From positions 1-64,000 of the forward strand of contig NZ_WMID02000017.1 in NCBI RefSeq assembly GCF_009711165.2: a DNA stretch of 64,000 bases, written 5' to 3'. Every line of letters begins with the position of its first letter. The stretch's first letter is position 1. Position numbers and translations under genes: made by a program. The notes below the pieces were generated by a model that was given only the letters and a program-made list of their open reading frames with translations, had not been told where the DNA came from and made no database searches. This stretch comes from Flavobacterium sp. MC2016-06. Lineage in GTDB: Bacteria > Bacteroidota > Bacteroidia > Flavobacteriales > Flavobacteriaceae. Positions 1 through 64,000 of the stretch are shown in pieces.

Positions 1-1
1 A

Positions 2-736
2 GATGCAAATTTATGTACTGCAACACAAAGCTTTACTATTACACAGCCTGCACCTTTAGTGGCAACAGCAGGAACAAAAACTAATGTATCTTGTAACTCA
101 GGATCTAACGGTTCTGCTACTGTAAACGTAACGGGCGGAACTGGTGCATATACTTATTCTTGGGCACCAGCTGGTGGAACTGCTGCAACGGCAACAGGAC
201 TTACTGCTGGAACTTATACCGTAACGGTAACAGATGCAAATTTATGTACTGCAACACAAAGCTTTACTATTACACAGCCTGCACCTTTAGTGGCAACAGC
301 AGGAACAAAAACTAATGTATCTTGTAATTCAGGATCTAACGGTTCTGCTACTGTAAACGTAACGGGTGGAACTGGTGCATATACCTATTCTTGGGCACCA
401 GCTGGTGGAACTGCGGCAACTGCAACAGGACTTACTGCTGGAACTTATACCGTAACGGTAACAGATGCAAATTTATGTACTGCAACACAAAGCTTTACTA
501 TTACACAACCAATAATACTTGCTGCTACAGTTACACAAACTAATGTAACTTGTATTGGAGGAACAGACGGATCGGCTGGTGTAACGGTTACTGGTGGTAC
601 AGGAACTTATAGCTATATTTGGTCTCCATCTGGAGGTACAGCGGCTTCTGCTTCAGGATTGACAGCTGGTAATTATTCCGTAACAATTACAGATGCAAAC
701 GGATGTACTCTTACAAAATCTATAGTAATATCAACT
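2..736 (+). repeat. 231-bp tandem repeats inside the adhesin gene
   Basis: Two full units, 50-280 and 281-511, have a period of exactly 231 bp (77 codons). The tail of a further unit lies at 2-49 and a strongly diverged unit at about 512-736. The two full units differ at only about five bases, all synonymous. Confidence 0.92.
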
Positions 737-2254
737 ATACCAGATGTAACAGCTCCAGTGCCAAATGTTGCAACACTTCCAAGTATAAACAACTACTGTT
801 CTATTTTAGCATCAAACATTCCTATTCCTACTGCAACTGATAATTGTGTTGGAATAATCAATGCAACAACAACAGATCCTTTAAATTATACATCTGAAGG
901 TACTTATGTTATTACATGGACTTATAATGATGGACACGGAAATACGGCAACTCAAAATCAAACTCTTAATGTAACTGCTTCTCCTTTAGGATTGGTAACT
1001 TTTAACGATGTTGAGTATACCTATAACGGAAGTCTACGTACTAATCAAGTACAAAACCTTCCTTTAGGAGCGAGTGTTGCATATGCTATAACACCTGCAG
1101 GTTCAACTGCAAATGGAGCAATCAATGCAGGAATTTATAACATTACTGCAACAGTATCTCCTTCGGCAAGTATGCCAAATTGTTCTCCAATTGTTCTAAC
1201 GGCAAAACTTACGATCAAAAAAGCAGCACAGCTGATTACTTTTGGTGCTCTGCCTATAAAATCTCTTGGTGGAACTAACAGTTTTAATCTAGATGCTACA
1301 TCAAGTTCAAGTTTAGCAATACGTTACACTTACACCTACGCTTCTGCTTTACCTGCAGCAACTGTTTCAAATACAGGCGTAGTAACTCTTTTAAAACCTG
1401 GTACAATTACTATTACAGCGCATCAAGATGGTGACACTAATTATCTGCCAGCTGTTGACGTTTCTCAAATTCTTATCATTAAAAATGATAATGCAGTTAT
1501 TCCACAAATTACTATTGGAACAACAGTATATAGTAATCCTCCAAAGGATATTAATTATTTGATGTCATGTGGAGAAGGTAATTTAAATGTTTCTATTTTA
1601 AACAATATGAATGCAACTATCACTCCATCAACTAATTTTATAATTGATGCACCAAAACCAGGTATTTACAAACAAAATATCAAGGTTACTTCAGAAGATG
1701 GATCTACTGTTAATAATTACAGTATAACAGTAGAAAAACCTTTCGGTTTCTTTGATATCGTTCGTCAGAAATTTAACAACGTACTTCTTGTAAATAATAA
1801 CCCTCAAACAAATGGAGGTTATGAATTTGTTTCTTACCAATGGTTTAAAAATGGGCAATTAGTAGGAACTGGTCAATATTATTCTGCAGGAAACAGCGTA
1901 AACGATCAATTAGATCCAACTGCTGATTATTCGGTAAAAATGACTACTAAGGATGGAAAAGTATTGCAGACTTGTACCTCAAAAATTGCAATTCAAAATA
2001 CATTGAAAGCACAACTTTATCCAAATCCAGTTGCAATAGGAAAAACGGTTACTGTAGAAACTGACTTCCCTCAAGAAGAGTTAGAAAACATGCAGATAAG
2101 CCTATATTCTGTTTCAGGCCAATTGATAAAAACAGTACCGTCATCAAAAGTAAAAACAGAAATACAATTACCTGAAGCAACTCAGGGCAATGTTTACCTT
2201 GTAGTAATTGAAACTGCAAACATCAAAAAAACATTAAAAGTAATTGTAAAATAA
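2..2254 (+). CDS. Cell-surface adhesin with SprB-type repeats and T9SS sorting domain (5' end outside window)
   Basis: The frame is open from base 2, so this is the C-terminal 750 residues of a larger protein; the GTG at 59 is not a real start. Order seen: SprB-like repeats (Thr/Gly/Ala rich, each with SYxW and a TxTDANxC core) to about base 740, a HYR-like domain with DNC and a Y-rich end (about 745-985), an MBG-like beta domain ending near 1480, a linker, and a T9SS type A sorting domain from the LYPNP motif near 2015 to the end, with VSGQLI and a basic KTLKVIVK tail. Known for such proteins: export by the type IX system and a role in adhesion or gliding. The adjacent barrel protein may be a partner (inference). 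Assignment to the SprB-repeat class is firm; the ligand is unknown. Confidence 0.9.
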   Translation, partial: DANLCTATQSFTITQPAPLVATAGTKTNVSCNSGSNGSATVNVTGGTGAYTYSWAPAGGTAATATGLTAGTYTVTVTDANLCTATQSFTITQPAPLVATAGTKTNVSCNSGSNGSATVNVTGGTGAYTYSWAPAGGTAATATGLTAGTYTVTVTDANLCTATQSFTITQPIILAATVTQTNVTCIGGTDGSAGVTVTGGTGTYSYIWSPSGGTAASASGLTAGNYSVTITDANGCTLTKSIVISTIPDVTAPVPNVATLPSINNYCSILASNIPIPTATDNCVGIINATTTDPLNYTSEGTYVITWTYNDGHGNTATQNQTLNVTASPLGLVTFNDVEYTYNGSLRTNQVQNLPLGASVAYAITPAGSTANGAINAGIYNITATVSPSASMPNCSPIVLTAKLTIKKAAQLITFGALPIKSLGGTNSFNLDATSSSSLAIRYTYTYASALPAATVSNTGVVTLLKPGTITITAHQDGDTNYLPAVDVSQILIIKNDNAVIPQITIGTTVYSNPPKDINYLMSCGEGNLNVSILNNMNATITPSTNFIIDAPKPGIYKQNIKVTSEDGSTVNNYSITVEKPFGFFDIVRQKFNNVLLVNNNPQTNGGYEFVSYQWFKNGQLVGTGQYYSAGNSVNDQLDPTADYSVKMTTKDGKVLQTCTSKIAIQNTLKAQLYPNPVAIGKTVTVETDFPQEELENMQISLYSVSGQLIKTVPSSKVKTEIQLPEATQGNVYLVVIETANIKKTLKVIVK

Positions 2255-2262
2255 ATAAAAAC

Positions 2263-2293
2263 TGCTAGTGCTGTTTTAAAAGCAGCACTAGCA
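2263..2293 (+). terminator. Hairpin after the adhesin gene
   Basis: A perfect 11-bp inverted repeat (TGCTAGTGCTG at 2263-2273 and its complement at 2283-2293) with a 9-nt loop follows the stop codon. There is no clear T-run, and the next gene starts 14 nt later, so it may be a terminator or an attenuating or processing hairpin. Confidence 0.5.
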
Positions 2294-2307
2294 TAAAATA
2301 ATGTAAG

Positions 2308-3162
2308 ATGAAAAAATATATAATAAGCCATATAGCATCAATATCTTTGATTACTATACTTTTAGGCATATGTGGAAACGGTTATAGTCAAGAAAAAAAA
2401 CACGAACTTTCTGTTTCCGTTGGTGGTCCGTTTTCTTTTCTAAAATATCAAACAAGTGGTGAAGTAGTTAATGGAAATGGATTTAATGCTGGTCTTCGAT
2501 ATTCCTATTATTTAAATGAAGTGTTAAGTCTTGGTATCGGAGTAGAATATCAAACTTATAGTTCTGATGTAAAATATCAAGTACTTTCGGGAGCTTATAT
2601 GACTACTGATGCTGAAGATGAAAATTTTCAATTTAGATATGCAGCAACAAATTTAAGAGAACAACAAAAATTAGGATATATTAATATTCCAATCGGTATT
2701 CAATATGAAACTCCGGGAACAACCCAATTATATCTTGCTGCCGGCGCTAAAATTGGATTTGCTGTAAACGGTAATTACGAAACTACCATGCAGAATCTAA
2801 CTACCAGCGGGTATTATCCGCAATATAATGTAGAATTATTTTCTCCTGCTTTTGCTGGTTTTGCAAGTACAAACAATGTAAAAGTGGGCAAACAAGATCT
2901 CAATACAGAAGTTTCTTATTCGGCTACTTTTGAAACTGGAGTTAAACAAGCAATTGGAGACAAAAAATCACTTTACATCGGATTGTATTTAGACTACGGA
3001 TTGAATAATATTTATAACAAGGATGACAGTAAACACACAGTTCAATACAATGCAGAACTTCCTGTACAATTAGGATACAACAGTGTATTAAACTCACAGT
3101 CAACTTTTGGAGATGTCAGATTGGTTTCTTACGGACTTAAATTAAGATTTGCAATTCGCTAA
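2308..3162 (+). CDS. Outer-membrane beta-barrel protein
   Basis: 284 residues with a signal peptide (hydrophobic residues 8-24, cut after the GYSQ region). The rest has alternating aromatic/polar beta strands, for example LRYSYYLNEVLSLGIGVEY and LYIGLYLDYGLNNIY, and ends in LKLRFAIR, typical of PorT/OmpA-like eight-stranded barrels of Bacteroidota. It follows the adhesin gene by 53 bp on the same strand, so it may serve that surface protein; it lacks the sequence look of the usual PorP/SprF partner, so that link is only inference. Confidence 0.75.
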   Translation: MKKYIISHIASISLITILLGICGNGYSQEKKHELSVSVGGPFSFLKYQTSGEVVNGNGFNAGLRYSYYLNEVLSLGIGVEYQTYSSDVKYQVLSGAYMTTDAEDENFQFRYAATNLREQQKLGYINIPIGIQYETPGTTQLYLAAGAKIGFAVNGNYETTMQNLTTSGYYPQYNVELFSPAFAGFASTNNVKVGKQDLNTEVSYSATFETGVKQAIGDKKSLYIGLYLDYGLNNIYNKDDSKHTVQYNAELPVQLGYNSVLNSQSTFGDVRLVSYGLKLRFAIR

Positions 3163-3190
3163 ACTTTCTATTTTTTTAACCTCATGACTA

Positions 3191-3226
3191 AAAAGAGAGC
3201 ATGCTAAAATTAGTATGCTCTCTTTT
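3191..3226. terminator. Bidirectional intrinsic terminator
   Basis: A perfect 12-bp stem (AAAAGAGAGCAT at 3191-3202, complement at 3215-3226) with a T-run on one side and an A-run on the other lies between convergent genes ending at 3162 (+) and 3246 (-). Confidence 0.9.
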
Positions 3227-3245
3227 TTATTTTTCAATTCAGGAG

Positions 3246-4049
3246 TTATTTCTCTAAGTGTTTTAAATCATCTACCGAATAAAACTTAAGATTATTTTCA
3301 ACCGCAAATGCACAAAGCTGTTTCAACAATCCAATAGGAGTTTCTAATCTCTCATTTGCTTTATCAACCGTTTTATGCCCGTAAAAAATGACAATTTTGT
3401 TGTGTTCCTTCGCGTAAAGCAATAAACTTTTATAATATTCTAAATTAAACTGTTCATAATCATCATCAATACCTAAACCATAAATAACACGATTATTTTC
3501 ATAGTAACAATACTGGCTTTTTGGCTCAAGTTCTCCGTAAGTAGTTCCCCTTATAAAATCAAAATATTTCAGTAGCCTTTTGTCAAGTTCGCCATCTCTA
3601 GCACCATCAGGATAAGCAAAAGACTTAATATTAAAACCATCCTTATGCATGATTTTTTTAAGTGGAAGAATTTCATTTTTAATATAAGCATCTAGTCCGT
3701 ATTGTCCTGCGTATTTTACCGCATTTTCATGATTATAACCATGTCCGGCAATATCATGTCCCATATTTTGAAGGTAATGCAGTTTTTCTTTTTGATCTTT
3801 TGTGAATGCACTGTATTTGCAGATAAAAAAGGTAGCCTTCCAATTAAATGGACGAAGCTCTTTTTCTGCATTATACCAAGTATCTACATAATCATCATCG
3901 AAAGTTAAAACAATTCCAGGCTGATAACCAGATTGCTTTTTAAGGGGACTAGGACTGGCAACAGCATTAGTAAGATCAGTGGTTATAAGAAGTATTACAA
4001 TAAGGCTGATGGAAGATAACAGCAGTAATAATAGTTTGGGTTTTGTCAT
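3246..4049 (-). CDS. Polysaccharide deacetylase family protein, membrane-anchored or secreted
   Basis: 267 residues. An N-terminal hydrophobic segment (residues 5-24) acts as signal or anchor. The NodB homology domain follows: TFDDD at 49-53 with the catalytic and metal-binding aspartates, GHGYNH at 102-107 giving the two metal-binding histidines, and a later FAYPDGARDGEL motif 3. The family removes acetyl groups from N-acetylated sugars of peptidoglycan, chitin or exopolysaccharide; substrate here is unknown. It lies 64 bp downstream of a tetR-type gene on the same strand and could be co-transcribed with it. Confidence 0.85.
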   Translation of the reverse strand: MTKPKLLLLLLSSISLIVILLITTDLTNAVASPSPLKKQSGYQPGIVLTFDDDYVDTWYNAEKELRPFNWKATFFICKYSAFTKDQKEKLHYLQNMGHDIAGHGYNHENAVKYAGQYGLDAYIKNEILPLKKIMHKDGFNIKSFAYPDGARDGELDKRLLKYFDFIRGTTYGELEPKSQYCYYENNRVIYGLGIDDDYEQFNLEYYKSLLLYAKEHNKIVIFYGHKTVDKANERLETPIGLLKQLCAFAVENNLKFYSVDDLKHLEK

Positions 4050-4113
4050 TTACTCTTGAGATTATATAACCAAATATAATCATTAATCTGAAAGACTAAA
4101 CCTGTAAAATAAT

Positions 4114-4689
4114 TTATGCGAAATTCTCATTATTCAGAAAATCTTTGTTTACATATTTATCAAAAAATGAAACTATGTACTTATTATCGCTCACTTGATC
4201 ATTTTTGTAGTTCATTAAAAAATAATAAATAAACTTCATATAAAAATCAGATGCCTCATTTATGTCAGCACCGGGAATCAGATAATTCTCTTTTTTTGCT
4301 TCTTCAATTAAAGGAAAAACAATCGCAGTTTTAAAAGTTTTATTATACTCCTGAATTTTGTTTTTTAAAATAGGATGCTTTCTTAAATCATAATAAAACA
4401 TACTGTGAGATTCTGAAAGATGATCAAAGGTAATTTGATACACCTTGTATAATTTTTTAATCGGATTATCAGAATTAGACTGAACATAAGACAATTTAGT
4501 TTGAAGATCATTATTCATAAAATCAAGACATTCGCTCAAAAGATGTTCTTTATTTCCGAAGAATGAATGGAGTTTTGCTTTAGAAACGCCCACTTTTTTA
4601 CTAATCTCATCAATAGTCATTGTACGTATACCGAATTTTTTTAAAAGCGCAGCAATTTTACACGTTACCACTTCTTGTTTTTGCTCCAT
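4114..4689 (-). CDS. TetR/AcrR family transcriptional regulator
   Basis: 191 residues. The N-terminal helix-turn-helix covers about residues 18-50 (TIDEISKKVGVSKAKLHSFF followed by GNKEHLL), and the helical C-terminal half is the usual ligand and dimer domain, rich in Phe and Tyr. It precedes the polysaccharide deacetylase gene on the same strand. Ligand and target are not deducible; no palindrome of the quality seen near other regulators in this window was found in its upstream stretch. Confidence 0.82.
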   Translation of the reverse strand: MEQKQEVVTCKIAALLKKFGIRTMTIDEISKKVGVSKAKLHSFFGNKEHLLSECLDFMNNDLQTKLSYVQSNSDNPIKKLYKVYQITFDHLSESHSMFYYDLRKHPILKNKIQEYNKTFKTAIVFPLIEEAKKENYLIPGADINEASDFYMKFIYYFLMNYKNDQVSDNKYIVSFFDKYVNKDFLNNENFA

Positions 4690-4870
4690 AACTATTTTTT
4701 TTACTCTTATATCCTATCTGTTTTACTATCTGTTTATTTTTTCTGCCACAGATTATGCGGATTAAACAGATTTATACCGTTTATTTCTTATTCCTGCAAG
4801 GTTTACAAAATCTTGTAGGTATGCTTTTTCTTTAAACATTTAAAATAGCAGTGATTATACCGATTAGTGT

Positions 4871-4911
4871 GAATGTTCCAATTTAAACACAAGCTTTTCA
4901 CTGGAACATTC
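4871..4911. repeat. Inverted repeat 3' of the alcohol dehydrogenase gene
   Basis: GAATGTTCCA (4871-4880) and its exact complement (4902-4911) are separated by 21 bp. It lies just after the end of the minus-strand dehydrogenase gene and may form a 3' hairpin, but it has no T-run. Confidence 0.45.
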
Positions 4912-4936
4912 GATACTATTCTCTATCTTCTATCCT

Positions 4937-6043
4937 CTATTTAGGCATTCTAAGAATTGCTTTAAGCGTTATTCCTTTTTCTGAATCTTCTATTGCTTGA
5001 TTAATTTGATCAAACTCATAAAACTTGATCAATTTATCAAAAGGAAACAATCCTTTTTTATACAACGTAATAAGCTGTGGAATAAAAATATCGGGAACAC
5101 TATCTCCTTCAACCACATATTGTATAGAACGTCCCATAGTAAATACTGCATTGTCGATTTCTATATTAGGAGTTGGAGCTACCGCAAGTACAACACATTT
5201 TCCCATATAGCGCAAGGAACCTACAGCTTGTGTAATAACAGCATTACGACCTGTAGTATCTACAGCATAATGTACACCACCCGGATGTATGGTATTATTT
5301 ATTTCGTCTGAAACTACCACATTAAGGCTGTTTATAACATGAGTTGCACCCAATTCTTTGGCCAATTCAAGTCGGTTGTCGTGCACATCTACTGCAATAA
5401 TCGTAGAACAGCCAGCTGCTTTTGCTGCCATAATTGCTGCTAAACCTACAGGACCAACACCAGAAACTACAATACTTTCTCCCGCAGAAGGCTGTAAAAC
5501 ATTCAATACCGTTCCCGCTCCGGTTTGAATCCCGCAACCCAAAGGACCTAGAATCTCCAATTCAACATCATCTTGTACTTTTACAACATTATTCTCAGAT
5601 GCTAACGAATACGTTGCAAATGACGACTGTCCGAAAAAGAATGCACTTACTTCTTTTCCGCTGTGATTGTGATACGGACATGAACCGTCTGTTCTTTTAC
5701 CACCAAAGTTTAACGGCATAAAATTGATACAATACGATTGATGTCCAGATTTACAATAACTGCATTTACCACAGCTTGCTGGAGCTAAAATAACGTGATC
5801 TCCAATTTTTACCTTGGTAACATTACTTCCTATTTTCTCTACAATTCCTGAACCTTCATGTCCTAATATTGCAGGCAATTCAAAAGGAATTTGAGAGTCT
5901 CGTATCGCCAAATCTGTATGGCAAAGTCCTGTTGCTACTATTTTTACAAGTATTTCTTCTGATCTTAATTCTGTATCGAGTTCTATTGTTTCAAGATTAA
6001 AACTTGTTTTTGGGGCTGATAATACTGCTGCTTTAATTTTCAT
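4937..6043 (-). CDS. Zinc-dependent alcohol dehydrogenase (aryl-alcohol dehydrogenase-like)
   Basis: 368 residues, usual length for medium-chain dehydrogenases. Catalytic zinc ligands appear as Cys41 (GLCHTD) and GHE at 61-63; the structural zinc site is Cys91, Cys94, Cys97 and Cys105; the Rossmann motif GVGPVGLA lies near residue 195. The pattern fits the NAD-dependent aryl/benzyl-alcohol or class III-like group that interconverts primary alcohols and aldehydes; the true substrate is unknown. It is 56 bp downstream of a tetR gene on the same strand, and the gap carries a candidate operator, so TetR control is likely. Confidence 0.85.
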   Translation of the reverse strand: MKIKAAVLSAPKTSFNLETIELDTELRSEEILVKIVATGLCHTDLAIRDSQIPFELPAILGHEGSGIVEKIGSNVTKVKIGDHVILAPASCGKCSYCKSGHQSYCINFMPLNFGGKRTDGSCPYHNHSGKEVSAFFFGQSSFATYSLASENNVVKVQDDVELEILGPLGCGIQTGAGTVLNVLQPSAGESIVVSGVGPVGLAAIMAAKAAGCSTIIAVDVHDNRLELAKELGATHVINSLNVVVSDEINNTIHPGGVHYAVDTTGRNAVITQAVGSLRYMGKCVVLAVAPTPNIEIDNAVFTMGRSIQYVVEGDSVPDIFIPQLITLYKKGLFPFDKLIKFYEFDQINQAIEDSEKGITLKAILRMPK

Positions 6044-6065
6044 ATTTAAAAATTTAAATTATTTT

Positions 6066-6081
6066 AACCGAATATATATTC
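6066..6081. promoter_or_regulatory. Candidate TetR operator, site 1
   Basis: AACCGAATATATATTC, containing the palindrome GAATATATATTC, lies between the tetR gene and the alcohol dehydrogenase gene. A nearly identical 16-mer (15 of 16 bases) occurs in inverted orientation in front of the tetR gene. Confidence 0.55.
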
Positions 6082-6099
6082 ATTTATAAGACAAAAAAA

Positions 6100-6681
6100 T
6101 TAGCTGCTAATACCTTTCCACATCATATTAAAACAATCGTCTATGACTTGTTTTTGCAGTGGAATGAATTTTTGAGCTATTCCGTTTGATGCCGAACGAA
6201 TGGCGCCAATAATATAACAAATCATTGTAAAAGGAGTAAACATTACCAAAACACCTTCTTTCTGACCTTTTTGAATCAGATCGTACAAGGAACTATTTTT
6301 GATTTCGAAATCTTTAATTTGTTTGTCAAAGTTGAGCTGGACATAATTAGACTGCACATATTGGTCAATAAAAACCGTTTCGTTATAATGTCTCAATCTG
6401 TATTTTAGGGTATTCATAAAAATACGCTTAAATGATATTTTTACTGGAATATTGATATCAAAACCAGCGTACATTTCTTTGGTAATTTTGTCTTCTACAC
6501 TAACGTAGGCAGCTTGTATGAGTTCTTCCTTATTTTTAAAATAAGTATAAATACTGCCTACTCCTATCCCAGCCTCTTTACTAATACGAGCAATATTGAT
6601 ACCTGCTATGCCATGAATACCGGCAATAGTAAATACAGCTTCAATAATACGCTCTTCTTTAATAGGATCTAAAGGCTTCAT
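6100..6681 (-). CDS. TetR family regulator, probable regulator of the adjacent alcohol dehydrogenase
   Basis: 193 residues. The helix-turn-helix spans about residues 24-50 (ISKEAGIGVGSIYTYFKNKE), a classic TetR signature, followed by a helical ligand domain. It is immediately upstream of the dehydrogenase gene on the same strand. Matching 16-bp sites before it and between it and the dehydrogenase suggest autoregulation and control of that gene. The ATG at 6681 lies only about 4 nt from a -7 element at 6686-6693, so the mRNA may be leaderless; no other nearby Met codon would preserve the first helix. Confidence 0.85.
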   Translation of the reverse strand: MKPLDPIKEERIIEAVFTIAGIHGIAGINIARISKEAGIGVGSIYTYFKNKEELIQAAYVSVEDKITKEMYAGFDINIPVKISFKRIFMNTLKYRLRHYNETVFIDQYVQSNYVQLNFDKQIKDFEIKNSSLYDLIQKGQKEGVLVMFTPFTMICYIIGAIRSASNGIAQKFIPLQKQVIDDCFNMMWKGISS

Positions 6682-6685
6682 ACTA

Positions 6686-6712
6686 CAAATATAATCGAAA
6701 ATATATTCGGTT
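6686..6712 (-). promoter_or_regulatory. tetR promoter -7 element and TetR operator, site 2
   Basis: On the minus strand TATATTTG (6693-6686) fits TAnnTTTG. Directly upstream, 6712-6697 reads AACCGAATATATTTTC, matching the 6066-6081 site at 15 of 16 bases. Confidence 0.6.
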
Positions 6713-6905
6713 AAATTTCCTTTAACAAATTTATAGGAGAGAATTTAAATAAAACTGAGAAACCAATTTTCAAAACTCAGAAGAAGAAATTTCGGTATAC
6801 ATTTTAAAGTATTAAAAAAAATAAGAAGTATCCAAACGATAAAAGAGAATTACACACTCCTTAGAATTAGTTGCGACTTTTATCACAAGCTTCTATCTCA
6901 TATAA

Positions 6906-7046
6906 ATGAATTACAAATTAAAAATATCGCAATTTTCTAAAGGAATTTCATTATTTAAACTAAATCTTTTGAAACACAACAACAATTTTTTGTTTAACAA
7001 TCAGAATTATCCTCTTTTCGATCCGCTGGAAGAGCTCAAAAACTAA
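6906..7046 (+). CDS. Possible 46-residue small protein
   Basis: An ATG-initiated frame of 46 codons, Lys/Asn rich, ends with PLFDPLEELKN. I do not recognise it, and it has no clear ribosome site or promoter. It may be chance in AT-rich DNA. Confidence 0.18.
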   Translation: MNYKLKISQFSKGISLFKLNLLKHNNNFLFNNQNYPLFDPLEELKN

Positions 7047-7183
7047 TAAAATCTTTCGTTTTAAAAATAAAAAGACCTTTTATCGATTAAACTAAACACT
7101 TAATCTGAAATACTGAAAATCATCAAGTTATTCATATTAATATGATTATTTTTAATAAATATATAAACTAACAAACCATAATT

Positions 7184-7300
7184 ATGTCAAAAAAGATTGT
7201 ACGTTACATCTACAGAGATACTAAAACTGGAAGATTAGTTACTGAAGAGTATGCTAAAAAAAATCCAAGCACAACAGTAAGGGAAGCTGTTTATGAATAA
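7184..7300 (+). CDS. 38-residue conserved-type small protein
   Basis: ATG at 7184 opens a 38-codon frame. The peptide starts MSKKIVRYIYRDTKTGRLVT and continues EEYAKKNPSTTVREAVYE. The RDxKTGxxVTxxYAxxxPxTTxxE pattern resembles short stand-alone proteins found in many bacteria and phages with no established function. A strong intrinsic terminator begins 5 nt after its stop, and the gene stands alone in a 980-bp gap, which supports a real, separately transcribed unit. No signal peptide or membrane segment is visible; it is basic at the start and acidic at the end. Confidence 0.65.
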   Translation: MSKKIVRYIYRDTKTGRLVTEEYAKKNPSTTVREAVYE

Positions 7301-7305
7301 CTCAG

Positions 7306-7331
7306 AAAAGCCACTTCAATAAGTGGCTTTT
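7306..7331 (+). terminator. Intrinsic terminator of the 38-residue gene
   Basis: Perfect 11-bp stem (AAAAGCCACTT at 7306-7316, complement at 7321-7331) with a 4-nt loop and a T-run. Confidence 0.9.
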
Positions 7332-7336
7332 TTTAA

Positions 7337-7661
7337 TCAAAAATTTAAGCCATTTTAAATCTTTTTAACCAAGATTAAAATAGGGTCAATAATTTTTTAA
7401 TTTCTTAATGATATCATTATAATCTATTTGGTTTATTTTTACTTTCTAAAGAAATTCAATTATATTAAAGCATATCGAAGCATTTTTATCGATAGCTAAA
7501 AACTTCAAAGATTTAAAACTTCTATAATTTTATAAGCTTTACATTTTCAAGATGAATTCCTCTTACCTAAGCTTCAACTACAAAACCAACCATCCTAAAT
7601 CCTACCAAACCTCCATCAAAAATTGAAATGTTTTATAAAAGAGTAATTCTTTGTCAAGTTG
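7337..7661. other. AT-rich intergenic stretch
   Basis: No open frame with gene-like features, repeat or promoter that I can support was seen in these 325 bases. Confidence 0.5.
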
Positions 7662-8021
7662 TTATTTTTCCTTCCCTGCAATCATTTGTCGATGCTTAAA
7701 ACCCCAATTCGCCAGCGAATCGATAACTTCTTTTAGCGTATGTCCGTAATCCGTAAGTTTATATTCGACTGTAATAGGCTGTGTGTTTAAAACTGTTCGG
7801 GTTACCAACTGATTTTCTTCTAGGTTTTTTAATTCCCGACTCAGCATTTTACCCGAAATGCCTTCTACTTCGCGCAATAAATCGGTAAATCGTAAGGTAT
7901 TAAAACACAAAGAAGCAATAATAGAAATCTTCCATCTTCCATTCAAAACATACATCGCATCATGTACTGCCATTATGTTTTTATTGCAGGTATTTCGGTC
8001 GTGTTGAGGCTCTTTTATCAT
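7662..8021 (-). CDS. HxlR family winged-helix regulator
   Basis: 119 residues. The motif GRWKISIIASLCFNTLRFTD followed by LLREVEGISGKMLSRELKNLEE is diagnostic for HxlR proteins, which sense quinones, aldehydes or oxidants through cysteines. Cysteines here are at residues 12 and 39. It is divergent from a nitroreductase-family gene, a common pairing in which the regulator represses the oxidoreductase until electrophile stress. Confidence 0.88.
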   Translation of the reverse strand: MIKEPQHDRNTCNKNIMAVHDAMYVLNGRWKISIIASLCFNTLRFTDLLREVEGISGKMLSRELKNLEENQLVTRTVLNTQPITVEYKLTDYGHTLKEVIDSLANWGFKHRQMIAGKEK

Positions 8022-8034
8022 AGTCTGTTATAGG

Positions 8035-8101
8035 TTACCTGTATGTTACAGTTACTTTTTGTCATTAGCTTACAAAAATACACTTTAACTCTTTACTTTT
8101 G
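8035..8101 (+). promoter_or_regulatory. Shared hxlR/nitroreductase control region with -7 element
   Basis: TACTTTTG at 8094-8101 matches TAnnTTTG and sets the nitroreductase transcript start near 8107. Upstream, repeats of the type GTTAC/GTTATAG occur between 8028 and 8058, including AGGTTACCT, a possible HxlR site. The operator call is tentative. Confidence 0.5.
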
Positions 8102-8131
8102 ATGCAGAAATATTTAAATCAATACAATACC

Positions 8132-8764
8132 ATGAAATTAATAGATGCTCTAAAATGGCGTTATGCTGCCAAAAAAATGAACGGCGAAGTTGTACCGCAG
8201 GAAAAAATCGATTATATCCTTGAAGCTGCTAGATTAGCGCCCTCTTCATCTGGTTTACAGCCTTATAAAATTTTTGTAATTTCTAATAAAGAATTACAAG
8301 AAAAAATTAAATCGGTTGGTTTTGACCAAAGCCAAATTACAGATGCTTCTCATGTATTGGTTTTTGCTTCTTGGGACGGATATTCTCTAGAAAAAATCGA
8401 CGCTGTATTTAATAGAACTACTGCCGAAAGAGGTATTCCTGCAACTGCAATGGACGAGTACAAAAACAGACTTTGGGGAATGTACGAACCACTAGGTCAA
8501 GAATGGCATGCCAATCACGCAGCAAAACAAGCTTATATTTCATTTGGTATCGCACTCGCTGCAGCTGCAGAGCAAAATGTAGATGCTACTCCAATGGAAG
8601 GTTTTGTTCCTGCAGAAGTAGATAAATTATTAGGTTTAAACGAACTTGGTCTTAAGAGTACACTAATCTTAACACTTGGTTACAGAGACGAACCAAATGA
8701 CTGGCTGGTAAATCTTAAAAAAGTAAGAACTCCAGAAAATGAGTTTATTACAGAAATAAAATAA
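8132..8764 (+). CDS. Nitroreductase-family NAD(P)H-dependent FMN oxidoreductase
   Basis: From the ATG at 8132 the protein has 210 residues and begins MKLIDALKWRYAAKKMNG. The family motif ARLAPSSSGLQPYKIFVI forms the FMN phosphate site, and a C-terminal LILTLGYRDEPND completes the fold. The longer frame beginning at the TTG 8099 is rejected because that codon lies inside the -7 promoter element. Such enzymes reduce nitro compounds, quinones and other electrophiles with two electrons. Divergent from the HxlR regulator, which probably controls it. Confidence 0.85.
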   Translation: MKLIDALKWRYAAKKMNGEVVPQEKIDYILEAARLAPSSSGLQPYKIFVISNKELQEKIKSVGFDQSQITDASHVLVFASWDGYSLEKIDAVFNRTTAERGIPATAMDEYKNRLWGMYEPLGQEWHANHAAKQAYISFGIALAAAAEQNVDATPMEGFVPAEVDKLLGLNELGLKSTLILTLGYRDEPNDWLVNLKKVRTPENEFITEIK

Positions 8765-8792
8765 GACATTAGTCTCTATTTCTTAAAACAAC

Positions 8793-8826
8793 AAACCCCT
8801 CTAAACTTAAGGTTTTAGAGGGGTTT
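8793..8826. terminator. Bidirectional intrinsic terminator
   Basis: Perfect 13-bp stem AAACCCCTCTAAA (8793-8805) with complement at 8814-8826, between convergent genes ending at 8764 and 8864. Confidence 0.88.
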
Positions 8827-8863
8827 ATTATATAAAATTAAAACAGTTTTTATTAAAAAGAAC

Positions 8864-10078
8864 TTATATTTTGATAGTATTCAATACTGTACTTTTTAAT
8901 CTGTATTTATTAAAAATCACAAAAAGAATACTCACAATTACAAGTAAGGAAAGATCGGCAACACCAAGTAACACTTGACTTTTTACTTCAAATAAATTGG
9001 CAAATCCATAACTAAAAACAGAACTCGTCATATACATTACACCGCCTGTAAGACCGCTTGCGATACCTGCATTTTTAGAAAAACGGCTCAAACAATAGCC
9101 ATAAATATTATTAAAAATAAAGCCGCCACAAATATGAATCCCAATTATAAAACCTACCAAAGTATAAATACTAGTTCCTAATGAAGCAGTAGAAATCATA
9201 AGCACAATAAGACTAATTTGTATACCAAATGCAATTCCCACTTTCTTACCCAAAGGTTTTTTAATCAATGATTTTGCAATGATTCCGCCAGTCATTAATG
9301 AAAAACCAGACAGTAAAGAACTATATCCTGTAGTAATAGCAGAATAGCCAAGAACACGTTCTATAATAAAAGGACTTGACAAACTAAAGATCACAACGAC
9401 ACCAAAACAAATCCCGATAATTAATAAACCCAGCGTAAAATCGGCAGTTTTAAGCATGCCTTTATACGTTTCAGCAATTAAATTCAGTTTAAAAGGATGA
9501 TAATGTTTTAAGGATTCACCGCTGTAAATAAGTTCTAAAATCAGAAAAAGTAATGATAAAACGCCAAGGAAATAAAAGTTAGATCTCCAGCCAAAACTAT
9601 TTTGCAGATAACCGCCTAAAAATGGCGCCATAATAGGCGCGCATGCCCAGATAATGGAAAATAAACTGATATAACCTTTGAGTTTTTCGCCCGAAAAAAG
9701 GTCAACAAAATAAGCTCGTTTTCCCACAACAATAAGCGCAATTGTAATACCCTGGATAATACGCATAGCATATATTACATAAATATTAGGCACTGCTGCA
9801 ATAACAAAACTCGTTAGAGAAAATAAAGCAAGCGATGCGAGACCTATTTTATAACGTCCGAAACTGTCTAATATACTTCCAATAAAAAACTGGCTGATTC
9901 CAACACTAAACATAAATAATACTAAGGAAAGCTGTACAGCCGATGCCGAAACATGCAGATCGTTTGCCATTGCCGGCAATGACGGTAGATAAATATCTGT
10001 TGCAAAACCCGATAATGGAATTAATGCAAAGGCTAGTATAGTGCTAAAGCCTTTATGGTCTTCTTTTAAAATTTTCAT
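8864..10078 (-). CDS. MFS multidrug exporter, Bcr/CflA type
   Basis: 404 residues with about twelve hydrophobic segments. The N-terminus PLSGFATDIYLPSLPAMAND is the hallmark of Bcr/CflA drug:proton antiporters, followed by the motif A region LDSFGRYKIGL. The family exports bicyclomycin, chloramphenicol or related compounds at the inner membrane; substrate here is unknown. A TetR gene lies upstream on the same strand, and a perfect palindrome between them matches one before the tetR gene, so this exporter is very likely repressed by that TetR. Confidence 0.88.
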   Translation of the reverse strand: MKILKEDHKGFSTILAFALIPLSGFATDIYLPSLPAMANDLHVSASAVQLSLVLFMFSVGISQFFIGSILDSFGRYKIGLASLALFSLTSFVIAAVPNIYVIYAMRIIQGITIALIVVGKRAYFVDLFSGEKLKGYISLFSIIWACAPIMAPFLGGYLQNSFGWRSNFYFLGVLSLLFLILELIYSGESLKHYHPFKLNLIAETYKGMLKTADFTLGLLIIGICFGVVVIFSLSSPFIIERVLGYSAITTGYSSLLSGFSLMTGGIIAKSLIKKPLGKKVGIAFGIQISLIVLMISTASLGTSIYTLVGFIIGIHICGGFIFNNIYGYCLSRFSKNAGIASGLTGGVMYMTSSVFSYGFANLFEVKSQVLLGVADLSLLVIVSILFVIFNKYRLKSTVLNTIKI

Positions 10079-10218
10079 TTTTTTTTCTTTTATAAATTAT
10101 TCTCTGTGTGGTTCATCAGAAACATTTTTCTATGCTGCGAAACTCACTAAATGTTCTTCGCATCCTGTTTTTACTGATGGATTGTTATTAAATTAAATAG
10201 TTAAACTCATACTTAAAA

Positions 10219-10232
10219 AGACCGAACGGTCT
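10219..10232. promoter_or_regulatory. TetR operator upstream of the MFS exporter
   Basis: AGACCGAACGGTCT has perfect 6-bp arms AGACCG/CGGTCT. The same arms occur at 10862-10875 in front of the tetR gene. Confidence 0.82.
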
Positions 10233-10254
10233 AAAAATTTGTAAAAAAAATAGT

Positions 10255-10833
10255 TTATAAAACATATTTTTTAAAATCCTTTCTTATGCTTTCTAAAACA
10301 AGAATCATTTGCTGATTTCCAACTAATTTTCCACATAAAATAGCGCCTTCAATCATTGCAAAAACTTTGATACTAAATTGTTCGGGATCTATTTCTGACG
10401 ATAATTCTTTCGTAGTAATACCATCTTCTATTATAGTAAAAAATCTTCTTTGAGCAGAATATACCGCTTTTTTCACAAGTTCTTTCATACCAGAGTTTGT
10501 ATCATCGGCCTCAGATCCAAAATTCAATATAGGACAGCCGTCCATCATGCTTTCATCATTTTGGTAAACATCCAACAAATTAAAAAGCTTTTCCTGAGCC
10601 GATTTCCCTTGAGATACTGCTAAGTCTAATTTATTGGCCAATCGCTGTCTTAAATATAAAAAAGCCTCCATACAAATCTCCTCTTTGCTCTCAAAATTGC
10701 CATAGATTCCGCCTTTAGCCAGTTTTGTAGCTTCCATAATATCACTCATAGAAGTACCAGCCATCCCTTTTTTATTGATAATAGGTGCCGATTTTTCTAT
10801 AATAAATTGTCTTGTACGTTCTGCTTTGCTCAT
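10255..10833 (-). CDS. TetR family repressor of the MFS exporter
   Basis: 192 residues from the ATG at 10833 (MSKAERTRQFIIEKSAPIIN). The helix-turn-helix region reads SDIMEATKLAKGGIYGNFES, very like the AcrR/NemR branch. The longer frame starting at TTG 10857 is rejected because that codon overlaps the TATATTTG promoter element. Two palindromes with identical arms, one over its own promoter and one before the exporter, indicate autorepression and control of the exporter (inference from position and sequence). Cysteines are present in the C-terminal domain, but a sensing role cannot be claimed. Confidence 0.88.
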   Translation of the reverse strand: MSKAERTRQFIIEKSAPIINKKGMAGTSMSDIMEATKLAKGGIYGNFESKEEICMEAFLYLRQRLANKLDLAVSQGKSAQEKLFNLLDVYQNDESMMDGCPILNFGSEADDTNSGMKELVKKAVYSAQRRFFTIIEDGITTKELSSEIDPEQFSIKVFAMIEGAILCGKLVGNQQMILVLESIRKDFKKYVL

Positions 10834-10854
10834 GATCTTCTCATTTTGACATCG

Positions 10855-10875
10855 CAAATATAGACCGATCGGTCT
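10855..10875 (-). promoter_or_regulatory. tetR promoter -7 element overlapped by TetR operator
   Basis: Minus strand TATATTTG (10862-10855) is the -7 element; the palindrome AGACCGATCGGTCT occupies 10862-10875, touching it directly, as expected for an autorepressor. Confidence 0.82.
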
Positions 10876-10968
10876 TAATTAGCAATTATTTTAACTTTTT
10901 ATTTTAAAATAAGGCTTTTAATCTTCATTCAAAATAAACATATAACTATTTTAGATTCTTTTTCTAAC

Positions 10969-10976
10969 TACCTTTG
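10969..10976 (+). promoter_or_regulatory. -7 element of the AraC-family gene
   Basis: TACCTTTG matches TAnnTTTG, 35 nt before the ATG at 11012. The operator at 10862-10875 lies about 100 bp upstream in the same divergent gap. Confidence 0.6.
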
Positions 10977-11011
10977 TACTCTATTTACGAAATAATTACT
11001 CCAAAAAAAAT

Positions 11012-11869
11012 ATGCTTTCCTTATCAAATTTGGCTGTAGAAAAAGAAATAAAGAATTCTTTCTCAATTCATTTTTTTGAAGATAAAGAACATACCGAATT
11101 ATCAACTTACAGACTTACTTATAATAGAATAGTATTGATTGACTCTGGAATTGGAGAAGTAATAATAGACGGAGAAACCTTTACAATCTCCTCTTCTACA
11201 CTATTTTTAATTGCAAAAGGACAGCTTATTAGTTTTAAACCCAATTCAAAATTTACAGGATATGAACTCAGCTTTGGCGACTGCTTTTGGGAAAGAACAC
11301 CTTCAAGCGCTAATAACTGTAAAGCTGTTTTATTCAACAATGCATCTGCAAACCAAACAATTCCATTAGAAAAAGAAGATTGCCGCGAACTCAATTCAAT
11401 TTTTAAATTCTTATCGTTTGAATTTAATAAACAGGAATACATCAACCAGCTCGATGCAATGGCCGCTTATCTGAAAATTATCATGATAAAAATTGCCAAT
11501 GTAAATCATTCACTTTCAAAAGGTTTTGACAGTTATGAAAATCAGGTTTATGCGCAGTTTTTACAATTAATCAGCAAAAATTATAAAACTTCACGCGAAG
11601 TAGTAGACTATGCCAATATTTTAGGAATTTCTGCCCGAAAATTAACCGATTTATCCAAACGCTGCAGTGATAGAGGCGCTAAGGAATTAATAAACGGGCA
11701 AATTATAGCTGAGGCAAAACGATCTTTACAGTTTACCTCAAATCCTATAAAAGAAATTGCTTTTCAGCTGAATTTTGCTTCTCCAGATCAATTCAGTCAT
11801 TTTTTCAAAAAGAATACTCAAGTTTCTCCAAATGATTATCGGGCACTTTTCTTAAACATTGGAGTTTAA
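11012..11869 (+). CDS. AraC family transcriptional regulator
   Basis: 285 residues. A cupin-like sensing half (residues 1-165) is followed by two helix-turn-helix motifs typical of the AraC/XylS domain: LGISARKLTDLSKRCSDRGA and IKEIAFQLNFASPDQFSHFF, then the conserved SPNDYR end. It is divergent from the TetR gene and 98 bp upstream of an HD-domain gene, its most likely target. Inducer unknown. Confidence 0.87.
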   Translation: MLSLSNLAVEKEIKNSFSIHFFEDKEHTELSTYRLTYNRIVLIDSGIGEVIIDGETFTISSSTLFLIAKGQLISFKPNSKFTGYELSFGDCFWERTPSSANNCKAVLFNNASANQTIPLEKEDCRELNSIFKFLSFEFNKQEYINQLDAMAAYLKIIMIKIANVNHSLSKGFDSYENQVYAQFLQLISKNYKTSREVVDYANILGISARKLTDLSKRCSDRGAKELINGQIIAEAKRSLQFTSNPIKEIAFQLNFASPDQFSHFFKKNTQVSPNDYRALFLNIGV

Positions 11870-11944
11870 TTCTTTTAAAATAATACTGTAGTTTTTGACA
11901 TGTGTTTAACGGAATTTAGCATTTCGAGAGCCTTATGACAGTGA

Positions 11945-11952
11945 TACCTTTG
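11945..11952 (+). promoter_or_regulatory. -7 element of the HD-domain gene
   Basis: TACCTTTG lies 15 nt before the ATG at 11968 and inside the longer reading frame beginning at 11935, which excludes that longer start. Confidence 0.65.
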
Positions 11953-11967
11953 AAAAAACAAATTATC

Positions 11968-12618
11968 ATGTCTATACAAAAATTAAAAACAGTTGCAGGA
12001 ATAATCATTCCCGACAGTGCTATCGCACATCAGGCTACAGAACTTTTATTAGAACACGGAACTGAGTTTATCTACAATCACTCTTTGCGTGTGTTTCTAT
12101 TTTCTTCCTTAAATGGAAAAAGAAAACAACTGCAATACGATCCCGAATTGTTGTATGTTGCTTCGGTTTTTCACGATTTGGGTTTAACCAAACACTACAG
12201 CAGCGCAGATCTTCGTTTTGAAGTTGACGGCGCCAATGCCGCACGTGATTTCCTAAAAAACCACGGACTCCCAAAAGAATCGCTGCAATTGGTTTGGGAT
12301 ACTATCGCACTGCATACTACTATAGGAATTGCAGAACATAAAGAACCCGAAGTTGCATTGATGTATTCTGGAGTTGGCTTAGATGTTATGGGCGAAGGTT
12401 ATGAACATCTGAGCGATGAAAACAGAATTGCCATTTTAGATGCATTTCCTCGTAATGATTTCAAGAAAAACATTATTCCAACTTTTTTTAGTGGTTTTGA
12501 ACATAAAACGGAAACTACTTTTGGAAACATAAAAGCAGACGTTTGTGCCTATATGATTCCAAATTTTCATCGTAAAAACTTCTGCGATTGCATTTTACAT
12601 TCACCTTGGAAAGAATAA
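11968..12618 (+). CDS. HD-domain metal-dependent hydrolase, cyanamide hydratase-like
   Basis: 216 residues from the ATG at 11968 (MSIQKLKTVAGIIIPDSAIA). Motifs: NHSLRVFLF giving the first histidine, FHDLGLT the HD pair, and WDTIALHT a later histidine, in the order of the HD superfamily. The spacing and the FExDGAxxAxxFL segment resemble cyanamide hydratase and related small-molecule HD hydrolases more than nucleotide phosphohydrolases; the substrate is a guess. It follows the AraC gene and has its own promoter. Confidence 0.8.
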   Translation: MSIQKLKTVAGIIIPDSAIAHQATELLLEHGTEFIYNHSLRVFLFSSLNGKRKQLQYDPELLYVASVFHDLGLTKHYSSADLRFEVDGANAARDFLKNHGLPKESLQLVWDTIALHTTIGIAEHKEPEVALMYSGVGLDVMGEGYEHLSDENRIAILDAFPRNDFKKNIIPTFFSGFEHKTETTFGNIKADVCAYMIPNFHRKNFCDCILHSPWKE

Positions 12619-12639
12619 TAAGATTTATACTGGATCTGA

Positions 12640-12745
12640 TTTTTTCAACATATAGAAACACACATATAGAACTATGGGAAAGAAATGTATTTCTATTTTA
12701 CATCCTTCATTTAAAAAAAATCTATGTTTCTATGTGTTGAAAAAA
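12640..12745. repeat. Intergenic long inverted repeat, family A
   Basis: Arms of 21 bp at 12640-12660 and 12725-12745 match at 20 positions (core CAACAYATAGAAACA). A related element lies at 14291-14433 and a fragment near 52288. It may form a long hairpin 3' of the HD gene. Confidence 0.8.
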
Positions 12746-12816
12746 TTGCACCGAACCGATTATAAGTACGAAAACAACCTCTAAATAATCAAAAAGTAAT
12801 GTGTTTAATGTATTTT

Positions 12817-12824
12817 TACTTTTG
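12817..12824 (+). promoter_or_regulatory. -7 element of the Crp/Fnr-family gene
   Basis: TACTTTTG lies 15 nt before the ATG at 12840 and inside the longer GTG-initiated frame from 12801, which excludes that start. Confidence 0.65.
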
Positions 12825-12839
12825 ATTAAAGCTATAATA

Positions 12840-13418
12840 ATGGAGCCCAAAACGATTTTAAAAGAACATGTTTCGAAAATTGCGACTTTGACAGAGGAAC
12901 AATTTGATTATTTCTTTTCGCATTTTAAATTCGAATCTTTTAAGAAAGGACAAAGCATTATTAGTGAAGGTCAAGAAGTTGATAAAGAATATTTTGTACT
13001 CTCGGGCTGTCTAAAAACTTTCTTTGTAAACGATGAGATAAAAATGTACATCTTACAGTTTGCCATGCCAACTTGGTGGGCGTCTGATTATGCGGCGCTT
13101 TATAATAAAACAAAAGCAACTATTAATGTCGATTGCATTTCTGACGTTGAACTGCTTTCGCTCTCTAACAGCGACCGCGAGAAAATCTGCAGCGAATTAC
13201 ATCAAGCAGAACATTTTTTTAGATGGAGAACCAATCGAGGTTATGTTGCCACCCAAAAAAGACTGCTTTCTTTTATGAATAATGACACCAAAACAAGATA
13301 CGAAGAACTTCTTACACTCTACCCTGCTCTTTATAATATAGTTCCTAAACATTTAATTGCGGCTTATCTTGGTGTTTCTAGAGAAACGTTGAGCCGGCTT
13401 TATAATGCTTCGAAATAG
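12840..13418 (+). CDS. Crp/Fnr family transcriptional regulator
   Basis: 192 residues from the ATG at 12840. A cyclic-nucleotide-binding-like beta-roll covers about residues 20-120 (FKKGQSIISEGQEVDKEYFV), and a C-terminal helix-turn-helix ends the protein (AAYLGVSRETLSRLYN). The nucleotide-contact signature of true Crp is not evident, as is usual in Bacteroidota members. A GTGAT-N4-ATCAC palindrome lies in front of the next gene, yceI, at an activating distance, making yceI a likely target (inference). Confidence 0.86.
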   Translation: MEPKTILKEHVSKIATLTEEQFDYFFSHFKFESFKKGQSIISEGQEVDKEYFVLSGCLKTFFVNDEIKMYILQFAMPTWWASDYAALYNKTKATINVDCISDVELLSLSNSDREKICSELHQAEHFFRWRTNRGYVATQKRLLSFMNNDTKTRYEELLTLYPALYNIVPKHLIAAYLGVSRETLSRLYNASK

Positions 13419-13431
13419 TCTTTTTACGAAT

Positions 13432-13476
13432 GTGATCTACATCACGTAACCAATTTTCTTTATCGCCATTACTTTG
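13432..13476 (+). promoter_or_regulatory. yceI promoter with Crp/Fnr-type palindrome
   Basis: GTGATCTACATCAC (13432-13445) is a perfect 5-4-5 palindrome of the Crp/Fnr type. TTACTTTG (13469-13476) is one base off TAnnTTTG. If transcription starts near 13482, the palindrome is centred at about -43, close to the class II activation position. Confidence 0.65.
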
Positions 13477-13512
13477 TACTATAAATTAATAACAATTTAA
13501 AAGTATAAAATA

Positions 13513-14046
13513 ATGGAAACTCAAAATTTTAAAATTTCAAACGCTCAAAGTAATGTAAACTGGATTGGTAAAAAAGTAACTGGTGAGCATAACGGAACAA
13601 TTAACATTGCAGAAGGAAACTTCACTTTTACAAACGGTAACCTTTCTGGCGGCAATGTTGTTATAGACACTACTTCTATCGTAATTCTAGACGTTACAGA
13701 TCCAGCAACAAACCAACAATTTGCAGGACATCTAGCTTCTGATGATTTTTTCTCTATAGAAAAATTCCACACAGCATCTTTAGACATTACTGCTGTAACA
13801 AAACAATCTGCAGCTAACTATTTTGTTGAAGGCAACCTTACTATTAAAGCAATTACACATCCTGTTAGTTTTAAATTAGAAGTAAAAACCAATGAAGATC
13901 AACTTAAAGCTTCTGGTAAAATTATCATTGATCGTACTAAATACGATATGAAATTCCGTTCTGGAAATTTCTTTATCAATCTTGGAGACACTCTTATCTA
14001 CAACGAGTTTGAACTAGACGTAAACCTTACAGCACAACTTGCTTAA
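13513..14046 (+). CDS. YceI family protein (lipocalin-like, cytoplasmic form)
   Basis: 177 residues. The domain starts at once (KISNAQSNVNWIGKKVTGEH) and contains the family marks GHLASDDFFSIEKFHTASL and FRSGNFFINLGDTLIYNEFE. No signal peptide is present, unlike many periplasmic YceI proteins. The fold binds polyisoprenoids or other amphiphiles; the role in stress is not settled. It is 12 bp upstream of a tautomerase gene, so the two are probably co-transcribed under Crp/Fnr control. Confidence 0.88.
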   Translation: METQNFKISNAQSNVNWIGKKVTGEHNGTINIAEGNFTFTNGNLSGGNVVIDTTSIVILDVTDPATNQQFAGHLASDDFFSIEKFHTASLDITAVTKQSAANYFVEGNLTIKAITHPVSFKLEVKTNEDQLKASGKIIIDRTKYDMKFRSGNFFINLGDTLIYNEFELDVNLTAQLA

Positions 14047-14058
14047 TATCTAGAAATC

Positions 14059-14277
14059 ATGCCATACGTAAAAATAGAAGTCACACGCGAAGGCGTTACA
14101 AGACAGCAAAAACAACAGCTTATTGCCGGCGTTACAAAACTTATTACTGATGTTTTAGACAAAGATCCTAACCTTACACATGTTGTAATTCAGGAAATAG
14201 AATTGGATGACTGGGGTTTTGCTGGTGAACAAGTTTCTGTATTGCGCGAAAAAGGCATTACAGCTCAAAAAAAATAA
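14059..14277 (+). CDS. 4-oxalocrotonate tautomerase family protein
   Basis: 72 residues, typical size for the family. After Met removal Pro is the N-terminal residue (MPYVKIEVTREG), which is the catalytic base. The conserved VTRQQKQQLIAGVTKLITDVL helix is present. It catalyses keto-enol tautomerisation in aromatic or haloalkane degradation, or has a promiscuous role. Twelve bp after yceI. Confidence 0.85.
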   Translation: MPYVKIEVTREGVTRQQKQQLIAGVTKLITDVLDKDPNLTHVVIQEIELDDWGFAGEQVSVLREKGITAQKK

Positions 14278-14290
14278 AGTAGAGATCTAA

Positions 14291-14433
14291 CTTTTTCAAC
14301 ACATAGAAACATAGTTTTTGTAAACTATAAAGGCATTTCACTTGCTGAAATACACATAACAATCTCTGTGAAAGAAATATATTTCTCTTTACTTTCTAAT
14401 TTTTTCAAATAAAGATCTATGTTTCTATGTGTT
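14291..14433. repeat. Intergenic long inverted repeat, family A
   Basis: A perfect 17-bp pair, AACACATAGAAACATAG at 14298-14314 and its complement at 14417-14433, forms the tips of an element related to the 12640-12745 repeat. Confidence 0.8.
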
Positions 14434-14485
14434 AAAATAAAATCATCCCGATTTACACACAACAATTAAAATAAAAATCATAAAA

Positions 14486-15226
14486 ATGAAAACAATAATA
14501 GTTACCGGTGCTTCTACCGGAATAGGAAAAGCAATCGCTCAGTTATTTTTAGAAAAAGGACACAATGTTGTCATTAACTCAGCCAACTTAAATAATCTTG
14601 AAAGTACTTACAAAGAATTAGGTCATCCTGATCAATTAGTAATGGTACATGGTGATATCAGTAATACTTCAACAGGAAAAGAATTGGTAAAAACTGCCGT
14701 AGAACGTTTTGGAAGTGTAGATGTTTTAGTTAATAATGCTGGAATTTTTGAACCGAAATTTTTTTTAGATGTTGAAGAAAAAGACCTTGATCGTTTTTTA
14801 AACATCAATCTTAAAGGGACTTTCTTTACGAGTCAAGCCGCTGTAAAACAAATGCTAAAACAAACTGAAGGTTCTATTATAAATATCGGAACTGTTTTGG
14901 TAGATCACGCCATTGACGGATTTCCTGCTACAGCACCAATTTCCAGCAAAGGCGGTATTCATGCTTTTACCAAACAGCTTGCTGCTGAATTTGGAAAAAA
15001 CAATATTCGTGTCAACGCAATTGCTCCCGGAATTATCAGAAGTCCGCTTCAGGCAAAAACTGGAGTTAACAATGCAGATTCATTAGCAGGTTTACACTTA
15101 CTAAATCGTATTGGTGAAACAAGCGATGTGGCTCAATTGGCGCTTTATCTGGCAGAAAGCAATTTTGTTACCGGAGAAATCATTAATTTAGATGGCGGAC
15201 ACGTTGCAGGTCACAGCATAAAATAA
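14486..15226 (+). CDS. SDR-family protein lacking the usual catalytic Tyr
   Basis: 246 residues with the Rossmann motif TGASTGIG (7-14), NNAG (83-86), and the C-terminal IRVNAIAPGIIRSP and VTGEIINLDGG segments of classical short-chain dehydrogenases. The active site is altered: the YxxxK motif reads PISSK, with Lys155 present but Pro151 where Tyr is expected, and the catalytic Ser position reads Thr136 (NIGT). It may be a reductase with another proton donor or a non-redox homologue. It starts an apparent operon with the next two genes. Confidence 0.8.
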   Translation: MKTIIVTGASTGIGKAIAQLFLEKGHNVVINSANLNNLESTYKELGHPDQLVMVHGDISNTSTGKELVKTAVERFGSVDVLVNNAGIFEPKFFLDVEEKDLDRFLNINLKGTFFTSQAAVKQMLKQTEGSIINIGTVLVDHAIDGFPATAPISSKGGIHAFTKQLAAEFGKNNIRVNAIAPGIIRSPLQAKTGVNNADSLAGLHLLNRIGETSDVAQLALYLAESNFVTGEIINLDGGHVAGHSIK

Positions 15227-15262
15227 TCAAGTTAAACTATTGTTGAATTTAAATTAGATACA

Positions 15263-15643
15263 ATGAACAGTTTTAGTACCAATGCAGCATTAATCACAAC
15301 TTTGCTTATGAATTACTTTAATGGAATTTATACGGGTGATGTTACGCTGCTAAAAAGTGTTTTTCATCCGCAGGCATTGGTTGCGGGAGACATTAACGGG
15401 ATGCCTTATTTTAAAACGTTAGATCAATACCTAGACGGAGTAAAAAATCGAAAAAGTCCGCAGGAGCTTGGAGAAGAGTTTAAAATGAAAATTATTTCTT
15501 TAGAAATTATCAATAATACAGCCATTGCAAAAACTCAGGTTCCGATATTAGGATTCAATTATTACGATCAGCTGAGCCTGGTAATTGTTGATACCAAATG
15601 GGTTATTGTAAACAAATTACTAACGAATGTAAAAGATAAGTGA
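15263..15643 (+). CDS. NTF2-like / putative lumazine-binding-fold small protein
   Basis: 126 residues, one SnoaL/NTF2-like domain: LLMNYFNGIYTGDVTLLKSV followed by FHPQALVAG, and later a KTLDQYLDGVKNRKSPQE segment as in PF12893-type proteins. No catalytic role can be assigned. It lies 36 bp after the SDR gene, and its stop codon overlaps the start of the nitronate monooxygenase gene, so it is probably part of the same transcript. Confidence 0.75.
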   Translation: MNSFSTNAALITTLLMNYFNGIYTGDVTLLKSVFHPQALVAGDINGMPYFKTLDQYLDGVKNRKSPQELGEEFKMKIISLEIINNTAIAKTQVPILGFNYYDQLSLVIVDTKWVIVNKLLTNVKDK

Positions 15644-16713
15644 TGTGGAATTCGAATAAAATAACACAATTATTAGGCATACAATATCCTATTTTACAAG
15701 GACCGATGGGTGTCGGTTTTTCTACTCCAGCATTGTTGGCTTCTGTCAGCAATGCGGGCGGATTGGGCAGTCTTGGTGCCTACACTTTAACTCCAGAAGA
15801 AATTCTAGAATTTGATAAAACTATAAAACCACTAACAAATAAACCCTATAATATTAATTTATGGGTTAATGATGTTGATAAAACCCTAATAAACTATCCG
15901 CCTGAAAAATTAGAAAAAATCAAACTGCTCTTTAAGCCTTATTTTGATGAATTAGGAGTTCCATTACCGGATTTATCTGCTGATATTCCTTCAAAATTTG
16001 AAAAACAAGTAGAAACTTTATTCAAAATTAAACCTGCTGTTTTTAGTTTTGTTTTTGGAATTCCTTCTAAAGAAATCCTTGACGAAAGCAGAAGACTTGG
16101 CATAAAAACTATCGGTGCTGCAACTACTTTAGACGAAGCTCTTGCACTTGAAGAAGCAAAAGTAGATGCAATTGTTGCTTCTGGATTTGAAGCTGGAGGT
16201 CACAGACCTTCTTTTTTAAAACCTGCACAAGATTCTTTTACCGGTTTATTTACACTTTTACAGCAGTTAAAAGCCAAAACAAAAACGCCAATTATTGCTG
16301 CCGGAGGTATTATTGATGCTAAAGGAATTGCTGCAGCGCTCACTTTAGGTGCCGATGCCGTACAACTGGGCACCGTATTTATGGTAACAGACGAATCTGG
16401 AGCAGCACCGCTTCACAAAAAAATGCTATTTTCTGGCGAAGCCAATCATACCACAGTTTCAAAATCTCTTACGGGAAGAATGGGCCGAATGGTGAGCAAT
16501 AAAATATCTAATGAAATTCCTTTTGAAACAGAAGTATTGCCTTTTCCGCTACAAACCAAATTAATTGCGCCTCTAAGAGCGGCCTCAATTGCACAAGGAA
16601 GAACTGATATGATTAATTTTTGGTCGGGACAAAATACAAGTAACCTAAAACATCATAGAGCTGTTGAATTGATGCAGGAATTAATTACCGAAACAGGGAA
16701 GTTAATAGTGTGA
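15643..16713 (+). CDS. Nitronate monooxygenase / FMN-dependent 2-nitropropane dioxygenase family
   Basis: 356 residues from the ATG at 15643, which shares its A with the preceding TGA stop (TGATG), indicating translational coupling; an in-frame GTG one codon earlier is less likely. Motifs: PILQGPMGVGFSTPALLASV at the N-terminus, the SGFEAGGHRPSF segment with the active-site His, AAGGIIDAKGIAAAL and LGADAVQLGTVFM for FMN phosphate. The enzyme oxidises alkyl nitronates to carbonyls and nitrite, a detoxification step that fits the neighbouring nitroreductase and tautomerase. Confidence 0.88.
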   Translation: MWNSNKITQLLGIQYPILQGPMGVGFSTPALLASVSNAGGLGSLGAYTLTPEEILEFDKTIKPLTNKPYNINLWVNDVDKTLINYPPEKLEKIKLLFKPYFDELGVPLPDLSADIPSKFEKQVETLFKIKPAVFSFVFGIPSKEILDESRRLGIKTIGAATTLDEALALEEAKVDAIVASGFEAGGHRPSFLKPAQDSFTGLFTLLQQLKAKTKTPIIAAGGIIDAKGIAAALTLGADAVQLGTVFMVTDESGAAPLHKKMLFSGEANHTTVSKSLTGRMGRMVSNKISNEIPFETEVLPFPLQTKLIAPLRAASIAQGRTDMINFWSGQNTSNLKHHRAVELMQELITETGKLIV

Positions 16714-16751
16714 TTTTTTACCGCAAAGGTTTTTTAATGTGTTGCGAGTAA

Positions 16752-16839
16752 TTTTACCGCAAAGTTCGCAAAGGCGTTTCTTTGCGAACTTAAAACGTGC
16801 TCTATTTTAAAAAAAAACTTTGCGAACTTTGCGGTAAAA
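16752..16839. repeat. Intergenic inverted repeat with 22-bp perfect arms
   Basis: Arms 16752-16773 and 16818-16839 are exact complements (core TACCGCAAAGTTCGCAAAG). A related half-unit lies at about 16716-16735. Elements with a similar CGCAAAG core occur at 32206-32280 and near 53571. Confidence 0.85.
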
Positions 16840-16985
16840 AACATTTGCAGTTAAATGTTTTCCACATCAAATAAAGCAATGTCCATTTTAAAGTTCAATT
16901 TGTCCAGTTCAACATGATATTGATATTTTATTTAACGCTAAAGTCACAATTTTGTCTCGTTAAATAACTTAAAATATAAAAAATC

Positions 16986-17384
16986 ATGAACTCAAAATCA
17001 ACAAAAATTATTTACTGGACAGGAATTGTATTAACTTCTTTATGGTTTGGCGCAAGCGGCTTATTCGAATTAACAAAAAATCCACTTGTTTGGGGAATCA
17101 CACAGCAATTGGGTTATCCAGCACATTTTATTTACATACTTGGCGTATTTAAATTGTCTGGCGTAATTACATTATTAATTCCAAACAAAATACTACGCTT
17201 AAAAGAATGGGTATTTGCAGGTGTATTTTTTGACATCATTTTTGCTTTCTTTTCTAAAATTGCAGTGCTTGGTTTTTCTGCAGCAATAGACGCTGTTATT
17301 GCTTTTATAATGGTAAGCGTAACGTATGCAATGTTTAGAAAACTATACAGCGTATCTTATAGCCATAATACGATTACAGCCTAA
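16986..17384 (+). CDS. DoxX-like integral membrane protein
   Basis: 132 residues with four hydrophobic helices and the DoxX-like pattern SGLFELTKNPLV followed by LGYPAHFIYILGVFKLSGVI and LLIPNKILRLKEWVFAGVFF. Members are small inner-membrane proteins, often near redox-stress genes; biochemical role unclear. It stands alone with a terminator directly after it. Confidence 0.82.
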   Translation: MNSKSTKIIYWTGIVLTSLWFGASGLFELTKNPLVWGITQQLGYPAHFIYILGVFKLSGVITLLIPNKILRLKEWVFAGVFFDIIFAFFSKIAVLGFSAAIDAVIAFIMVSVTYAMFRKLYSVSYSHNTITA

Positions 17385-17400
17385 AAACACTACTAAAAAC

Positions 17401-17433
17401 AAAATTGCCTAAGATAAAACCTTAGGCAATTTT
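17401..17433 (+). terminator. Intrinsic terminator after the DoxX gene
   Basis: Perfect 13-bp stem AAAATTGCCTAAG (17401-17413) with complement at 17421-17433. Confidence 0.9.
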
Positions 17434-17464
17434 TGTTTTGTTATTCCACATAAAATCATTCATC

Positions 17465-17545
17465 ATGAAAAAAATAATTCTCATTATAAGCTTTATACTT
17501 TCGGCTCTTTTCTTTTTGAGCTGCTTTATGTTTCCTGGATTGTAA
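17465..17545 (+). CDS. Possible 26-residue micro-lipoprotein
   Basis: ATG at 17465 opens a 26-codon frame: MKKIILIISFILSALFFLSC then FMFPGL. It has a lysine start, a hydrophobic core and a lipobox-like FLSC, i.e. a complete lipoprotein signal with only six residues after the Cys. It may be a real tiny lipoprotein or the relic of a longer one. It sits after the DoxX terminator and has no obvious own promoter. Confidence 0.45.
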   Translation: MKKIILIISFILSALFFLSCFMFPGL

Positions 17546-17585
17546 AATTTAAATCGGTTAATTTATTATGTGATAAATTAATCGA

Positions 17586-18353
17586 TTATCTATTTTCTAA
17601 CCAGCTTAAAAATGCTGTTGCTTTTTCTTTCCCAATAAGCAGTTTCTCTTCTGTCGGAATCGTTAATTTAATAATTAGTTTGCGGGAAAAATAATGTTCC
17701 GCCTCTCTAATAGCCGAAAAATTGACTAAATATTGTCTGTTAATTCTAAAGAATTGTATGGGCGACAAAAGCTTATGAACCTCATCTAAAGACTGTGTTA
17801 TCTGATATTCGTTTTTATCAAAAGTCAAAATAGTCGGCGTTTCATTTTTGATGTAGAAAAGCGCAATATTTTCGGTTTGTATCGTTTGGTATTTGTTGTT
17901 TTTAAAAACCAAAAAACTGCTTTTCCCTTTATTTTCTCCAGTTCTGGTTAATAAATATTCGAAATCCGGCATCGTTTTTTTATTACGCTGAAAAAAGCTT
18001 TTCAATTCTCCCGCTTTCTTAATCGCCTGCGTAATACTTTCTCTCGAAAAAGGTTTTAGTACATAATCAATCCCGTTAGATTTAAAAGCTTCAATTGCAT
18101 AATCGTCAAAAGCGGTACAAAATATTACAGGAGATAAAACCTCAACGTTTTTAAAAATTTCAAAACACTGCCCGTCTGCCAGCTGAATGTCCATAAAAAT
18201 AAGATCAGGTTGGTCATTCTCTAAGAGATAACTCACCGCTCCGTCTATACTTTGTATGTACGACAAAATTTGAGCATCAGGTCTGATACTCAAGATAAGC
18301 TGACCAAGAGCTTTGGCTGTTTTTACTTCATCTTCAATTATTATGATAGTCAT
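17586..18353 (-). CDS. LytTR-family response regulator
   Basis: 255 residues. The receiver domain has the acidic pocket IIIEDE, phospho-acceptor Asp55 (LIFMDIQLADG) and the DYVLKPF lysine; the C-terminal LytTR DNA-binding domain covers about residues 155-255 (PIQFFRINRQYLVNFSAI). Its start overlaps the end of the histidine kinase gene by 20 bp, so the two form one operon and signalling pair. Target genes unknown; the DUF1223 gene directly upstream of the kinase gene is a candidate. Confidence 0.9.
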   Translation of the reverse strand: MTIIIIEDEVKTAKALGQLILSIRPDAQILSYIQSIDGAVSYLLENDQPDLIFMDIQLADGQCFEIFKNVEVLSPVIFCTAFDDYAIEAFKSNGIDYVLKPFSRESITQAIKKAGELKSFFQRNKKTMPDFEYLLTRTGENKGKSSFLVFKNNKYQTIQTENIALFYIKNETPTILTFDKNEYQITQSLDEVHKLLSPIQFFRINRQYLVNFSAIREAEHYFSRKLIIKLTIPTEEKLLIGKEKATAFLSWLENR

Positions 18354-19353
18354 AGATCATTGGTATTTTTACTTTAAAAATAGTTTCTGTTTTATCAATT
18401 TCAATTTCTCTGTGAATCAAATGCATAAAGCGCTGATTAATATTATCAAGTCCAACGCCAGTAGACAATGCGCCTCTTTTCAGCTGAATTTTGTTTTCTA
18501 CGACTAAGAAATCATTCTCAGTATACAATCTAATAATTAGCGGTTTATCTAGCGAAACGATATTGTGTTTAATGCAGTTTTCAATTAACAACTGTAACGT
18601 AAAAGGCGGAACTGCCGAGTCGTATTGTTTTTGATCTACTTCATTTATCAAAACAAAACCATCTTCAAAACGGGCTTTAAGCAGATAAACATAAGAATCT
18701 AAAATCTGAAGCTCTTCTCGTAGCGAAATCAAATCCATTTTTCTGCTTTCGAGCGTAAAGCGGTAAAAATCGGAGAGTTTCAGAATAAAATCTGAACTCA
18801 TTGGGTCGTTAATATCAACCATCGATTTTAGAGTATTCAAACTATTAAACAAAAAATGCGGATTTACCTGCTGTTTCAATAACTCGTATTGCGCACCAAG
18901 GTTTACTGCTTTTGTACGCTCTAACTCCACTCCCATTTGCTGGGTTTGATAGTTCTGAAAAAGCAAATGCAGAAACATATAAACGATAAGGTTTATTAAA
19001 ACACCGCGCAGTTCAAACATAATTGGCGCATCCATTTTAGAAACCTGAAAAAGTTCTTGGTGTGCAATTACCAAAATCACCATTATCAAAATTCCCAATA
19101 TTACACTCAGAAGAAGTTTTCCGTTGAATAGGTTTTTGGAAGTGCGCTGCGACGAAAATTTTGGTAAACTATAAATATTGTAATACCATATAAAAATCGA
19201 AAACAAAAGCGTAATCGAAGAGTTAATGATGATATCACCGATTGTTGTAAAAGCATCAAATAACTTAGGAATCGAAGCCAAAACCGCCAGCGCTATAGAG
19301 CTTCCCCATATTACTTTGCGCGATACTTCAAAGCGTTTTTTCTGTATTTCCAT
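18334..19353 (-). CDS. LytS-type sensor histidine kinase
   Basis: 339 residues from the ATG at 19353 (MEIQKKRFEVSRKVIWG). Four hydrophobic segments occupy residues 15-140; then a short coiled segment and the His_kinase domain with QQVNPHFLFNSLNTLKSMVD carrying the phospho-acceptor His, and an ATPase segment with LLIENCIKHN and GVGLDNINQRF. No periplasmic sensor domain, so the membrane segment itself probably senses. Overlaps its response regulator gene. Confidence 0.88.
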   Translation of the reverse strand: MEIQKKRFEVSRKVIWGSSIALAVLASIPKLFDAFTTIGDIIINSSITLLFSIFIWYYNIYSLPKFSSQRTSKNLFNGKLLLSVILGILIMVILVIAHQELFQVSKMDAPIMFELRGVLINLIVYMFLHLLFQNYQTQQMGVELERTKAVNLGAQYELLKQQVNPHFLFNSLNTLKSMVDINDPMSSDFILKLSDFYRFTLESRKMDLISLREELQILDSYVYLLKARFEDGFVLINEVDQKQYDSAVPPFTLQLLIENCIKHNIVSLDKPLIIRLYTENDFLVVENKIQLKRGALSTGVGLDNINQRFMHLIHREIEIDKTETIFKVKIPMIYDYHNN

Positions 19354-19429
19354 TTTACTATAAATCATTAAAGCCTACCCAAAGGTAAGCTTATTTTGAA
19401 AATTTAATCTCTGCTAAATTATTTCTCAT

Positions 19430-20188
19430 TTAGTTATTTACTGCTTTCGCAGCGCCCAAAATTGCTCCAGAATTGATATCCTGCACAAAACCAATTACTT
19501 CAAAGTCTTTGGTGTTAAATTCTTTAGGTGCCGTAATCGTTACAATGCCGCTGCCATTATTTTTTAAAGCAAAACTCTGGAGATTTTTTACAATCTGATA
19601 ATGAGATAAGATACGATGTGCATTTTCTCCTCTTTTTACATTGCTTTTTGCCGATTTTTGGAGAACGGCAACCAGCAGACGACTATTTTTAGAAATACCG
19701 TTTACTTTATAATTGACCTCCAATTTATTATTGGTTAGAATTGTCTCTAAAGATAATTCGGCAATGGCAGGTTTAGAAAGCGTATTTACGATCGCATTAC
19801 GCACCGTAACTTCATCTGAACCGATATACTCTTTTTTGCCGTTTACAACAACTTGAGGCGTATAAACAGGTTCTTTTCCTAACCATTTGGCATAATCGTA
19901 TTGACGTTTAGTATAATCAGCATTGCTAAAAATATCTTTCCAGCCCTGTCTGTCCCAATAATCGACATGATACGACAAAATATATATGGGAGCATCTTTA
20001 TATTCATTTTGAATACTGCCCATTAATTCGTCTGCAGGCGGACAACTCGAACAGCCTTCGGAAGTAAAGAGTTCTAAAACTACAAATCCTTTCAATGTTT
20101 TTTTATCAGCATTATTTTGTCCAAAAACAATAATTCCAATAAACAGTAATAAAGTTGTGAGAATGGAAACTAATTTTATTTTTTTCAT
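19430..20188 (-). CDS. Secreted DUF1223 thioredoxin-fold protein
   Basis: 252 residues with a signal peptide (about 1-23, VFGQ). The thioredoxin-like domain begins VVLELFTSEGCSSCPPADEL, where Cys46 and Cys49 form a CxxC redox motif, followed by the DYWDRQGW and YTPQVVVNGKKEYIGSD segments diagnostic for DUF1223. Likely a periplasmic or extracellular redox protein; substrate unknown. It is 76 bp upstream of the kinase gene on the same strand. Confidence 0.87.
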   Translation of the reverse strand: MKKIKLVSILTTLLLFIGIIVFGQNNADKKTLKGFVVLELFTSEGCSSCPPADELMGSIQNEYKDAPIYILSYHVDYWDRQGWKDIFSNADYTKRQYDYAKWLGKEPVYTPQVVVNGKKEYIGSDEVTVRNAIVNTLSKPAIAELSLETILTNNKLEVNYKVNGISKNSRLLVAVLQKSAKSNVKRGENAHRILSHYQIVKNLQSFALKNNGSGIVTITAPKEFNTKDFEVIGFVQDINSGAILGAAKAVNN

Positions 20189-20238
20189 GATTTCTGTATT
20201 CTAAGTTATTAAAGGTAAAAAGAAACCCATTCAATTTG

Positions 20239-20399
20239 CTATCGTATGGACACAAGTATAAAATAACACGAATTTCACGAATTGCCACTAATGCGTTTGT
20301 GAAATTAATTTCACAAACATAATTTATCCCATTAAAATTTGTACCAATTCGTGAAATCTGTGTTCAAATTGAATTATAATATTTCTGTCCAGACGGTAG
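20239..20399. repeat. MITE-like element, copy 1
   Basis: About 161 bp with imperfect terminal inverted repeats (TGGACACAAGTAT at the left, the complement of TCTGGACAGAAATAT at the right) and a perfect 24-bp internal palindrome at 20295-20318 (arm GTTTGTGAAATT). A near copy lies at 38767-38929. No coding capacity. Confidence 0.8.
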
Positions 20400-20426
20400 T
20401 TTCAATTAGAGAGGTTTCTTTTTTAA

Positions 20427-20858
20427 TTAAAGAATATTAATTGCTACATTAATATTTCCTTTTGTCGCTTTAGAATACGGACATGTATTGTGTGCTTCTG
20501 CAGCCAAAGCTTTTGCCGTTTCTGTATCTAAACCCGGAAGACTGATATTTAAACGTGCCTGTAATGAATATTCTCCATCAGTAAAACATAAGTCAACTTC
20601 TGCATCTACAGCTGTTTCAGCAGGAAGTTTAACGTTTAATTTTCCAGCTGCTTTTCCCATTGCTCCAATAAAGCAGGCAGACCATCCTGCTGCAAACAAT
20701 TGTTCTGGATTTGTTCCCGGTCTAGAAGATCCCGGAATGGTAAGTTTTACATTTAGATTGTCATCAGAACTTTTAGAAGAACCTTCGCGTCCGCCTGTAG
20801 TATGTGTTTTTCCTGTATAAAGAATTTTTTCTGGTTGTGGAATGTTTGAATTTGTCAT
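20427..20858 (-). CDS. ohr: Organic hydroperoxide resistance protein (Ohr subfamily of OsmC)
   Basis: 143 residues, usual Ohr length. The two catalytic cysteines are Cys62 (GWSACFIGAM) and Cys126 (HNTCPYSKAT), and the N-terminal YTGKTHTTGGREG segment with its conserved Arg is typical of Ohr rather than OsmC. It reduces organic hydroperoxides with lipoylated or other dithiols in the cytoplasm. No MarR-type OhrR gene is adjacent. An OsmC-type paralogue lies at 30821. Confidence 0.9.
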   Translation of the reverse strand: MTNSNIPQPEKILYTGKTHTTGGREGSSKSSDDNLNVKLTIPGSSRPGTNPEQLFAAGWSACFIGAMGKAAGKLNVKLPAETAVDAEVDLCFTDGEYSLQARLNISLPGLDTETAKALAAEAHNTCPYSKATKGNINVAINIL

Positions 20859-20954
20859 GATATTAATTTTATTGTTATTGCTTTAAATTTGAATTAGTTT
20901 TTTGAAATTGAAATTGTCATTGAAATTGATTTTTGACATTGAAATTGAACTTTG

Positions 20955-21989
20955 TTATTGAACCTGAACATCCATAATTGCCTGTGCAAATGCTTTCGGA
21001 TCTTCCTGCGGTACATTATGTCCGATTCCTTTTAGAATTCGGTGTTCGTATTTCCCTTTAAATTTGCTTGCGTAGGCTTTTCCATCCGCGAAAGCGCCGT
21101 CAAAATCACTGCCAATTGTAATTGTTGGAACTGTAATATCAGGTCTTGCCGCCAAACGTTTTTCTAAACTGTCGTATTTAGCTTCTCCAGCTTCAAGCGA
21201 CTGACGCCATCTGTAATTATGAATTACAATTGCCACATGATCCGGATTATTAAAAGATTGCGCTGTTTGATCGTAAGTTGCTTTATCGAAGTTCCAAAGT
21301 GGTGAAGCCAGTTTCCAGATCAATTTATTAAACTCGTAAGTATTTTGCGTGTAACCCAATTTTCCTCTTTCGGTTGCAAAATAATATTGGTACCACCAGC
21401 CGTTTTCTGCCGTTGGAGATAATGGTTTTAAGTTAGCTTCAAGATTTACGACAAGATAACCGCTCACAGAAACAAGGCCATTTAAACGTTCCGGCCAAAG
21501 TGCCGCAATAGCCACAGCTGTTCTTGCTCCCCAATCAAATCCTCCAATAGTGGCTTTCTTGATTTTAAGCGCATCCATTAATGCAACAATGTCACTTGCC
21601 AAAGCTGCCTGTTGTCCGTTTCTAAAAGTAGCATCCGAAAGGAAACGTGTTGTGCCAAAGCCTCTTAAATAAGGTGTAATCACTCTATAGCCTTTTGCCA
21701 CCAAAATAGGCACAACCTCATTATAGCTGCTAATGTCGTAAGGCCAGCCGTGAAGCAGAATTACTGGCTTTCCTGCAGCAGGTCCAGCTTCTGCATAACC
21801 TATATTTAATACGCCTGCATTAATTTGTTTTAATGTTCCCAACGAACTATTTATTTTAAATGTTTCTTGTTGCAATTGACTGTCTGTTTGCGCATTAACA
21901 GAACTTGAAGCAAAAAAGAAAAGGCATATTAAAACGATTACTTTTATTATTGCAACTTGATTGCTATTGTTTTTTTGTGTAGTAAACAT
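20955..21989 (-). CDS. Secreted alpha/beta hydrolase, epoxide hydrolase/haloalkane dehalogenase-like
   Basis: 344 residues with a signal peptide (about 1-33, ending VNAQ). Oxyanion motif HGWP at 80-83; the nucleophile elbow GGFDWGAR places Asp152 as nucleophile, which is the mark of epoxide hydrolases and haloalkane dehalogenases rather than esterases. The catalytic His is in GIGHNVPQEDP near the C-terminus. Probably acts in the periplasm on epoxide or halogenated compounds; specific substrate not deducible. Lies between the cupin and ohr genes on the same strand. Confidence 0.85.
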   Translation of the reverse strand: MFTTQKNNSNQVAIIKVIVLICLFFFASSSVNAQTDSQLQQETFKINSSLGTLKQINAGVLNIGYAEAGPAAGKPVILLHGWPYDISSYNEVVPILVAKGYRVITPYLRGFGTTRFLSDATFRNGQQAALASDIVALMDALKIKKATIGGFDWGARTAVAIAALWPERLNGLVSVSGYLVVNLEANLKPLSPTAENGWWYQYYFATERGKLGYTQNTYEFNKLIWKLASPLWNFDKATYDQTAQSFNNPDHVAIVIHNYRWRQSLEAGEAKYDSLEKRLAARPDITVPTITIGSDFDGAFADGKAYASKFKGKYEHRILKGIGHNVPQEDPKAFAQAIMDVQVQ

Positions 21990-22158
21990 GATTTCGATTA
22001 TTTAAGTTATTGATTTGATTAATTGTTTAATTTCTTTGTCAAAAGTATTGTGGCTATGAACTTTTTACAATCTATAAAAAGGTTAAACGGACAAAGTAAG
22101 GACTGAAATGGACATGCATAAACTTGAAGATTTCAGTGAATTTCATTTCTTTAAAATT

Positions 22159-22569
22159 TTATTGCTGCATTACAAGAATTGGTTTTCCTTTTTCTACCAC
22201 ATACGTAGCTAATTCTGAGGCTTTGGAATTACTATTGTTTTTTGCTGAATGAATTTTTCCTGCTGGAATAAAAAGTACTTCTCCTGCTTTCAGTGTTTTT
22301 GGTAATTCGCCTTCAATTTCATATTCCAGCGAACCTTCAAGTACATAAATTATTTCTTCGCCCGGATGAGAATGTTTTCCAAAAGCAGTATGTGGCTCAA
22401 AATCTATTCTAGCCTGAACCGCTTCTTTTCCATTCGTACTTAAATCATGTTGTTGTAAATCTGTACGTTTTATGCCTGATTGTTGTGCCAAAGCATTGTT
22501 TGAAAGTAGTAATGCAAAAAAGCCAATAACTGTACTTACGTAAATTCTAAGGTTTCTATTCGTTTCCAT
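22159..22569 (-). CDS. Secreted single-domain cupin protein
   Basis: 136 residues with a signal peptide ending in NNALAQQ. The cupin motif 1 reads GKHSHPGEEIIYVLEGSLEY, giving the metal-binding His-His-Glu set, and motif 2 reads FIPAGKIHSAKN with the last His. A metal-dependent dioxygenase or isomerase role is possible; no substrate can be stated. Same strand as the hydrolase, 169 bp upstream. Confidence 0.83.
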   Translation of the reverse strand: METNRNLRIYVSTVIGFFALLLSNNALAQQSGIKRTDLQQHDLSTNGKEAVQARIDFEPHTAFGKHSHPGEEIIYVLEGSLEYEIEGELPKTLKAGEVLFIPAGKIHSAKNNSNSKASELATYVVEKGKPILVMQQ

Positions 22570-23041
22570 TTTTTGATTTTTAAATTATGGTTATCTCTTA
22601 ATTTCTTCATCAAAAGTATTTCGGGAATCGAGGTTTTGCAATCAGGAAATAGCCTAAATGGACAGATCTATGGGTGAAGTGGACAGGGTTTGAGGTGTGG
22701 GGAATGGAATTGATACTATTTGAAGTTGATTCCAACTATGTTATCGTAAAAGTTATATATACTCGCTTTAAGAGTTATGAATGAAGACAAAAATGTTCAA
22801 AATGATATAATCAAATTAAAAAACAATTTTTATTGGTTGAATGAATTAGCTAAAATTTTGAATCCTTATTTGGATTTGAAATAAGATTTCTGCGCTTATT
22901 TTGATAGAATAAATACCGTATAAATACCTATTGTTTCGTTTTAATAATAAATATACACTTGCTTAAAATAAATTTTAATGAATTATGGATTTCCGTAAAA
23001 TACTTGATTCCCAGTATCTAATCTTTGTTTATAAAATAATC
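22570..23041. other. Intergenic stretch before the Hachiman genes
   Basis: AT-rich. A 35-codon frame at 22777-22884 (plus strand, ends WLNELAKILNPYLDLK) might be a gene remnant but has no support beyond its start and stop. No attachment-site repeat or integrase is visible. Confidence 0.4.
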
Positions 23042-23070
23042 AATTAGTTATTTAAAGTATATAACTAATT
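23042..23070. promoter_or_regulatory. Perfect inverted repeat before hamA
   Basis: AATTAGTTAT (23042-23051) and its exact complement (23061-23070) flank a 9-nt loop, ending 13 nt before the hamA ATG. It could be an operator or an mRNA hairpin near the ribosome site. No TAnnTTTG element is convincing here. Confidence 0.5.
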
Positions 23071-23083
23071 ATAAAATTAAAAT

Positions 23084-24007
23084 ATGATAAATTTCGAAAT
23101 TTTAATTAATGACCTTTTTTCTGTAGTTACAAGTGATAAAACTCTGAATCCAATTGATAATAAAAGAGTTTTTAGCTTAGTAAATACTTTTGAAAATGGC
23201 TATTGGGATTATCATAAATTCCAAAAATTTATTTGGAACAATATAAAAGAAACTGCATTAAGTTATAGAGAAAGACAATCGTTGGCACTTGAAGGAGAAG
23301 ATTCCATTTTGACAGAAGCTGCAATAAATTTAAGACTTTCTGAGAGTGAAAATGATATCGGAAGAGGTAGTGAAATATCTGAAATTTTACTTTATGGAAT
23401 TATGAAAAATTATTATAATGCATTGCCAATTGTTCCTAAAATTTTCTATAAACAAAATAGTCAAGATAATGCAAAAGGTGCGGACAGTGTGCATATCGTT
23501 ATTGAAAGTGAAGATGAATTTTCTTTATGGTTTGGCGAATCTAAGTTTTATAAATCAATTGAAAATGCAAGATTAGATGTAATTATTGATTCAGTAAAAG
23601 ATTCTTTAACATTAAGAAAAATAAAAAAAGAAAATAGATTAATAACTAACTTATCTGACATTAATGACTTTGCCGAAATTTCTAAAGAATTACGCACAAA
23701 AATAATTGAATCTCTTTCTCAAGAACAATCTATAGACTCAATAAAGCCAATTTTAAACATCCCAATACTCTTATTACACGAATGTAGTATTACTGGTTCA
23801 GCAACTCATTTTACTGATGAATACAAAGCACAAATAATAGATTTTCACAAAGAAAGAGCAACTGAATATTTTAGAAGACAAATAAGTAAGTGTAATGATG
23901 TTGATTTATATTCGGAAATCAAATTTCATATAATTCTTTTTCCGGTTCCAGAAAAGAAACCAATAGTAGACAAATTTATTGCTAAAGCACAAATATATAG
24001 AAGTTAA
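23084..24007 (+). CDS. hamA: Hachiman antiphage protein HamA (DUF1837 nuclease)
   Basis: 307 residues. The central block GRGSEISEILLYGIMKNYYN and the PD-(D/E)xK-type core with Asp134 (KGADSVHIV) and Glu152/Lys154 (WFGESKFY) match the DUF1837/HamA effector nuclease. Known for the family: HamA is held inactive in a complex with the HamB helicase and, when HamB meets aberrant or damaged DNA, degrades DNA, killing the infected cell. The next gene starts 2 nt after this stop, so they are co-translated. AT content is high, in line with horizontal acquisition. No transmembrane segment. Confidence 0.88.
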   Translation: MINFEILINDLFSVVTSDKTLNPIDNKRVFSLVNTFENGYWDYHKFQKFIWNNIKETALSYRERQSLALEGEDSILTEAAINLRLSESENDIGRGSEISEILLYGIMKNYYNALPIVPKIFYKQNSQDNAKGADSVHIVIESEDEFSLWFGESKFYKSIENARLDVIIDSVKDSLTLRKIKKENRLITNLSDINDFAEISKELRTKIIESLSQEQSIDSIKPILNIPILLLHECSITGSATHFTDEYKAQIIDFHKERATEYFRRQISKCNDVDLYSEIKFHIILFPVPEKKPIVDKFIAKAQIYRS

Positions 24008-24009
24008 TT

Positions 24010-26112
24010 ATGGAAGATATAGTATTTGATCAATGTTGCAAAATAAATTATTTATTAACTTCAAAAAAAGATAATGAAGCTAGAGAGGAATTAATTAAAC
24101 TCTTAGATTTTCATAATTCTGAAAAAATTGAATATAATCCACTAGTTAATCATTTAATTAGAGAAACTGGATTATTTCCATACCTACAACAAGAAACATC
24201 TAATTGGGAAGAACGATATATTTATGAAATTTTCAAAGTAAATATTGGAGAAGAAAAACCTGTAACACTGCATCGTGAACAATCATTTTTACTTAAAAAG
24301 CTCTTAGAAGGTAAAAACATTGCAGTAAGTGCACCAACAAGCTTTGGAAAAAGCTTTGTAGTAGATGCTTTTATAAAAATAAAAAAGCCAAAAAATGTAA
24401 TAATAATTGTTCCGACTATAGCATTAACAGATGAAACAAGAAGGAGGTTATACAAAAAATTTGCACATGAATATAAAATTATAACTACTACTGAAGTTGA
24501 ACCTGCGGAAAAAAATATTTTTATTTTCCCACAAGAAAGAGCAATAAATTATTTAGAGAAAGTAGAATATTTTGATATAATGATTATTGATGAGTTCTAT
24601 AAAGCAAGTAATCTTTTTGACAAAACTCGATCTCCTAGCTTGGTTAAAGCAATCATTAAGATTGGAGCAAAATCTAAACAAAAATACTTTTTAGCACCTA
24701 ATATATCAACACTAGAAGAAAATCCATTTACTGCAGATATGGAATTTATTCATTTAGATTTCAACACTGTCTTTTTGGAAAAACATGAACTCTATAAAAC
24801 GATAAATAAAAACAGTGAGCTAAAAAGTAATACTTTAATAGAAATATTAAAATTTAAAGAAACTAAATCTTTGATATATGCTGGTACATATACAAATATT
24901 GAAAATGTATCGAACATAATTTTATCAAAATTTCAAGAAAAAAATAGTGTATTATTAAATCAATTCGCAAATTGGTTGGGCAACAATTATGATTATAATT
25001 GGAGTTTAACAAATTTAATAAAGAGAGGAACTGGCATTCATAATGGAAGACTTCATCGATCATTAAGCCAAATACAAATTAAACTATTTGAAGATGAAAA
25101 TGGAATCAATAATATAATTTCTACATCTTCAATCATAGAAGGAGTGAATACATCTGCAGAAAATGTTATTATTTGGATGAACAAAAACGGCAGTTCAAAC
25201 CTTAATGATTTTACATATAGAAATATTATTGGAAGAGGTGGAAGAATGTTTAAACACTTTATTGGTAAAGTCTATATTTTAGATAAGCCACCAGTAAATA
25301 CTCAAACAACTTTAAATATAGAATTTCCTGAAGAAATTTTAGGAGATTTGGATAGCAAAAAACATGATAATCTTTTGACCAGAGAACAACTTGCTAGATT
25401 AATTCTTTATCAAGATGAAATGGGAAGCATTCTTGGTGTTGAAGTTTATAATAGATTAAAATCTGAATCATTATTTCAATCGAGTAATTCCGAATTAATT
25501 AAATCCATTTCCATCGATATGTCAGTAAATCCAGAAAGTTGGAACGGACTTAATTATCTAAATTCTAAAAATAGAAATCAATGGGACAAATCATTGTATA
25601 AAATAATTAATTTACAACCTGGAAATTGGGAGACTAAAAACAGTACTTTTGTTGAATTTATTAAAATTTTAAGGAATAATTGGTTTAAGTCTATTCCTGA
25701 GTTACTGAAAGATTTAGAACCCTGTGACATTGGTATTGATGAGTTTTTTAAGCTTGAAAAAAATGTAACATTTAAATTTGCATCACTTTTAAAAGATGTA
25801 AATATTCTACAAAAAGAGTTGCTTAAGGAAAAAAATTATGATATTTCTAAATTCATCGCTTATATTTCACATGCTTTTTTACCCTCTGTTGTTTTTCAAC
25901 TTGAAGAATATGGCCTACCAAGAATGATTTCGAAAAAAATCCACAAATCAGGAGTCATAAATTTTTATGATCAAGAACTGACAATTCATAGTGTTATAGA
26001 AAGTTTTAATTTTATTGGAATAAAAAAAATAAGAGACAAAGTTGAATTAGATGAATTTGACAATTATATATTAGAGTATTTTTTTGACGGAATAAAAATA
26101 AACCAAACATAG
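24010..26112 (+). CDS. hamB: Hachiman antiphage helicase HamB
   Basis: 700 residues, an SF2 helicase. Motifs: Q-like LHREQ (87-91), Walker A APTSFGKS (108-115), DEFY box (194-197) instead of DEAD, motif V-like STSSIIEGVNTSAENVII (371-388) and motif VI IGRGGRMFKHFIGKVYIL (407 onward). The C-terminal 250 residues are family-specific and bind HamA in studied systems. All nucleotide-binding residues appear intact, so the system looks functional. Translated together with hamA. Confidence 0.88.
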   Translation: MEDIVFDQCCKINYLLTSKKDNEAREELIKLLDFHNSEKIEYNPLVNHLIRETGLFPYLQQETSNWEERYIYEIFKVNIGEEKPVTLHREQSFLLKKLLEGKNIAVSAPTSFGKSFVVDAFIKIKKPKNVIIIVPTIALTDETRRRLYKKFAHEYKIITTTEVEPAEKNIFIFPQERAINYLEKVEYFDIMIIDEFYKASNLFDKTRSPSLVKAIIKIGAKSKQKYFLAPNISTLEENPFTADMEFIHLDFNTVFLEKHELYKTINKNSELKSNTLIEILKFKETKSLIYAGTYTNIENVSNIILSKFQEKNSVLLNQFANWLGNNYDYNWSLTNLIKRGTGIHNGRLHRSLSQIQIKLFEDENGINNIISTSSIIEGVNTSAENVIIWMNKNGSSNLNDFTYRNIIGRGGRMFKHFIGKVYILDKPPVNTQTTLNIEFPEEILGDLDSKKHDNLLTREQLARLILYQDEMGSILGVEVYNRLKSESLFQSSNSELIKSISIDMSVNPESWNGLNYLNSKNRNQWDKSLYKIINLQPGNWETKNSTFVEFIKILRNNWFKSIPELLKDLEPCDIGIDEFFKLEKNVTFKFASLLKDVNILQKELLKEKNYDISKFIAYISHAFLPSVVFQLEEYGLPRMISKKIHKSGVINFYDQELTIHSVIESFNFIGIKKIRDKVELDEFDNYILEYFFDGIKINQT

Positions 26113-26143
26113 GTTTTACTTAAACAAAAGAAATAAGTTAAAT

Positions 26144-26188
26144 TTTAAAACTAAAAAGAGCTTGTTGCAAGATCTTTTTAGTTTTAAA
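26144..26188. terminator. Strong bidirectional terminator after hamB
   Basis: Perfect 16-bp stem (26144-26159 and 26173-26188; core TTTAAAACTAAAAAGA) between hamB and the convergent SDR gene. Confidence 0.9.
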
Positions 26189-26197
26189 CAAATAAAA

Positions 26198-26941
26198 TTA
26201 CGCTAAAACCATTCCCCCATCCATAATAAAATCAGCGCCAGTAATAAATTTTGAAGCATCACTGCTCAAATGAGAAACCATTTTGGCAACATCTTCTGCC
26301 CTTCCCATTTGTTTTAGCGGTACTTTCTCAACAACAGTATTCATAATCGTTTTAATTGTTGCTGCATCATAACCAACTTTATTCATGATTTCGGTTTCTG
26401 TTGGTCCCGGACTTACGGAGTTGACTCTAATTTTTCTTGGCGCTAATTCTAATGCTGCCGTTTTCATCACAGAATTAAGCGCTATTTTACTAGCGGAATA
26501 AACGGATATGTGGGCTGTAGTCATGCTTGCTGTATTAGAAGAAAGAAATACTACAGAAGCACCGTCCTTAAGAATTGGTGTAAATTTACTCAAGGTAAAA
26601 AAAGCTCCTTTGAAATTAACATTCATAATACTGTCAAATAATTCTTCGGAAGTTTCTTCAATAGCTGCTAAACCCGTAATTCCAGCATTAATAAACAGAA
26701 TGTCCACTTTTCCGAAATCGGCTTTTACTTTTAAAGCTAAGTTTTCGATGTCCGAAACTTTCGATTGATCGGCAACAATTGCTGAAACACCAAGTTCTAA
26801 AGCTGCTTTTTCTATTGCTTCTTTTCTTCTTCCTGTAATGATTACTGTAGCGCCTTGCTCCTTTAATTGTTTTGCTGTTGCATAACCTATACCGCTGTTA
26901 CCGCCTGTGATTACGGCAACTTTATTTTTTAAATTTTCCAT
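26198..26941 (-). CDS. SDR-family oxidoreductase
   Basis: 247 residues, classical short-chain dehydrogenase: TGGNSGIG cofactor motif, NAG (about 87), the catalytic Ser in FLSSNTASM, and YSASK with catalytic Tyr and Lys; the end reads FITGADFIMDGG. The Arg residues after the second strand (TGRRKE) suggest NADPH preference. Divergent from an HxlR regulator gene, whose operator-like repeats lie in the shared gap, so it is probably induced by electrophiles. Confidence 0.87.
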   Translation of the reverse strand: MENLKNKVAVITGGNSGIGYATAKQLKEQGATVIITGRRKEAIEKAALELGVSAIVADQSKVSDIENLALKVKADFGKVDILFINAGITGLAAIEETSEELFDSIMNVNFKGAFFTLSKFTPILKDGASVVFLSSNTASMTTAHISVYSASKIALNSVMKTAALELAPRKIRVNSVSPGPTETEIMNKVGYDAATIKTIMNTVVEKVPLKQMGRAEDVAKMVSHLSSDASKFITGADFIMDGGMVLA

Positions 26942-26962
26942 TTTGTAATTATTATTAAATTA

Positions 26963-27022
26963 TTTGGCAAATTTAAAACCAAATTGGTATAACTTTGTAA
27001 CCAGTATCACGGAGTATACCAA
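26963..27022 (+). promoter_or_regulatory. hxlR promoter with candidate HxlR operator
   Basis: TTTG (26963-26966), 23 nt, then TAACTTTG (26990-26997) form a -33/-7 pair. An inverted repeat TTGGTATAACT (26984-26994) / AGTATACCAA (27013-27022) and a direct repeat of AGTAT half-sites at 27003 and 27013 overlap it. Confidence 0.62.
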
Positions 27023-27038
27023 AGTAATATCTAACACA

Positions 27039-27374
27039 ATGGAAAGAAATCAAAAGGAAGAAGTACAAGCACTGCAAGATACCTTACATGTTTTGGGCGG
27101 AAAATGGAAACTGCCAATAATCAATTCTATTTGTAATGGTAATCATCGCTTTAGGGAAATTGAGCGCAGTATTCCGGGCATAACAACACGCATGCTTTCG
27201 AGAGAACTCAAAGACATGGAAATGAATATGCTCGTTAAAAGAACGGAAGATCGAGATGCAGACATTCAAGTAAAATATGAATCTACGCCTTATTGTAAAT
27301 CATTTGGGCCTGTTATTGAAGAAATGATTAAATGGGGAAAACTGCACAGACAGGAGATTATCAAGAAAGTTTAA
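27039..27374 (+). CDS. HxlR family winged-helix regulator
   Basis: 111 residues from the ATG at 27039 (MERNQKEEVQALQDTLHVLG). Signature: GGKWKLPIINSICNGNHRFR, then REIERSIPGITTRMLSRELK. Cysteines lie in the SICNG turn and in the C-terminal TPYCKS. The longer frame from TTG 26964 is rejected because it starts within the -33 promoter element. It probably represses the divergent SDR gene and itself. Confidence 0.87.
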   Translation: MERNQKEEVQALQDTLHVLGGKWKLPIINSICNGNHRFREIERSIPGITTRMLSRELKDMEMNMLVKRTEDRDADIQVKYESTPYCKSFGPVIEEMIKWGKLHRQEIIKKV

Positions 27375-27420
27375 TTTTTTGCACATATAATTCTAACCGA
27401 AAAGAAGGAATGTAAAAAAA

Positions 27421-27595
27421 GTTTCACGCAGATTTCGCAGATTTTAGCAGAATTAGGAATGAAAAAATTTCACGCAGATTTTAGCGGAATAGGAATAAAA
27501 AAAGGCTCACGCAGATTTCGCAGATTTTAGCAGAATTAAGAATAAAAAAATCTGCCTAATCTGTCTAAATCTGCTGAATCTGCGTGAAAAAAAAT
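27421..27595. repeat. Degenerate repeat cluster between hxlR and the antiporter gene
   Basis: Three direct partial copies of a TTCACGCAGATTTCGCAG/TTTTAGCAG unit (from about 27423, 27469 and 27508) are followed by an inverted arm CTGCTGAATCTGCGTGAA near 27571-27588, giving a long fold-back structure. Confidence 0.75.
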
Positions 27596-27650
27596 GATCT
27601 CAAGTTGTTTGAAATAATCTTTGCGATTAAACTCGAAAAAACAAATACAA

Positions 27651-29225
27651 TTAAATGTATCGCAGTCTTTCTTCTTCCAAATCAATATATTGCAATTGTT
27701 TGCGAATAATTTCTTCGTTTAAGGTTTCTTCTTCTTTATTTCTGTTAATAAGCCAAAGTCTTTGTTCGCTTAATATTTCAAGATAAACGACTTTACATTC
27801 TTCTGCCATTTTTGTATCGTTTACCATTAGCTTGTTGTCTTCCCATTTACGAGCCAATTGCTGTAAAGCAGGTTGCTGCTGTAATAATTGGCTATAGTTA
27901 GTATGCAGATGTTCTAATGCTTTTTCTGCCAATTCCCTGCGAATTAACAACTCTGTTTCTTCTTCTGGAACCAATTGATCTGGATCGGGCACGTGTATTT
28001 TTTCAATTAAATACGGTAATGTTATTCCCTGCAGTAATAAAGTCAGTAGAATTACGACAAATGTTATAAAGAGAATTAAATTTCGCTGCGGAAAAGGATC
28101 TCCATTCTCCAAATGAAGCGGAATCGACAAAGCTGCCGCCAACGAAACTACGCCGCGCATACCCGACCAGCCTATTAATAAAGGGACTCTATAACCGGGA
28201 TGTCTCGAATCTGCTACTTTTATAAAATTACGAGCGATAAGCGTTACAACTACTGCTCCGTAAGCCGATATAATTCGGGCAACCATCAATACAACCGTGA
28301 TTAAAACTCCATAACCAATTGCCGATGAAATACTAATACCTTCAAGTCCTTCTGTAATTTCAGGTAAATCTAAACCAATTAATAAAAATATGATCCCGTT
28401 TAAAACAAAACACAAACTTTCCCAAACGTTTAAACTTCTAATTCGCGAACGACTACTAAGGAATTGATGTCTATTATACGATAAAAACAAACCACCGCTC
28501 ACTACCGATAATACTCCCGAACTGTGCACTTCTTCTGCTACAATGTACATGATATAAGGCGCTACAAGCGTTAAAACAATATCGATATTAGAATCTGTTG
28601 GCAGATATTTATGAGCTTTCATAAAGATTAACCCAATCAATAAACCAATTCCGACACCGCCAATTAACATCCAACTGAAACTCAGCGCGGCTTTGTACCA
28701 GATAAATTGTCCAGTGGCAACTGCTATCATCGCAAAACGGAAAATGATTAAGGATGAAGCATCATTGAGCAGACTTTCGCCTTCTAAAATTGAAGAAAGC
28801 CTTTTGGGAACTTTTACAAATTTTAAAATCGCACCAGCACTCACAGCATCTGGAGGCGATACAATTCCGCCCAGCAAAAAACCTAAAGCCAATGAAAACC
28901 CCGGAATAAAATGATTTGCTGCAAAAGCAACAGACAACGCGGTAAGAAACACTACAACAAAAGCAAAACTGCCAATAATACGTCGCCAACGCCAAAGTTC
29001 TTTCCATGAAATAGACCAAGAAGCTTCGTATAATAATGGTGGAAGGAATATAATAAACAGCAATTCGGGTTCGATGTGAAGAATCGGGATTCCGGGAATA
29101 AAACTAATTCCTAATCCTGCTAATACCAATAATACTGGATATGCAACTTTAATTTTATTGGCCAGCATTATTAAAAATAAGATGACTACAATAAGACCTA
29201 AATAAAACGGAAAATTTTCAATCAT
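27651..29225 (-). CDS. Na+/H+ antiporter, CPA1 family
   Basis: 524 residues; about twelve membrane helices in the first 400 residues, then a charged cytoplasmic tail. Conserved CPA1 motifs: FLPPLLYEASW, IVSPPDAVSAGAIL and LEGESLLNDASSLIIFRFA, where the ND pair forms the ion site. Bacterial members of this branch exchange Na+ (or K+) for H+ at the inner membrane and serve pH and salt tolerance. The first 14 bases of this gene are duplicated about 300 bp upstream by a tandem duplication. Confidence 0.88.
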   Translation of the reverse strand: MIENFPFYLGLIVVILFLIMLANKIKVAYPVLLVLAGLGISFIPGIPILHIEPELLFIIFLPPLLYEASWSISWKELWRWRRIIGSFAFVVVFLTALSVAFAANHFIPGFSLALGFLLGGIVSPPDAVSAGAILKFVKVPKRLSSILEGESLLNDASSLIIFRFAMIAVATGQFIWYKAALSFSWMLIGGVGIGLLIGLIFMKAHKYLPTDSNIDIVLTLVAPYIMYIVAEEVHSSGVLSVVSGGLFLSYNRHQFLSSRSRIRSLNVWESLCFVLNGIIFLLIGLDLPEITEGLEGISISSAIGYGVLITVVLMVARIISAYGAVVVTLIARNFIKVADSRHPGYRVPLLIGWSGMRGVVSLAAALSIPLHLENGDPFPQRNLILFITFVVILLTLLLQGITLPYLIEKIHVPDPDQLVPEEETELLIRRELAEKALEHLHTNYSQLLQQQPALQQLARKWEDNKLMVNDTKMAEECKVVYLEILSEQRLWLINRNKEEETLNEEIIRKQLQYIDLEEERLRYI

Positions 29226-29787
29226 TTGGTTGGTTGGTTAATGGATAAGTAAAGATATAAAATTGAAAGACTTAGAACACTGATAAAACTGATTTGCTAT
29301 CGCAAAGACGCTGATAAAAACTGATTTTTTTATTTATAATAAAAGTAAAAATCCGCGCTAATCTGTGTCTTGGCGATAGCGAATCCGTAAAATCCGCGTC
29401 AAAAATTGTAGCCAATAAATTAAAACTTACTCACAGCATCTACAAAATACGGGGAATCATTCCATCTTATTTTTCTGTAACTGAAATTGGTTTTTTCTAA
29501 TAAACGGGAAATTTTCAATCATTTGGTTGGTTAATGGATAGGTAAAGATATAAAATTGAAAAAATTAGAACACTGATAAAACTGATTAGCTATCGCAAAG
29601 ACGCTGATAAAAACTGATTTTTTTATTTATAATAAAAGTAAAAATCCGCGCTAATCTGTGTCTTCGCGATAGCAAATCTGTAAAATCCGCGTCAAAAATT
29701 ATAGCCAATACATTAAAACTTACTCACAGCATCTACAAAATACGGCGAATCATTCCATCTTATTTTTCTGTAACTGAAATTGGTTTT
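29212..29787. repeat. Tandem duplication (about 293 bp) spanning both flanking gene ends
   Basis: 29212-29494 and 29509-29787 are near-identical with an offset of 293 bp (297 bp at the left edge because copy 1 has an extra TTGG). Each copy holds 14 bp of the antiporter 5' end, the whole intergenic region with its own inverted repeat (GATTTGCTATCGCAAAGACG type), and the last 75 bp of oxyR. Confidence 0.93.
29420..29494 (-). pseudogene. Duplicated 3' fragment of oxyR
   Basis: Encodes the C-terminal 24 residues of the OxyR protein plus stop (RKIRWNDSPYFVDAVSKF type, with one change in the copy) but has no gene body. It is the by-product of the tandem duplication at 29212-29787. Confidence 0.88.
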
Positions 29788-30681
29788 AATAGAATCTGGT
29801 AAAACGCTCCAAATGGCTTCATTCATTTTTTCTAATAATAATTTTTTAGAAAAGGTATCAGAAACTACAAAACTGATTTCGCGAACGGGTTTCGGTTCTT
29901 TAAAAGGTTTAAAAAGCTCATTTTCTTTTTCATTTAAAATAGAAAGCTGCGGAATAATCGCAAAACCTAATTCGGCACGAACAAGATTTTTCAAGGTTTC
30001 AATCGAACTTATATCATAACTAAACTGATCTTTTATTGGCCCAGGAGCTTTAAGTCCACATATATCCAATAATTGTGCATTGTAACAATATTCATTCTGA
30101 AGCAATAATAACATCGGTTTATCACCGGGCTGAATCTCATAAAAATTCTCATTTGCCATTGGATGTTCTTTATTCAGATACGCTACAAAAGGTTCTTGAA
30201 AAATAGGATGTTCGATTAGGTTTTTATTTCCCGTTGGCGTTGACATAATGGCAACATCAAGCGCACCCGTTTCTACATCGTGCATTAATTGTCCTGTATT
30301 GGCTTCTTTTATAATGAAATGAACCTTTGGCGTAATCTCTTTCATGGTTTTAATAAACAACGGAATCAAATAAGGCGATAAAGTAGAAATCACTCCGATT
30401 TTTAATTCGCCTTCGAGTGCATTCTTTTCGTTTACTACAAAATCACGGATTTCGTTTGTCTCACGCAAGATCTTTTTAGCTCTGCTTATTATTTCTTTTC
30501 CGAGATGAGTTGGCGTTAATGGAACCTTAGTTCGGTCAAAAATTTTAATTCCAATTTCTTCTTCCAAATTTTTTAACTGAATTGTTAGTCCCGGCTGCGA
30601 AACCATACAAACCTCTGCAGCTCTTGCAAAATGGCGCTCTTCATCTAGTGCGACGATATATTTTAGTTGTTGAATTGTCAT
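29713..30681 (-). CDS. oxyR: Hydrogen-peroxide-sensing LysR regulator OxyR
   Basis: 322 residues. N-terminal LysR helix-turn-helix (HFARAAEVCMVSQPGLTIQL), then a two-lobed sensor domain. Cysteines at residues 199 and 208 (EYCYNAQLLDIC, C-x8-C) match the position and spacing of the peroxide-sensing pair of E. coli OxyR, so redox sensing is well supported. Divergent from an osmC gene; a perfect palindrome overlaps its own -7 element and the osmC -33 element. The 3' end is duplicated downstream without harming the gene. Confidence 0.92.
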   Translation of the reverse strand: MTIQQLKYIVALDEERHFARAAEVCMVSQPGLTIQLKNLEEEIGIKIFDRTKVPLTPTHLGKEIISRAKKILRETNEIRDFVVNEKNALEGELKIGVISTLSPYLIPLFIKTMKEITPKVHFIIKEANTGQLMHDVETGALDVAIMSTPTGNKNLIEHPIFQEPFVAYLNKEHPMANENFYEIQPGDKPMLLLLQNEYCYNAQLLDICGLKAPGPIKDQFSYDISSIETLKNLVRAELGFAIIPQLSILNEKENELFKPFKEPKPVREISFVVSDTFSKKLLLEKMNEAIWSVLPDSIKTNFSYRKIRWNDSPYFVDAVSKF

Positions 30682-30707
30682 GATTATAAATTTATTTTAT
30701 AAAGGTA

Positions 30708-30751
30708 CAAAATTATTAATTTGATTAATAAGTATCATCGCCATAAATTTG
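30708..30751. promoter_or_regulatory. Divergent oxyR/osmC promoters with palindromic operator
   Basis: Plus strand: TTTG (30720-30723), 20 nt, TAAATTTG (30744-30751). Minus strand -7: TAATTTTG (30715-30708). The palindrome TTATTAAT-TTG-ATTAATAA (30713-30731) covers the osmC -33 and touches the oxyR -7, a layout fitting activation of osmC and autorepression of oxyR. Confidence 0.72.
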
Positions 30752-30820
30752 TCTCATCAAATCAGAACAACGATTTGAAAAACTCAAAAAATATTAAATA
30801 ATAAATAAAAAATTAAGATC

Positions 30821-31240
30821 ATGAAATTTACAAGAACAGCAAGCGCAAATTGGAAAGGTACTGGAATGGAAGGAACAGGAAGTATCAGCACACAAAGCAC
30901 AACATTAAACAATGCTCAATTATCTTTTAAAACTCGTTTTGCAGAAGGCGTTGGAACAAACCCAGAAGAATTAATTGCAGCAGCACATTCAGGATGTTTT
31001 ACCATGCAGTTGAGCTTTTTATTATCTGAAGCAGGTTTTGTACCTGAAGATTTGAATACAGTAGCAAAAGTAAAATTTGAAGACGGTTCTATTACCTTAA
31101 TCGAATTAGAATTAGAAGGAAAAGTTCCTGGAATCTCAGAAGAACAATTTCAAGAATTAGCTCAAAAAGCAAAAGCAATTTGTCCAATTTCTAAATTATT
31201 AAACACAGAAATTAATTTAGCAATCTTATTAAAAGCTTAA
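30821..31240 (+). CDS. osmC: OsmC-type peroxiredoxin
   Basis: 139 residues. Catalytic cysteines Cys59 (AAHSGCFTMQLS) and Cys121 (AKAICPISK); the start MKFTRTASANWKGTGMEGTG is the OsmC rather than Ohr form. It reduces hydroperoxides in the cytoplasm. Promoter shared with oxyR, so peroxide induction by OxyR is likely. Confidence 0.9.
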   Translation: MKFTRTASANWKGTGMEGTGSISTQSTTLNNAQLSFKTRFAEGVGTNPEELIAAAHSGCFTMQLSFLLSEAGFVPEDLNTVAKVKFEDGSITLIELELEGKVPGISEEQFQELAQKAKAICPISKLLNTEINLAILLKA

Positions 31241-31337
31241 TCAATTTCAAAAATCAATAACAATTTCAATGTCAATGAAAATTGCAATATCAATTTTCTA
31301 ATTATCAAATTATCTCAATTATCTAATTAAAATTATT

Positions 31338-32135
31338 ATGAAAACAACAATTATAAAAGAACAATTGAATAAATATTTCATGTTCGCCGTATTATTTTTC
31401 TCTTTCTTTTTTTCAAATACAATTGCAACTGCACAAACTGCCCCAACTGTAAAAAATGTAGTTTTGGTTCACGGCGCTTTCGCGGATGGTTCAGGATGGA
31501 GAGGTTTATATGATGTTTTGTCTAAAAAAGGATATCATGTAACTATCGTTCAAAACCCGCTTTCTTCTCTTGAAGATGATGTAAGAGCAACAAATTTAGC
31601 ACTTGACAAACAAGACGGACCAACTATTTTGGTTGGACATTCTTGGGGAGGAACTGTAATTACTGAGGCTGGAAATCACCCAAAAGTTGTGGCTTTGGTT
31701 TATGTAGCTGCTTTACAGCCAGATAATGGCGAAACTTCTGTACAATGGTTACAAACTGCTGCTCCAGCTCCAGAAAACGGAGTTTTAAACCCAGATGATA
31801 AAGGAATTGCTTATTACGATGAAGCTAAGTTTCACGCAGGATTTGCTGCAGATCTTCCAAAAAACCTATCTGACTTTATGTTTGCTTCTCAAGGTGCTTT
31901 TTATGCAAAAGGTTTTGTAACTCCAATTACAAAAGCGGCTTGGAGAGATAAACCTTCATACGGAATTGTGGCTACAGAAGATAAAAGTATCAACCCTGAT
32001 ATCGAACGCGCAATGTACAAACGTGCTAAATCAAAAATAACTGAAATAAAAGGAAGCCACGTAGTATTTATTTCTCAGCCAAAAGCAGTTGCTGATGTAA
32101 TTATTGCGGCATCTAAAGATGTGGCTAAAAAATAA
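31338..32135 (+). CDS. Secreted alpha/beta hydrolase (serine esterase type)
   Basis: 265 residues with a signal peptide (residues 1-33, TIATAQ). LVHGAFADGSGW gives the oxyanion segment, GHSWGG places the nucleophile Ser102, and the C-terminal KGSHVVFISQP supplies the His. The pattern fits the EstC/salicylate-esterase-like group. About 98 bp after osmC on the same strand, so it may share its transcript; substrate unknown. Confidence 0.83.
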   Translation: MKTTIIKEQLNKYFMFAVLFFSFFFSNTIATAQTAPTVKNVVLVHGAFADGSGWRGLYDVLSKKGYHVTIVQNPLSSLEDDVRATNLALDKQDGPTILVGHSWGGTVITEAGNHPKVVALVYVAALQPDNGETSVQWLQTAAPAPENGVLNPDDKGIAYYDEAKFHAGFAADLPKNLSDFMFASQGAFYAKGFVTPITKAAWRDKPSYGIVATEDKSINPDIERAMYKRAKSKITEIKGSHVVFISQPKAVADVIIAASKDVAKK

Positions 32136-32161
32136 GTAAACTTTATAAAAAGTTAATCAAA

Positions 32162-32190
32162 GATGCTGTTTCTTATGAAGCAGCATTTTT
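32162..32190 (+). terminator. Intrinsic terminator after the hydrolase gene
   Basis: GATGCTG/CAGCAT stem extended by TTTC/GAAG with one mismatch and followed by a T-run. Confidence 0.75.
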
Positions 32191-32205
32191 TGTTACTGTT
32201 TATTT

Positions 32206-32280
32206 CTCGCAAAGTCGCAAAGTTTCTCTTTATTAAGCTAGTTGGAATAAAAAAACTTTTCGATTCTGCGACTTTGCGAG
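32206..32280. repeat. Intergenic inverted repeat, CGCAAAG family
   Basis: CTCGCAAAGTCGCA (32206-32219) and its exact complement (32267-32280). Core related to the repeat at 16752-16839. Confidence 0.8.
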
Positions 32281-32310
32281 ATTAAAAAAAATCTACGAGA
32301 AGAATTTATA

Positions 32311-32877
32311 TTATGAATTCTCACACAAAATTCTAGCAGCATCTTTTGCCAATCGAATCGTCTTAATATTACGTGTTACTTTACTTCGTACAATTGCACC
32401 TTCAAAAAGCATCATAATCTGTGTTACCAAGTCATTATTAGGCAAATTAGCTTCTAATAACTGCTGAATTCCTGCTGTATAATTATCACAGCTTTCTTCA
32501 ATATCTTTTGCCTTATTGATATACTCTGTTTTGGCATTCATTACAAAACAGCCGTTATAATGACCGCCTTCTACTCTATCTGTTAAGAAATCAAAAATGC
32601 GCAATGCTTTTTCAACAGCATTTTCTTTTGGATCTGTATTGATATAACTATAAATTAATTCGCGCATATGCGTACGATAATAATCGATTGTAGCGAGAAT
32701 TAAACCCTCTTTAGAACCAAAATGTTTGTATAAAGTACGTTTAGAAATCCCCGTTCCTTCCATAACAGTATCTACGCCAGTGGCATGAAAACCATTTTTG
32801 TAAAATGTCTCGAAAGCAAACTTTACCATTTCCTCCCGTTTTAGGGACTTTGCAGAGGTTTCTAATTTATTTTCCAT
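32311..32877 (-). CDS. TetR family regulator
   Basis: 188 residues from the ATG at 32877 (MENKLETSAKSLKREEMVKF). Helix-turn-helix: VDTVMEGTGISKRTLYKHFG then SKEGLIL, followed by a C-terminal domain of the type YNGCFVMNAKTEY. The long upstream open frame would run through both operators and the promoter, so it is rejected. Divergent from an SDR gene with two adjacent palindromic operators between them; a repressor of that SDR and of itself by position. Confidence 0.88.
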   Translation of the reverse strand: MENKLETSAKSLKREEMVKFAFETFYKNGFHATGVDTVMEGTGISKRTLYKHFGSKEGLILATIDYYRTHMRELIYSYINTDPKENAVEKALRIFDFLTDRVEGGHYNGCFVMNAKTEYINKAKDIEESCDNYTAGIQQLLEANLPNNDLVTQIMMLFEGAIVRSKVTRNIKTIRLAKDAARILCENS

Positions 32878-32894
32878 TTTTTTCTCGATTTTGT

Positions 32895-32950
32895 TTTGCA
32901 AATGTAAACAGTTCTGTATACATTTGCAAGTGTAAACAGATCGGTTTACA
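32895..32950. promoter_or_regulatory. Divergent tetR/SDR promoters with two tandem operators
   Basis: Plus strand: TTTG (32895-32898), 20 nt, TACATTTG (32919-32926). Minus strand -7: TACATTTG (32906-32899). Operator O1 GTAAACAGTTCTGTATAC (32904-32921) sits between -33 and -7; operator O2 TGTAAACAGATCGGTTTACA (32931-32950) covers the plus-strand start point. Centres are 28 bp apart. TGCAAATGTA/TACATTTGCA is a further outer inverted repeat. Confidence 0.82.
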
Positions 32951-33001
32951 ATCTTAATTAGATTTAAACCAATCAAAATAAAGAACTTAAAATATAAAAT
33001 C

Positions 33002-33802
33002 ATGAAAACAAACAACGAATTGGGTACTGCAGTAGTAACTGGAGCATCATCTGGATTAGGAAAAGCATTTGCTGAAAAACTGGCAAAAAAAGGTTACGAT
33101 TTAAAATTGGTAGCGCGCCGCGAAGAAAGATTAATTGAGCTTGCCGAAAACCTTCGCGCTAAATACGGTGTAACGGTTACCAATTATGTAGCAGACTTAA
33201 GTCTTGCTGCAGATTTAGAAAAAGTAGCCACCGCAATTCAAAACGATGCATCAATTACTTTATTAATTAATAACGCTGGAACTTCTACCCTTGCTGCATC
33301 AACACAGACTTCTGTTGCTAAACAAAAAGAAATGGTCGATGTAAATATTACAGCTTTAATGTTATTGACTAATGCTGTTTTACCAGGATTTATAGCTCGT
33401 AACCAAGGAACTTTAATCAATATTGGTTCTGTTTTGGGCGCTTTTACTTTGCCTATAAGCAGTATTTACAGCGGAACAAAAGGATTTGTAGTACAATATA
33501 CTAGAGGTTTGCAGGAAGAAGTAAAAGGAACAAACATTAAAATTCAATTGGTAAATCCATCAATTACAGCAACTGAAATCTGGGAAGTTGGAGGTGTTCC
33601 GTTATCTGCACTTGATCAAGCAGCGATTATGTCAACCGAAGATTGTGTTGATGCCGCTCTTGCAGGTTTAGAATCTGGCGAATTGGCTACTTTCCCGTCT
33701 GTAAACAACCAAGAATTGATTGACGCTTACGAAGATGCTCGTATCAAACTATTTACAGGTTCACAAACCGGGAAACCTGCTGAACGTTATTTGCAGAATT
33801 AA
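33002..33802 (+). CDS. SDR-family oxidoreductase
   Basis: 266 residues. TGASSGLG cofactor motif near residue 13, basic RREERL after strand two suggesting NADPH, NNAG-type LINNAGTST, catalytic Ser in NIGSVLGAF and YSGTK with Tyr and Lys. Similar to the DltE/YqjQ-like branch. Its promoter carries both TetR operators, so it is the main regulated target of the divergent TetR. Confidence 0.87.
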   Translation: MKTNNELGTAVVTGASSGLGKAFAEKLAKKGYDLKLVARREERLIELAENLRAKYGVTVTNYVADLSLAADLEKVATAIQNDASITLLINNAGTSTLAASTQTSVAKQKEMVDVNITALMLLTNAVLPGFIARNQGTLINIGSVLGAFTLPISSIYSGTKGFVVQYTRGLQEEVKGTNIKIQLVNPSITATEIWEVGGVPLSALDQAAIMSTEDCVDAALAGLESGELATFPSVNNQELIDAYEDARIKLFTGSQTGKPAERYLQN

Positions 33803-33845
33803 TTTAACACGTTAGTCCCAATATCTCCACTTTTTATTCGTCTTT

Positions 33846-33947
33846 TTGTCATTTCGAGAAACGAGAAATCACACTCGTAACGCTACAAAGATTTGCGATT
33901 TTCTATAAGGAGTTTCTTGTGCTATTTCTCGTTCCTCGAAATGACAA
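33846..33947. repeat. Intergenic inverted repeat (TTTCGAG/CTCGAAATGAC family)
   Basis: TTGTCATTTCGAGAAACGAG near 33846 pairs with CTCGTTCCTCGAAATGACAA ending about 33946. The CTCGAAATGACAA tip recurs in the 37-kb tandem array and near 50710 and 55240. Confidence 0.78.
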
Positions 33948-33994
33948 GATTACGGAATACCGGATTCATTATAATTCTTTCTCTCTTTTTATTC

Positions 33995-34023
33995 AAAACC
34001 AGAAGTTTGTCGCTTCTGGTTTT
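33995..34023 (+). terminator. Intrinsic terminator
   Basis: Perfect 11-bp stem AAAACCAGAAG (33995-34005) with complement at 34013-34023 and a T-run. Confidence 0.9.
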
Positions 34024-34038
34024 TTGTTTTTAATTATT

Positions 34039-34068
34039 TTTGAAATACCAAAATAATGTTTAATTTTG
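34039..34068 (+). promoter_or_regulatory. Consensus Bacteroidota promoter
   Basis: TTTG (34039-34042), 18 nt, TAATTTTG (34061-34068). The start point would fall at about 34074, on the ATG of the 49-residue gene, so the message would be leaderless or use an internal ATG at 34124. Confidence 0.72.
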
Positions 34069-34072
34069 TAGG

Positions 34073-34222
34073 ATGAATAAGATAGTTGTAAATAAAAAAG
34101 CTGTTATTGAATCTGTTGCCAAAATGGCTGCAGATAAAGCTATCGTTCGTTCTTACTTGAAAGGCAAAGTTTCCTTAGAAATATTAAAAGAAAAAGGAAT
34201 CACTCTTGCCAAACCCCTATAA
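34073..34222 (+). CDS. 49-residue small protein, overlapped by the next gene
   Basis: MNKIVVNKKAVIESVAKMAA then a basic segment ending LKEKGITLAKPL. Basic and probably helical, no signal peptide. It ends 17 bp inside the next gene (34206), so the two are translationally coupled. Size, order and overlap resemble two-gene antitoxin/toxin-type or regulator/effector pairs, but I know of no function. An internal ATG at 34124 would give 32 residues. Confidence 0.7.
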   Translation: MNKIVVNKKAVIESVAKMAADKAIVRSYLKGKVSLEILKEKGITLAKPL

Positions 34223-34700
34223 TTACTTCTTCGACGAAACTACACAATCTTACCATTTTAAAACAAAAAATGATATAGATTATCGTGTGGCATTTATTAT
34301 TGATCATACTTTTAGTGCCGTTTCTGGTATTGAAATGAATAATATTTACCAAATTATTATTGAAAAAGTTGACGATAGATTAGAAAAATTTGACAGTCAA
34401 GTTTCTGCAACAGTTCAATTAATTGTTTTATCTTTTTTTGGAAACGCACAAAACGCAATGATTTACATTTGTGATGATACAGATCATAAAGGAAAAAAGA
34501 GATTTGATGCATTTGAAAGATGGTACAGAACTAGTACTTTTAACAATGACATTAAAAAAGTTAATAATGTGATTGTTTGTAATACTGATAATCAGGATTG
34601 GACTTTATATACTTCATTATTATATCATCAAAAAAACATTAATAAGAAGACAATAATAGAAGTATATCATACTTTACAAGAAATATTGAACGAAAAATAG
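34206..34700 (+). CDS. DUF6169-like protein of unknown function
   Basis: 164 residues from a TTG at 34206 (MPNPYNYFFDETTQSYHFKT). Middle: VAFIIDHTFSAVSGIEMNNI and IYICDDTDHKGKKRFDAFER, then LYTSLLYHQKNINKKTI. From memory this resembles Bacteroidota proteins called DUF6169; not verified. Soluble, no catalytic motif recognised. Its start overlaps the preceding 49-residue gene by 17 bp. High AT and Ile/Asn/Lys content suggest accessory DNA. Confidence 0.7.
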   Translation: MPNPYNYFFDETTQSYHFKTKNDIDYRVAFIIDHTFSAVSGIEMNNIYQIIIEKVDDRLEKFDSQVSATVQLIVLSFFGNAQNAMIYICDDTDHKGKKRFDAFERWYRTSTFNNDIKKVNNVIVCNTDNQDWTLYTSLLYHQKNINKKTIIEVYHTLQEILNEK

Positions 34701-34808
34701 AATCTCTGAGCTTTTCAACACATAAAATTGAACTTTTCAACAAAGCAGGAATTGAGTTTTATACTGAATTTTGCAAGTATAAAACGATAAGCAATTAAAT
34801 TAAAAAAC

Positions 34809-35456
34809 ATGAAAGTAATTATTACAGGTGCTACAGGAATGGTTGGTGAAGGTGTTTTATTAGAATGTCTTAACAATTATGCCGTAGAAAAAGTATTGAT
34901 GATTAATCGCAAACCTTCGGCGATTAAGCATCCAAAATTGGAAGAATTAATTGTTTTAGATTTTATGCAATTAAGTCGATATGCCGAAATCCTGCAAGAT
35001 TACGATGCTTGTTTTTATTGCGCCGGTGTAAGTTCTGTTGGAATGGACGAGGTAAAATATACCTATGTAACTTACGATACCACTTTGGCTTTTGCGAGAG
35101 CATTGTCTGAAATTAACCCCAATATGGTTTTTAATTTCGTTACCGGAAGCCACACAGACACTTCTGAAAACGGAAAAGTAATGTGGGCACGTGTAAAAGG
35201 TAAAACCGAAAACGATTTGATGAAACTGCCGTTTAGAGGGCAATATAATTTCCGCCCAGGATTCATGAAGCCTTTTAAACAATAGCAAAATGTAAAAACC
35301 ATTTTCAAACTTATCATTCCGCTTTTCCCGCTTTTGTTTCCTAAAAAATCTTTGACTCTAAAAGATGTCGGGCAAGCGATGATTAATACTGTGAAGGAAG
35401 GGTATCCTAAGCAGGTTTTGGAGATTGAGGATATTAAGATTTTGGCAGAATTATAG
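34809..35456 (+). pseudogene. NAD-dependent epimerase/dehydratase-like gene interrupted by one in-frame amber stop
   Basis: The frame begins ATG 34809 with the Rossmann motif ITGATGMVGEGV, and reads YNFRPGFMKPFKQ before a TAG at 35283-35285. The same frame continues without shift (QNVKTIFKLIIPL, KKSLTLKDVGQAMINTV, PKQVLEIEDIKILAEL) to a second stop at 35454-35456, giving a full protein of 215 residues. A single nonsense change therefore truncates it to 158 residues. Either a recent pseudogene or a sequencing artefact. Confidence 0.88.
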
Positions 35457-36940
35457 TTAGATTTAGTGTTTTTTCTTATTTAAAAACCTAATCGAAATCA
35501 ATAAAAAAGAACCAAAACGAGACAAAAAGAGTACTTCTTTTAACAAAAATCAATGTTCTATTTAGGGCATGAAAAATCAACATTATCTAGTTTTTAAGTG
35601 AATAAAACTCAAAGTAAAAATGATGTTACCGTGACAGACAAATACTTAAACCATCGCTAAAACAAAATAACTCTAAAATATTATTAATCAGTAATTAACA
35701 ATATTAAAAAGTTATTTATTAGATCAAAAATCATACTAAAAAATTCAAATCTATTTCAAAAAACAGGCATAAATTTAAAGATTTAATCAGCTCGAATTAA
35801 GAACATAAATTCAAACTATTTACTCTTTTTAAGCTTAATTTTTACTTATGTTTTTTAATTATTGAAACGAAAATAAAAGCAGTAAATATAGATATAAGGC
35901 ATTGAACTTGGAAAAAGCTGGACAAAAACAATGACAAAAGGGATATTAATGCTTTAAACATTAATTTATTGAGAGTCTATAAATCGAATTTGGGTTCCGG
36001 AAAAATCTATTTTATAAAATAAAAGTAAAACTTTAAATGATGAATCATAAATAGCTGTATTTATTATAATTAAAATAATAAATAATATCATTTTAAAATT
36101 CATCTTAAGAACTAAAAATTATTTATTTTAATGCCAAGCCAAGTTAAAATCTCAAACTAGCAAAACAGCAACTGCTGAAAACAAAAAAACATATACTCTT
36201 CACAGTTTTCAAATAAATAAGCTTTAAACCGCTAAAAACATCGTTTTGATACTCGTGCTTATATTTTTAATTTTATTGTCGCAATTCGCTTCTTTTGCAT
36301 CTCTAAACAGATTACCCAACATCTTTCTTGCCGTAGAATGCAGACATAAAACATCTCAATCCTAAATCGCAAATCAAAATTCACGATATTTAAACTGTTT
36401 TAGTAAATATTTCTGAAGTTCTCGTTGTATGTCGTTTTTAATTCTGACGGAATTTCTTTTCTCTAAAAAATTTTAATAAAATAAAATTGCCAGAACGTCT
36501 TGAAAAAATTTTAAAAGGATTTATTTCTTAAAAAAAGTTCGCTTGAAAAATCAAACAAGTCAAAATTAATTTGAGAAATGAAAATTGTTCCAAACAAAAA
36601 TTCAATCTGATTTTTTTGAAAATCTGATTTTAAAATAGATTTTTTTTAGATTTTTTTTCGGCCTTAAACGTGTTTTTAAATTGTCTTCAGATTATTTCAC
36701 GAAAGTGCTTCATTCATTGAAAAATATTAATCAATTACTTTATATGAATTAATTCAAAAAATTAATTTTCAACTACTTAAATAACCACTATAGATAAAAT
36801 CAATAGTAACAATACTCAAATATCGAACAAAAAACGAGTCCAAATCCAATTTTCATTCGCAATATTATCGTCTTTAAGAACCGAAAATTATGCAATTATA
36901 AAGCGAGCAGATTTGGTTAATTTTTTATTTCCATTTTTTT
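35457..36940. other. About 1.5 kb of gene-free AT-rich DNA
   Basis: No frame of useful length, RNA gene or clear repeat was recognised. Many short A/T runs and stop codons in every frame suggest long decay of a former gene region. Confidence 0.6.
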
Positions 36941-36944
36941 ATTG

Positions 36945-37950
36945 CTAACGAGAAATCTTCGTTTGCTGAATCTGATTTTGGAATTTCTTGCGATGATTCC
37001 TCCTCTTCGAAATGACAAACTTTAAATATAAATTTTGTGTGTGTTTAACTTTGTCAAAGTTTTAAACTTTGACAAAAATTTTCGTAACCCTATAAACTTC
37101 TTACTTCTCTCCTTCTGTAAACACTAGATCATAAATTGGGATGGAATTTAATTTCTGAGTTTCTTGTGCGATTTCTCGACTCCGCTCGAAATGACAAATT
37201 TTAAACATAAACTGTGCGTGTTTATCTTTGTCAAAGTTTTAAACTTTGGCAAAGATTATTGTACTACTAAAATTTCTTACTTCTCTACTTTTAAAAATAT
37301 TCGGATCACAAATTGAGCGGAATTTGATTTCTGAGTTTCTTGTGTGATTTCTCGACTTCGCTCGAAATGACAAATTTTAGACATAAACTCTGTGTGTTTA
37401 ACTTTGTCAAAGATTTAGACTTTGACAAAAATTTTCGTAATCCTAAAACTTCTTACTTTCTGTAAACACTAGATCATAAATTGGGATGGAATTTAATTTC
37501 TGAGTTTCTTGTGCGATTTCTCGACTCCGCTCGAAATGACAAATTTTAAACATAAACTGTGCGTGTTTAACTTTGTCAAAGATTTAAACTTTGACAAAAA
37601 TTTTCGTAATCCTAAAACTTCTTACTTTCTGTAAACACTAGATCATAAATTGGGATGGAATTTAATTTCTGAGTTTCTTGTGCGATTTCTCGACTTCGCT
37701 CGAAATGACAAATTTTAGATATAAACTCTGTGTGTTTAACTTTGTCAAAGTTTTAAACTTTGACAAAGATTTTCGTAATCCTAAAACTTCTTACTTTCTG
37801 TAAACACTAGATCATAAATTGGGATGGAATTTGATTTCTGAGTTTCTTGTGCGATTTCTCGACTTCGCTCGAAATGACAAATTTTAGATATAAACTCTGT
37901 GTGTTTAACTTTGTCAAAGTTTTGAACTTTGACAAAGTTTATCGTAATGC
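36945..37950. repeat. Six-unit tandem array, 169-179 bp period
   Basis: The marker CGAAATGACAA begins at 37008, 37187, 37363, 37532, 37701 and 37870 (spacings 179, 176, 169, 169, 169). From the second unit onward each carries GAGTTTCTTGTGYGATTTCTCGACTYCGCTCG-type sequence, then CTTTGTCAAAG..AAACTTTG.CAAAG fold-back arms. The last three units are nearly identical, so recent copying by slippage or unequal exchange is likely. Short frames inside are by-products. Confidence 0.92.
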
Positions 37951-38668
37951 TATAACTTCAAAACCGAAATATCTAAATCGTGATACAAGAGAATGCTCCA
38001 ATCTTCTTCTTTGGCTTGTTTCTCCCAGATTTGTCGCAATTCTTTTGCTTTTTTTCCGTCGAAATCACTTTTGTAGGCAATGTGAAATTTAATATACGAA
38101 TGCTGCGGGAGATTATCGGCGCCATAAAAATGGTTTCGCCATTTTCCTTGATCCAAAATACTTGGTGAAATGGCGTGTGTCCGCCAGTAACTTCATAAGA
38201 AATTGAGGGCGCAATAAAACCTTTGTCCTCCTCCATCCAATGAATGTTGGGTAAATTTTCTAGGCGTTTTAAAGTTTCTAAATCAAAAGAAGGATTTCCA
38301 ATCTGCGTTAAAGCATAATCGAATTCTCTTTTCTGAATATAAATTTCGGCATTAGGAAAAGTTAGTTCAGATGAATTAGTATTTAGAAACAAACCATCAA
38401 CATGATCTTTATGTACATGCGACAATAAAACTTTTGTAATCTCGGTTCTGTCTATATTTTCTTGATCCAATAATTGCTCCACTACTAATTTACGGTCGTT
38501 TTTCCAGCCATTTCCACCATCTAATACAATATAATCCTCATCGGTTATAACCAAAAAAGATTGTATTGACATTCTTATGCCTTCTAAATCTACTGCTTCG
38601 CTCAGCAATGTAAACTCTTTATTTTTATTGACTAAAAAATCCCCTTCTTTTAATGTAATAATCCTCAT
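37950..38668 (-). pseudogene. Metallo-beta-lactamase-fold hydrolase gene with a -1 frameshift
   Basis: From ATG 38668 the protein carries the MBL motif LLSHVHKDHVDG (HxHxDH) and later TGGHTPFHQVFWI. At the A5 run 38126-38130 (T5 on the coding strand, after GETIF) the frame breaks: it continues as an unrelated basic tail to 37973, while the sensible C-terminus (YGADNLPQHSYIKFHIAY, then KKAKELRQIWEKQAKEEDWS) is in the next frame to 37950. One extra T would restore a protein of about 239 residues. Likely pseudogene or homopolymer error. Confidence 0.85.
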
Positions 38669-38766
38669 AGTGTTGTTTTCCTTAAAACCTAAACTAATAA
38701 TAGGTTGTAAATACTTTTATTCGATTTTAAAGGTACTGAACTAAAAGAAAATCCCAACTATTATAT

Positions 38767-38929
38767 GCTACGATCTGGACACAAGTATAAAACAATACAA
38801 ATTTCACGAATTACCTCTAATTGGTTTGTGAAATTAATTTCACAAACGTAGGTTATCCGATTAAAATTTGTGCAAATTCGTGAAATCTGTGTTCAAATTA
38901 AATTATAATATTTGTGTCCAGACAGCAGC
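38767..38929. repeat. MITE-like element, copy 2
   Basis: About 163 bp, terminal inverted repeats TCTGGACACAAGTAT / complement of TCTGGACACAAATAT, and the same perfect 24-bp internal palindrome at 38824-38847. Closely similar along its length to 20239-20399. Lies between the frameshifted MBL gene and the reductase gene. Confidence 0.82.
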
Positions 38930-38966
38930 TATTATATTGGGATTTTAATTGTGTTTGAATGATCGT

Positions 38967-39980
38967 TTAAAACTTTATCGCAATTTTCCCGATCGTTTTA
39001 CCCGATTCTAATTGTTCGTGTGCTTTCTTAAAATTCTCTGCTGTAAGGCCATGAAAAGTTTCCTTTAGCGTAGATTTCAATGTTCCATCATCTAATAAAT
39101 CGGCTATTTTGTTTAAGATCGTATGTTGTTCCTGCATATCATCGGTTTGGTACATCGAGCGTGTGTACATTAATTCCCAAGAAAAAGAAACACTTTTGCT
39201 TTTCAATTTATTTAATGCTACAGGATCACTGCTTCCGGTAATAGATGCAATATGTCCTTGTGGTTTAATAAGTTCGACCATTGTATCCCAATACAAATTA
39301 GTGTCTACAAAATCTACAATAAAATCTACAAATTCATGTCCTGTTGCTCTTACAGATTCAATCAAGTTTTTATGATCTACTACAATATCAGCACCCATTT
39401 CTTTACACCACGCAATGGTTTCTGGGCGAGATGCTGTTGCAATAACGGTTAATCCAGCAATTTTTTTAGCCAGCTGGATTGCTATCGAACCTACTCCGCC
39501 CGCGCCACCAATAATCAAAATGGTTTTGCCTTTGTCTTTTTCGGGATTAATTCTAATGCGGTCAAATAAAATTTCCCAAGCTGTTAAACTTGTCAAAGGC
39601 ATTACGGCAGCTTCTTCTATACTCACCGATTTTGGCTTTTTGCCCACAATTCGTTCGTCAATAATTTGATATTCGGCATTGCTTCCTTGTTTGGTAATAT
39701 CGCCTGCGTAATACACTTCATCGCCAATTTCAAATAAACTCGTTTTTTCGCCAACCGCTTCAACAATCCCAAAGGCATCCCAGCCAATAATTTTTGGAGT
39801 TTCAAGAACGGTGTCTTTGGCGCTGTTCTGCCTTATTTTAAAATCGACTGGATTTACAGATACTGCGCTAATTTTGACCAATAAATCATGTGGTCCAGGA
39901 ATTGGTTTTACAGTTTCAAATGCTATAAAACTTTCTTTTTCTGTTATGGGTAACGATGTTTTAAATCCTATTGCTTTCAT
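38967..39980 (-). CDS. Zinc-binding alcohol dehydrogenase family / quinone reductase-like protein
   Basis: 337 residues, medium-chain reductase fold. N-terminal VNPVDFKIRQ, IIGWDAFGIVEAVG, and cofactor motif IIGGAGGVGSIAIQLAKKI; the end is GKIAIKF. It lacks the Cys/His zinc ligands of true alcohol dehydrogenases, as in NADPH:quinone reductases. It probably reduces quinones or enones with NADPH in the cytoplasm. Stands alone after the MITE-like element. Confidence 0.85.
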   Translation of the reverse strand: MKAIGFKTSLPITEKESFIAFETVKPIPGPHDLLVKISAVSVNPVDFKIRQNSAKDTVLETPKIIGWDAFGIVEAVGEKTSLFEIGDEVYYAGDITKQGSNAEYQIIDERIVGKKPKSVSIEEAAVMPLTSLTAWEILFDRIRINPEKDKGKTILIIGGAGGVGSIAIQLAKKIAGLTVIATASRPETIAWCKEMGADIVVDHKNLIESVRATGHEFVDFIVDFVDTNLYWDTMVELIKPQGHIASITGSSDPVALNKLKSKSVSFSWELMYTRSMYQTDDMQEQHTILNKIADLLDDGTLKSTLKETFHGLTAENFKKAHEQLESGKTIGKIAIKF

Positions 39981-40058
39981 TGTTTTTAAATTTTTAGTTT
40001 AAAATTCTATTACAAAGATAAGCGGTGTTAAAATCTTAAAATTGGTATAACTTCATTG

Positions 40059-40066
40059 TATATTTG
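40059..40066 (+). promoter_or_regulatory. -7 element of the GNAT gene
   Basis: TATATTTG fits TAnnTTTG, 74 nt before the ATG at 40141. Confidence 0.5.
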
Positions 40067-40140
40067 TACATATTCGTCGTATTTTTAATATTTCAAGAAA
40101 ACAATCCAAAAATCTCAAAACGACTTTTATTTTACAAAAA

Positions 40141-40698
40141 ATGATCATTAGAAAAGCAACTCTTCAAGATTCTAAAGCTATTGCATCTCTCCTATTAATT
40201 GCAATGGAGGAAATTGTATATTCTTTTATTCGTAAAAAAGACTTTGAACTTGCAAAGGCATTTTTACTTCATTTTGTTGAAAGTGAAAACAATCAATATT
40301 CGTATCAAAATTGTTTCGTTGTGGAAGAAGACCATAAAATTACGGGAGCGGTTAATATATATGATGGCGCAGCATTATTAGAATTAAGAAAACCTATTAT
40401 TGATTATGTGAGAAATAATTTCAATCCTGATTTTAATCCCGAAGTAGAAACTCAAAGCGGAGAATTCTATATAGATTCTATAGGTGTTAACCCAGAATAT
40501 CAAGGATTAGGCATTGGCTCAAAATTATTACAGTTTTTGATTGATAAATATTCGGTAAAAAACAATCTGACTTTAGGTTTATTGGTTGAAGAAGCTAATC
40601 CAAATGCAAAAAAGTTATATTTAAGATTAGGTTTTAAAAAGGTCGGGCATAAAAAACTAGCTGGAAAACACATGGAACATTTACAGCTAAAACCCTGA
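40141..40698 (+). CDS. GNAT family N-acetyltransferase
   Basis: 185 residues. The acetyl-CoA site appears as IDSIGVNPEYQGLGIGSKLL (motif A, QGLGIG), followed by LLVEEANPNAKKLYLRLGFK (motif B). The N-terminus MIIRKATLQDSKAIASLL is the usual first strand and helix. Acceptor substrate unknown; a metal-free cytoplasmic enzyme. A single gene with its own promoter. Confidence 0.87.
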   Translation: MIIRKATLQDSKAIASLLLIAMEEIVYSFIRKKDFELAKAFLLHFVESENNQYSYQNCFVVEEDHKITGAVNIYDGAALLELRKPIIDYVRNNFNPDFNPEVETQSGEFYIDSIGVNPEYQGLGIGSKLLQFLIDKYSVKNNLTLGLLVEEANPNAKKLYLRLGFKKVGHKKLAGKHMEHLQLKP

Positions 40699-40813
40699 TT
40701 GTTAAATTTTACAGCCTAAAAAATGAAATCAAAGAAAAGTGGTATGTTTGCAAAAAATTAAATAATACCACACTACATAAGGTTTTAAAGCGCCTTATCT
40801 TTAAAAAACATAT

Positions 40814-42376
40814 TTGAAATTTACTCTTAAAAATACCTTCTCGGGCCGTAACTTCTTTATTTTAGGAATTGTCTTTATCATTCTTACTTTACTTTCTACT
40901 TATATACTAAGCAGCTTAATTACGCAGGTTACCGAAAAAACAAATTCAGAAACTACACAGCGCGGTTTTCTGAAAAGACAGGAAATTGTTACGCAGGAAT
41001 TTTCGCGTTTGCTCCAGACTCAAAAAGAAGTAAATCAAATTCTAAAAATCAGTACACCTCAAAATTTATCTGATAATTTAAAAGTATTAGGCACCATACA
41101 TAATAATGGTAATATTGTTAAAAATACTTGGTTTCAGATTAATAATCAAAAAATCGAATTTACTACTTCTAAAAATAGTCCTGACTTAGAAGCGTTCATT
41201 CAAAAGCTTATTCTTAAGAATGATAATCTAACTGAGTTTAATACTATAGTGAATGATCGTGAAAACTTTTTTTGGCGTATTTATTTTAAAACAACTGCTA
41301 AAAACGGAATTATAGTAAAATATGGATATGATATTGATCTAAAATCACTGCAGTCTTATTTTTCTACGATTGATCAGAATACTCCAAATTATGCTTTTGT
41401 ATTTGATAAAAATGGAACGGTTCTTTATCATCCGGAAGTGAAAATTTTAAAAAAGAATATTTTTAAAATCACCAATATTTCGGCTGCCGATACCACTTTT
41501 GCAGATGCAGATAGTTTTAGCAAAAAAACTGCATTTTCTGAATTTCTGCAATTAGATATTGTCCGATATACAAAACGTCTGAATGTAAAAGGTACAAAAT
41601 GGTATGTCTGTGTTAACTTTCCTAAAGAAATTGCAAATGAAGATGTGACCTCGGTAAAAAAATATGCATCTCTTATTTATTTTATAACAACTGCTATTCT
41701 CGTTATTTTCTTTTATTTATTTACACTTTACAGCCGAAAAAACTTTCGCGAAAAATCAAATCTGGCAAAAGAGAAAAACAGACTCCGTGTTGAGAATGAA
41801 AAAATAAATAAGGAGAAAGCTTTAATTCAGTTACAGCAATTAAAGGAACAGATTAATCCGCATTTTTTATTCAATTCCTTGAATTCACTATATATGCTGA
41901 TTGACAGCGACACCAATGTGGCCCGAAAGTTTACTTTGAATCTTTCTAAGATTTACAGATACTTAATTAATCCGCCAATTCAAAACATTGTTACACTTCA
42001 GGAGGAATTGCTTTTTATAGAAAAATACATCTTTTTGCAGCAAACTAGATTTACGGCAGAATTTATTTTTACTATTAATATTGCCGATGAAAATGTTTTG
42101 TCTAAAAAGGTACCTTATCTATCTTTTCAGATTGCAATAGAAAATGCCATTAAACACAACATTGCTTCAGAAGAAACTCCTTTATCTATTACAATTGATA
42201 TTAAGGAAAATGAGGTAATCATTAGCAATAACTTAAACGAAAAGCCAAACTATGATATAGAGTCTAGGTTTGGTCATAAATACCTAGAAAGTATTTATAA
42301 TTACTATTCTAAAACCGATTTTAAAACGTACAAAAATGACGGATATTTCATCTGTATTTTACCACTTATCGGCTAA
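40814..42376 (+). CDS. LytS-type sensor histidine kinase with extracytoplasmic sensor domain
   Basis: 520 residues from a TTG; no ATG or GTG is available before the first membrane segment (residues 14-36), so TTG is the best choice. A periplasmic, probably PDC/Cache-like domain follows (about 37-285, with YAFVFDKNGTVLYHPE), then a second membrane helix, a coiled coil rich in Glu/Lys and the kinase core with KEQINPHFLFNSLNSLYMLI and IAIENAIKHN. First gene of the protease/SusCD locus; its likely partner is the LytTR regulator at 49850. Confidence 0.85.
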   Translation: MKFTLKNTFSGRNFFILGIVFIILTLLSTYILSSLITQVTEKTNSETTQRGFLKRQEIVTQEFSRLLQTQKEVNQILKISTPQNLSDNLKVLGTIHNNGNIVKNTWFQINNQKIEFTTSKNSPDLEAFIQKLILKNDNLTEFNTIVNDRENFFWRIYFKTTAKNGIIVKYGYDIDLKSLQSYFSTIDQNTPNYAFVFDKNGTVLYHPEVKILKKNIFKITNISAADTTFADADSFSKKTAFSEFLQLDIVRYTKRLNVKGTKWYVCVNFPKEIANEDVTSVKKYASLIYFITTAILVIFFYLFTLYSRKNFREKSNLAKEKNRLRVENEKINKEKALIQLQQLKEQINPHFLFNSLNSLYMLIDSDTNVARKFTLNLSKIYRYLINPPIQNIVTLQEELLFIEKYIFLQQTRFTAEFIFTINIADENVLSKKVPYLSFQIAIENAIKHNIASEETPLSITIDIKENEVIISNNLNEKPNYDIESRFGHKYLESIYNYYSKTDFKTYKNDGYFICILPLIG

Positions 42377-42480
42377 AAAAAACATTCACTCCCGAAAAAA
42401 AGCCACTCACTCCTTTTTGTTTTTTTTAACGTTTCGGATACAATAATTTTATCCCATAATTAACGTAAACTTAACTTTCT

Positions 42481-45084
42481 ATGAGGGAAAAGGCATTGTT
42501 GGGGAACCTAAAAAATATCATTGTATTGGTAATGATATTGAGTACTTGTACTGTAGTTTCTCAAAAAAAGAATAAAAAAGATAAAGAAGACAAAACGGAG
42601 CAAGTTAAGGATTCTACAAAAACACCTAAAGGAAAAAAATACAATGATCTTGTAAAACAAGGTACATTGAAAAAAGGATTATTTAATACGATTCAAGTAA
42701 AAACAGATCTTTATTTAGAAATCAACGATTCATTGTTTAAAAGAGAATTTTTAGTAGTGAATAAAATCTCAAATGTTCCGATGCCAGTTAATGAAGCTGG
42801 ATTAAACAAAGGAATGAATTACGAAAACAAGATTATTACTTTCCACAAAGATCTTGTTGCCAAAAAAGTTTGGGTAAAATCATCAGTTCCAAAAGTATCA
42901 TCGCCTATTGGCGATGCGATAACAGCCTCTGTAAACAGCAATTTTTCGGAGTCTATTATAGAAGTTTTTGATATTGAAACTAAAAATAACGACTCTACTT
43001 CGGTTGTTATCAAGGTAAATAAGGTTTTTGACGGGAAACAGAAAAGTTTTAATGACGTTTTGAGCAATATTGGTTTTGGAGGTTCTGTAAAATCTGAACT
43101 TTCTTATATCGAGAATGTAAAAACGTTTCCTAATAATATAGTAGTAAAATCACAGCTTACAACTTCTGTAACCGAAGACGGTCCTGCTCTATCGGTTACA
43201 ATTGGCGTTACGAGTAATATTATTTTATTGGATAAAGTGCCAATGAAAGCTCGTTTTGCCGATAAACGTGTGGGTTATTTTTCAGAAAAACACTGGTATT
43301 TCAGCGATAATCAGCATGCTATGCGTGAAAGAGAATTAATAACACGCTGGAGATTAGAACCTAAAAAAGAGGATATTGAAAAATACCGCAGAGGAGAATT
43401 AGTTGAACCTAAAAAACCAATTGTCTATTATATAGATCCTTCTACACCAAAACAATGGCGTTCTTATATTATAGCAGGTGTAAAAGACTGGCAGACTGCG
43501 TTTGAGAAAGCAGGTTTTAAAAATGCTGTAATCGCAAAAGAACCTACAGAAGCCGATACTGATTTTGATATTGATGATGTACGTTATTCGGTAATTACTT
43601 ATGTGGCTTCGCCAAAATCTAATGCGATGGGACCTGCAGTTGTTGACCCAAGAAGCGGTGAAATCATTGAGTCTGATATTATCTGGTGGCATAACGTTAT
43701 GACTTCTTTACAAAGCTGGATGCGCATACAAACCGGCGCAATTGACCCAAAAGCGAGAGGAAATAAATTTAGCGATGAACACATGGGCGAAGCTATTCGT
43801 TTTGTGTCTTCTCACGAAGTTGGGCATACTTTTGGTCTTAAACATAATATGGGTGCCTCTTTTGCTTATCCTGTAGAATCACTTCGATCTAAAGATTTTA
43901 CGGCAAAAATGGGTGGTACAGCTCCGTCTATTATGGATTATGCGCGTTACAACTATATCGCACAGCCCGAAGATCATGTAGAAGCGATTACGCCAAAAAT
44001 TGGTGAATACGACAAATATGCTATCGAATGGGGTTATCGTTGGTATTCTGATGAAACGGAAGAGCATAACGCATTAAACAATTTGATTACAATACACCAG
44101 AATGATCCTCTTTATTTTTATGGAGAACAGCAAGATCCTAATAATGCAGTTGATCCACGTTCGCAATCAGAAGATTTAGGAGATGATGCTATGAAAGCCA
44201 GCGAATACGGGCTTAAAAATTTAAAACGTGTTGTAAACAGTATTCTAGATTGGACCTATGATAAGGATGAATCGTACTACGAAACGGGTAAACTTTACAT
44301 TGGCGCTATCGGACAATGGCAATTGTACAATTATCATGTTTTAAGCAATTTGGGCGGTGTTTACTTAAACACTACAGTTCATGGCGATAACAAAGCGAGT
44401 TATGTTGCAGTTCCTGCTTCTATTCAAAAAAGAGCCGTTTCGTATTTAATAAAAAATAGTATTACGATTCCAGAATGGTTGTTTTTTAATCCGATTTTAG
44501 ATAAAACAAATCCGCTTAAAGATTCTCCGTTAGGACCTTATGAATATACGCCTTATAGTTTGGCAAGAGAATTACAATACGGTACTTTTTACAGTATGCT
44601 GAGTGACGATCGCTTGTTGCGAATGACAGAAAATGAATTGTATCAGCGTAATGAAAGCAAGGAAACTGTATTTACGGTAACGCAATTATTTCAAACGCTG
44701 CGTCAAAGTATTTTCGCTTCAACGATTCAGAATAAATCGCTTACGATTATAGAGCGTATGACGCAGAAAAACTATGTTGATGTTCTGATCGTATCTACAA
44801 ACAAACTTTTTGAAAAAACTGATGCTAAAAAAATAATTCTATTAAATGAGAATTTAAATATGCCTCAGTTATGCAATGATCTTGACGAATCAAGAACAAT
44901 GCGCAACATTAATCAATCTTCTTTAAAAAGAGTTTCAGAGGTTACTTCTGATAAAAAAGGAGAACTAAACCAGATTTTACAACTCTTAAAAACAAAGAGA
45001 AGCATTGGAAATCAAGAAACCAAAAACCATTATTTTGATTTGATTCAACGTATTGAAAAAGCATTAAATAACACAACCTTTTAA
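42481..45084 (+). CDS. Secreted zinc-dependent metalloprotease (DUF5117/DUF4953 type metzincin)
   Basis: 867 residues, N-terminal signal peptide, then a Lys-rich linker. The zinc site is HEVGHTFGLKH at 445-455, a perfect metzincin HExxHxxGxxH. Flanking segments (DVRYSVITYVASPKSNAMGP, PSIMDYARYNYIAQPED) match large Bacteroidota metalloproteases that carry DUF5117 and DUF5118 domains. Probably in the periplasm or on the surface, cutting proteins for uptake through the adjacent SusC/SusD pair, 17 bp downstream. Strong operon evidence. Confidence 0.9.
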   Translation: MREKALLGNLKNIIVLVMILSTCTVVSQKKNKKDKEDKTEQVKDSTKTPKGKKYNDLVKQGTLKKGLFNTIQVKTDLYLEINDSLFKREFLVVNKISNVPMPVNEAGLNKGMNYENKIITFHKDLVAKKVWVKSSVPKVSSPIGDAITASVNSNFSESIIEVFDIETKNNDSTSVVIKVNKVFDGKQKSFNDVLSNIGFGGSVKSELSYIENVKTFPNNIVVKSQLTTSVTEDGPALSVTIGVTSNIILLDKVPMKARFADKRVGYFSEKHWYFSDNQHAMRERELITRWRLEPKKEDIEKYRRGELVEPKKPIVYYIDPSTPKQWRSYIIAGVKDWQTAFEKAGFKNAVIAKEPTEADTDFDIDDVRYSVITYVASPKSNAMGPAVVDPRSGEIIESDIIWWHNVMTSLQSWMRIQTGAIDPKARGNKFSDEHMGEAIRFVSSHEVGHTFGLKHNMGASFAYPVESLRSKDFTAKMGGTAPSIMDYARYNYIAQPEDHVEAITPKIGEYDKYAIEWGYRWYSDETEEHNALNNLITIHQNDPLYFYGEQQDPNNAVDPRSQSEDLGDDAMKASEYGLKNLKRVVNSILDWTYDKDESYYETGKLYIGAIGQWQLYNYHVLSNLGGVYLNTTVHGDNKASYVAVPASIQKRAVSYLIKNSITIPEWLFFNPILDKTNPLKDSPLGPYEYTPYSLARELQYGTFYSMLSDDRLLRMTENELYQRNESKETVFTVTQLFQTLRQSIFASTIQNKSLTIIERMTQKNYVDVLIVSTNKLFEKTDAKKIILLNENLNMPQLCNDLDESRTMRNINQSSLKRVSEVTSDKKGELNQILQLLKTKRSIGNQETKNHYFDLIQRIEKALNNTTF

Positions 45085-45101
45085 TAAATAACCCCAAAAA
45101 C

Positions 45102-48100
45102 ATGACAAAAATTTTACATGCCTTACTGCTGTTCCTAGCCATTGCAGGATACTCGCAGGAATCCCGAAATATTACGGGGATTATTATTGATGAAACTGAC
45201 AAGTCTCCGATTCCTGGAGCTTCGATTTTTGTCGAAAATAATTCGATTTCGAGCAAAACATCAATGGCAGGAATCATCCAAAGTTCTGCTATTGGAACTA
45301 CTACCGATTTTGATGGTAAATTTCAACTAAAAGTGCCTAAAAATGTAACTACTCTTAGAGTTACTTTTATGGGATATACTTCTTATACTTTAGATTTATC
45401 TACTTCTCAAAGAGATTATACTATTAGCTTAAAGTCTGAATCTGCAAAACTTCAGGAAGTTGTAGTAACTGGTTACCAAAAAATTGAGAAAAGAAAACTT
45501 ACTGCAGCTATTACAAAAGTAGATATGGCAACTATCCAGCAAACGGGTGTTGCAAGTATCGACCAAATGCTTACAGGACAAGTTGCGGGTGTTGCGGTAA
45601 CAACAAATTCTGGTGCACCTGGAGCTCCAGCAAAAATTAGAATTAGAGGTACTGCATCTCTTTCTGGTTCTCAAGATCCATTATGGGTATTGGATGGTTT
45701 ACCATTAGAAAGTCAAGATGTTCCTAAAAATTATGACAAAGACAATATCGATTTATTGGCTAATTATTCTATCGCTGGTTTAAATCCAGATGATATTAAA
45801 GATATTACAATTCTAAAAGATGCTGCTGCAACGGCTATTTACGGTGCGCGCGCTGCAAATGGTGTAATTGTAGTAACGACTAAAAAAGGTAGAAGCGGTA
45901 AAATGGTTGTGAATTTCAACTCTAATACTTTTATTACGCAAAGACCTGATTTTGACAAATTAAATTTGATGAATTCTTCTCAAAAAGTTGATTTTGAGCT
46001 TTACATGGCTGGACGATCAGACTTAACCTATAGAGACACCGGTGGAGAGATTGCTCGTATCCTTAACGGAGCGAATGAATTAGACGCTTTCAGAGCCGGT
46101 GGATTCTCTTCTTTGAGTACTGCTTCACAAAATTCTATCAACGGTTTAAGAAACAACAACACCAACTGGGGTAATTTATTGTACCAAAATGCAGTTAATA
46201 CACAGCACGGTTTGAGTTTGTCTGGTGGTGGAGAAAAATCTGATTACTATTTCTCTTTGGGTTACTATGATGAGCAGGGAACTACAATTGGAACAGGCTT
46301 TAAACGTTACAATGTGACGTTAAAAAACAACTACGAATTATCGGATAAATTTAAAATTGGTGTAGGTATTTTTGGTGCTCAAAGTACTAAAAACTCTTAT
46401 ATTACGGATACTGACGGATTTACAAATCCTGGAAATTATTCGAGAACTGTAAACCCATATTTAACGCCTTACAATGCTGACGGCAGTTATAAATATGACC
46501 AAGATATTGCTGGATATTCTGATCGTTATGTTCCTTTTAATATTCTTGAAGAAAGAAACAATACTTCTTACGACTTAAAAACAAGAGCTTTAAAAGCACT
46601 TTTTGATGTAGAATATAAAATTACAGATCATTTTAAAGCAACAAGTCAATTAGGTTTACAATTAGACAGTAATGCTTCTGAGAAGTATGCAGGTCAAGAA
46701 ACGTATTACACTAGAAAGTACAAAGAAAAATCACGTTATTTCGTTAACGGAAGTTATAACTATTTCTTGCCAAATGGTGGTATTATCGAAAACACTAATA
46801 CTGACTTTTTTCAGTATAACTTAAAAACAATGCTTAACTATTCTAATGTTTTTAGTGATAAACATGAGGTTGAAGTTATGTTTGGTAATGAGTTAAGAAG
46901 AAACTACCAGACTTATCTTTTTTCAAAAGGATTTGGTTTTGACAATAACAATTTGACAACACAACAAATTATTTTCCCTAATTCTGATGCTGCAGCGAGT
47001 CCAGAATACAGAACTTATCAAAAAACAAAAAATGAGAATGCTTTTGCATCATTCTTCGCAACTGCTTCTTATACGTACGATAGAAAATATACATTCTTTG
47101 GAAGTGTAAGATATGATGGTTCAGATTTATTTGGAGTTGATCCTAAATACAAATATTTACCACTTTGGTCTGCTTCTGGTTCTTGGTTGGTTTCTCAAGA
47201 AAACTTCTTAAAAGACAGTAAATACATTTCTAACTTAAGACTTCGTGCTTCTTACGGTTTACAAGGTAATATCGATAAAAACACTTCTCCTTATGTAGTG
47301 GGAGCAAACGAAACAACAACTATTTTACCAGGACAAACAGAGCCCACAATTGTTGTAGAAAGTCCTCCAAACGATAAATTACGTTGGGAAAAAACAACTA
47401 ATACAAACTTAGGTGCTGATCTTGGTTTGTTTAATAACCGTGTTACTATCGTTACTGATTTTTACGGTAGAAAAAGTACCGATTTATTAGGTATTAGAGC
47501 ACTTCCGTTAGAAAATGGTTTTGAGTACACAAACATGAACTGGGCTCAGGTTACTAACAAAGGTTTTGAGGTTTCTATCGGTACTAAAAATATTGATCGT
47601 CCTAATTTTAAATGGACAACAAACTTTAATATTGCGCAAAACAAAAGTAATATTGATCGTATAGAAGTGCGTGACAGTGATTTTATGCCAAGCAGAGAAG
47701 GACGTCCGGTAAATGCTGTATTTGGATTTAAAACAAACGGAGTTGACGAAAACGGATATCCAATGTTTGTAACGAAAAGCGGTCAAACAGTTAATTCTCA
47801 GACTTTCTTTGGTTTGGTTGATATTTTTGCTGATTTCTTCCCTGGTGAATTTTCTCAATCAAGCTTAAGCGCAGCTCAATTTAGAGATTTATTTACTTAC
47901 CTTGGAGACAGAGATCCTAAATTTACAGGAGGTATTACCAATACTTTTAAAGTAAGCAACTTTGATCTTTCTATCGCGGCATCGTTTAATTTAAACCAAA
48001 CTGTAGTAGAAACGCCTCCTTACAATGGAACTCTAGTAGACAGAGGTCAAAATTATACTACTGCTATTTTAGATGCACACTCAGCTTCAAATCCAAATTC

Positions 48101-48443
48101 AAACTTACCTGGAATTACTAGCCAGACTTCTGGAACAGGAGATTCTTGGATGGCATACCAATTTTACTCTGGTGGAAGTTCAATCCCAGTTTACAATTAT
48201 TTAGATACTTGGGTTAGCAAAATGAGTTATATGAGATTAAGCAGTATGCGTTTAGGTTATACATTCCCTAAAGCTTTTACAGATCAAATAAACATTCAAA
48301 GCATTAGATTTAATATCGAAGCAAGAAACTTATTTGTGATCAGTTCAGATTTCAAAGGTTACTTTGATCCAGAAACATACGGAAATATCTATGCACAGCC
48401 AGTTCCTAGATCATTTACTTTAGGATGTAATGTAACTTTTTAA
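45102..48443 (+). CDS. SusC/RagA family TonB-linked outer-membrane transporter
   Basis: 1113 residues. Signal peptide 1-18; a CarboxypepD_reg-like domain (ITGIIIDETDKSPIPGASIF) that contains an unusual Ser-rich insert of about 23 residues (44-66) before DFDGKFQLKVP; a TonB-box-like LQEVVVTGY; plug (DQMLTGQVAGVAV, ATAIYGARAANGVIVVTTKKG); and a long barrel ending in LGCNVTF. Imports oligomeric nutrients together with SusD. Its operon context with a metzincin suggests peptides rather than glycans (inference). Confidence 0.92.
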   Translation: MTKILHALLLFLAIAGYSQESRNITGIIIDETDKSPIPGASIFVENNSISSKTSMAGIIQSSAIGTTTDFDGKFQLKVPKNVTTLRVTFMGYTSYTLDLSTSQRDYTISLKSESAKLQEVVVTGYQKIEKRKLTAAITKVDMATIQQTGVASIDQMLTGQVAGVAVTTNSGAPGAPAKIRIRGTASLSGSQDPLWVLDGLPLESQDVPKNYDKDNIDLLANYSIAGLNPDDIKDITILKDAAATAIYGARAANGVIVVTTKKGRSGKMVVNFNSNTFITQRPDFDKLNLMNSSQKVDFELYMAGRSDLTYRDTGGEIARILNGANELDAFRAGGFSSLSTASQNSINGLRNNNTNWGNLLYQNAVNTQHGLSLSGGGEKSDYYFSLGYYDEQGTTIGTGFKRYNVTLKNNYELSDKFKIGVGIFGAQSTKNSYITDTDGFTNPGNYSRTVNPYLTPYNADGSYKYDQDIAGYSDRYVPFNILEERNNTSYDLKTRALKALFDVEYKITDHFKATSQLGLQLDSNASEKYAGQETYYTRKYKEKSRYFVNGSYNYFLPNGGIIENTNTDFFQYNLKTMLNYSNVFSDKHEVEVMFGNELRRNYQTYLFSKGFGFDNNNLTTQQIIFPNSDAAASPEYRTYQKTKNENAFASFFATASYTYDRKYTFFGSVRYDGSDLFGVDPKYKYLPLWSASGSWLVSQENFLKDSKYISNLRLRASYGLQGNIDKNTSPYVVGANETTTILPGQTEPTIVVESPPNDKLRWEKTTNTNLGADLGLFNNRVTIVTDFYGRKSTDLLGIRALPLENGFEYTNMNWAQVTNKGFEVSIGTKNIDRPNFKWTTNFNIAQNKSNIDRIEVRDSDFMPSREGRPVNAVFGFKTNGVDENGYPMFVTKSGQTVNSQTFFGLVDIFADFFPGEFSQSSLSAAQFRDLFTYLGDRDPKFTGGITNTFKVSNFDLSIAASFNLNQTVVETPPYNGTLVDRGQNYTTAILDAHSASNPNSNLPGITSQTSGTGDSWMAYQFYSGGSSIPVYNYLDTWVSKMSYMRLSSMRLGYTFPKAFTDQINIQSIRFNIEARNLFVISSDFKGYFDPETYGNIYAQPVPRSFTLGCNVTF

Positions 48444-48454
48444 ACTATCAAAAG

Positions 48455-49774
48455 ATGAAAAAATTCTCAAAATATATATTCCTTTTTGCTGCAGCAATTG
48501 CAGTAACAAGCTGTGACGATTATCTGGACATTACGCCTATTGGTAAAGTTATTCCAGAAACGTTACCACAATTTCGTGCCGTTTTAACTACAGGATATGC
48601 AACTTATCCTGAACACAAATCATTTACTACACTTCGTACAGACGAATTAGTATTGAATGAATTTAGTGATGATCTTCCTTACTATAAAGATATTTATATC
48701 TGGAAAGATACCAACCCTGACCGTATTACAACTACGTTTCAATATCAGGATTTATACACGGTTATTTTTTATACGAATGTTCTAATCAACGAAGCTGCAA
48801 ATAAAGTAGCAGCATCTCCAGAAAGAGACCAATTAATTGGTGAAGCTTACGCTTTAAGAGCAATGGCTTATTTTGATTTGGTAAACTTATTTGGAAAACC
48901 GTACAATGCAGCAACGGCAGGAACAGATAAAGGAGTTCCGTTAGCTTTAGAAATAGATTTAGAGCAGGCTTTTGTTCCTCAAAGTGTAGAAGTAATTTAC
49001 AATCAAATTATTTCTGATACTGATAAAGCTGAAAAACTGCTTAATGTAGCTACACAGACAAAAGGGTTAAACTACCGTTTCTCTAAAACGGCATTGTACA
49101 GCTTAGAAAGCCGTGTTTACTTGTATCAAAAACAATGGCAGAAATCTCTTGATGCTGCAAATAAAGCTTTGGAGATTAAAAACAATTTAATTGATTTGAA
49201 TACTACTAAAGTTTTGGCTACGAAGTTTGATGGTGCAGAATCTATTTTAGCTCTTGAAGATGGATTAATTAATAGAATGAAAGCTGCTTCTTATGCTTCT
49301 ACAGATTTAATTGGTTCATTCGACAAGCAAACTGATTTACGTTTCTCTCTTTACTTTTTAGCAAGCGGAAGCCGTTACAGAATTCAAAAAGGCGGAGAAG
49401 ATGCTCAAAAATGTTCTTTCAGATCTTCAGAATTGTATTTAACAAAAGCGGAAACATTGGTACAATTGAACAATCTTCCAGATGCTAAAACAACTGTTTT
49501 GAACTTCATTGCAAAAAGATATACAAAAGCTGGTTTTGACCAACTTGCTATCACTGTCAACGGAATGAATGCTGCAGATTTGACAAACTTCATTTTAGAA
49601 GAAAGACACCGCGAGTTTGCTTTTGAAGGACAGCGCTGGTTTGATTTGAGAAGAACTTCTCAAAAACAAATCGTTCACAATCTTAATGGTGACGATTATA
49701 CATTGATCCAAAACGATCCGCGATATACTATTGTTTACCCAGCAAACGCGAGATTAAATAATCCCAATCTATAA
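48455..49774 (+). CDS. SusD/RagB family nutrient-binding lipoprotein
   Basis: 439 residues, lipobox ending at Cys20 (AIAVTSCDDYLDI), so surface lipoprotein. TPR-like helices and the C-terminal FAFEGQRWFDLRRTSQKQIV motif are typical of SusD. It forms the lid of the SusC transporter. Starts 11 bp after SusC; followed by a terminator at 49794. Confidence 0.9.
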   Translation: MKKFSKYIFLFAAAIAVTSCDDYLDITPIGKVIPETLPQFRAVLTTGYATYPEHKSFTTLRTDELVLNEFSDDLPYYKDIYIWKDTNPDRITTTFQYQDLYTVIFYTNVLINEAANKVAASPERDQLIGEAYALRAMAYFDLVNLFGKPYNAATAGTDKGVPLALEIDLEQAFVPQSVEVIYNQIISDTDKAEKLLNVATQTKGLNYRFSKTALYSLESRVYLYQKQWQKSLDAANKALEIKNNLIDLNTTKVLATKFDGAESILALEDGLINRMKAASYASTDLIGSFDKQTDLRFSLYFLASGSRYRIQKGGEDAQKCSFRSSELYLTKAETLVQLNNLPDAKTTVLNFIAKRYTKAGFDQLAITVNGMNAADLTNFILEERHREFAFEGQRWFDLRRTSQKQIVHNLNGDDYTLIQNDPRYTIVYPANARLNNPNL

Positions 49775-49793
49775 TACCTATTTGTTTTTTATT

Positions 49794-49821
49794 AAAAGTC
49801 CAGTTTCAAAGCTGGACTTTT
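49794..49821 (+). terminator. Intrinsic terminator after susD
   Basis: AAAAGTCCAG (49794-49803) with complement at 49812-49821 and a long T-run. Confidence 0.9.
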
Positions 49822-49849
49822 TTTTACCTTTACCTCAAAAAAGAAGAGA

Positions 49850-50608
49850 ATGAAAATAGCCATTATTGAAGATGAACATCTGGCTTCAAGCTATCTAAAA
49901 TCTATATTAGAAAAGCAGACTGTACTTCCTATATCCGAAATCACGCTTTTAAAATCGGTAAAAGATGCCGTAGCTTTTTTTAAAGAAAACGCAGTTGATC
50001 TTTCTTTTATGGACATTCATTTAGGCGACGGAAAAAGTCTTGATATTTTTGAAGAAACTCCCATTTCCTCCCCTATTATTTTCATTACTGCTTATGATTC
50101 TTATGCTGTAAAAGTATTCAAGCATTTTACGATAGATTATCTGCTGAAACCTTATGAAGAAGAAGAGTTATTAGAAGCCTTAATCAAATACAAAAACATA
50201 AAAGAAACCTTCAATCCAAGTTTAATTGTGGAGTCTTTGGTTGAAATTGAAAATCAAAGCAATATTCAGCATCATTTTTTGGTAAGTCATAGAGACAAAC
50301 TCATTTCTATAAACGATTCGACAATTACCTTTTTTTTTGCTACAGGAAAACATCTTTTTATTCATACCAATACAGGAAGCAGTTATTTGTACAACAGCAA
50401 TCTAAAAGACTTAATCAATAAACTAGATCCTATTTTATTCTTTAAAATAAATCGAAAATACATCATCAACCGCAGTCAAATTCAAGAAATTGTAAAACAT
50501 TCGAGCCAGAAAATAGAAATACTCTTAAACGTTATTCTTCCTGATCCAGAGCCGATTATTTTGAGTAAAAAGGAGATTAATAATTTTAAGAATTGGCTGG
50601 ATTCTTAA
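49850..50608 (+). CDS. LytTR-family response regulator
   Basis: 252 residues. Receiver domain with IIEDEH, phospho-acceptor Asp55 (LSFMDIHLGDG) and LLKPYEEEE; C-terminal LytTR domain with FFKINRKYIINRSQIQEIVK. It is the only LytTR regulator near the kinase at 40814, so the two probably form a pair separated by the protease and SusCD genes. A separate transcript is likely because a terminator precedes it. Confidence 0.88.
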   Translation: MKIAIIEDEHLASSYLKSILEKQTVLPISEITLLKSVKDAVAFFKENAVDLSFMDIHLGDGKSLDIFEETPISSPIIFITAYDSYAVKVFKHFTIDYLLKPYEEEELLEALIKYKNIKETFNPSLIVESLVEIENQSNIQHHFLVSHRDKLISINDSTITFFFATGKHLFIHTNTGSSYLYNSNLKDLINKLDPILFFKINRKYIINRSQIQEIVKHSSQKIEILLNVILPDPEPIILSKKEINNFKNWLDS

Positions 50609-51012
50609 GAGGTTTAAAAACATATTTATTTTTACAAACACTTCATTATAAATAAACTAAAACAATATACTTTTGGTTTGTCGAGCTTCTTGCGAGGATT
50701 CTTCGACTTCGCTCAGAATGACATACATTGATGATATTTTATTCTAATTGGGCATTTTAACTTTGTCAAAGTTTAAAACTTTGACAAAGTTTTGCGCAAA
50801 GATAAAAACAACTTACTGACGACAAAATCGGAGAAAAACAGATTCAGAATTTCCATAAACATCATGATTTTTAAATGAGTTTTATTACTCCACCAAATTA
50901 AGACATGAACTCATTTACTATCGTTTTCGTGCTTTTAAGGATTTTTTAAGCTCCAAAACCTATCAGAAACAGATATGTATTCGTAATTTAGCAAATACAA
51001 AAACATATCTTA
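50609..51012. repeat. Gap with one unit of the TCGAGC/TTTGTCAAAG repeat family
   Basis: About 50683-50800 repeats the parts of the 37-kb tandem array: TTCTTCGACTTCGCTCAGAATGACA followed by CTTTGTCAAAGTTTAAAACTTTGACAAAG, the latter a perfect 29-base fold-back (12-bp arms). The rest of the gap shows nothing recognisable. Confidence 0.8.
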
Positions 51013-51849
51013 ATGACTATACTTACATTTACATTGATCATGATTCTTGGTGCTTTTTTAGCAGGTTTTATTGGATCATTATCAGGTTTAGGCGGCGGTA
51101 TCATCATCATTCCACTTTTAATAATTGTTCTCGGAGTTGATATACATTACGCTATTGGCGCGGCTTTAGTATCTGTAATCGCAACTTCATCAGGTTCGGC
51201 TGCAGCTTACGTACGCGAAGGAATCACAAACATGCGACTGGGAATCTTCCTCGAAATCGCAACAACAATTGGAGCCGTTTGTGGTGCTTTACTTTCTACC
51301 ATTGCTCCTACTTCATTCATTGCCGTTTTATTCGGACTTACTTTGATTTTCTCGGCTATTAATTCCCTTCGAAAGAAAGAAGAACACATTGTTTTAGAAT
51401 CAAGTCCGCTTGCCAAAAAACTAAAACTCGAAGGAACTTATCCAACACACGACGGAGAAGTTGTGCATTACGGAACCAAAAATGTTATTGGTGGTTTCAG
51501 CATGATGGGAATCGCGGGTATGATGTCGGGTTTATTAGGTATTGGTTCTGGTGCCTTTAAAGTTATTGCGATGGACAATATTATGAGAATTCCGTTTAAA
51601 GTTTCTACCACAACTAGTAATTTTATGATGGGCGTTACCGCAATGGCGAGTTCCGTAATTTATATTCAAAAAGGATATATCGAACCCGGAATTTGTATGC
51701 CTGTTGTTATTGGCGTTTTATTTGGCGCAATGGCAGGAGCAAAAATATTAGTAAAAACAAACCCTAAAAAACTAAGAGTCTTTTTTGCGTGTCTAATTTT
51801 TGTGCTCGCCCTAAATATGATTTACAACGGACTTAATGGAAAAATCTAA
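51013..51849 (+). CDS. TauE/SafE family membrane exporter
   Basis: 278 residues, about eight hydrophobic segments. Start GAFLAGFIGSLSGLGGGIII, and the internal repeat SMMGIAGMMSGLLGIGSGAF, are the paired glycine-rich motifs of the sulfite/organosulfonate exporter family. Substrate may be sulfite, sulfonates or another anion. Its end overlaps the DUF1634 gene by 14 bp. Confidence 0.87.
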   Translation: MTILTFTLIMILGAFLAGFIGSLSGLGGGIIIIPLLIIVLGVDIHYAIGAALVSVIATSSGSAAAYVREGITNMRLGIFLEIATTIGAVCGALLSTIAPTSFIAVLFGLTLIFSAINSLRKKEEHIVLESSPLAKKLKLEGTYPTHDGEVVHYGTKNVIGGFSMMGIAGMMSGLLGIGSGAFKVIAMDNIMRIPFKVSTTTSNFMMGVTAMASSVIYIQKGYIEPGICMPVVIGVLFGAMAGAKILVKTNPKKLRVFFACLIFVLALNMIYNGLNGKI

Positions 51850-52243
51850 AGTTATGCAACACGAAAAATTTGGAGAAAAAGACTTCCAAACCATAATAGG
51901 AAACTTATTGCGCTACGGTGTATGGACTTCGTTGTCTGTCGCTTTTATTGGCGGTATCGTATATTTAATGCACAGCGGAAGCCAGATAGAAGATTACTCG
52001 GTTTTTAAAGAAAATGACCGTAATATATTTGAAGTAATTTCAACCGTTTATCATGGCGCTCTTCAAGGAAATGGAGAATATTTAATCTTTGTTGGGATTA
52101 TTTTTCTTTTTCTAACGCCTGTATTGCGCGTTTTACTATCGTTATTTTCTTTTCTTCTTGAAAAAGATTATCTGTATGTTGGAATCACTTTGATCGTAAT
52201 TATGATCATTATTACCAGTATTTCATTTGGTTTTTCGCATTAA
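51836..52243 (+). CDS. DUF1634 membrane protein, partner of TauE/SafE
   Basis: 135 residues with three membrane helices: LLRYGVWTSLSVAFIGGIVY, LIFVGIIFLFLTPVLRVLLS and a C-terminal VGITLIVIMIIITS segment, matching DUF1634. Such genes often adjoin TauE/SafE genes, as here with a 14-bp overlap, so a joint transport function is likely. No catalytic motif. Confidence 0.85.
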   Translation: MEKSKVMQHEKFGEKDFQTIIGNLLRYGVWTSLSVAFIGGIVYLMHSGSQIEDYSVFKENDRNIFEVISTVYHGALQGNGEYLIFVGIIFLFLTPVLRVLLSLFSFLLEKDYLYVGITLIVIMIIITSISFGFSH

Positions 52244-52284
52244 AAAAAGATCGTAACTACTTGAATTTAATTCATGAAAAAAAT

Positions 52285-52500
52285 ATTTAACACATAGAGA
52301 CATTGTTTTTTTGAGTTTAAAACAGGCGTTTCACTTATTTGAAATATACATAGGTGAAAGAAATGCTTTTTTATTACTTTTCATTATTGTCCGATTAAAA
52401 AAAAATCCGCGTAAATCTGCGTTTTCGCGATAGCGAATCAGTTTCATCCGTGTTCTAGAATACGGCATTTGAATTGAGACACTGATAACCTGATTACATT
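52285..52500. repeat. Remnants of two intergenic repeat families
   Basis: TTTAACACATAGAGACAT near 52287 resembles the family A tips (12640, 14291). AATCCGCGTAAATCTGCG and TTCGCGATAGCGAATCAG near 52405-52441 resemble the core of the 29.2-29.7 kb duplication. No gene. Confidence 0.6.
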
Positions 52501-52531
52501 AATAGAATTCTAACTTAATATAACATTCCAC

Positions 52532-53554
52532 ATGGAAATAGGAATAGACAGCTTTGCCTCTGCTCTCTACGGAGACAATAACACATTGAGTAGTGTAGAT
52601 GCAATGGAACAATTACTGCAGAGAATTGAATTTGCAGATCAAGTCGGACTTGATGTTTTTGGAATTGGAGAACATCATAAAAAAGAATTTCTAGATTCGG
52701 CAACCGCAGTAATCTTAAGCGCTGCAGCATCGAGAACAAAAAACATTAGATTGGCAAGTGCTGTTTCTGTTTTAAGTGCAGCCGATCCTGTTAGAGTGTA
52801 TCAAAGTTTTTCTACTTTAGATTTAATTTCTAAAGGAAGAGCCGAGATTGTTGCTGGCCGCGGTTCTGCAATAGAAGCTTATCCCCTTTTTGGTTTTGAT
52901 TTGAATGATTATGATAAACTTTTCAAAGAAAAACTAGATTTACTGCTTCAAATTAGAGACAACGAGTTTGTAACTTGGTCAGGAAAATTTCGCCCAGCTT
53001 TAGATAATCTTCCCGTTTATCCAAGAGCTTTACAAGAAAAACTGCCTATTTGGTTAGGCGTTGGCGGAACTCCAGAATCTTTTGTAAGAGCAGGTTCGCT
53101 TGGTTTACCTTTAATGGTGGCTATTATTGGCGGACAAACTCACAGATTCAGTCCATTAATCGATTTGTACCGCGAAGCAGGAAAAGCGGCAGGATACAAA
53201 CCAGAAGAACTAAAAGTTGGAATACATTCACCAGGATATGTTGGAAGCACCACCGAAAAAGCAATTGCCGATTATTACCCAGGCTATGCTGAACTTTGGA
53301 CCAAATTAGGTAGAGAACGCGGATGGCCGCCTGTAACCAAAGACAAATTTGACGGACTTATTGATGATTTGGGTGTTCTAATTGTTGGAAGTCCTGAAAG
53401 AGCTGCAGAAAAAATCCTGCGTCATAGTGAAGCACTTGGCGGAATTTCGAGATTTACGTTTCAAATGGATAATGCAGGTCTTACGCACTCACAATTGATG
53501 AATGCTATAGAATTGATTGGAACAAAACTTATTCCAATAATTAGAAAAGGGTAA
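52532..53554 (+). CDS. LLM-class flavin-dependent oxidoreductase
   Basis: 340 residues, luciferase-like monooxygenase fold. Seen: IGIDSFASALYGDN, DVFGIGEHHKKEF (active-site GEHH), RIVAG-type EIVAGRGSAIEAYPLFGFDL and LPIWLGVGGTPESFVRAGSLG. These single-component-like enzymes use reduced FMN for monooxygenation or related chemistry. Substrate unknown. Transcribed alone. Confidence 0.86.
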   Translation: MEIGIDSFASALYGDNNTLSSVDAMEQLLQRIEFADQVGLDVFGIGEHHKKEFLDSATAVILSAAASRTKNIRLASAVSVLSAADPVRVYQSFSTLDLISKGRAEIVAGRGSAIEAYPLFGFDLNDYDKLFKEKLDLLLQIRDNEFVTWSGKFRPALDNLPVYPRALQEKLPIWLGVGGTPESFVRAGSLGLPLMVAIIGGQTHRFSPLIDLYREAGKAAGYKPEELKVGIHSPGYVGSTTEKAIADYYPGYAELWTKLGRERGWPPVTKDKFDGLIDDLGVLIVGSPERAAEKILRHSEALGGISRFTFQMDNAGLTHSQLMNAIELIGTKLIPIIRKG

Positions 53555-53602
53555 ATAACTGTTGTTTAGACGCAAAGGCTCAAAGACACAAAGGTTGAAT
53601 TG

Positions 53603-53622
53603 CCTCCAGCTTTAGCTGGAGG
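53603..53622. repeat. Short perfect hairpin CCTCCAGCT/AGCTGGAGG
   Basis: 9-bp arms with a TT loop, preceded by a CGCAAAGGCTCAAAGACACAAAG-like repeat remnant. It resembles a dispersed genome repeat and is not a T-run terminator. Confidence 0.65.
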
Positions 53623-53679
53623 TTAAAATAGTTTTGCAGAAAAGGGCTTTAGCCAAATCAAATTCATATAAAAATCAAG

Positions 53680-53710
53680 AAGCATACGAATCGAATCGTA
53701 TGCTTTTTTT
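53680..53710 (+). terminator. Intrinsic terminator
   Basis: AGCATACGA (53681-53689) pairs with TCGTATGCT (53696-53704) and is followed by a T-run. Confidence 0.85.
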
Positions 53711-53820
53711 GTATTAATAATTTTCATAATAAAAATCTGAAACAACTTATCAATTACAAATTAGTCTGCTTATCTTTAATCTCGAAAATTTAAAAAGTCT
53801 CTTAAAACAAAACCCTAAAT

Positions 53821-55101
53821 ATGAACACTACAAATACCACCAGAAAAGTCGCAATTGTTGGCTATAACCGAATTCCTTTTGCACGAGCAAACACAGCTTA
53901 TGCAGAAGTTGGAAATCAAGATATGATGACAGCTGCACTAAATGGTCTTATTGATAAATACGATTTAAAAGGTAAACTTCTCGGTGAAGTCGTTGGAGGT
54001 GCCGTAATCAAGCACACTTACGATAATAATTTGATTAGAGAATGTGTTATGAAAACCGCTCTTGATCCTGCAACTCCTGCCTGCGATTTACAACAAGCCT
54101 GCGACACTGGAATTGAAAGCGCTATTTATATTGCCAATAAAATTGCACTCGGACAAATTGACTCTGGAATTGCCGGCGGTGTAGATTCTATCAGCGATAT
54201 GCCGATTGCCGTAAGCGAAAAGCTGAGAAAGATTTTATTGAATGCCCGAAAAGCAAAATCATTGGGCGAAAAAATAAAGCAATTTCTAAAAATACGTCCA
54301 AAAGATCTTTCGCCTTTAGTACCTCGCAATGAAGAAACTCAAACGGGACTTTCGATGGGCGGCCATACCGAAATCACCGCAAAACATTATAAAATATCGA
54401 GAGAAGATCAAGATCAATTGGCACTAAAAAGTCATTTGAATATGGCAAAAGCCTACGACGATGGTTTCTTTGATGATATGATTACGCCTTTTAACGGACT
54501 TGAAAAAGATAATAATCTTAGAAAAGACAGCACAATTGAAAAGTTAGCCAAATTATCGCCAGCTTTCGATAAAACAAATGGAACGCTGACTGCTGGAAAT
54601 TCTACACCACTTACAGACGGAGCATCTTGCATACTTTTGGCAAGCGAAGAATGGGCAAAAGAGCAAGGTTTACCAATCTTGGCTTACATAACTTTTGCCG
54701 AAATTGCAGCTATAGAATATGTCAAAAACCAACAGAATTTATTGTTGGCGCCATTATTTGCAGTATCTAGAATGTTAGAGAAAGCAGGTTTAACACTTCA
54801 GGATTTTGATTATTATGAAATTCATGAAGCTTTTGCTGCTCAGGTTTTGGCAACTTTAAAAATCTGGGAAAGCCCTGAACTAAGTGCTTCAATAGGATTA
54901 GAGAAACCTTTGGGCGCTATAGACCGCGAAAAACTAAATGTAAAAGGAAGCAGTCTTGCTGCAGCGCATCCTTTTGCGGCAACTGGCGGAAGAATAATTG
55001 GTGTTATGGCAAAACTCTTAAACGAAAAAGGCTCAGGAAGAGGTTTGATCTCTATTTGTGCTGCCGGCGGACAGGGCGTTACGATGATTATCGAGAAGTA
55101 A
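53821..55101 (+). CDS. Acetyl-CoA C-acetyltransferase (thiolase), FadI-like
   Basis: 426 residues. Nucleophile Cys94 in LQQACDTGIES, the His of YYEIHEAFAAQ, the GSSLAAAHPFAATGGR motif and the second catalytic Cys in ISICAAGGQGVTM are all present, so the enzyme should be active. Length and the long insert (150-240) fit trifunctional-type beta-oxidation thiolases such as FadI. No hydratase/dehydrogenase gene adjoins. Confidence 0.9.
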   Translation: MNTTNTTRKVAIVGYNRIPFARANTAYAEVGNQDMMTAALNGLIDKYDLKGKLLGEVVGGAVIKHTYDNNLIRECVMKTALDPATPACDLQQACDTGIESAIYIANKIALGQIDSGIAGGVDSISDMPIAVSEKLRKILLNARKAKSLGEKIKQFLKIRPKDLSPLVPRNEETQTGLSMGGHTEITAKHYKISREDQDQLALKSHLNMAKAYDDGFFDDMITPFNGLEKDNNLRKDSTIEKLAKLSPAFDKTNGTLTAGNSTPLTDGASCILLASEEWAKEQGLPILAYITFAEIAAIEYVKNQQNLLLAPLFAVSRMLEKAGLTLQDFDYYEIHEAFAAQVLATLKIWESPELSASIGLEKPLGAIDREKLNVKGSSLAAAHPFAATGGRIIGVMAKLLNEKGSGRGLISICAAGGQGVTMIIEK

Positions 55102-55128
55102 TAAAAGAAATTCTAATTGTAAGACGCT

Positions 55129-55357
55129 CACAGCAGTGCGTCTAACGTTTACAGGATCAAAAAACGTTATTTAGAAAGAAGAAATCTTCACAAGGAACTC
55201 CACAATCTTTGTCGAGCTGCTTACGAAGATTCTTCGTTCCTCAGAATGACAAACTGGACTGTAATCCTCAACAATAAACGGTATGATTATATTTTATATC
55301 CACAATTTGCTTTGTAGAGGCACACAGCAGTGCGTCTAACGTTTACAGGATCAAAAA
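55129..55357. repeat. 35-bp direct repeats 194 bp apart
   Basis: The same 35 bases (CACAGCAGTGCGTCTAACGT onward) occur at 55129-55163 and 55323-55357. Between them near 55212-55252 lies another CGAGCTGCTTACGAAGATTC/CAGAATGACAA unit of the dispersed family. Confidence 0.88.
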
Positions 55358-55370
55358 CAATCTTTAGTCC

Positions 55371-55449
55371 TTGCGAGGAACGAAGCAATCACATTTGCTA
55401 AATCAAGCGTTGTGTCTTATTGTTAGTGTGATTGCTTCGTTCCTCGCAA
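55371..55449. repeat. Long inverted repeat with 23-bp perfect arms
   Basis: TTGCGAGGAACGAAGCAATC (55371 on, 23 bp) pairs exactly with 55427-55449; pairing extends outward with one mismatch to about 27 bp. Loop 33 bp. Lies just 3' of the minus-strand DapB-like gene. Confidence 0.88.
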
Positions 55450-55485
55450 TGACTAAACTATAGTATTAAGTATAATTATCCCAAA

Positions 55486-56235
55486 TTATACAGCAAAATA
55501 GGGAGACAAAATATCTTCAAAATTATACAAACCTTTTTCTTTTTCTTTGATGTTTTCGGCAACAAAAATAACGCCGTTTCCAAAGGCTTCTCTCGAAATT
55601 GATTCGTGAATAAGCCTAACCGTTTGATACGGAAAACCAAAAATAACTTCGTGTTTGCCAACAATTCCTCCTGCCCTTACAGAATTAATACTTTCTTTAT
55701 CTACTTCTAAAGCTTCAGCAATTTTTACTGCAGTTCCAGAAGTTCCTTGTTTAGTTTTGAAATGTTCTTCATTAACTTCAATATCAACCCAAGGTGCTAT
55801 TTTCTTCAAAAATTTGGCAGCAAACAATAAATAATTAACACCCAAAGTGATATTTGGAGACCAGAAAACGGTAGTTTTTTGAGCTAATTTCTTTAAAAAT
55901 TCTAGTTCTTTTTCTTTATAATGTGAAATCGCCGAAATGATCTTTATTTTCTTTTGAGCGGCAATTTCCCCATAAGTATAAACTCCTTCGCTCGACGAAA
56001 AATCAATAATTACATCAACTGGATGTTTTTCTAATAATTCTTCCATTGAAGTTTTTGAACTTGAGTATATTAAACCAGGTTCGTCTGACTGAACTCCAAA
56101 AAATTCTGGAACCGATCTGTGTTCTAAAACTGTACTTTGTCTTAAAACCCATTCTAGGCAAAATTTATTGTTTTCGAGTAGTATTGATGCTACTGATTTT
56201 CCCGTCTTTCCAAATCCGATTAATCCTATTTTCAT
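55486..56235 (-). CDS. DapB-like dihydrodipicolinate reductase-family protein with atypical active site
   Basis: 249 residues. Rossmann start IGLIGFGKTGKSVASILL, VIIDFSSSEGV and SPNITLGVNYLL are DapB-like. The usual HHxxKxDAPSGT active-site motif reads EHFKTKQGTSGT (157-168): the catalytic His is Glu157, the catalytic Lys position is Thr161 with lysines on either side, and DAP is QGT. SGT, which binds substrate, is kept. It may be a paralogue of altered activity, or a variant DapB; whether another dapB exists cannot be seen here. Confidence 0.75.
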   Translation of the reverse strand: MKIGLIGFGKTGKSVASILLENNKFCLEWVLRQSTVLEHRSVPEFFGVQSDEPGLIYSSSKTSMEELLEKHPVDVIIDFSSSEGVYTYGEIAAQKKIKIISAISHYKEKELEFLKKLAQKTTVFWSPNITLGVNYLLFAAKFLKKIAPWVDIEVNEEHFKTKQGTSGTAVKIAEALEVDKESINSVRAGGIVGKHEVIFGFPYQTVRLIHESISREAFGNGVIFVAENIKEKEKGLYNFEDILSPYFAV

Positions 56236-56516
56236 ATATTATTTTTTACTGAGTATGAAACTCGTTTACAGAAATTGACATTTAAAGTAAATAATGTCAA
56301 GTCAAAAAATTAAAAAATTATCTAGGCGATAATTATGCTCTTACAGTAAACATAGGGAAATTCTAACAGAACTACTAACAAAAACTCAATTTTGCCACAA
56401 TTAAAATTACCGTTAATAAGATTAATAGTGCTAAAGAATCATATTTATGCTATTACTTCAAAAAAATGAAAAATGAAGTTTTTACAATAAAAGTGGCATT
56501 TATTAACAGAGATCTT
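56236..56516. other. Intergenic stretch between divergent genes
   Basis: Contains a small inverted repeat AATTATC-TAGGC-GATAATT (56316-56334) and no open frame of note. Confidence 0.4.
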
Positions 56517-56536
56517 TATATTTGCAACACTGTTGC
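56517..56536 (+). promoter_or_regulatory. Promoter and overlapping palindrome of the metal-uptake-like operon
   Basis: TATATTTG (56517-56524) is a -7 element. GCAACACTGTTGC (56524-56536, arms GCAAC/GTTGC) overlaps its last base and covers the start point, the position of a repressor such as a Fur-family metalloregulator (inference). Confidence 0.65.
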
Positions 56537-56576
56537 GTTTATTTACCACTAAATCAGCGCATAGACAAAAACAGGA

Positions 56577-56927
56577 ATGAAAAAGAAAGTTATTATTATT
56601 AATTTCTTGATGTCTTTGATAGTATTGTCCGCAATGCTATTTCAGACCGTTCACTCCTATGAGCATGTTTACAAGCAAATCACAGAAAAGCCGTGTGTAC
56701 ATCATACAAGTGCCAATAACAAGCAAATAACGCACAGCCACTCGGTTGATACACAATGCCACATTTGCCATTTTGCTTTTAGCACTTTTATTCCAAATCC
56801 TTTTCAAGCATTAACATTCAATAAAATATATACAGAGACTTCTTATCTGTATTTCTATACTCAAACGGCATCAACTTATTTTAAAGGAAGTTTATTTGCG
56901 CTTAGAGCACCTCCTGCTCTAGTTTAA
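56577..56927 (+). CDS. Small secreted His/Cys-rich protein of unknown function
   Basis: 116 residues. An N-terminal hydrophobic segment (5-24) acts as signal or anchor. Then His-rich stretches (CVHHTSANNK, THSHS) and a CHICHF motif supply several metal-ligand candidates; the C-terminus is aromatic and ends FALRAPPALV. I know similar short proteins before TonB-receptor genes in flavobacteria but no function. Position behind a palindrome-bearing promoter and before the ABC/TonB-receptor genes suggests a role in metal handling (inference). Confidence 0.7.
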   Translation: MKKKVIIINFLMSLIVLSAMLFQTVHSYEHVYKQITEKPCVHHTSANNKQITHSHSVDTQCHICHFAFSTFIPNPFQALTFNKIYTETSYLYFYTQTASTYFKGSLFALRAPPALV

Positions 56928-57229
56928 TTACAAATTTTTATTATTCCGATTCTAAAGATTCTCTTTTGTCTATTCTAAAAAAATTAGCAGAAGGAAACTA
57001 GTATTTGTTTTTGTTTGATATTTTCTAAATCTTAGAATTCTTCGAATTAAAACCTTATTTCTCAATCTTTATTTCAATCTTAAAATAAAAATTCAACCAC
57101 ATAAAACGTGGTAAATCAATCTATTATTTCATTTTAAAGAAACAAAAAACGCTGGCTTTCTGCTTACAGATAAGTCAAGGCGATTTTATATTCCATTTAA
57201 AAAATCAATTCATCCAAATCAATATTACT
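56928..57229. other. 302-bp gap inside the presumed operon
   Basis: No open frame, terminator or -7 element that I can defend was seen; it could still separate two transcripts. Confidence 0.4.
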
Positions 57230-57925
57230 ATGCTAATTGCTAAAAACCTGACCAAAAAATACGGTGGTCACACTGCTTTGAACGCGCTAAATTTAACTAT
57301 TAACGAAGGTGAAATCTTTGCTCTTTTAGGTCAGAATGGAGCTGGAAAAACGACAACAATCAATCTGTTTTTAGGTTTTATAGCACCAACCGAAGGAACA
57401 TTAGAAATAAACAATATTCCTGTAACTCAAAACGGACAGGAAACCAAACAATATGTTGCTTACATTCCAGAAACGGTAATGTTGTACCCAAATCTTACAG
57501 GAATTGAAAACTTGAAATTCTTTTCTTCACTAGCTGGTTTCAAATATTCAACAGGCGAATTGACGTATTTTTTAAGTAAAGCGGGCTTGCAGACTACCGC
57601 GTACGATCAAAATCTTGGCGGTTATTCTAAAGGAATGCGTCAAAAAGTTGGAATTGCCATTGCAATTGCTAAAAAGGCAAAAGTGCTTTTGCTAGATGAA
57701 CCTACAAGTGGTTTAGACCCGAAAGCTTCCAATGAATTTTCACAGATTTTAAAAGAACTTTCTGCGGATGGAACTGCTATATTAATGGCAACACACGACA
57801 TTTTTAGAGCCAGAGAAGTCGCTACGCATATCGGAATCATGAAACAAGGAAATCTGGTTACGGTGATTGAGGCTGACAAAATTTCGGCAAACGAACTTGA
57901 AGATTTGTATTTACAAACTGTTTAA
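57230..57925 (+). CDS. ABC transporter ATP-binding protein
   Basis: 231 residues. Walker A GQNGAGKT (34-41), signature NLGGYSKGMRQK (128-139), Walker B VLLLDEP (152-158), and the H-loop ATHD. The SKGM signature and short length are as in NosF/CcmA/YhbG-type ATPases that work with DUF3526-like permeases. It probably drives the two permeases encoded at 60253 and 61712, even though a TonB receptor gene is placed between. Confidence 0.9.
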   Translation: MLIAKNLTKKYGGHTALNALNLTINEGEIFALLGQNGAGKTTTINLFLGFIAPTEGTLEINNIPVTQNGQETKQYVAYIPETVMLYPNLTGIENLKFFSSLAGFKYSTGELTYFLSKAGLQTTAYDQNLGGYSKGMRQKVGIAIAIAKKAKVLLLDEPTSGLDPKASNEFSQILKELSADGTAILMATHDIFRAREVATHIGIMKQGNLVTVIEADKISANELEDLYLQTV

Positions 57926-57955
57926 AAGGAAACTTAGATTTCCATCTACATAAAA

Positions 57956-60253
57956 ATGAAACATTTATACAGCTTACTTTTAATAGTAAGTACTTTACCT
58001 ATACTCCATGCGCAGACAAATAATCAAAAAATTCAGGACAGCATTGCAAAAGATTCTATCGAAATGGAATCTAAGCGAAATGTATTGCAGACTGTTGAAA
58101 TTGTTGGGCGTTCGACCAAAAAATACAACAGCGATTATTCTTTTGCAGCGACAAAAATTGCGTCGCTAAACAAAGATATTCCGCAGTCCATTTCAACAAT
58201 AACCAAAGAATTAATTGCCGATAAAGCTGCTTTTCAATTGGCCGACGCCGTAAAAATGGCGAGCGGTGTAATTCCGTCGAGTTATTACAATCAATACACG
58301 ATTAGAGGAATTAGTCAAAATGAAGAAGGACAGATCATTAACGGCATGAGAACGCGTCAATATTATTTTTTACAGCCTTTAACAACCAATATTGAGCGCG
58401 TTGAAGTCATAAAAGGCCCGTCGAGTGCATCATTTTCTTCTGTAGATCCGGGCGGAAGTATTAATATGGTGACCAAAAAACCTTTGGATGTTGACCGAAA
58501 AGAAGTGAGTTTATCCGTTGGAAGTTTCAGTACTTTACGAGGAACTTTAGATTTTACAGGGCCTTTAAACGAGTCTAAAACGCTTTTGTACCGCGTAAAC
58601 GGAGCGTATCAAGAAGCAAAATCGTTTCGTGATTTAGTCAACAACAAATCGTTTTTGATTTCGCCTTCCTTCACTTATATTCCAAATGAGAAAACGGCCA
58701 TTAATACCGAATTGATTATAAGCGACATGACCGGAATTCTAGATCGCGGACAACCTATTTTCGGCGCAGTTGCGGGCGTTACCAATTTGAATAAAACGCC
58801 AATAAGTCTAAATCTTGGCGCATCGAGTGATTTCTTTAAATCGAAAGAAATGATTTTGATGACGAATTTTACACATAAATTCAATTCAAAAATTGGTTTT
58901 AATGCATCGTACATGAAGCAGACTTGGACAGAAAACCTTCAGGAACACAGAACTACCAATGCTTTTGCGGTCGATATGAACAATCAGCCGGTTACAAGTC
59001 TGGCGATGATGCAGTTTGTACAACGCCAGCAAAATTGGGACATTGACAACTTGAGTGCCTATTTTAATTTTGATTTTAAAACGGCAAAACTGAACCACAA
59101 ATTATTGGTTGGTTATGATTTGAGCAGTTGGAACAAAAACAAAGGCGGCGGACAAAATGCGGCACGAGGTTATTTATTAAAAGATGGGACGGTCGCGCCT
59201 TCTTTTGTTTTGGCTAATGCCGATAATTATCAAACGACAACCATAAACGGGCAGCTTTTACCAAAACCAAATGTAAACTTCTTTGATCTTAACAATCCAT
59301 CTTACGCGATGAAAAGTGCCGATGATTATACGCTAAATGTTCGCACAGCGCTGCCTTCTGCCCTTACTACAACAAATGCGGTTTATATTCAGGATCAAAT
59401 TCAGTGGGCGAAATTCACCTTTTTATTAGGACTTCGAAGCGAATGGTTTGAAGACATTACAAACTACGAAAGCAATAATGAACTGACGGTTAAAAAATCG
59501 GCTTTGCTGCCTCGTGTTGGTGTGACTTATGCTGTAAACAAAGCAATAAATGTGTATACAACTTATTTAGAAGGTTATCAGCCTCAATCGAATACCACAA
59601 CTTTAATGCCTCAAACAGGAAGTTTACCTGCGGGAAGTTTGTTTGATCCGTTAGAAAGTAATTTGAAAGAATTTGGTCTGAAAGCTACTTTCTTAGACAA
59701 TACGATGAGTTTTAATGCTGCAGTTTACGAAATCAATCAAACTAATATTTTGATGAATGCCAATGATCCTGCAAACCCAGATTTATTGGTGACTCGCGGT
59801 GGTGAAAGAAGCCGTGGTTTCGAATGTGATTTGGCTGGATATATTACGCGCGACTGGCAGATAAATGCCTCATACAGTTATATCGATGCCGAAATTACAA
59901 ACGATCAAAATCCTGCTTTAATTGGTGCTAGAAAACAGAATACGCCAAAAAACAGCGCCAATTTATGGACACGATACAACTTTGCTTCTGGTTCTGCGCT
60001 GCAAGATCTTGGAGTTGGTTTCGGGATGCAGTATCAAAGCAGTAAAGTGCCTTGGTTTACGCGCGATTTTACACTTCCTGATTTTACCATTTTTGATGCG
60101 GCTTTATACTATAAACCTAGTAAAAGCATGCAGGTTGCCGTAAATGGAGGCAATTTACTGAATAAAACCTATTGGTTAGGCGCTCAAAATTATCTGAGAT
60201 TATTTCCTGGAAGTCCACGAAATGTAACGCTTACCGTAACTTATAAATTTTAA
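57956..60253 (+). CDS. TonB-dependent siderophore-type receptor
   Basis: 765 residues. Signal peptide 1-20 (ILHAQT), no CarboxypepD_reg domain. Plug: PQSISTITKELIADK, YTIRGISQNEEGQIINGMR, VEVIKGPSSASFSSVDPGGS and INMVTKKP, the classic FhuA/FecA-like pattern; then a 22-strand barrel ending in the terminal-aromatic LTVTYKF. Imports a ferric siderophore or another metal complex. Its stop codon shares a base with the next start (TAATG), giving strong coupling to the permease. Confidence 0.9.
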   Translation: MKHLYSLLLIVSTLPILHAQTNNQKIQDSIAKDSIEMESKRNVLQTVEIVGRSTKKYNSDYSFAATKIASLNKDIPQSISTITKELIADKAAFQLADAVKMASGVIPSSYYNQYTIRGISQNEEGQIINGMRTRQYYFLQPLTTNIERVEVIKGPSSASFSSVDPGGSINMVTKKPLDVDRKEVSLSVGSFSTLRGTLDFTGPLNESKTLLYRVNGAYQEAKSFRDLVNNKSFLISPSFTYIPNEKTAINTELIISDMTGILDRGQPIFGAVAGVTNLNKTPISLNLGASSDFFKSKEMILMTNFTHKFNSKIGFNASYMKQTWTENLQEHRTTNAFAVDMNNQPVTSLAMMQFVQRQQNWDIDNLSAYFNFDFKTAKLNHKLLVGYDLSSWNKNKGGGQNAARGYLLKDGTVAPSFVLANADNYQTTTINGQLLPKPNVNFFDLNNPSYAMKSADDYTLNVRTALPSALTTTNAVYIQDQIQWAKFTFLLGLRSEWFEDITNYESNNELTVKKSALLPRVGVTYAVNKAINVYTTYLEGYQPQSNTTTLMPQTGSLPAGSLFDPLESNLKEFGLKATFLDNTMSFNAAVYEINQTNILMNANDPANPDLLVTRGGERSRGFECDLAGYITRDWQINASYSYIDAEITNDQNPALIGARKQNTPKNSANLWTRYNFASGSALQDLGVGFGMQYQSSKVPWFTRDFTLPDFTIFDAALYYKPSKSMQVAVNGGNLLNKTYWLGAQNYLRLFPGSPRNVTLTVTYKF

Positions 60254-61710
60254 TGGATATGAAATCCTTACAAATAGAACTTTTAATAGCCAAACAATTT
60301 AAAGATTCCGTTTTTAAGAATACTGCGGTATTTATAATCACGTTTTTTATTGGCTTTTTACTGCTTTATGCAGCATTTTCGGGTTGGGAAAACTACACCA
60401 GCCAGAATGAAACCAGCGAAAAATATCAGCATAAATCGCGCGAAGACTGGTTGAAAAATCCAGATAAAAATCCGCATAGAATGGCGCATTACGGAAATTT
60501 TGCTTTTAGAAAAAGTACGTCTTTGAGCGTTTTTGAATTTGGAATGGAACCTTTCTTTGGAAATGCTATTTTCTTGGAAGCACACAAACAAAACACGGCC
60601 AATTTTTCTGAAGCTGGATTTTCCAGCAGTATGCTTCGTTTTGGAGAAATCAGTATTGCAATGGTTTTACAGCTTTTATTGCCTTTATTGATCTTTTTCT
60701 TAGGTTTTAATGCGGTCGCAGCCGAAAGAGAAAGTGGGACATTAAAACTACTTTTGAGTCAGGGAATTAGTTGGAAACAACTATTAACGGGTAAAGTTTT
60801 AGGAATCGCCAGCGTTATTATGCTGCTTTTTGTACCTGCAGTTATCATTTTGGTTTTGATTTGGTTAGTACTTCAAAACTTTACAATTTCGACAGATGAA
60901 ATCCTCAAAATGCTTTTGTTTGTTGGGTTTCATTTTATTTATTTAATGTTCTTCTGTGTGATTGCCGTTTTGATTTCGGCGTCAAGCAGAACTTCAAAAA
61001 AGGCTTTGATTTCGCTTATCGGAATTTGGCTTGTATTTACGATTATTCTTCCGAGAACGACGCAGGCAATTGGCGCATATATTTACGAAGCACCTTCGAA
61101 AATACAGTTCAACAGCAATATCGAAAAAGATATTCTGAAACAAGGTGACAGCCACAATCCAAATGATCCGCATTATAAAGCGATAAAAGATTCGCTGCTT
61201 CGCGTTTACAAAGTCGATTCTGTACAAAAACTTCCTTTTAATTATTCTGGTTTTATAATGACCGAAGGAGAAAAAATCAGTTCAGCTATTTATAATGAAC
61301 ATCTTAAAGAACTTTTGAAAACGTATGAAAAACAGAATAGTTTTTCTAAAACCATTTCGTTTTTGAATCCTTACATCGCTATGAAAAATTTATCGATGGG
61401 GTTATCCAATACCGATTATGATTCTTATATCGATTTTCAAAACCAAGCCGAAGCTTATCGTTACAAAATGGCGCAGAAAATGAATGGTTTACAGATTAAG
61501 TACATTAGTAATAAAAAACCTGCAACGGGAGAAAAACCACATACAATCGGCAAGGAACATTGGGCAGATGTCGACGAATTTCATTATGAACCAAAAGGAA
61601 TCTGGCACGTTTTAAAAAGCGAAATCATCTCTATTCTTTCAATTCTACTTTGGATTGCTTTTCTGTTTATAATGATCCGAATTGCGTCTAAAAAACTTAA
61701 AGCCATCTAA
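60253..61710 (+). CDS. ABC transporter permease, DUF3526 type (first subunit)
   Basis: 485 residues. First helix near residues 26-46, a large extracytoplasmic loop (47-130), then helices around 135-260 with the conserved FNAVAAERESGTLKLLLSQG motif, a second large loop (270-455) and a last helix. This is the DUF3526 layout. Start at 60253 overlaps the receptor stop; an alternative start is 60259. Confidence 0.85.
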   Translation: MDMKSLQIELLIAKQFKDSVFKNTAVFIITFFIGFLLLYAAFSGWENYTSQNETSEKYQHKSREDWLKNPDKNPHRMAHYGNFAFRKSTSLSVFEFGMEPFFGNAIFLEAHKQNTANFSEAGFSSSMLRFGEISIAMVLQLLLPLLIFFLGFNAVAAERESGTLKLLLSQGISWKQLLTGKVLGIASVIMLLFVPAVIILVLIWLVLQNFTISTDEILKMLLFVGFHFIYLMFFCVIAVLISASSRTSKKALISLIGIWLVFTIILPRTTQAIGAYIYEAPSKIQFNSNIEKDILKQGDSHNPNDPHYKAIKDSLLRVYKVDSVQKLPFNYSGFIMTEGEKISSAIYNEHLKELLKTYEKQNSFSKTISFLNPYIAMKNLSMGLSNTDYDSYIDFQNQAEAYRYKMAQKMNGLQIKYISNKKPATGEKPHTIGKEHWADVDEFHYEPKGIWHVLKSEIISILSILLWIAFLFIMIRIASKKLKAI

Positions 61711-61711
61711 T

Positions 61712-63067
61712 ATGTTAGTACTACTATTTAAAAATTTCATAAGATCAAAGGGTACCAAAATTGGATTACTTTTTTTATTATTAATTGGATTAATAAGCCT
61801 TTTAATTGGTCATCAATTTCAGCAGAAACAGCAAAATAATATTAGAGAAGCAGTTGCTTATCAAAAGGAACATATTGCCAGAAATGCTGCGTATCATAAA
61901 GACGAAATTGGGCTTATGCTTTATTACGTCAAATTTTCATTGGTCAATAACACGCTTCCTATTAATAGTCTGGCCATTGGGCAGCGCGATGTAAATCCAT
62001 CGATTCAGAGTGTAAACATTCGTGGTTTAGAAGCGCAGAAATACGATTCGGAACTTAATAATCCGAATAATCTTTTGTCTGGAAATATTGATTTCAGCTT
62101 TGTTTTAATTTATCTTTTTCCGCTTTTAATTATTGCTTTTTCATATAATATTATTTCCGAAGAAAAAGAAAGCGGCACCTGGAAAATTGTGGCTGTGCAA
62201 AGTCAAAACATCTTCATCTACATTCTTAAACTATTTTACATCAGAATTTTAGGCTTGATTGCATTGCTTTTTTTACTGCTTTTTATTGCCGTTTTGTTTT
62301 TGAATATTCCGATTGATGTTTCGCTTTTCACCTTTTTTGGACTTGGCGTTTTGTATATTCTTTTTTGGTTTGCAGTTTGCTTTTTTATTGTTTCATTGCA
62401 AAAACATTCGAATTTCAATGCCGTTATTTTATTAACGATTTGGTTATTTTTAATCATCATTCTTCCTGCTGCGCTGAATACTTATATTGTCAATACCTAT
62501 AAAGTTCCAGAGGCTTTAGAATTAACGTTACAGCAACGAAATGCGTATCACGAAAAATGGGATACCGACAAAAAAACAACTATAGATAAATTTTACAATC
62601 ATTATCCGCAGTTTAAACATTACGGCGTTCCAGAATCAGAATTCAACTGGCTTTGGTATTTTGCCATGCAGCAAGCGGGTGATGATGAATCTGCAGAAAA
62701 ATCTAAAGAATTAGAATCGAAATTAGAACAGCGAAACCAAGCCAGCCAAATGATTGCGTTGTTTTTCCCAACATTGCACACACAAATTCAACTTAACGAA
62801 ACTGCCAAATCAGATTTAGGAAATCAGCTTTTATTTTTGAAAGAAACCAAACAATTTCACGAAAAGATGAGATTGCATTTTTATCCAAAAATATTTGATA
62901 ATGCGCCTGTAAATCAGGAAAAATGGGAAGATCTTAAAGTCGTAACTTTCAAAGATTCTTCTAAAAATAATTGGGTTAAATCCTTTTTACCGTTATTACT
63001 TTTCAATTTAATTTTGATTGGTTTTGGATGGCGAAATTTTAGAAACACCAAGAAGCAAACATTCTAG
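61712..63067 (+). CDS. ABC transporter permease, DUF3526 type (second subunit)
   Basis: 451 residues from ATG 61712 (MLVLLFKNFIRSKGTKIGLL), one base after the previous stop. Same layout as its neighbour: helix, loop with NSLAIGQRDVNPSI, helix, SYNIISEEKESGTWKIVAVQ motif, membrane block, loop, final helix. Forms a heterodimeric permease with the preceding gene (inference). A longer frame from TTG 61682 is not needed. Confidence 0.85.
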   Translation: MLVLLFKNFIRSKGTKIGLLFLLLIGLISLLIGHQFQQKQQNNIREAVAYQKEHIARNAAYHKDEIGLMLYYVKFSLVNNTLPINSLAIGQRDVNPSIQSVNIRGLEAQKYDSELNNPNNLLSGNIDFSFVLIYLFPLLIIAFSYNIISEEKESGTWKIVAVQSQNIFIYILKLFYIRILGLIALLFLLLFIAVLFLNIPIDVSLFTFFGLGVLYILFWFAVCFFIVSLQKHSNFNAVILLTIWLFLIIILPAALNTYIVNTYKVPEALELTLQQRNAYHEKWDTDKKTTIDKFYNHYPQFKHYGVPESEFNWLWYFAMQQAGDDESAEKSKELESKLEQRNQASQMIALFFPTLHTQIQLNETAKSDLGNQLLFLKETKQFHEKMRLHFYPKIFDNAPVNQEKWEDLKVVTFKDSSKNNWVKSFLPLLLFNLILIGFGWRNFRNTKKQTF

Positions 63068-63075
63068 GTAATTAT

Positions 63076-63183
63076 TTAAACCATATAAGTTATATAAGTT
63101 CATATTAATATACTTTGTGTAATAAGACAGTATATTTTATTAGCGCTTGCCTTAAATTAACTTATATAACTTATATGGTTTAA
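63076..63183. repeat. Intergenic inverted repeat with 25-bp perfect arms
   Basis: TTAAACCATATAAGTTATAT (63076 on, 25 bp) and its exact complement at 63159-63183, with a 58-bp centre. Lies after the permease operon and may serve as a 3' hairpin. Confidence 0.9.
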
Positions 63184-63267
63184 AATATTTTCTACGCTTA
63201 TTCTGAATAAAAAAATATGTTTTACCCTTTATTTGAATTTTATTTAGAATTAATATAAATAAACTTT

Positions 63268-63275
63268 TATATTTG
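63268..63275 (+). promoter_or_regulatory. -7 element of the sigma-factor gene
   Basis: TATATTTG fits TAnnTTTG, 76 nt before the ATG at 63352. Confidence 0.6.
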
Positions 63276-63351
63276 CCGCATTCCGAGCAAAATCAACATA
63301 AGTAGTCCTAAAATAAATTACTTATATTGCTCTCCAAAGTAATCCGGTTTA

Positions 63352-63951
63352 ATGAATAATAATTGTAGTTTAGAGTCTGATAAATTTGAATCTTTCAAAG
63401 AAGGAGACGAAACTGCATTCACCTATTTTTACGATAAATACTTTCGCAGAATACAATCTTTTAGTGTTCAGTTTATTCACGATGCCGAAGAAGCCGAAAA
63501 CTTGGCTCAAGAAGCTTTCTTAAACTTATGGCAGAACAGAGCAACCATTGATTCTATCAACGGAATTCAATCTTTCTTGTATACTTATGCCAAATCAAAA
63601 TGCTTAAATCTTATTCGTCATAATAAGGTAAAGGATAAATTTAAAAGTGACGTATTAAATCAAAAAGAAAGAGAATTGGATATTGAAGTTTTAAATTCAA
63701 TTCAGTTTGATACTTTAGAATTAACCGAATTAGAACGCATAATTCAGGATTCTATCAACGATTTACCACCCAAAACCAGAGAGGTTTTTATAAAGAAACG
63801 CTTTGAGAATAAAAAAAATTCGGAAATCGCCGAAGAAATGCAAGTTACTCTAAAAGCTGTAGAAGCCCACATGACAAAGGCTTTGAAGATTATGAAGACT
63901 AAATTATCCGATTATTTATTTGTGATTTTTATTCTTATTTGTAATAATTAA
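63352..63951 (+). CDS. ECF-type RNA polymerase sigma-70 factor
   Basis: 199 residues. Region 2 reads FYDKYFRRIQSFSVQFIHDA followed by EEAENLAQEAFLNLWQ; region 4 reads INDLPPKTREVFIKKRFENK then NSEIAEEMQVTLKAVEAHM. This is the Bacteroidota sigma family often paired with FecR-like anti-sigma factors and SusCD loci; the anti-sigma gene may lie just beyond the window. A hydrophobic end (FVIFILICNN) is present. Confidence 0.9.
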   Translation: MNNNCSLESDKFESFKEGDETAFTYFYDKYFRRIQSFSVQFIHDAEEAENLAQEAFLNLWQNRATIDSINGIQSFLYTYAKSKCLNLIRHNKVKDKFKSDVLNQKERELDIEVLNSIQFDTLELTELERIIQDSINDLPPKTREVFIKKRFENKKNSEIAEEMQVTLKAVEAHMTKALKIMKTKLSDYLFVIFILICNN

Positions 63952-64000
63952 AAATAAAAGATAGGGTATTTTAATGCTGAAGTGTACTTACTATAGCGAG
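63952..64000. other. Window end
   Basis: No feature seen in the last 49 bases. Confidence 0.5.

Follow-up and report, generated by a model that had tools for sequence, protein, structure and literature searches.

The DNA between positions 35457 and 37950 of the window, that is, of the whole stretch of 64,000 nucleotides from Flavobacterium sp. MC2016-06 analysed here, is an apparent gene desert that turns out to have a readable history. In the account that we favour, to which we give as a whole a probability of about 80%, it is a decayed locus in which a composite of two repeat elements, here called A and B, was multiplied to six copies, with the elements spread in trans and without a selected function for the array. 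A block of epimerase, AraC-type, outer membrane efflux (OEP), HlyD and MFS genes, intact in Flavobacterium sp. 270, would have been lost or degraded here, as is seen for the OEP gene. The composite of A and B, both of which are dispersed and non-coding, would have come to lie in this decaying DNA between two converging genes, where replication slippage or unequal recombination would have raised it to six partly homogenised copies, as a mosaic unit and two other arrays suggest. The locus is mostly a case of ordinary genome decay, and the landing of B is unusually precise.

A sequence-only reading of this DNA had described a gene-free run of about 1.5 kb before the array, and this is borne out by the lack of any ORF of at least 80 aa in 35318-37846 and by a G+C content of 24% in 35457-36960, compared with 31% in 36961-37950 and 33% in the window. 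The first 0.6 kb of the desert are a decayed outer membrane efflux (OEP/TolC-type) gene, whose intact counterpart is located downstream of the same epimerase gene in Flavobacterium sp. 270. The remnant (35479-36056, + strand) consists of three collinear blocks, 35479-35556, 35742-35820 and 35870-36056, which match sp. 270 at 80%, 72% and 69% identity, all within one intact 443-aa gene that encodes an outer membrane efflux protein (Pfam, E 3e-39). Used as a tblastn query, the OEP protein scores 49.3 bits over 35580-36011, crossing many stops, and 22.7 bits in a second block at 35479; the best score in 50 mononucleotide shuffles was 25.4 bits. When 40 genomes were searched with a desert query of 1504 bp, a single further genome matched; among 299 genomes of the genus, with two candidates scored in each, three further ones did. 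Used as tblastn queries, the OEP, HlyD and MFS proteins from two relatives gave no significant match in the AT-rich stretch that follows (36057-36944; best E 0.41), and HlyD or MFS remnants there were rejected.

The gene order in sp. 270 is SDR, a 360-aa epimerase-family gene, epimerase, two AraC-type regulators, OEP, HlyD and MFS, where six genes were named by Pfam, and SDR and epimerase by their DNA match to the window. The window retains SDR and epimerase, the latter with 85% DNA identity to sp. 270 over 651 bp. According to the ORF list, gene order and Pfam, a DUF6169 ORF of 164 aa (34206-34700, + strand) occupies the place of the 360-aa gene. The two AraC-type genes are absent, since there is no room for them between the epimerase and the OEP remnant, and HlyD and MFS genes were not found adjoining the remnant in the window. 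In F. reichenbachii the whole block is absent and SDR adjoins the hydrolase gene, so that the aligned ends are 91 bp apart, compared with 3928 bp in the window. Intact, decayed and absent are thus how the block stands in three species, and do not form a demonstrated series.

The genes flanking the desert had been reported as broken on both sides, which proves correct. The NAD-dependent epimerase-family gene (34809-35456, + strand; ORFs, DNA match and Pfam) has an in-frame TAG at 35283-35285, and is either a pseudogene or affected by a sequencing error. On the other side, the gene of a metallo-beta-lactamase-fold hydrolase (37950-38668, - strand; comparison with relatives and Pfam) changes frame near 38.1 kb, and the frame of its relatives arrives at the stop codon 37950-37952. 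Together with the decayed efflux gene, the absence of the block in F. reichenbachii and the mosaic array, these two broken genes support the idea of a decay or rearrangement hotspot.

The six-unit array is real and far above chance. It was detected by TRF as a tandem repeat at 37007-37959 (period 169, 5.5 copies, 88% matches, score 1429), a repeat search gave spacings of 176, 169, 169 and 169 for five copies, and six REP arms start at 36995, 37170, 37346, 37515, 37684 and 37853, with spacings of 175, 176, 169, 169 and 169. The units are arranged head-to-tail and stop at the 3' end of the frameshifted hydrolase gene. Six units of 169-179 bp had been claimed from the letters alone; six are present, a number that is not certain since the assembly is a draft of 121 contigs, and they are 169-176 bp apart, the value of 179 not being seen. 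Near-identity of the last three units had been claimed too, and is found among the three complete 169-bp units (95.3-96.4%), with the last unit of the array incomplete; the unit preceding these three shows 77-81% identity to them. Note that five of the six units were compared, the degenerate first one being left out.

Aligned to a dispersed A+B copy on contig C4 of the same genome (locus L046), the array unit resolves into a piece of element A, namely its loop and right arm, followed by element B; the two fold-back motifs per unit noticed earlier are indeed there. The left arm of A is missing from all but the first unit. All parts are on the + strand. The A parts are located at 36945-37018 (unit 1, degenerate, left-arm traces by eye), 37135-37197 (unit 2, loop and right arm), 37312-37373 (unit 3), 37481-37542 (unit 4), 37650-37711 (unit 5) and 37819-37880 (unit 6), as delimited by the REP pattern and, for units 1-4, by alignment. 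The B parts are located at 37019-37134 (unit 1, by alignment), 37198-37311 (unit 2, by comparison of B copies; full length, ending in GGATCACAA), 37374-37480 (unit 3, with a 7-nt deletion), 37543-37649 (unit 4, the mosaic unit, by alignment and unit comparison), 37712-37818 (unit 5) and 37881-37959 (unit 6, by B comparison; shortened, its match overlapping the hydrolase gene by 10 bp at the 3' end of that gene), with units 3 and 5 delimited by B and unit comparison.

The array unit has matches in 27 of the 299 genus genomes, the source genome included (two candidates scored per genome). Among the matches listed outside the source genome, none covers more than 116 of 170 bases, and no full-length unit was seen in the other genomes. 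It had been proposed to search the genome for single units: elements A and B are dispersed through it, and a second full unit was not found (40 of 186 candidates scored). The array had no match to phages, and the region contains no tRNA.

Element A is an inverted pair of REP hairpins of about 102 bp with the tags TGTC/GACA, present at no fewer than 37 distinct, nearly full-length sites in the source genome (at least 37, with 40 of 105 candidates scored). A full copy of 102 bp (33846-33947, + strand; 81% to the L046 copy over the full length) is located between the SDR stop codon and its intrinsic-terminator-like hairpin (33995-34023, + strand). Both F. reichenbachii and sp. 270 have a matching hairpin at this position, and neither has an A insert at the SDR site. 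The fold of 33840-33960 has a z of -6.4. The REP motif had been reported as occurring singly near 33.9, 50.7 and 55.2 kb; it occurs at all three places (33.85, 50.70 and 55.23 kb), and is not single at two of them, since the first belongs to the full inverted pair and the second holds the other motif as well (50761). No match between A and plasmids was found. In several A copies the inverted symmetry continues into the flanks (TTTTCCACAATC / GATTGTGGAAAA), and the mobile A unit may therefore exceed 102 bp.

A perfect 5-bp stem was identified in 105 of 200 distinct ATGACAW contexts; when the stems were re-paired at random 200 times, the mean number was 36.6 and the highest 49. Six of the eight stem types in these contexts were seen more than once. 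A consists of two inverted REPs that form one hairpin with compensatory changes, which is the mark of a REPIN, and each REP can, on its predicted fold, also form a hairpin by itself. Among 102 perfect-stem REPs found by the tag pattern, which itself selects perfect stems, 73 have loops of 9 nt and 29 have loops of other lengths. The 9-nt loops are mostly of the form GA-x-NNN-y-GA, where x and y pair in 70 of 73 (G-C, C-G or A-T). If this inner pair is counted as stem, 71 of the 73 copies have a GNA triloop, although these loop counts are not independent events because the copies are related. Mini-hairpins with a GNA loop and at least two G-C pairs are described as extraordinarily stable in DNA (PMC4686876). 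Since a single such pair closes the loop here, we infer, rather than observe, that single-stranded DNA is the relevant form of the REP. Strict REP matches with TGTC before the stem number 45 + 42 in the source genome; of the 121 genus genomes searched, 64 contain the strict REP arm.

Element B comprises about 113 bp around CTTTGTCAAAG...CTTTGACAAAG and is likewise dispersed through the genome. Outside the array at least 23 copies with matches longer than 70 nt are present in the source genome (40 of 122 candidates scored), and 15 of these 23 share 96% identity or more with the L046 copy. So many near-identical copies are therefore probably the product of a recent burst. The B copies of the array, with 81-92% identity to this young form, are by this measure an older branch. 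The exact B palindrome occurs 67 times in the source genome and in 33 of 121 genus genomes searched, the source included. According to our own tally with rounded sizes, it is concentrated in large genomes (22 of 26 of at least 5.0 Mb vs. 11 of 95 smaller ones). Two repeat families are now recognised in Flavobacterium species with large genomes, and in one of these families many copies are nearly identical.

The B copies stand directly after ATGACAA, the heptamer with which element A ends, and their own end is usually ATGACAA too. To the left of the 23 dispersed copies the heptamer is exact in 14 cases, one base off in 7, has one base inserted in 1 and is absent in 1, so that ATGACAA or a one-step variant precedes 22 of 23, as for insertion 3' of a fixed short target; at the right end it is exact in 16, one base off in 3 and lost in 4. 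Because the word is nearly always ATGACAA, the flank is better explained as a target plus an element end than as a target duplication of variable sequence. We looked for empty sites of 16 B copies (15 dispersed and one array unit). With B taken out, the flanks of the copy on contig C57 align to a site on C7 along 182 nt (91% identity), straight through the junction; for the copy at C2:135470 the corresponding match is to a site on C36, with 218 columns and 81% identity. These two paralogous empty sites show, as far as sequence comparison goes, a precise insertion of B, which would take place directly 3' of ATGACAA. For the other 14 of the 16 copies no convincing empty site was found, six giving weaker or shorter matches that mostly reflect the A family and eight giving none; the match for L020 was its own locus only.

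Then, could the array be a functional structure, either one that stops transcription from both sides or supplies an mRNA 3' end where the genes converge, or a structured RNA, the last of which the sequence-only reading had also considered? We regard this as unlikely. Compared with shuffles, the B palindrome has a far stronger fold (z -4.4 to -4.9), four of the six array palindromes have terminator-like calls on the + strand, and 33500-38800 contains 5 terminator-like sites vs. 2.1 expected; however, there are no such calls on the - strand, and no Rfam family matches at the gathering threshold, so that a structured RNA of known family was rejected. A gene 3' end faces 49 of 53 palindrome sites, but its distance from the palindrome has a median of 152 nt and is 60 nt or less in only 8 of 49. 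Of 28 A copies, 9 lie in convergent, 12 in co-directional and 2 in divergent gaps, and 5 could not be classified. In an ORF-based tally covering the fetched loci, convergent and divergent gaps number 10:2 with a palindrome and 13:14 without, a bias in orientation that is not significant (p 0.08), and co-directional gaps number 23 with and 31 without; from these counts, the repeats may avoid promoter-side gaps. Moreover, the full-length unit was seen in no other of the 299 genomes, with two candidates scored in each. The array itself most likely has no selected function. Modest effects on transcription are possible, as the hairpins may slow transcription between the converging genes.

As for the origin of the array, the 5' part of unit 4 is like unit 2, and its 3' part is identical to unit 3 (nine informative columns, five units compared). 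Such a mosaic is, on the alignment, the mark of exchange between units. A second palindrome array is located on contig C15 at ~36.7-37.5 kb (L279 1466-2301; ~219 bp x 3.8), and within its units the 3' end of the adjacent gene, which we take to be uvrA, is present three times (77-79% identity). A third is located on contig C10 at ~28.7-29.4 kb (L042 746-1397; 275 bp x 2.4, 96%), with A-like hairpins, another repeat and B in succession. The mosaic unit and these two further arrays make slippage or unequal recombination, acting on decaying DNA, the mechanism that we prefer; since no sister strain with fewer units was seen, we infer the amplification step itself. In addition, the window has a 293-bp tandem duplication with 94% matches at 29205-29787, between two genes that are presumably an antiporter-like gene and a LysR-type regulator gene, and a 231-bp tandem repeat with 98% matches at 1-507, at the window edge and possibly coding.

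Alternatively, a mobile B-A' composite of 169 bp could have inserted again and again, each time into the ATGACAA at the end of the copy before it. Read in the B-A' phase, each unit does begin after ATGACAA and has ATGACAA at its end, like the single B insertions; but where a tandem array is divided into units is a matter of choice, one of the units is a mosaic, and no second full unit was found in the genome among the 40 of 186 candidates scored, which makes this growth improbable. An assembly artefact behind the unit number or the frame breaks, in a draft of 121 contigs where each flanking-gene break is a single event, is hardly credible, given that the units are distinguished by substitutions and a deletion of 7 nt, differences that would not arise in a false expansion, and that the OEP gene is decayed along its whole length.

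In the preferred account, slippage or unequal recombination explains the array, while A and B themselves would have spread by transposition in trans. What moved them? None of the six Y1_Tnp matches in the source genome, of which two are fragments of one gene and one is below the Pfam cut-off, has a REP or palindrome pattern within ~1.5 kb, and a RAYT of the source genome was therefore rejected as the mover of A and B. A linked RAYT flanked by the same REP, which is the usual association of a REPIN and not strictly part of the definition, was thus not found for A. In three other genomes, whose strict REP matches number 10, 41 and 23, no Y1_Tnp match was found. An autonomous partner of B is not supported either: no B ends without the palindrome were found, every match listed (40 of 122 candidates scored) containing it, and B had no match on plasmids. 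On contig C30, two interrupted Y1_Tnp genes (L184 and L185) are each located near other, unrelated hairpin repeats, as judged by eye.

Tandem clusters of REPs are described for other bacteria. Pseudomonas fluorescens SBW25 has 16 tandem REPIN clusters with flanking DNA, the largest with four REPINs and one REP over more than 700 bp (PMC3116915), and REP clusters reiterated in tandem with flanking DNA are described for other REPs (PMC3733652). The present array is like the SBW25 clusters in that inverted REP pairs are reiterated in tandem together with flanking DNA (PMC3116915). Unlike in the SBW25 clusters as described, the unit here joins a one-armed A remnant to a second element, and while three of those clusters adjoin transposase (RAYT) genes (PMC3116915), none was found at the array. 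Element A also resembles the CGTC-tagged REPs, which according to PMC3733652 have an unpaired tag beside the stem (CGTC, with TGTC as a frequent variant, or CCTC), stems starting with A and T, a predominance of head-to-head dimers and no transposase association. In A, similarly, TGTC precedes a stem with an AT start, at least 37 nearly full-length inverted pairs occur, and there is no transposase link. However, the stem of A has 5 Watson-Crick pairs, two G.A mismatches (G.A, A.G) and one more pair, compared with 8-9 bp in CGTC REPs, its loop is a 3-nt GNA compared with 4-5 nt, and its tail, by eye, is not CCA (PMC3733652). Because the loop and arguably the stem do not fit, A is called CGTC-like and not a member.

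MITEs are short, multi-copy and non-coding, with near-identical recent copies and precise insertion. B is like them in all these respects, and unlike them has no clear terminal inverted repeats. Elements of the IS200/IS605 type insert 3' of a fixed short target and are mobilised by a Y1 HUH transposase that recognises their hairpins. As a hairpin element 3' of a short fixed sequence, B also resembles the non-autonomous elements of this type, as they are described (PMC6006769, PMC3116915), although no partner transposase was found and the likeness does not extend to established subterminal hairpins at both ends.

No description of the A and B families was found in literature searches, a search with the motif letters gave no paper on bacterial repeats as judged by titles, and in the RepRanger paper Flavobacterium was seen only in a table of counts. 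We tentatively raise the possibility, which is still the less probable one, that B is a new kind of non-autonomous element, which lands at the end of the REP tag (ATGACAA), carries the same heptamer at its own right end and is mobilised in trans via single-stranded DNA hairpins (GNA-capped in A), stacked arrays being a by-product. If this were true, each B insertion would regenerate its landing site. The precise landing of B behind REP tags offers a concrete handle on the spread of REPs without a linked transposase. Another dispersed repeat, GTTACCGAAATAAGTAACCTTTACAGAAATGACAA-like, is present at L022, L027 and L042; it ends in ATGACAA and is also found directly before B. Finally, a short array of a ACGCAGATTTCGCAGATTTTAGCAG-like repeat is located at 27413-27551 of the window, and similar words occur near some B copies.
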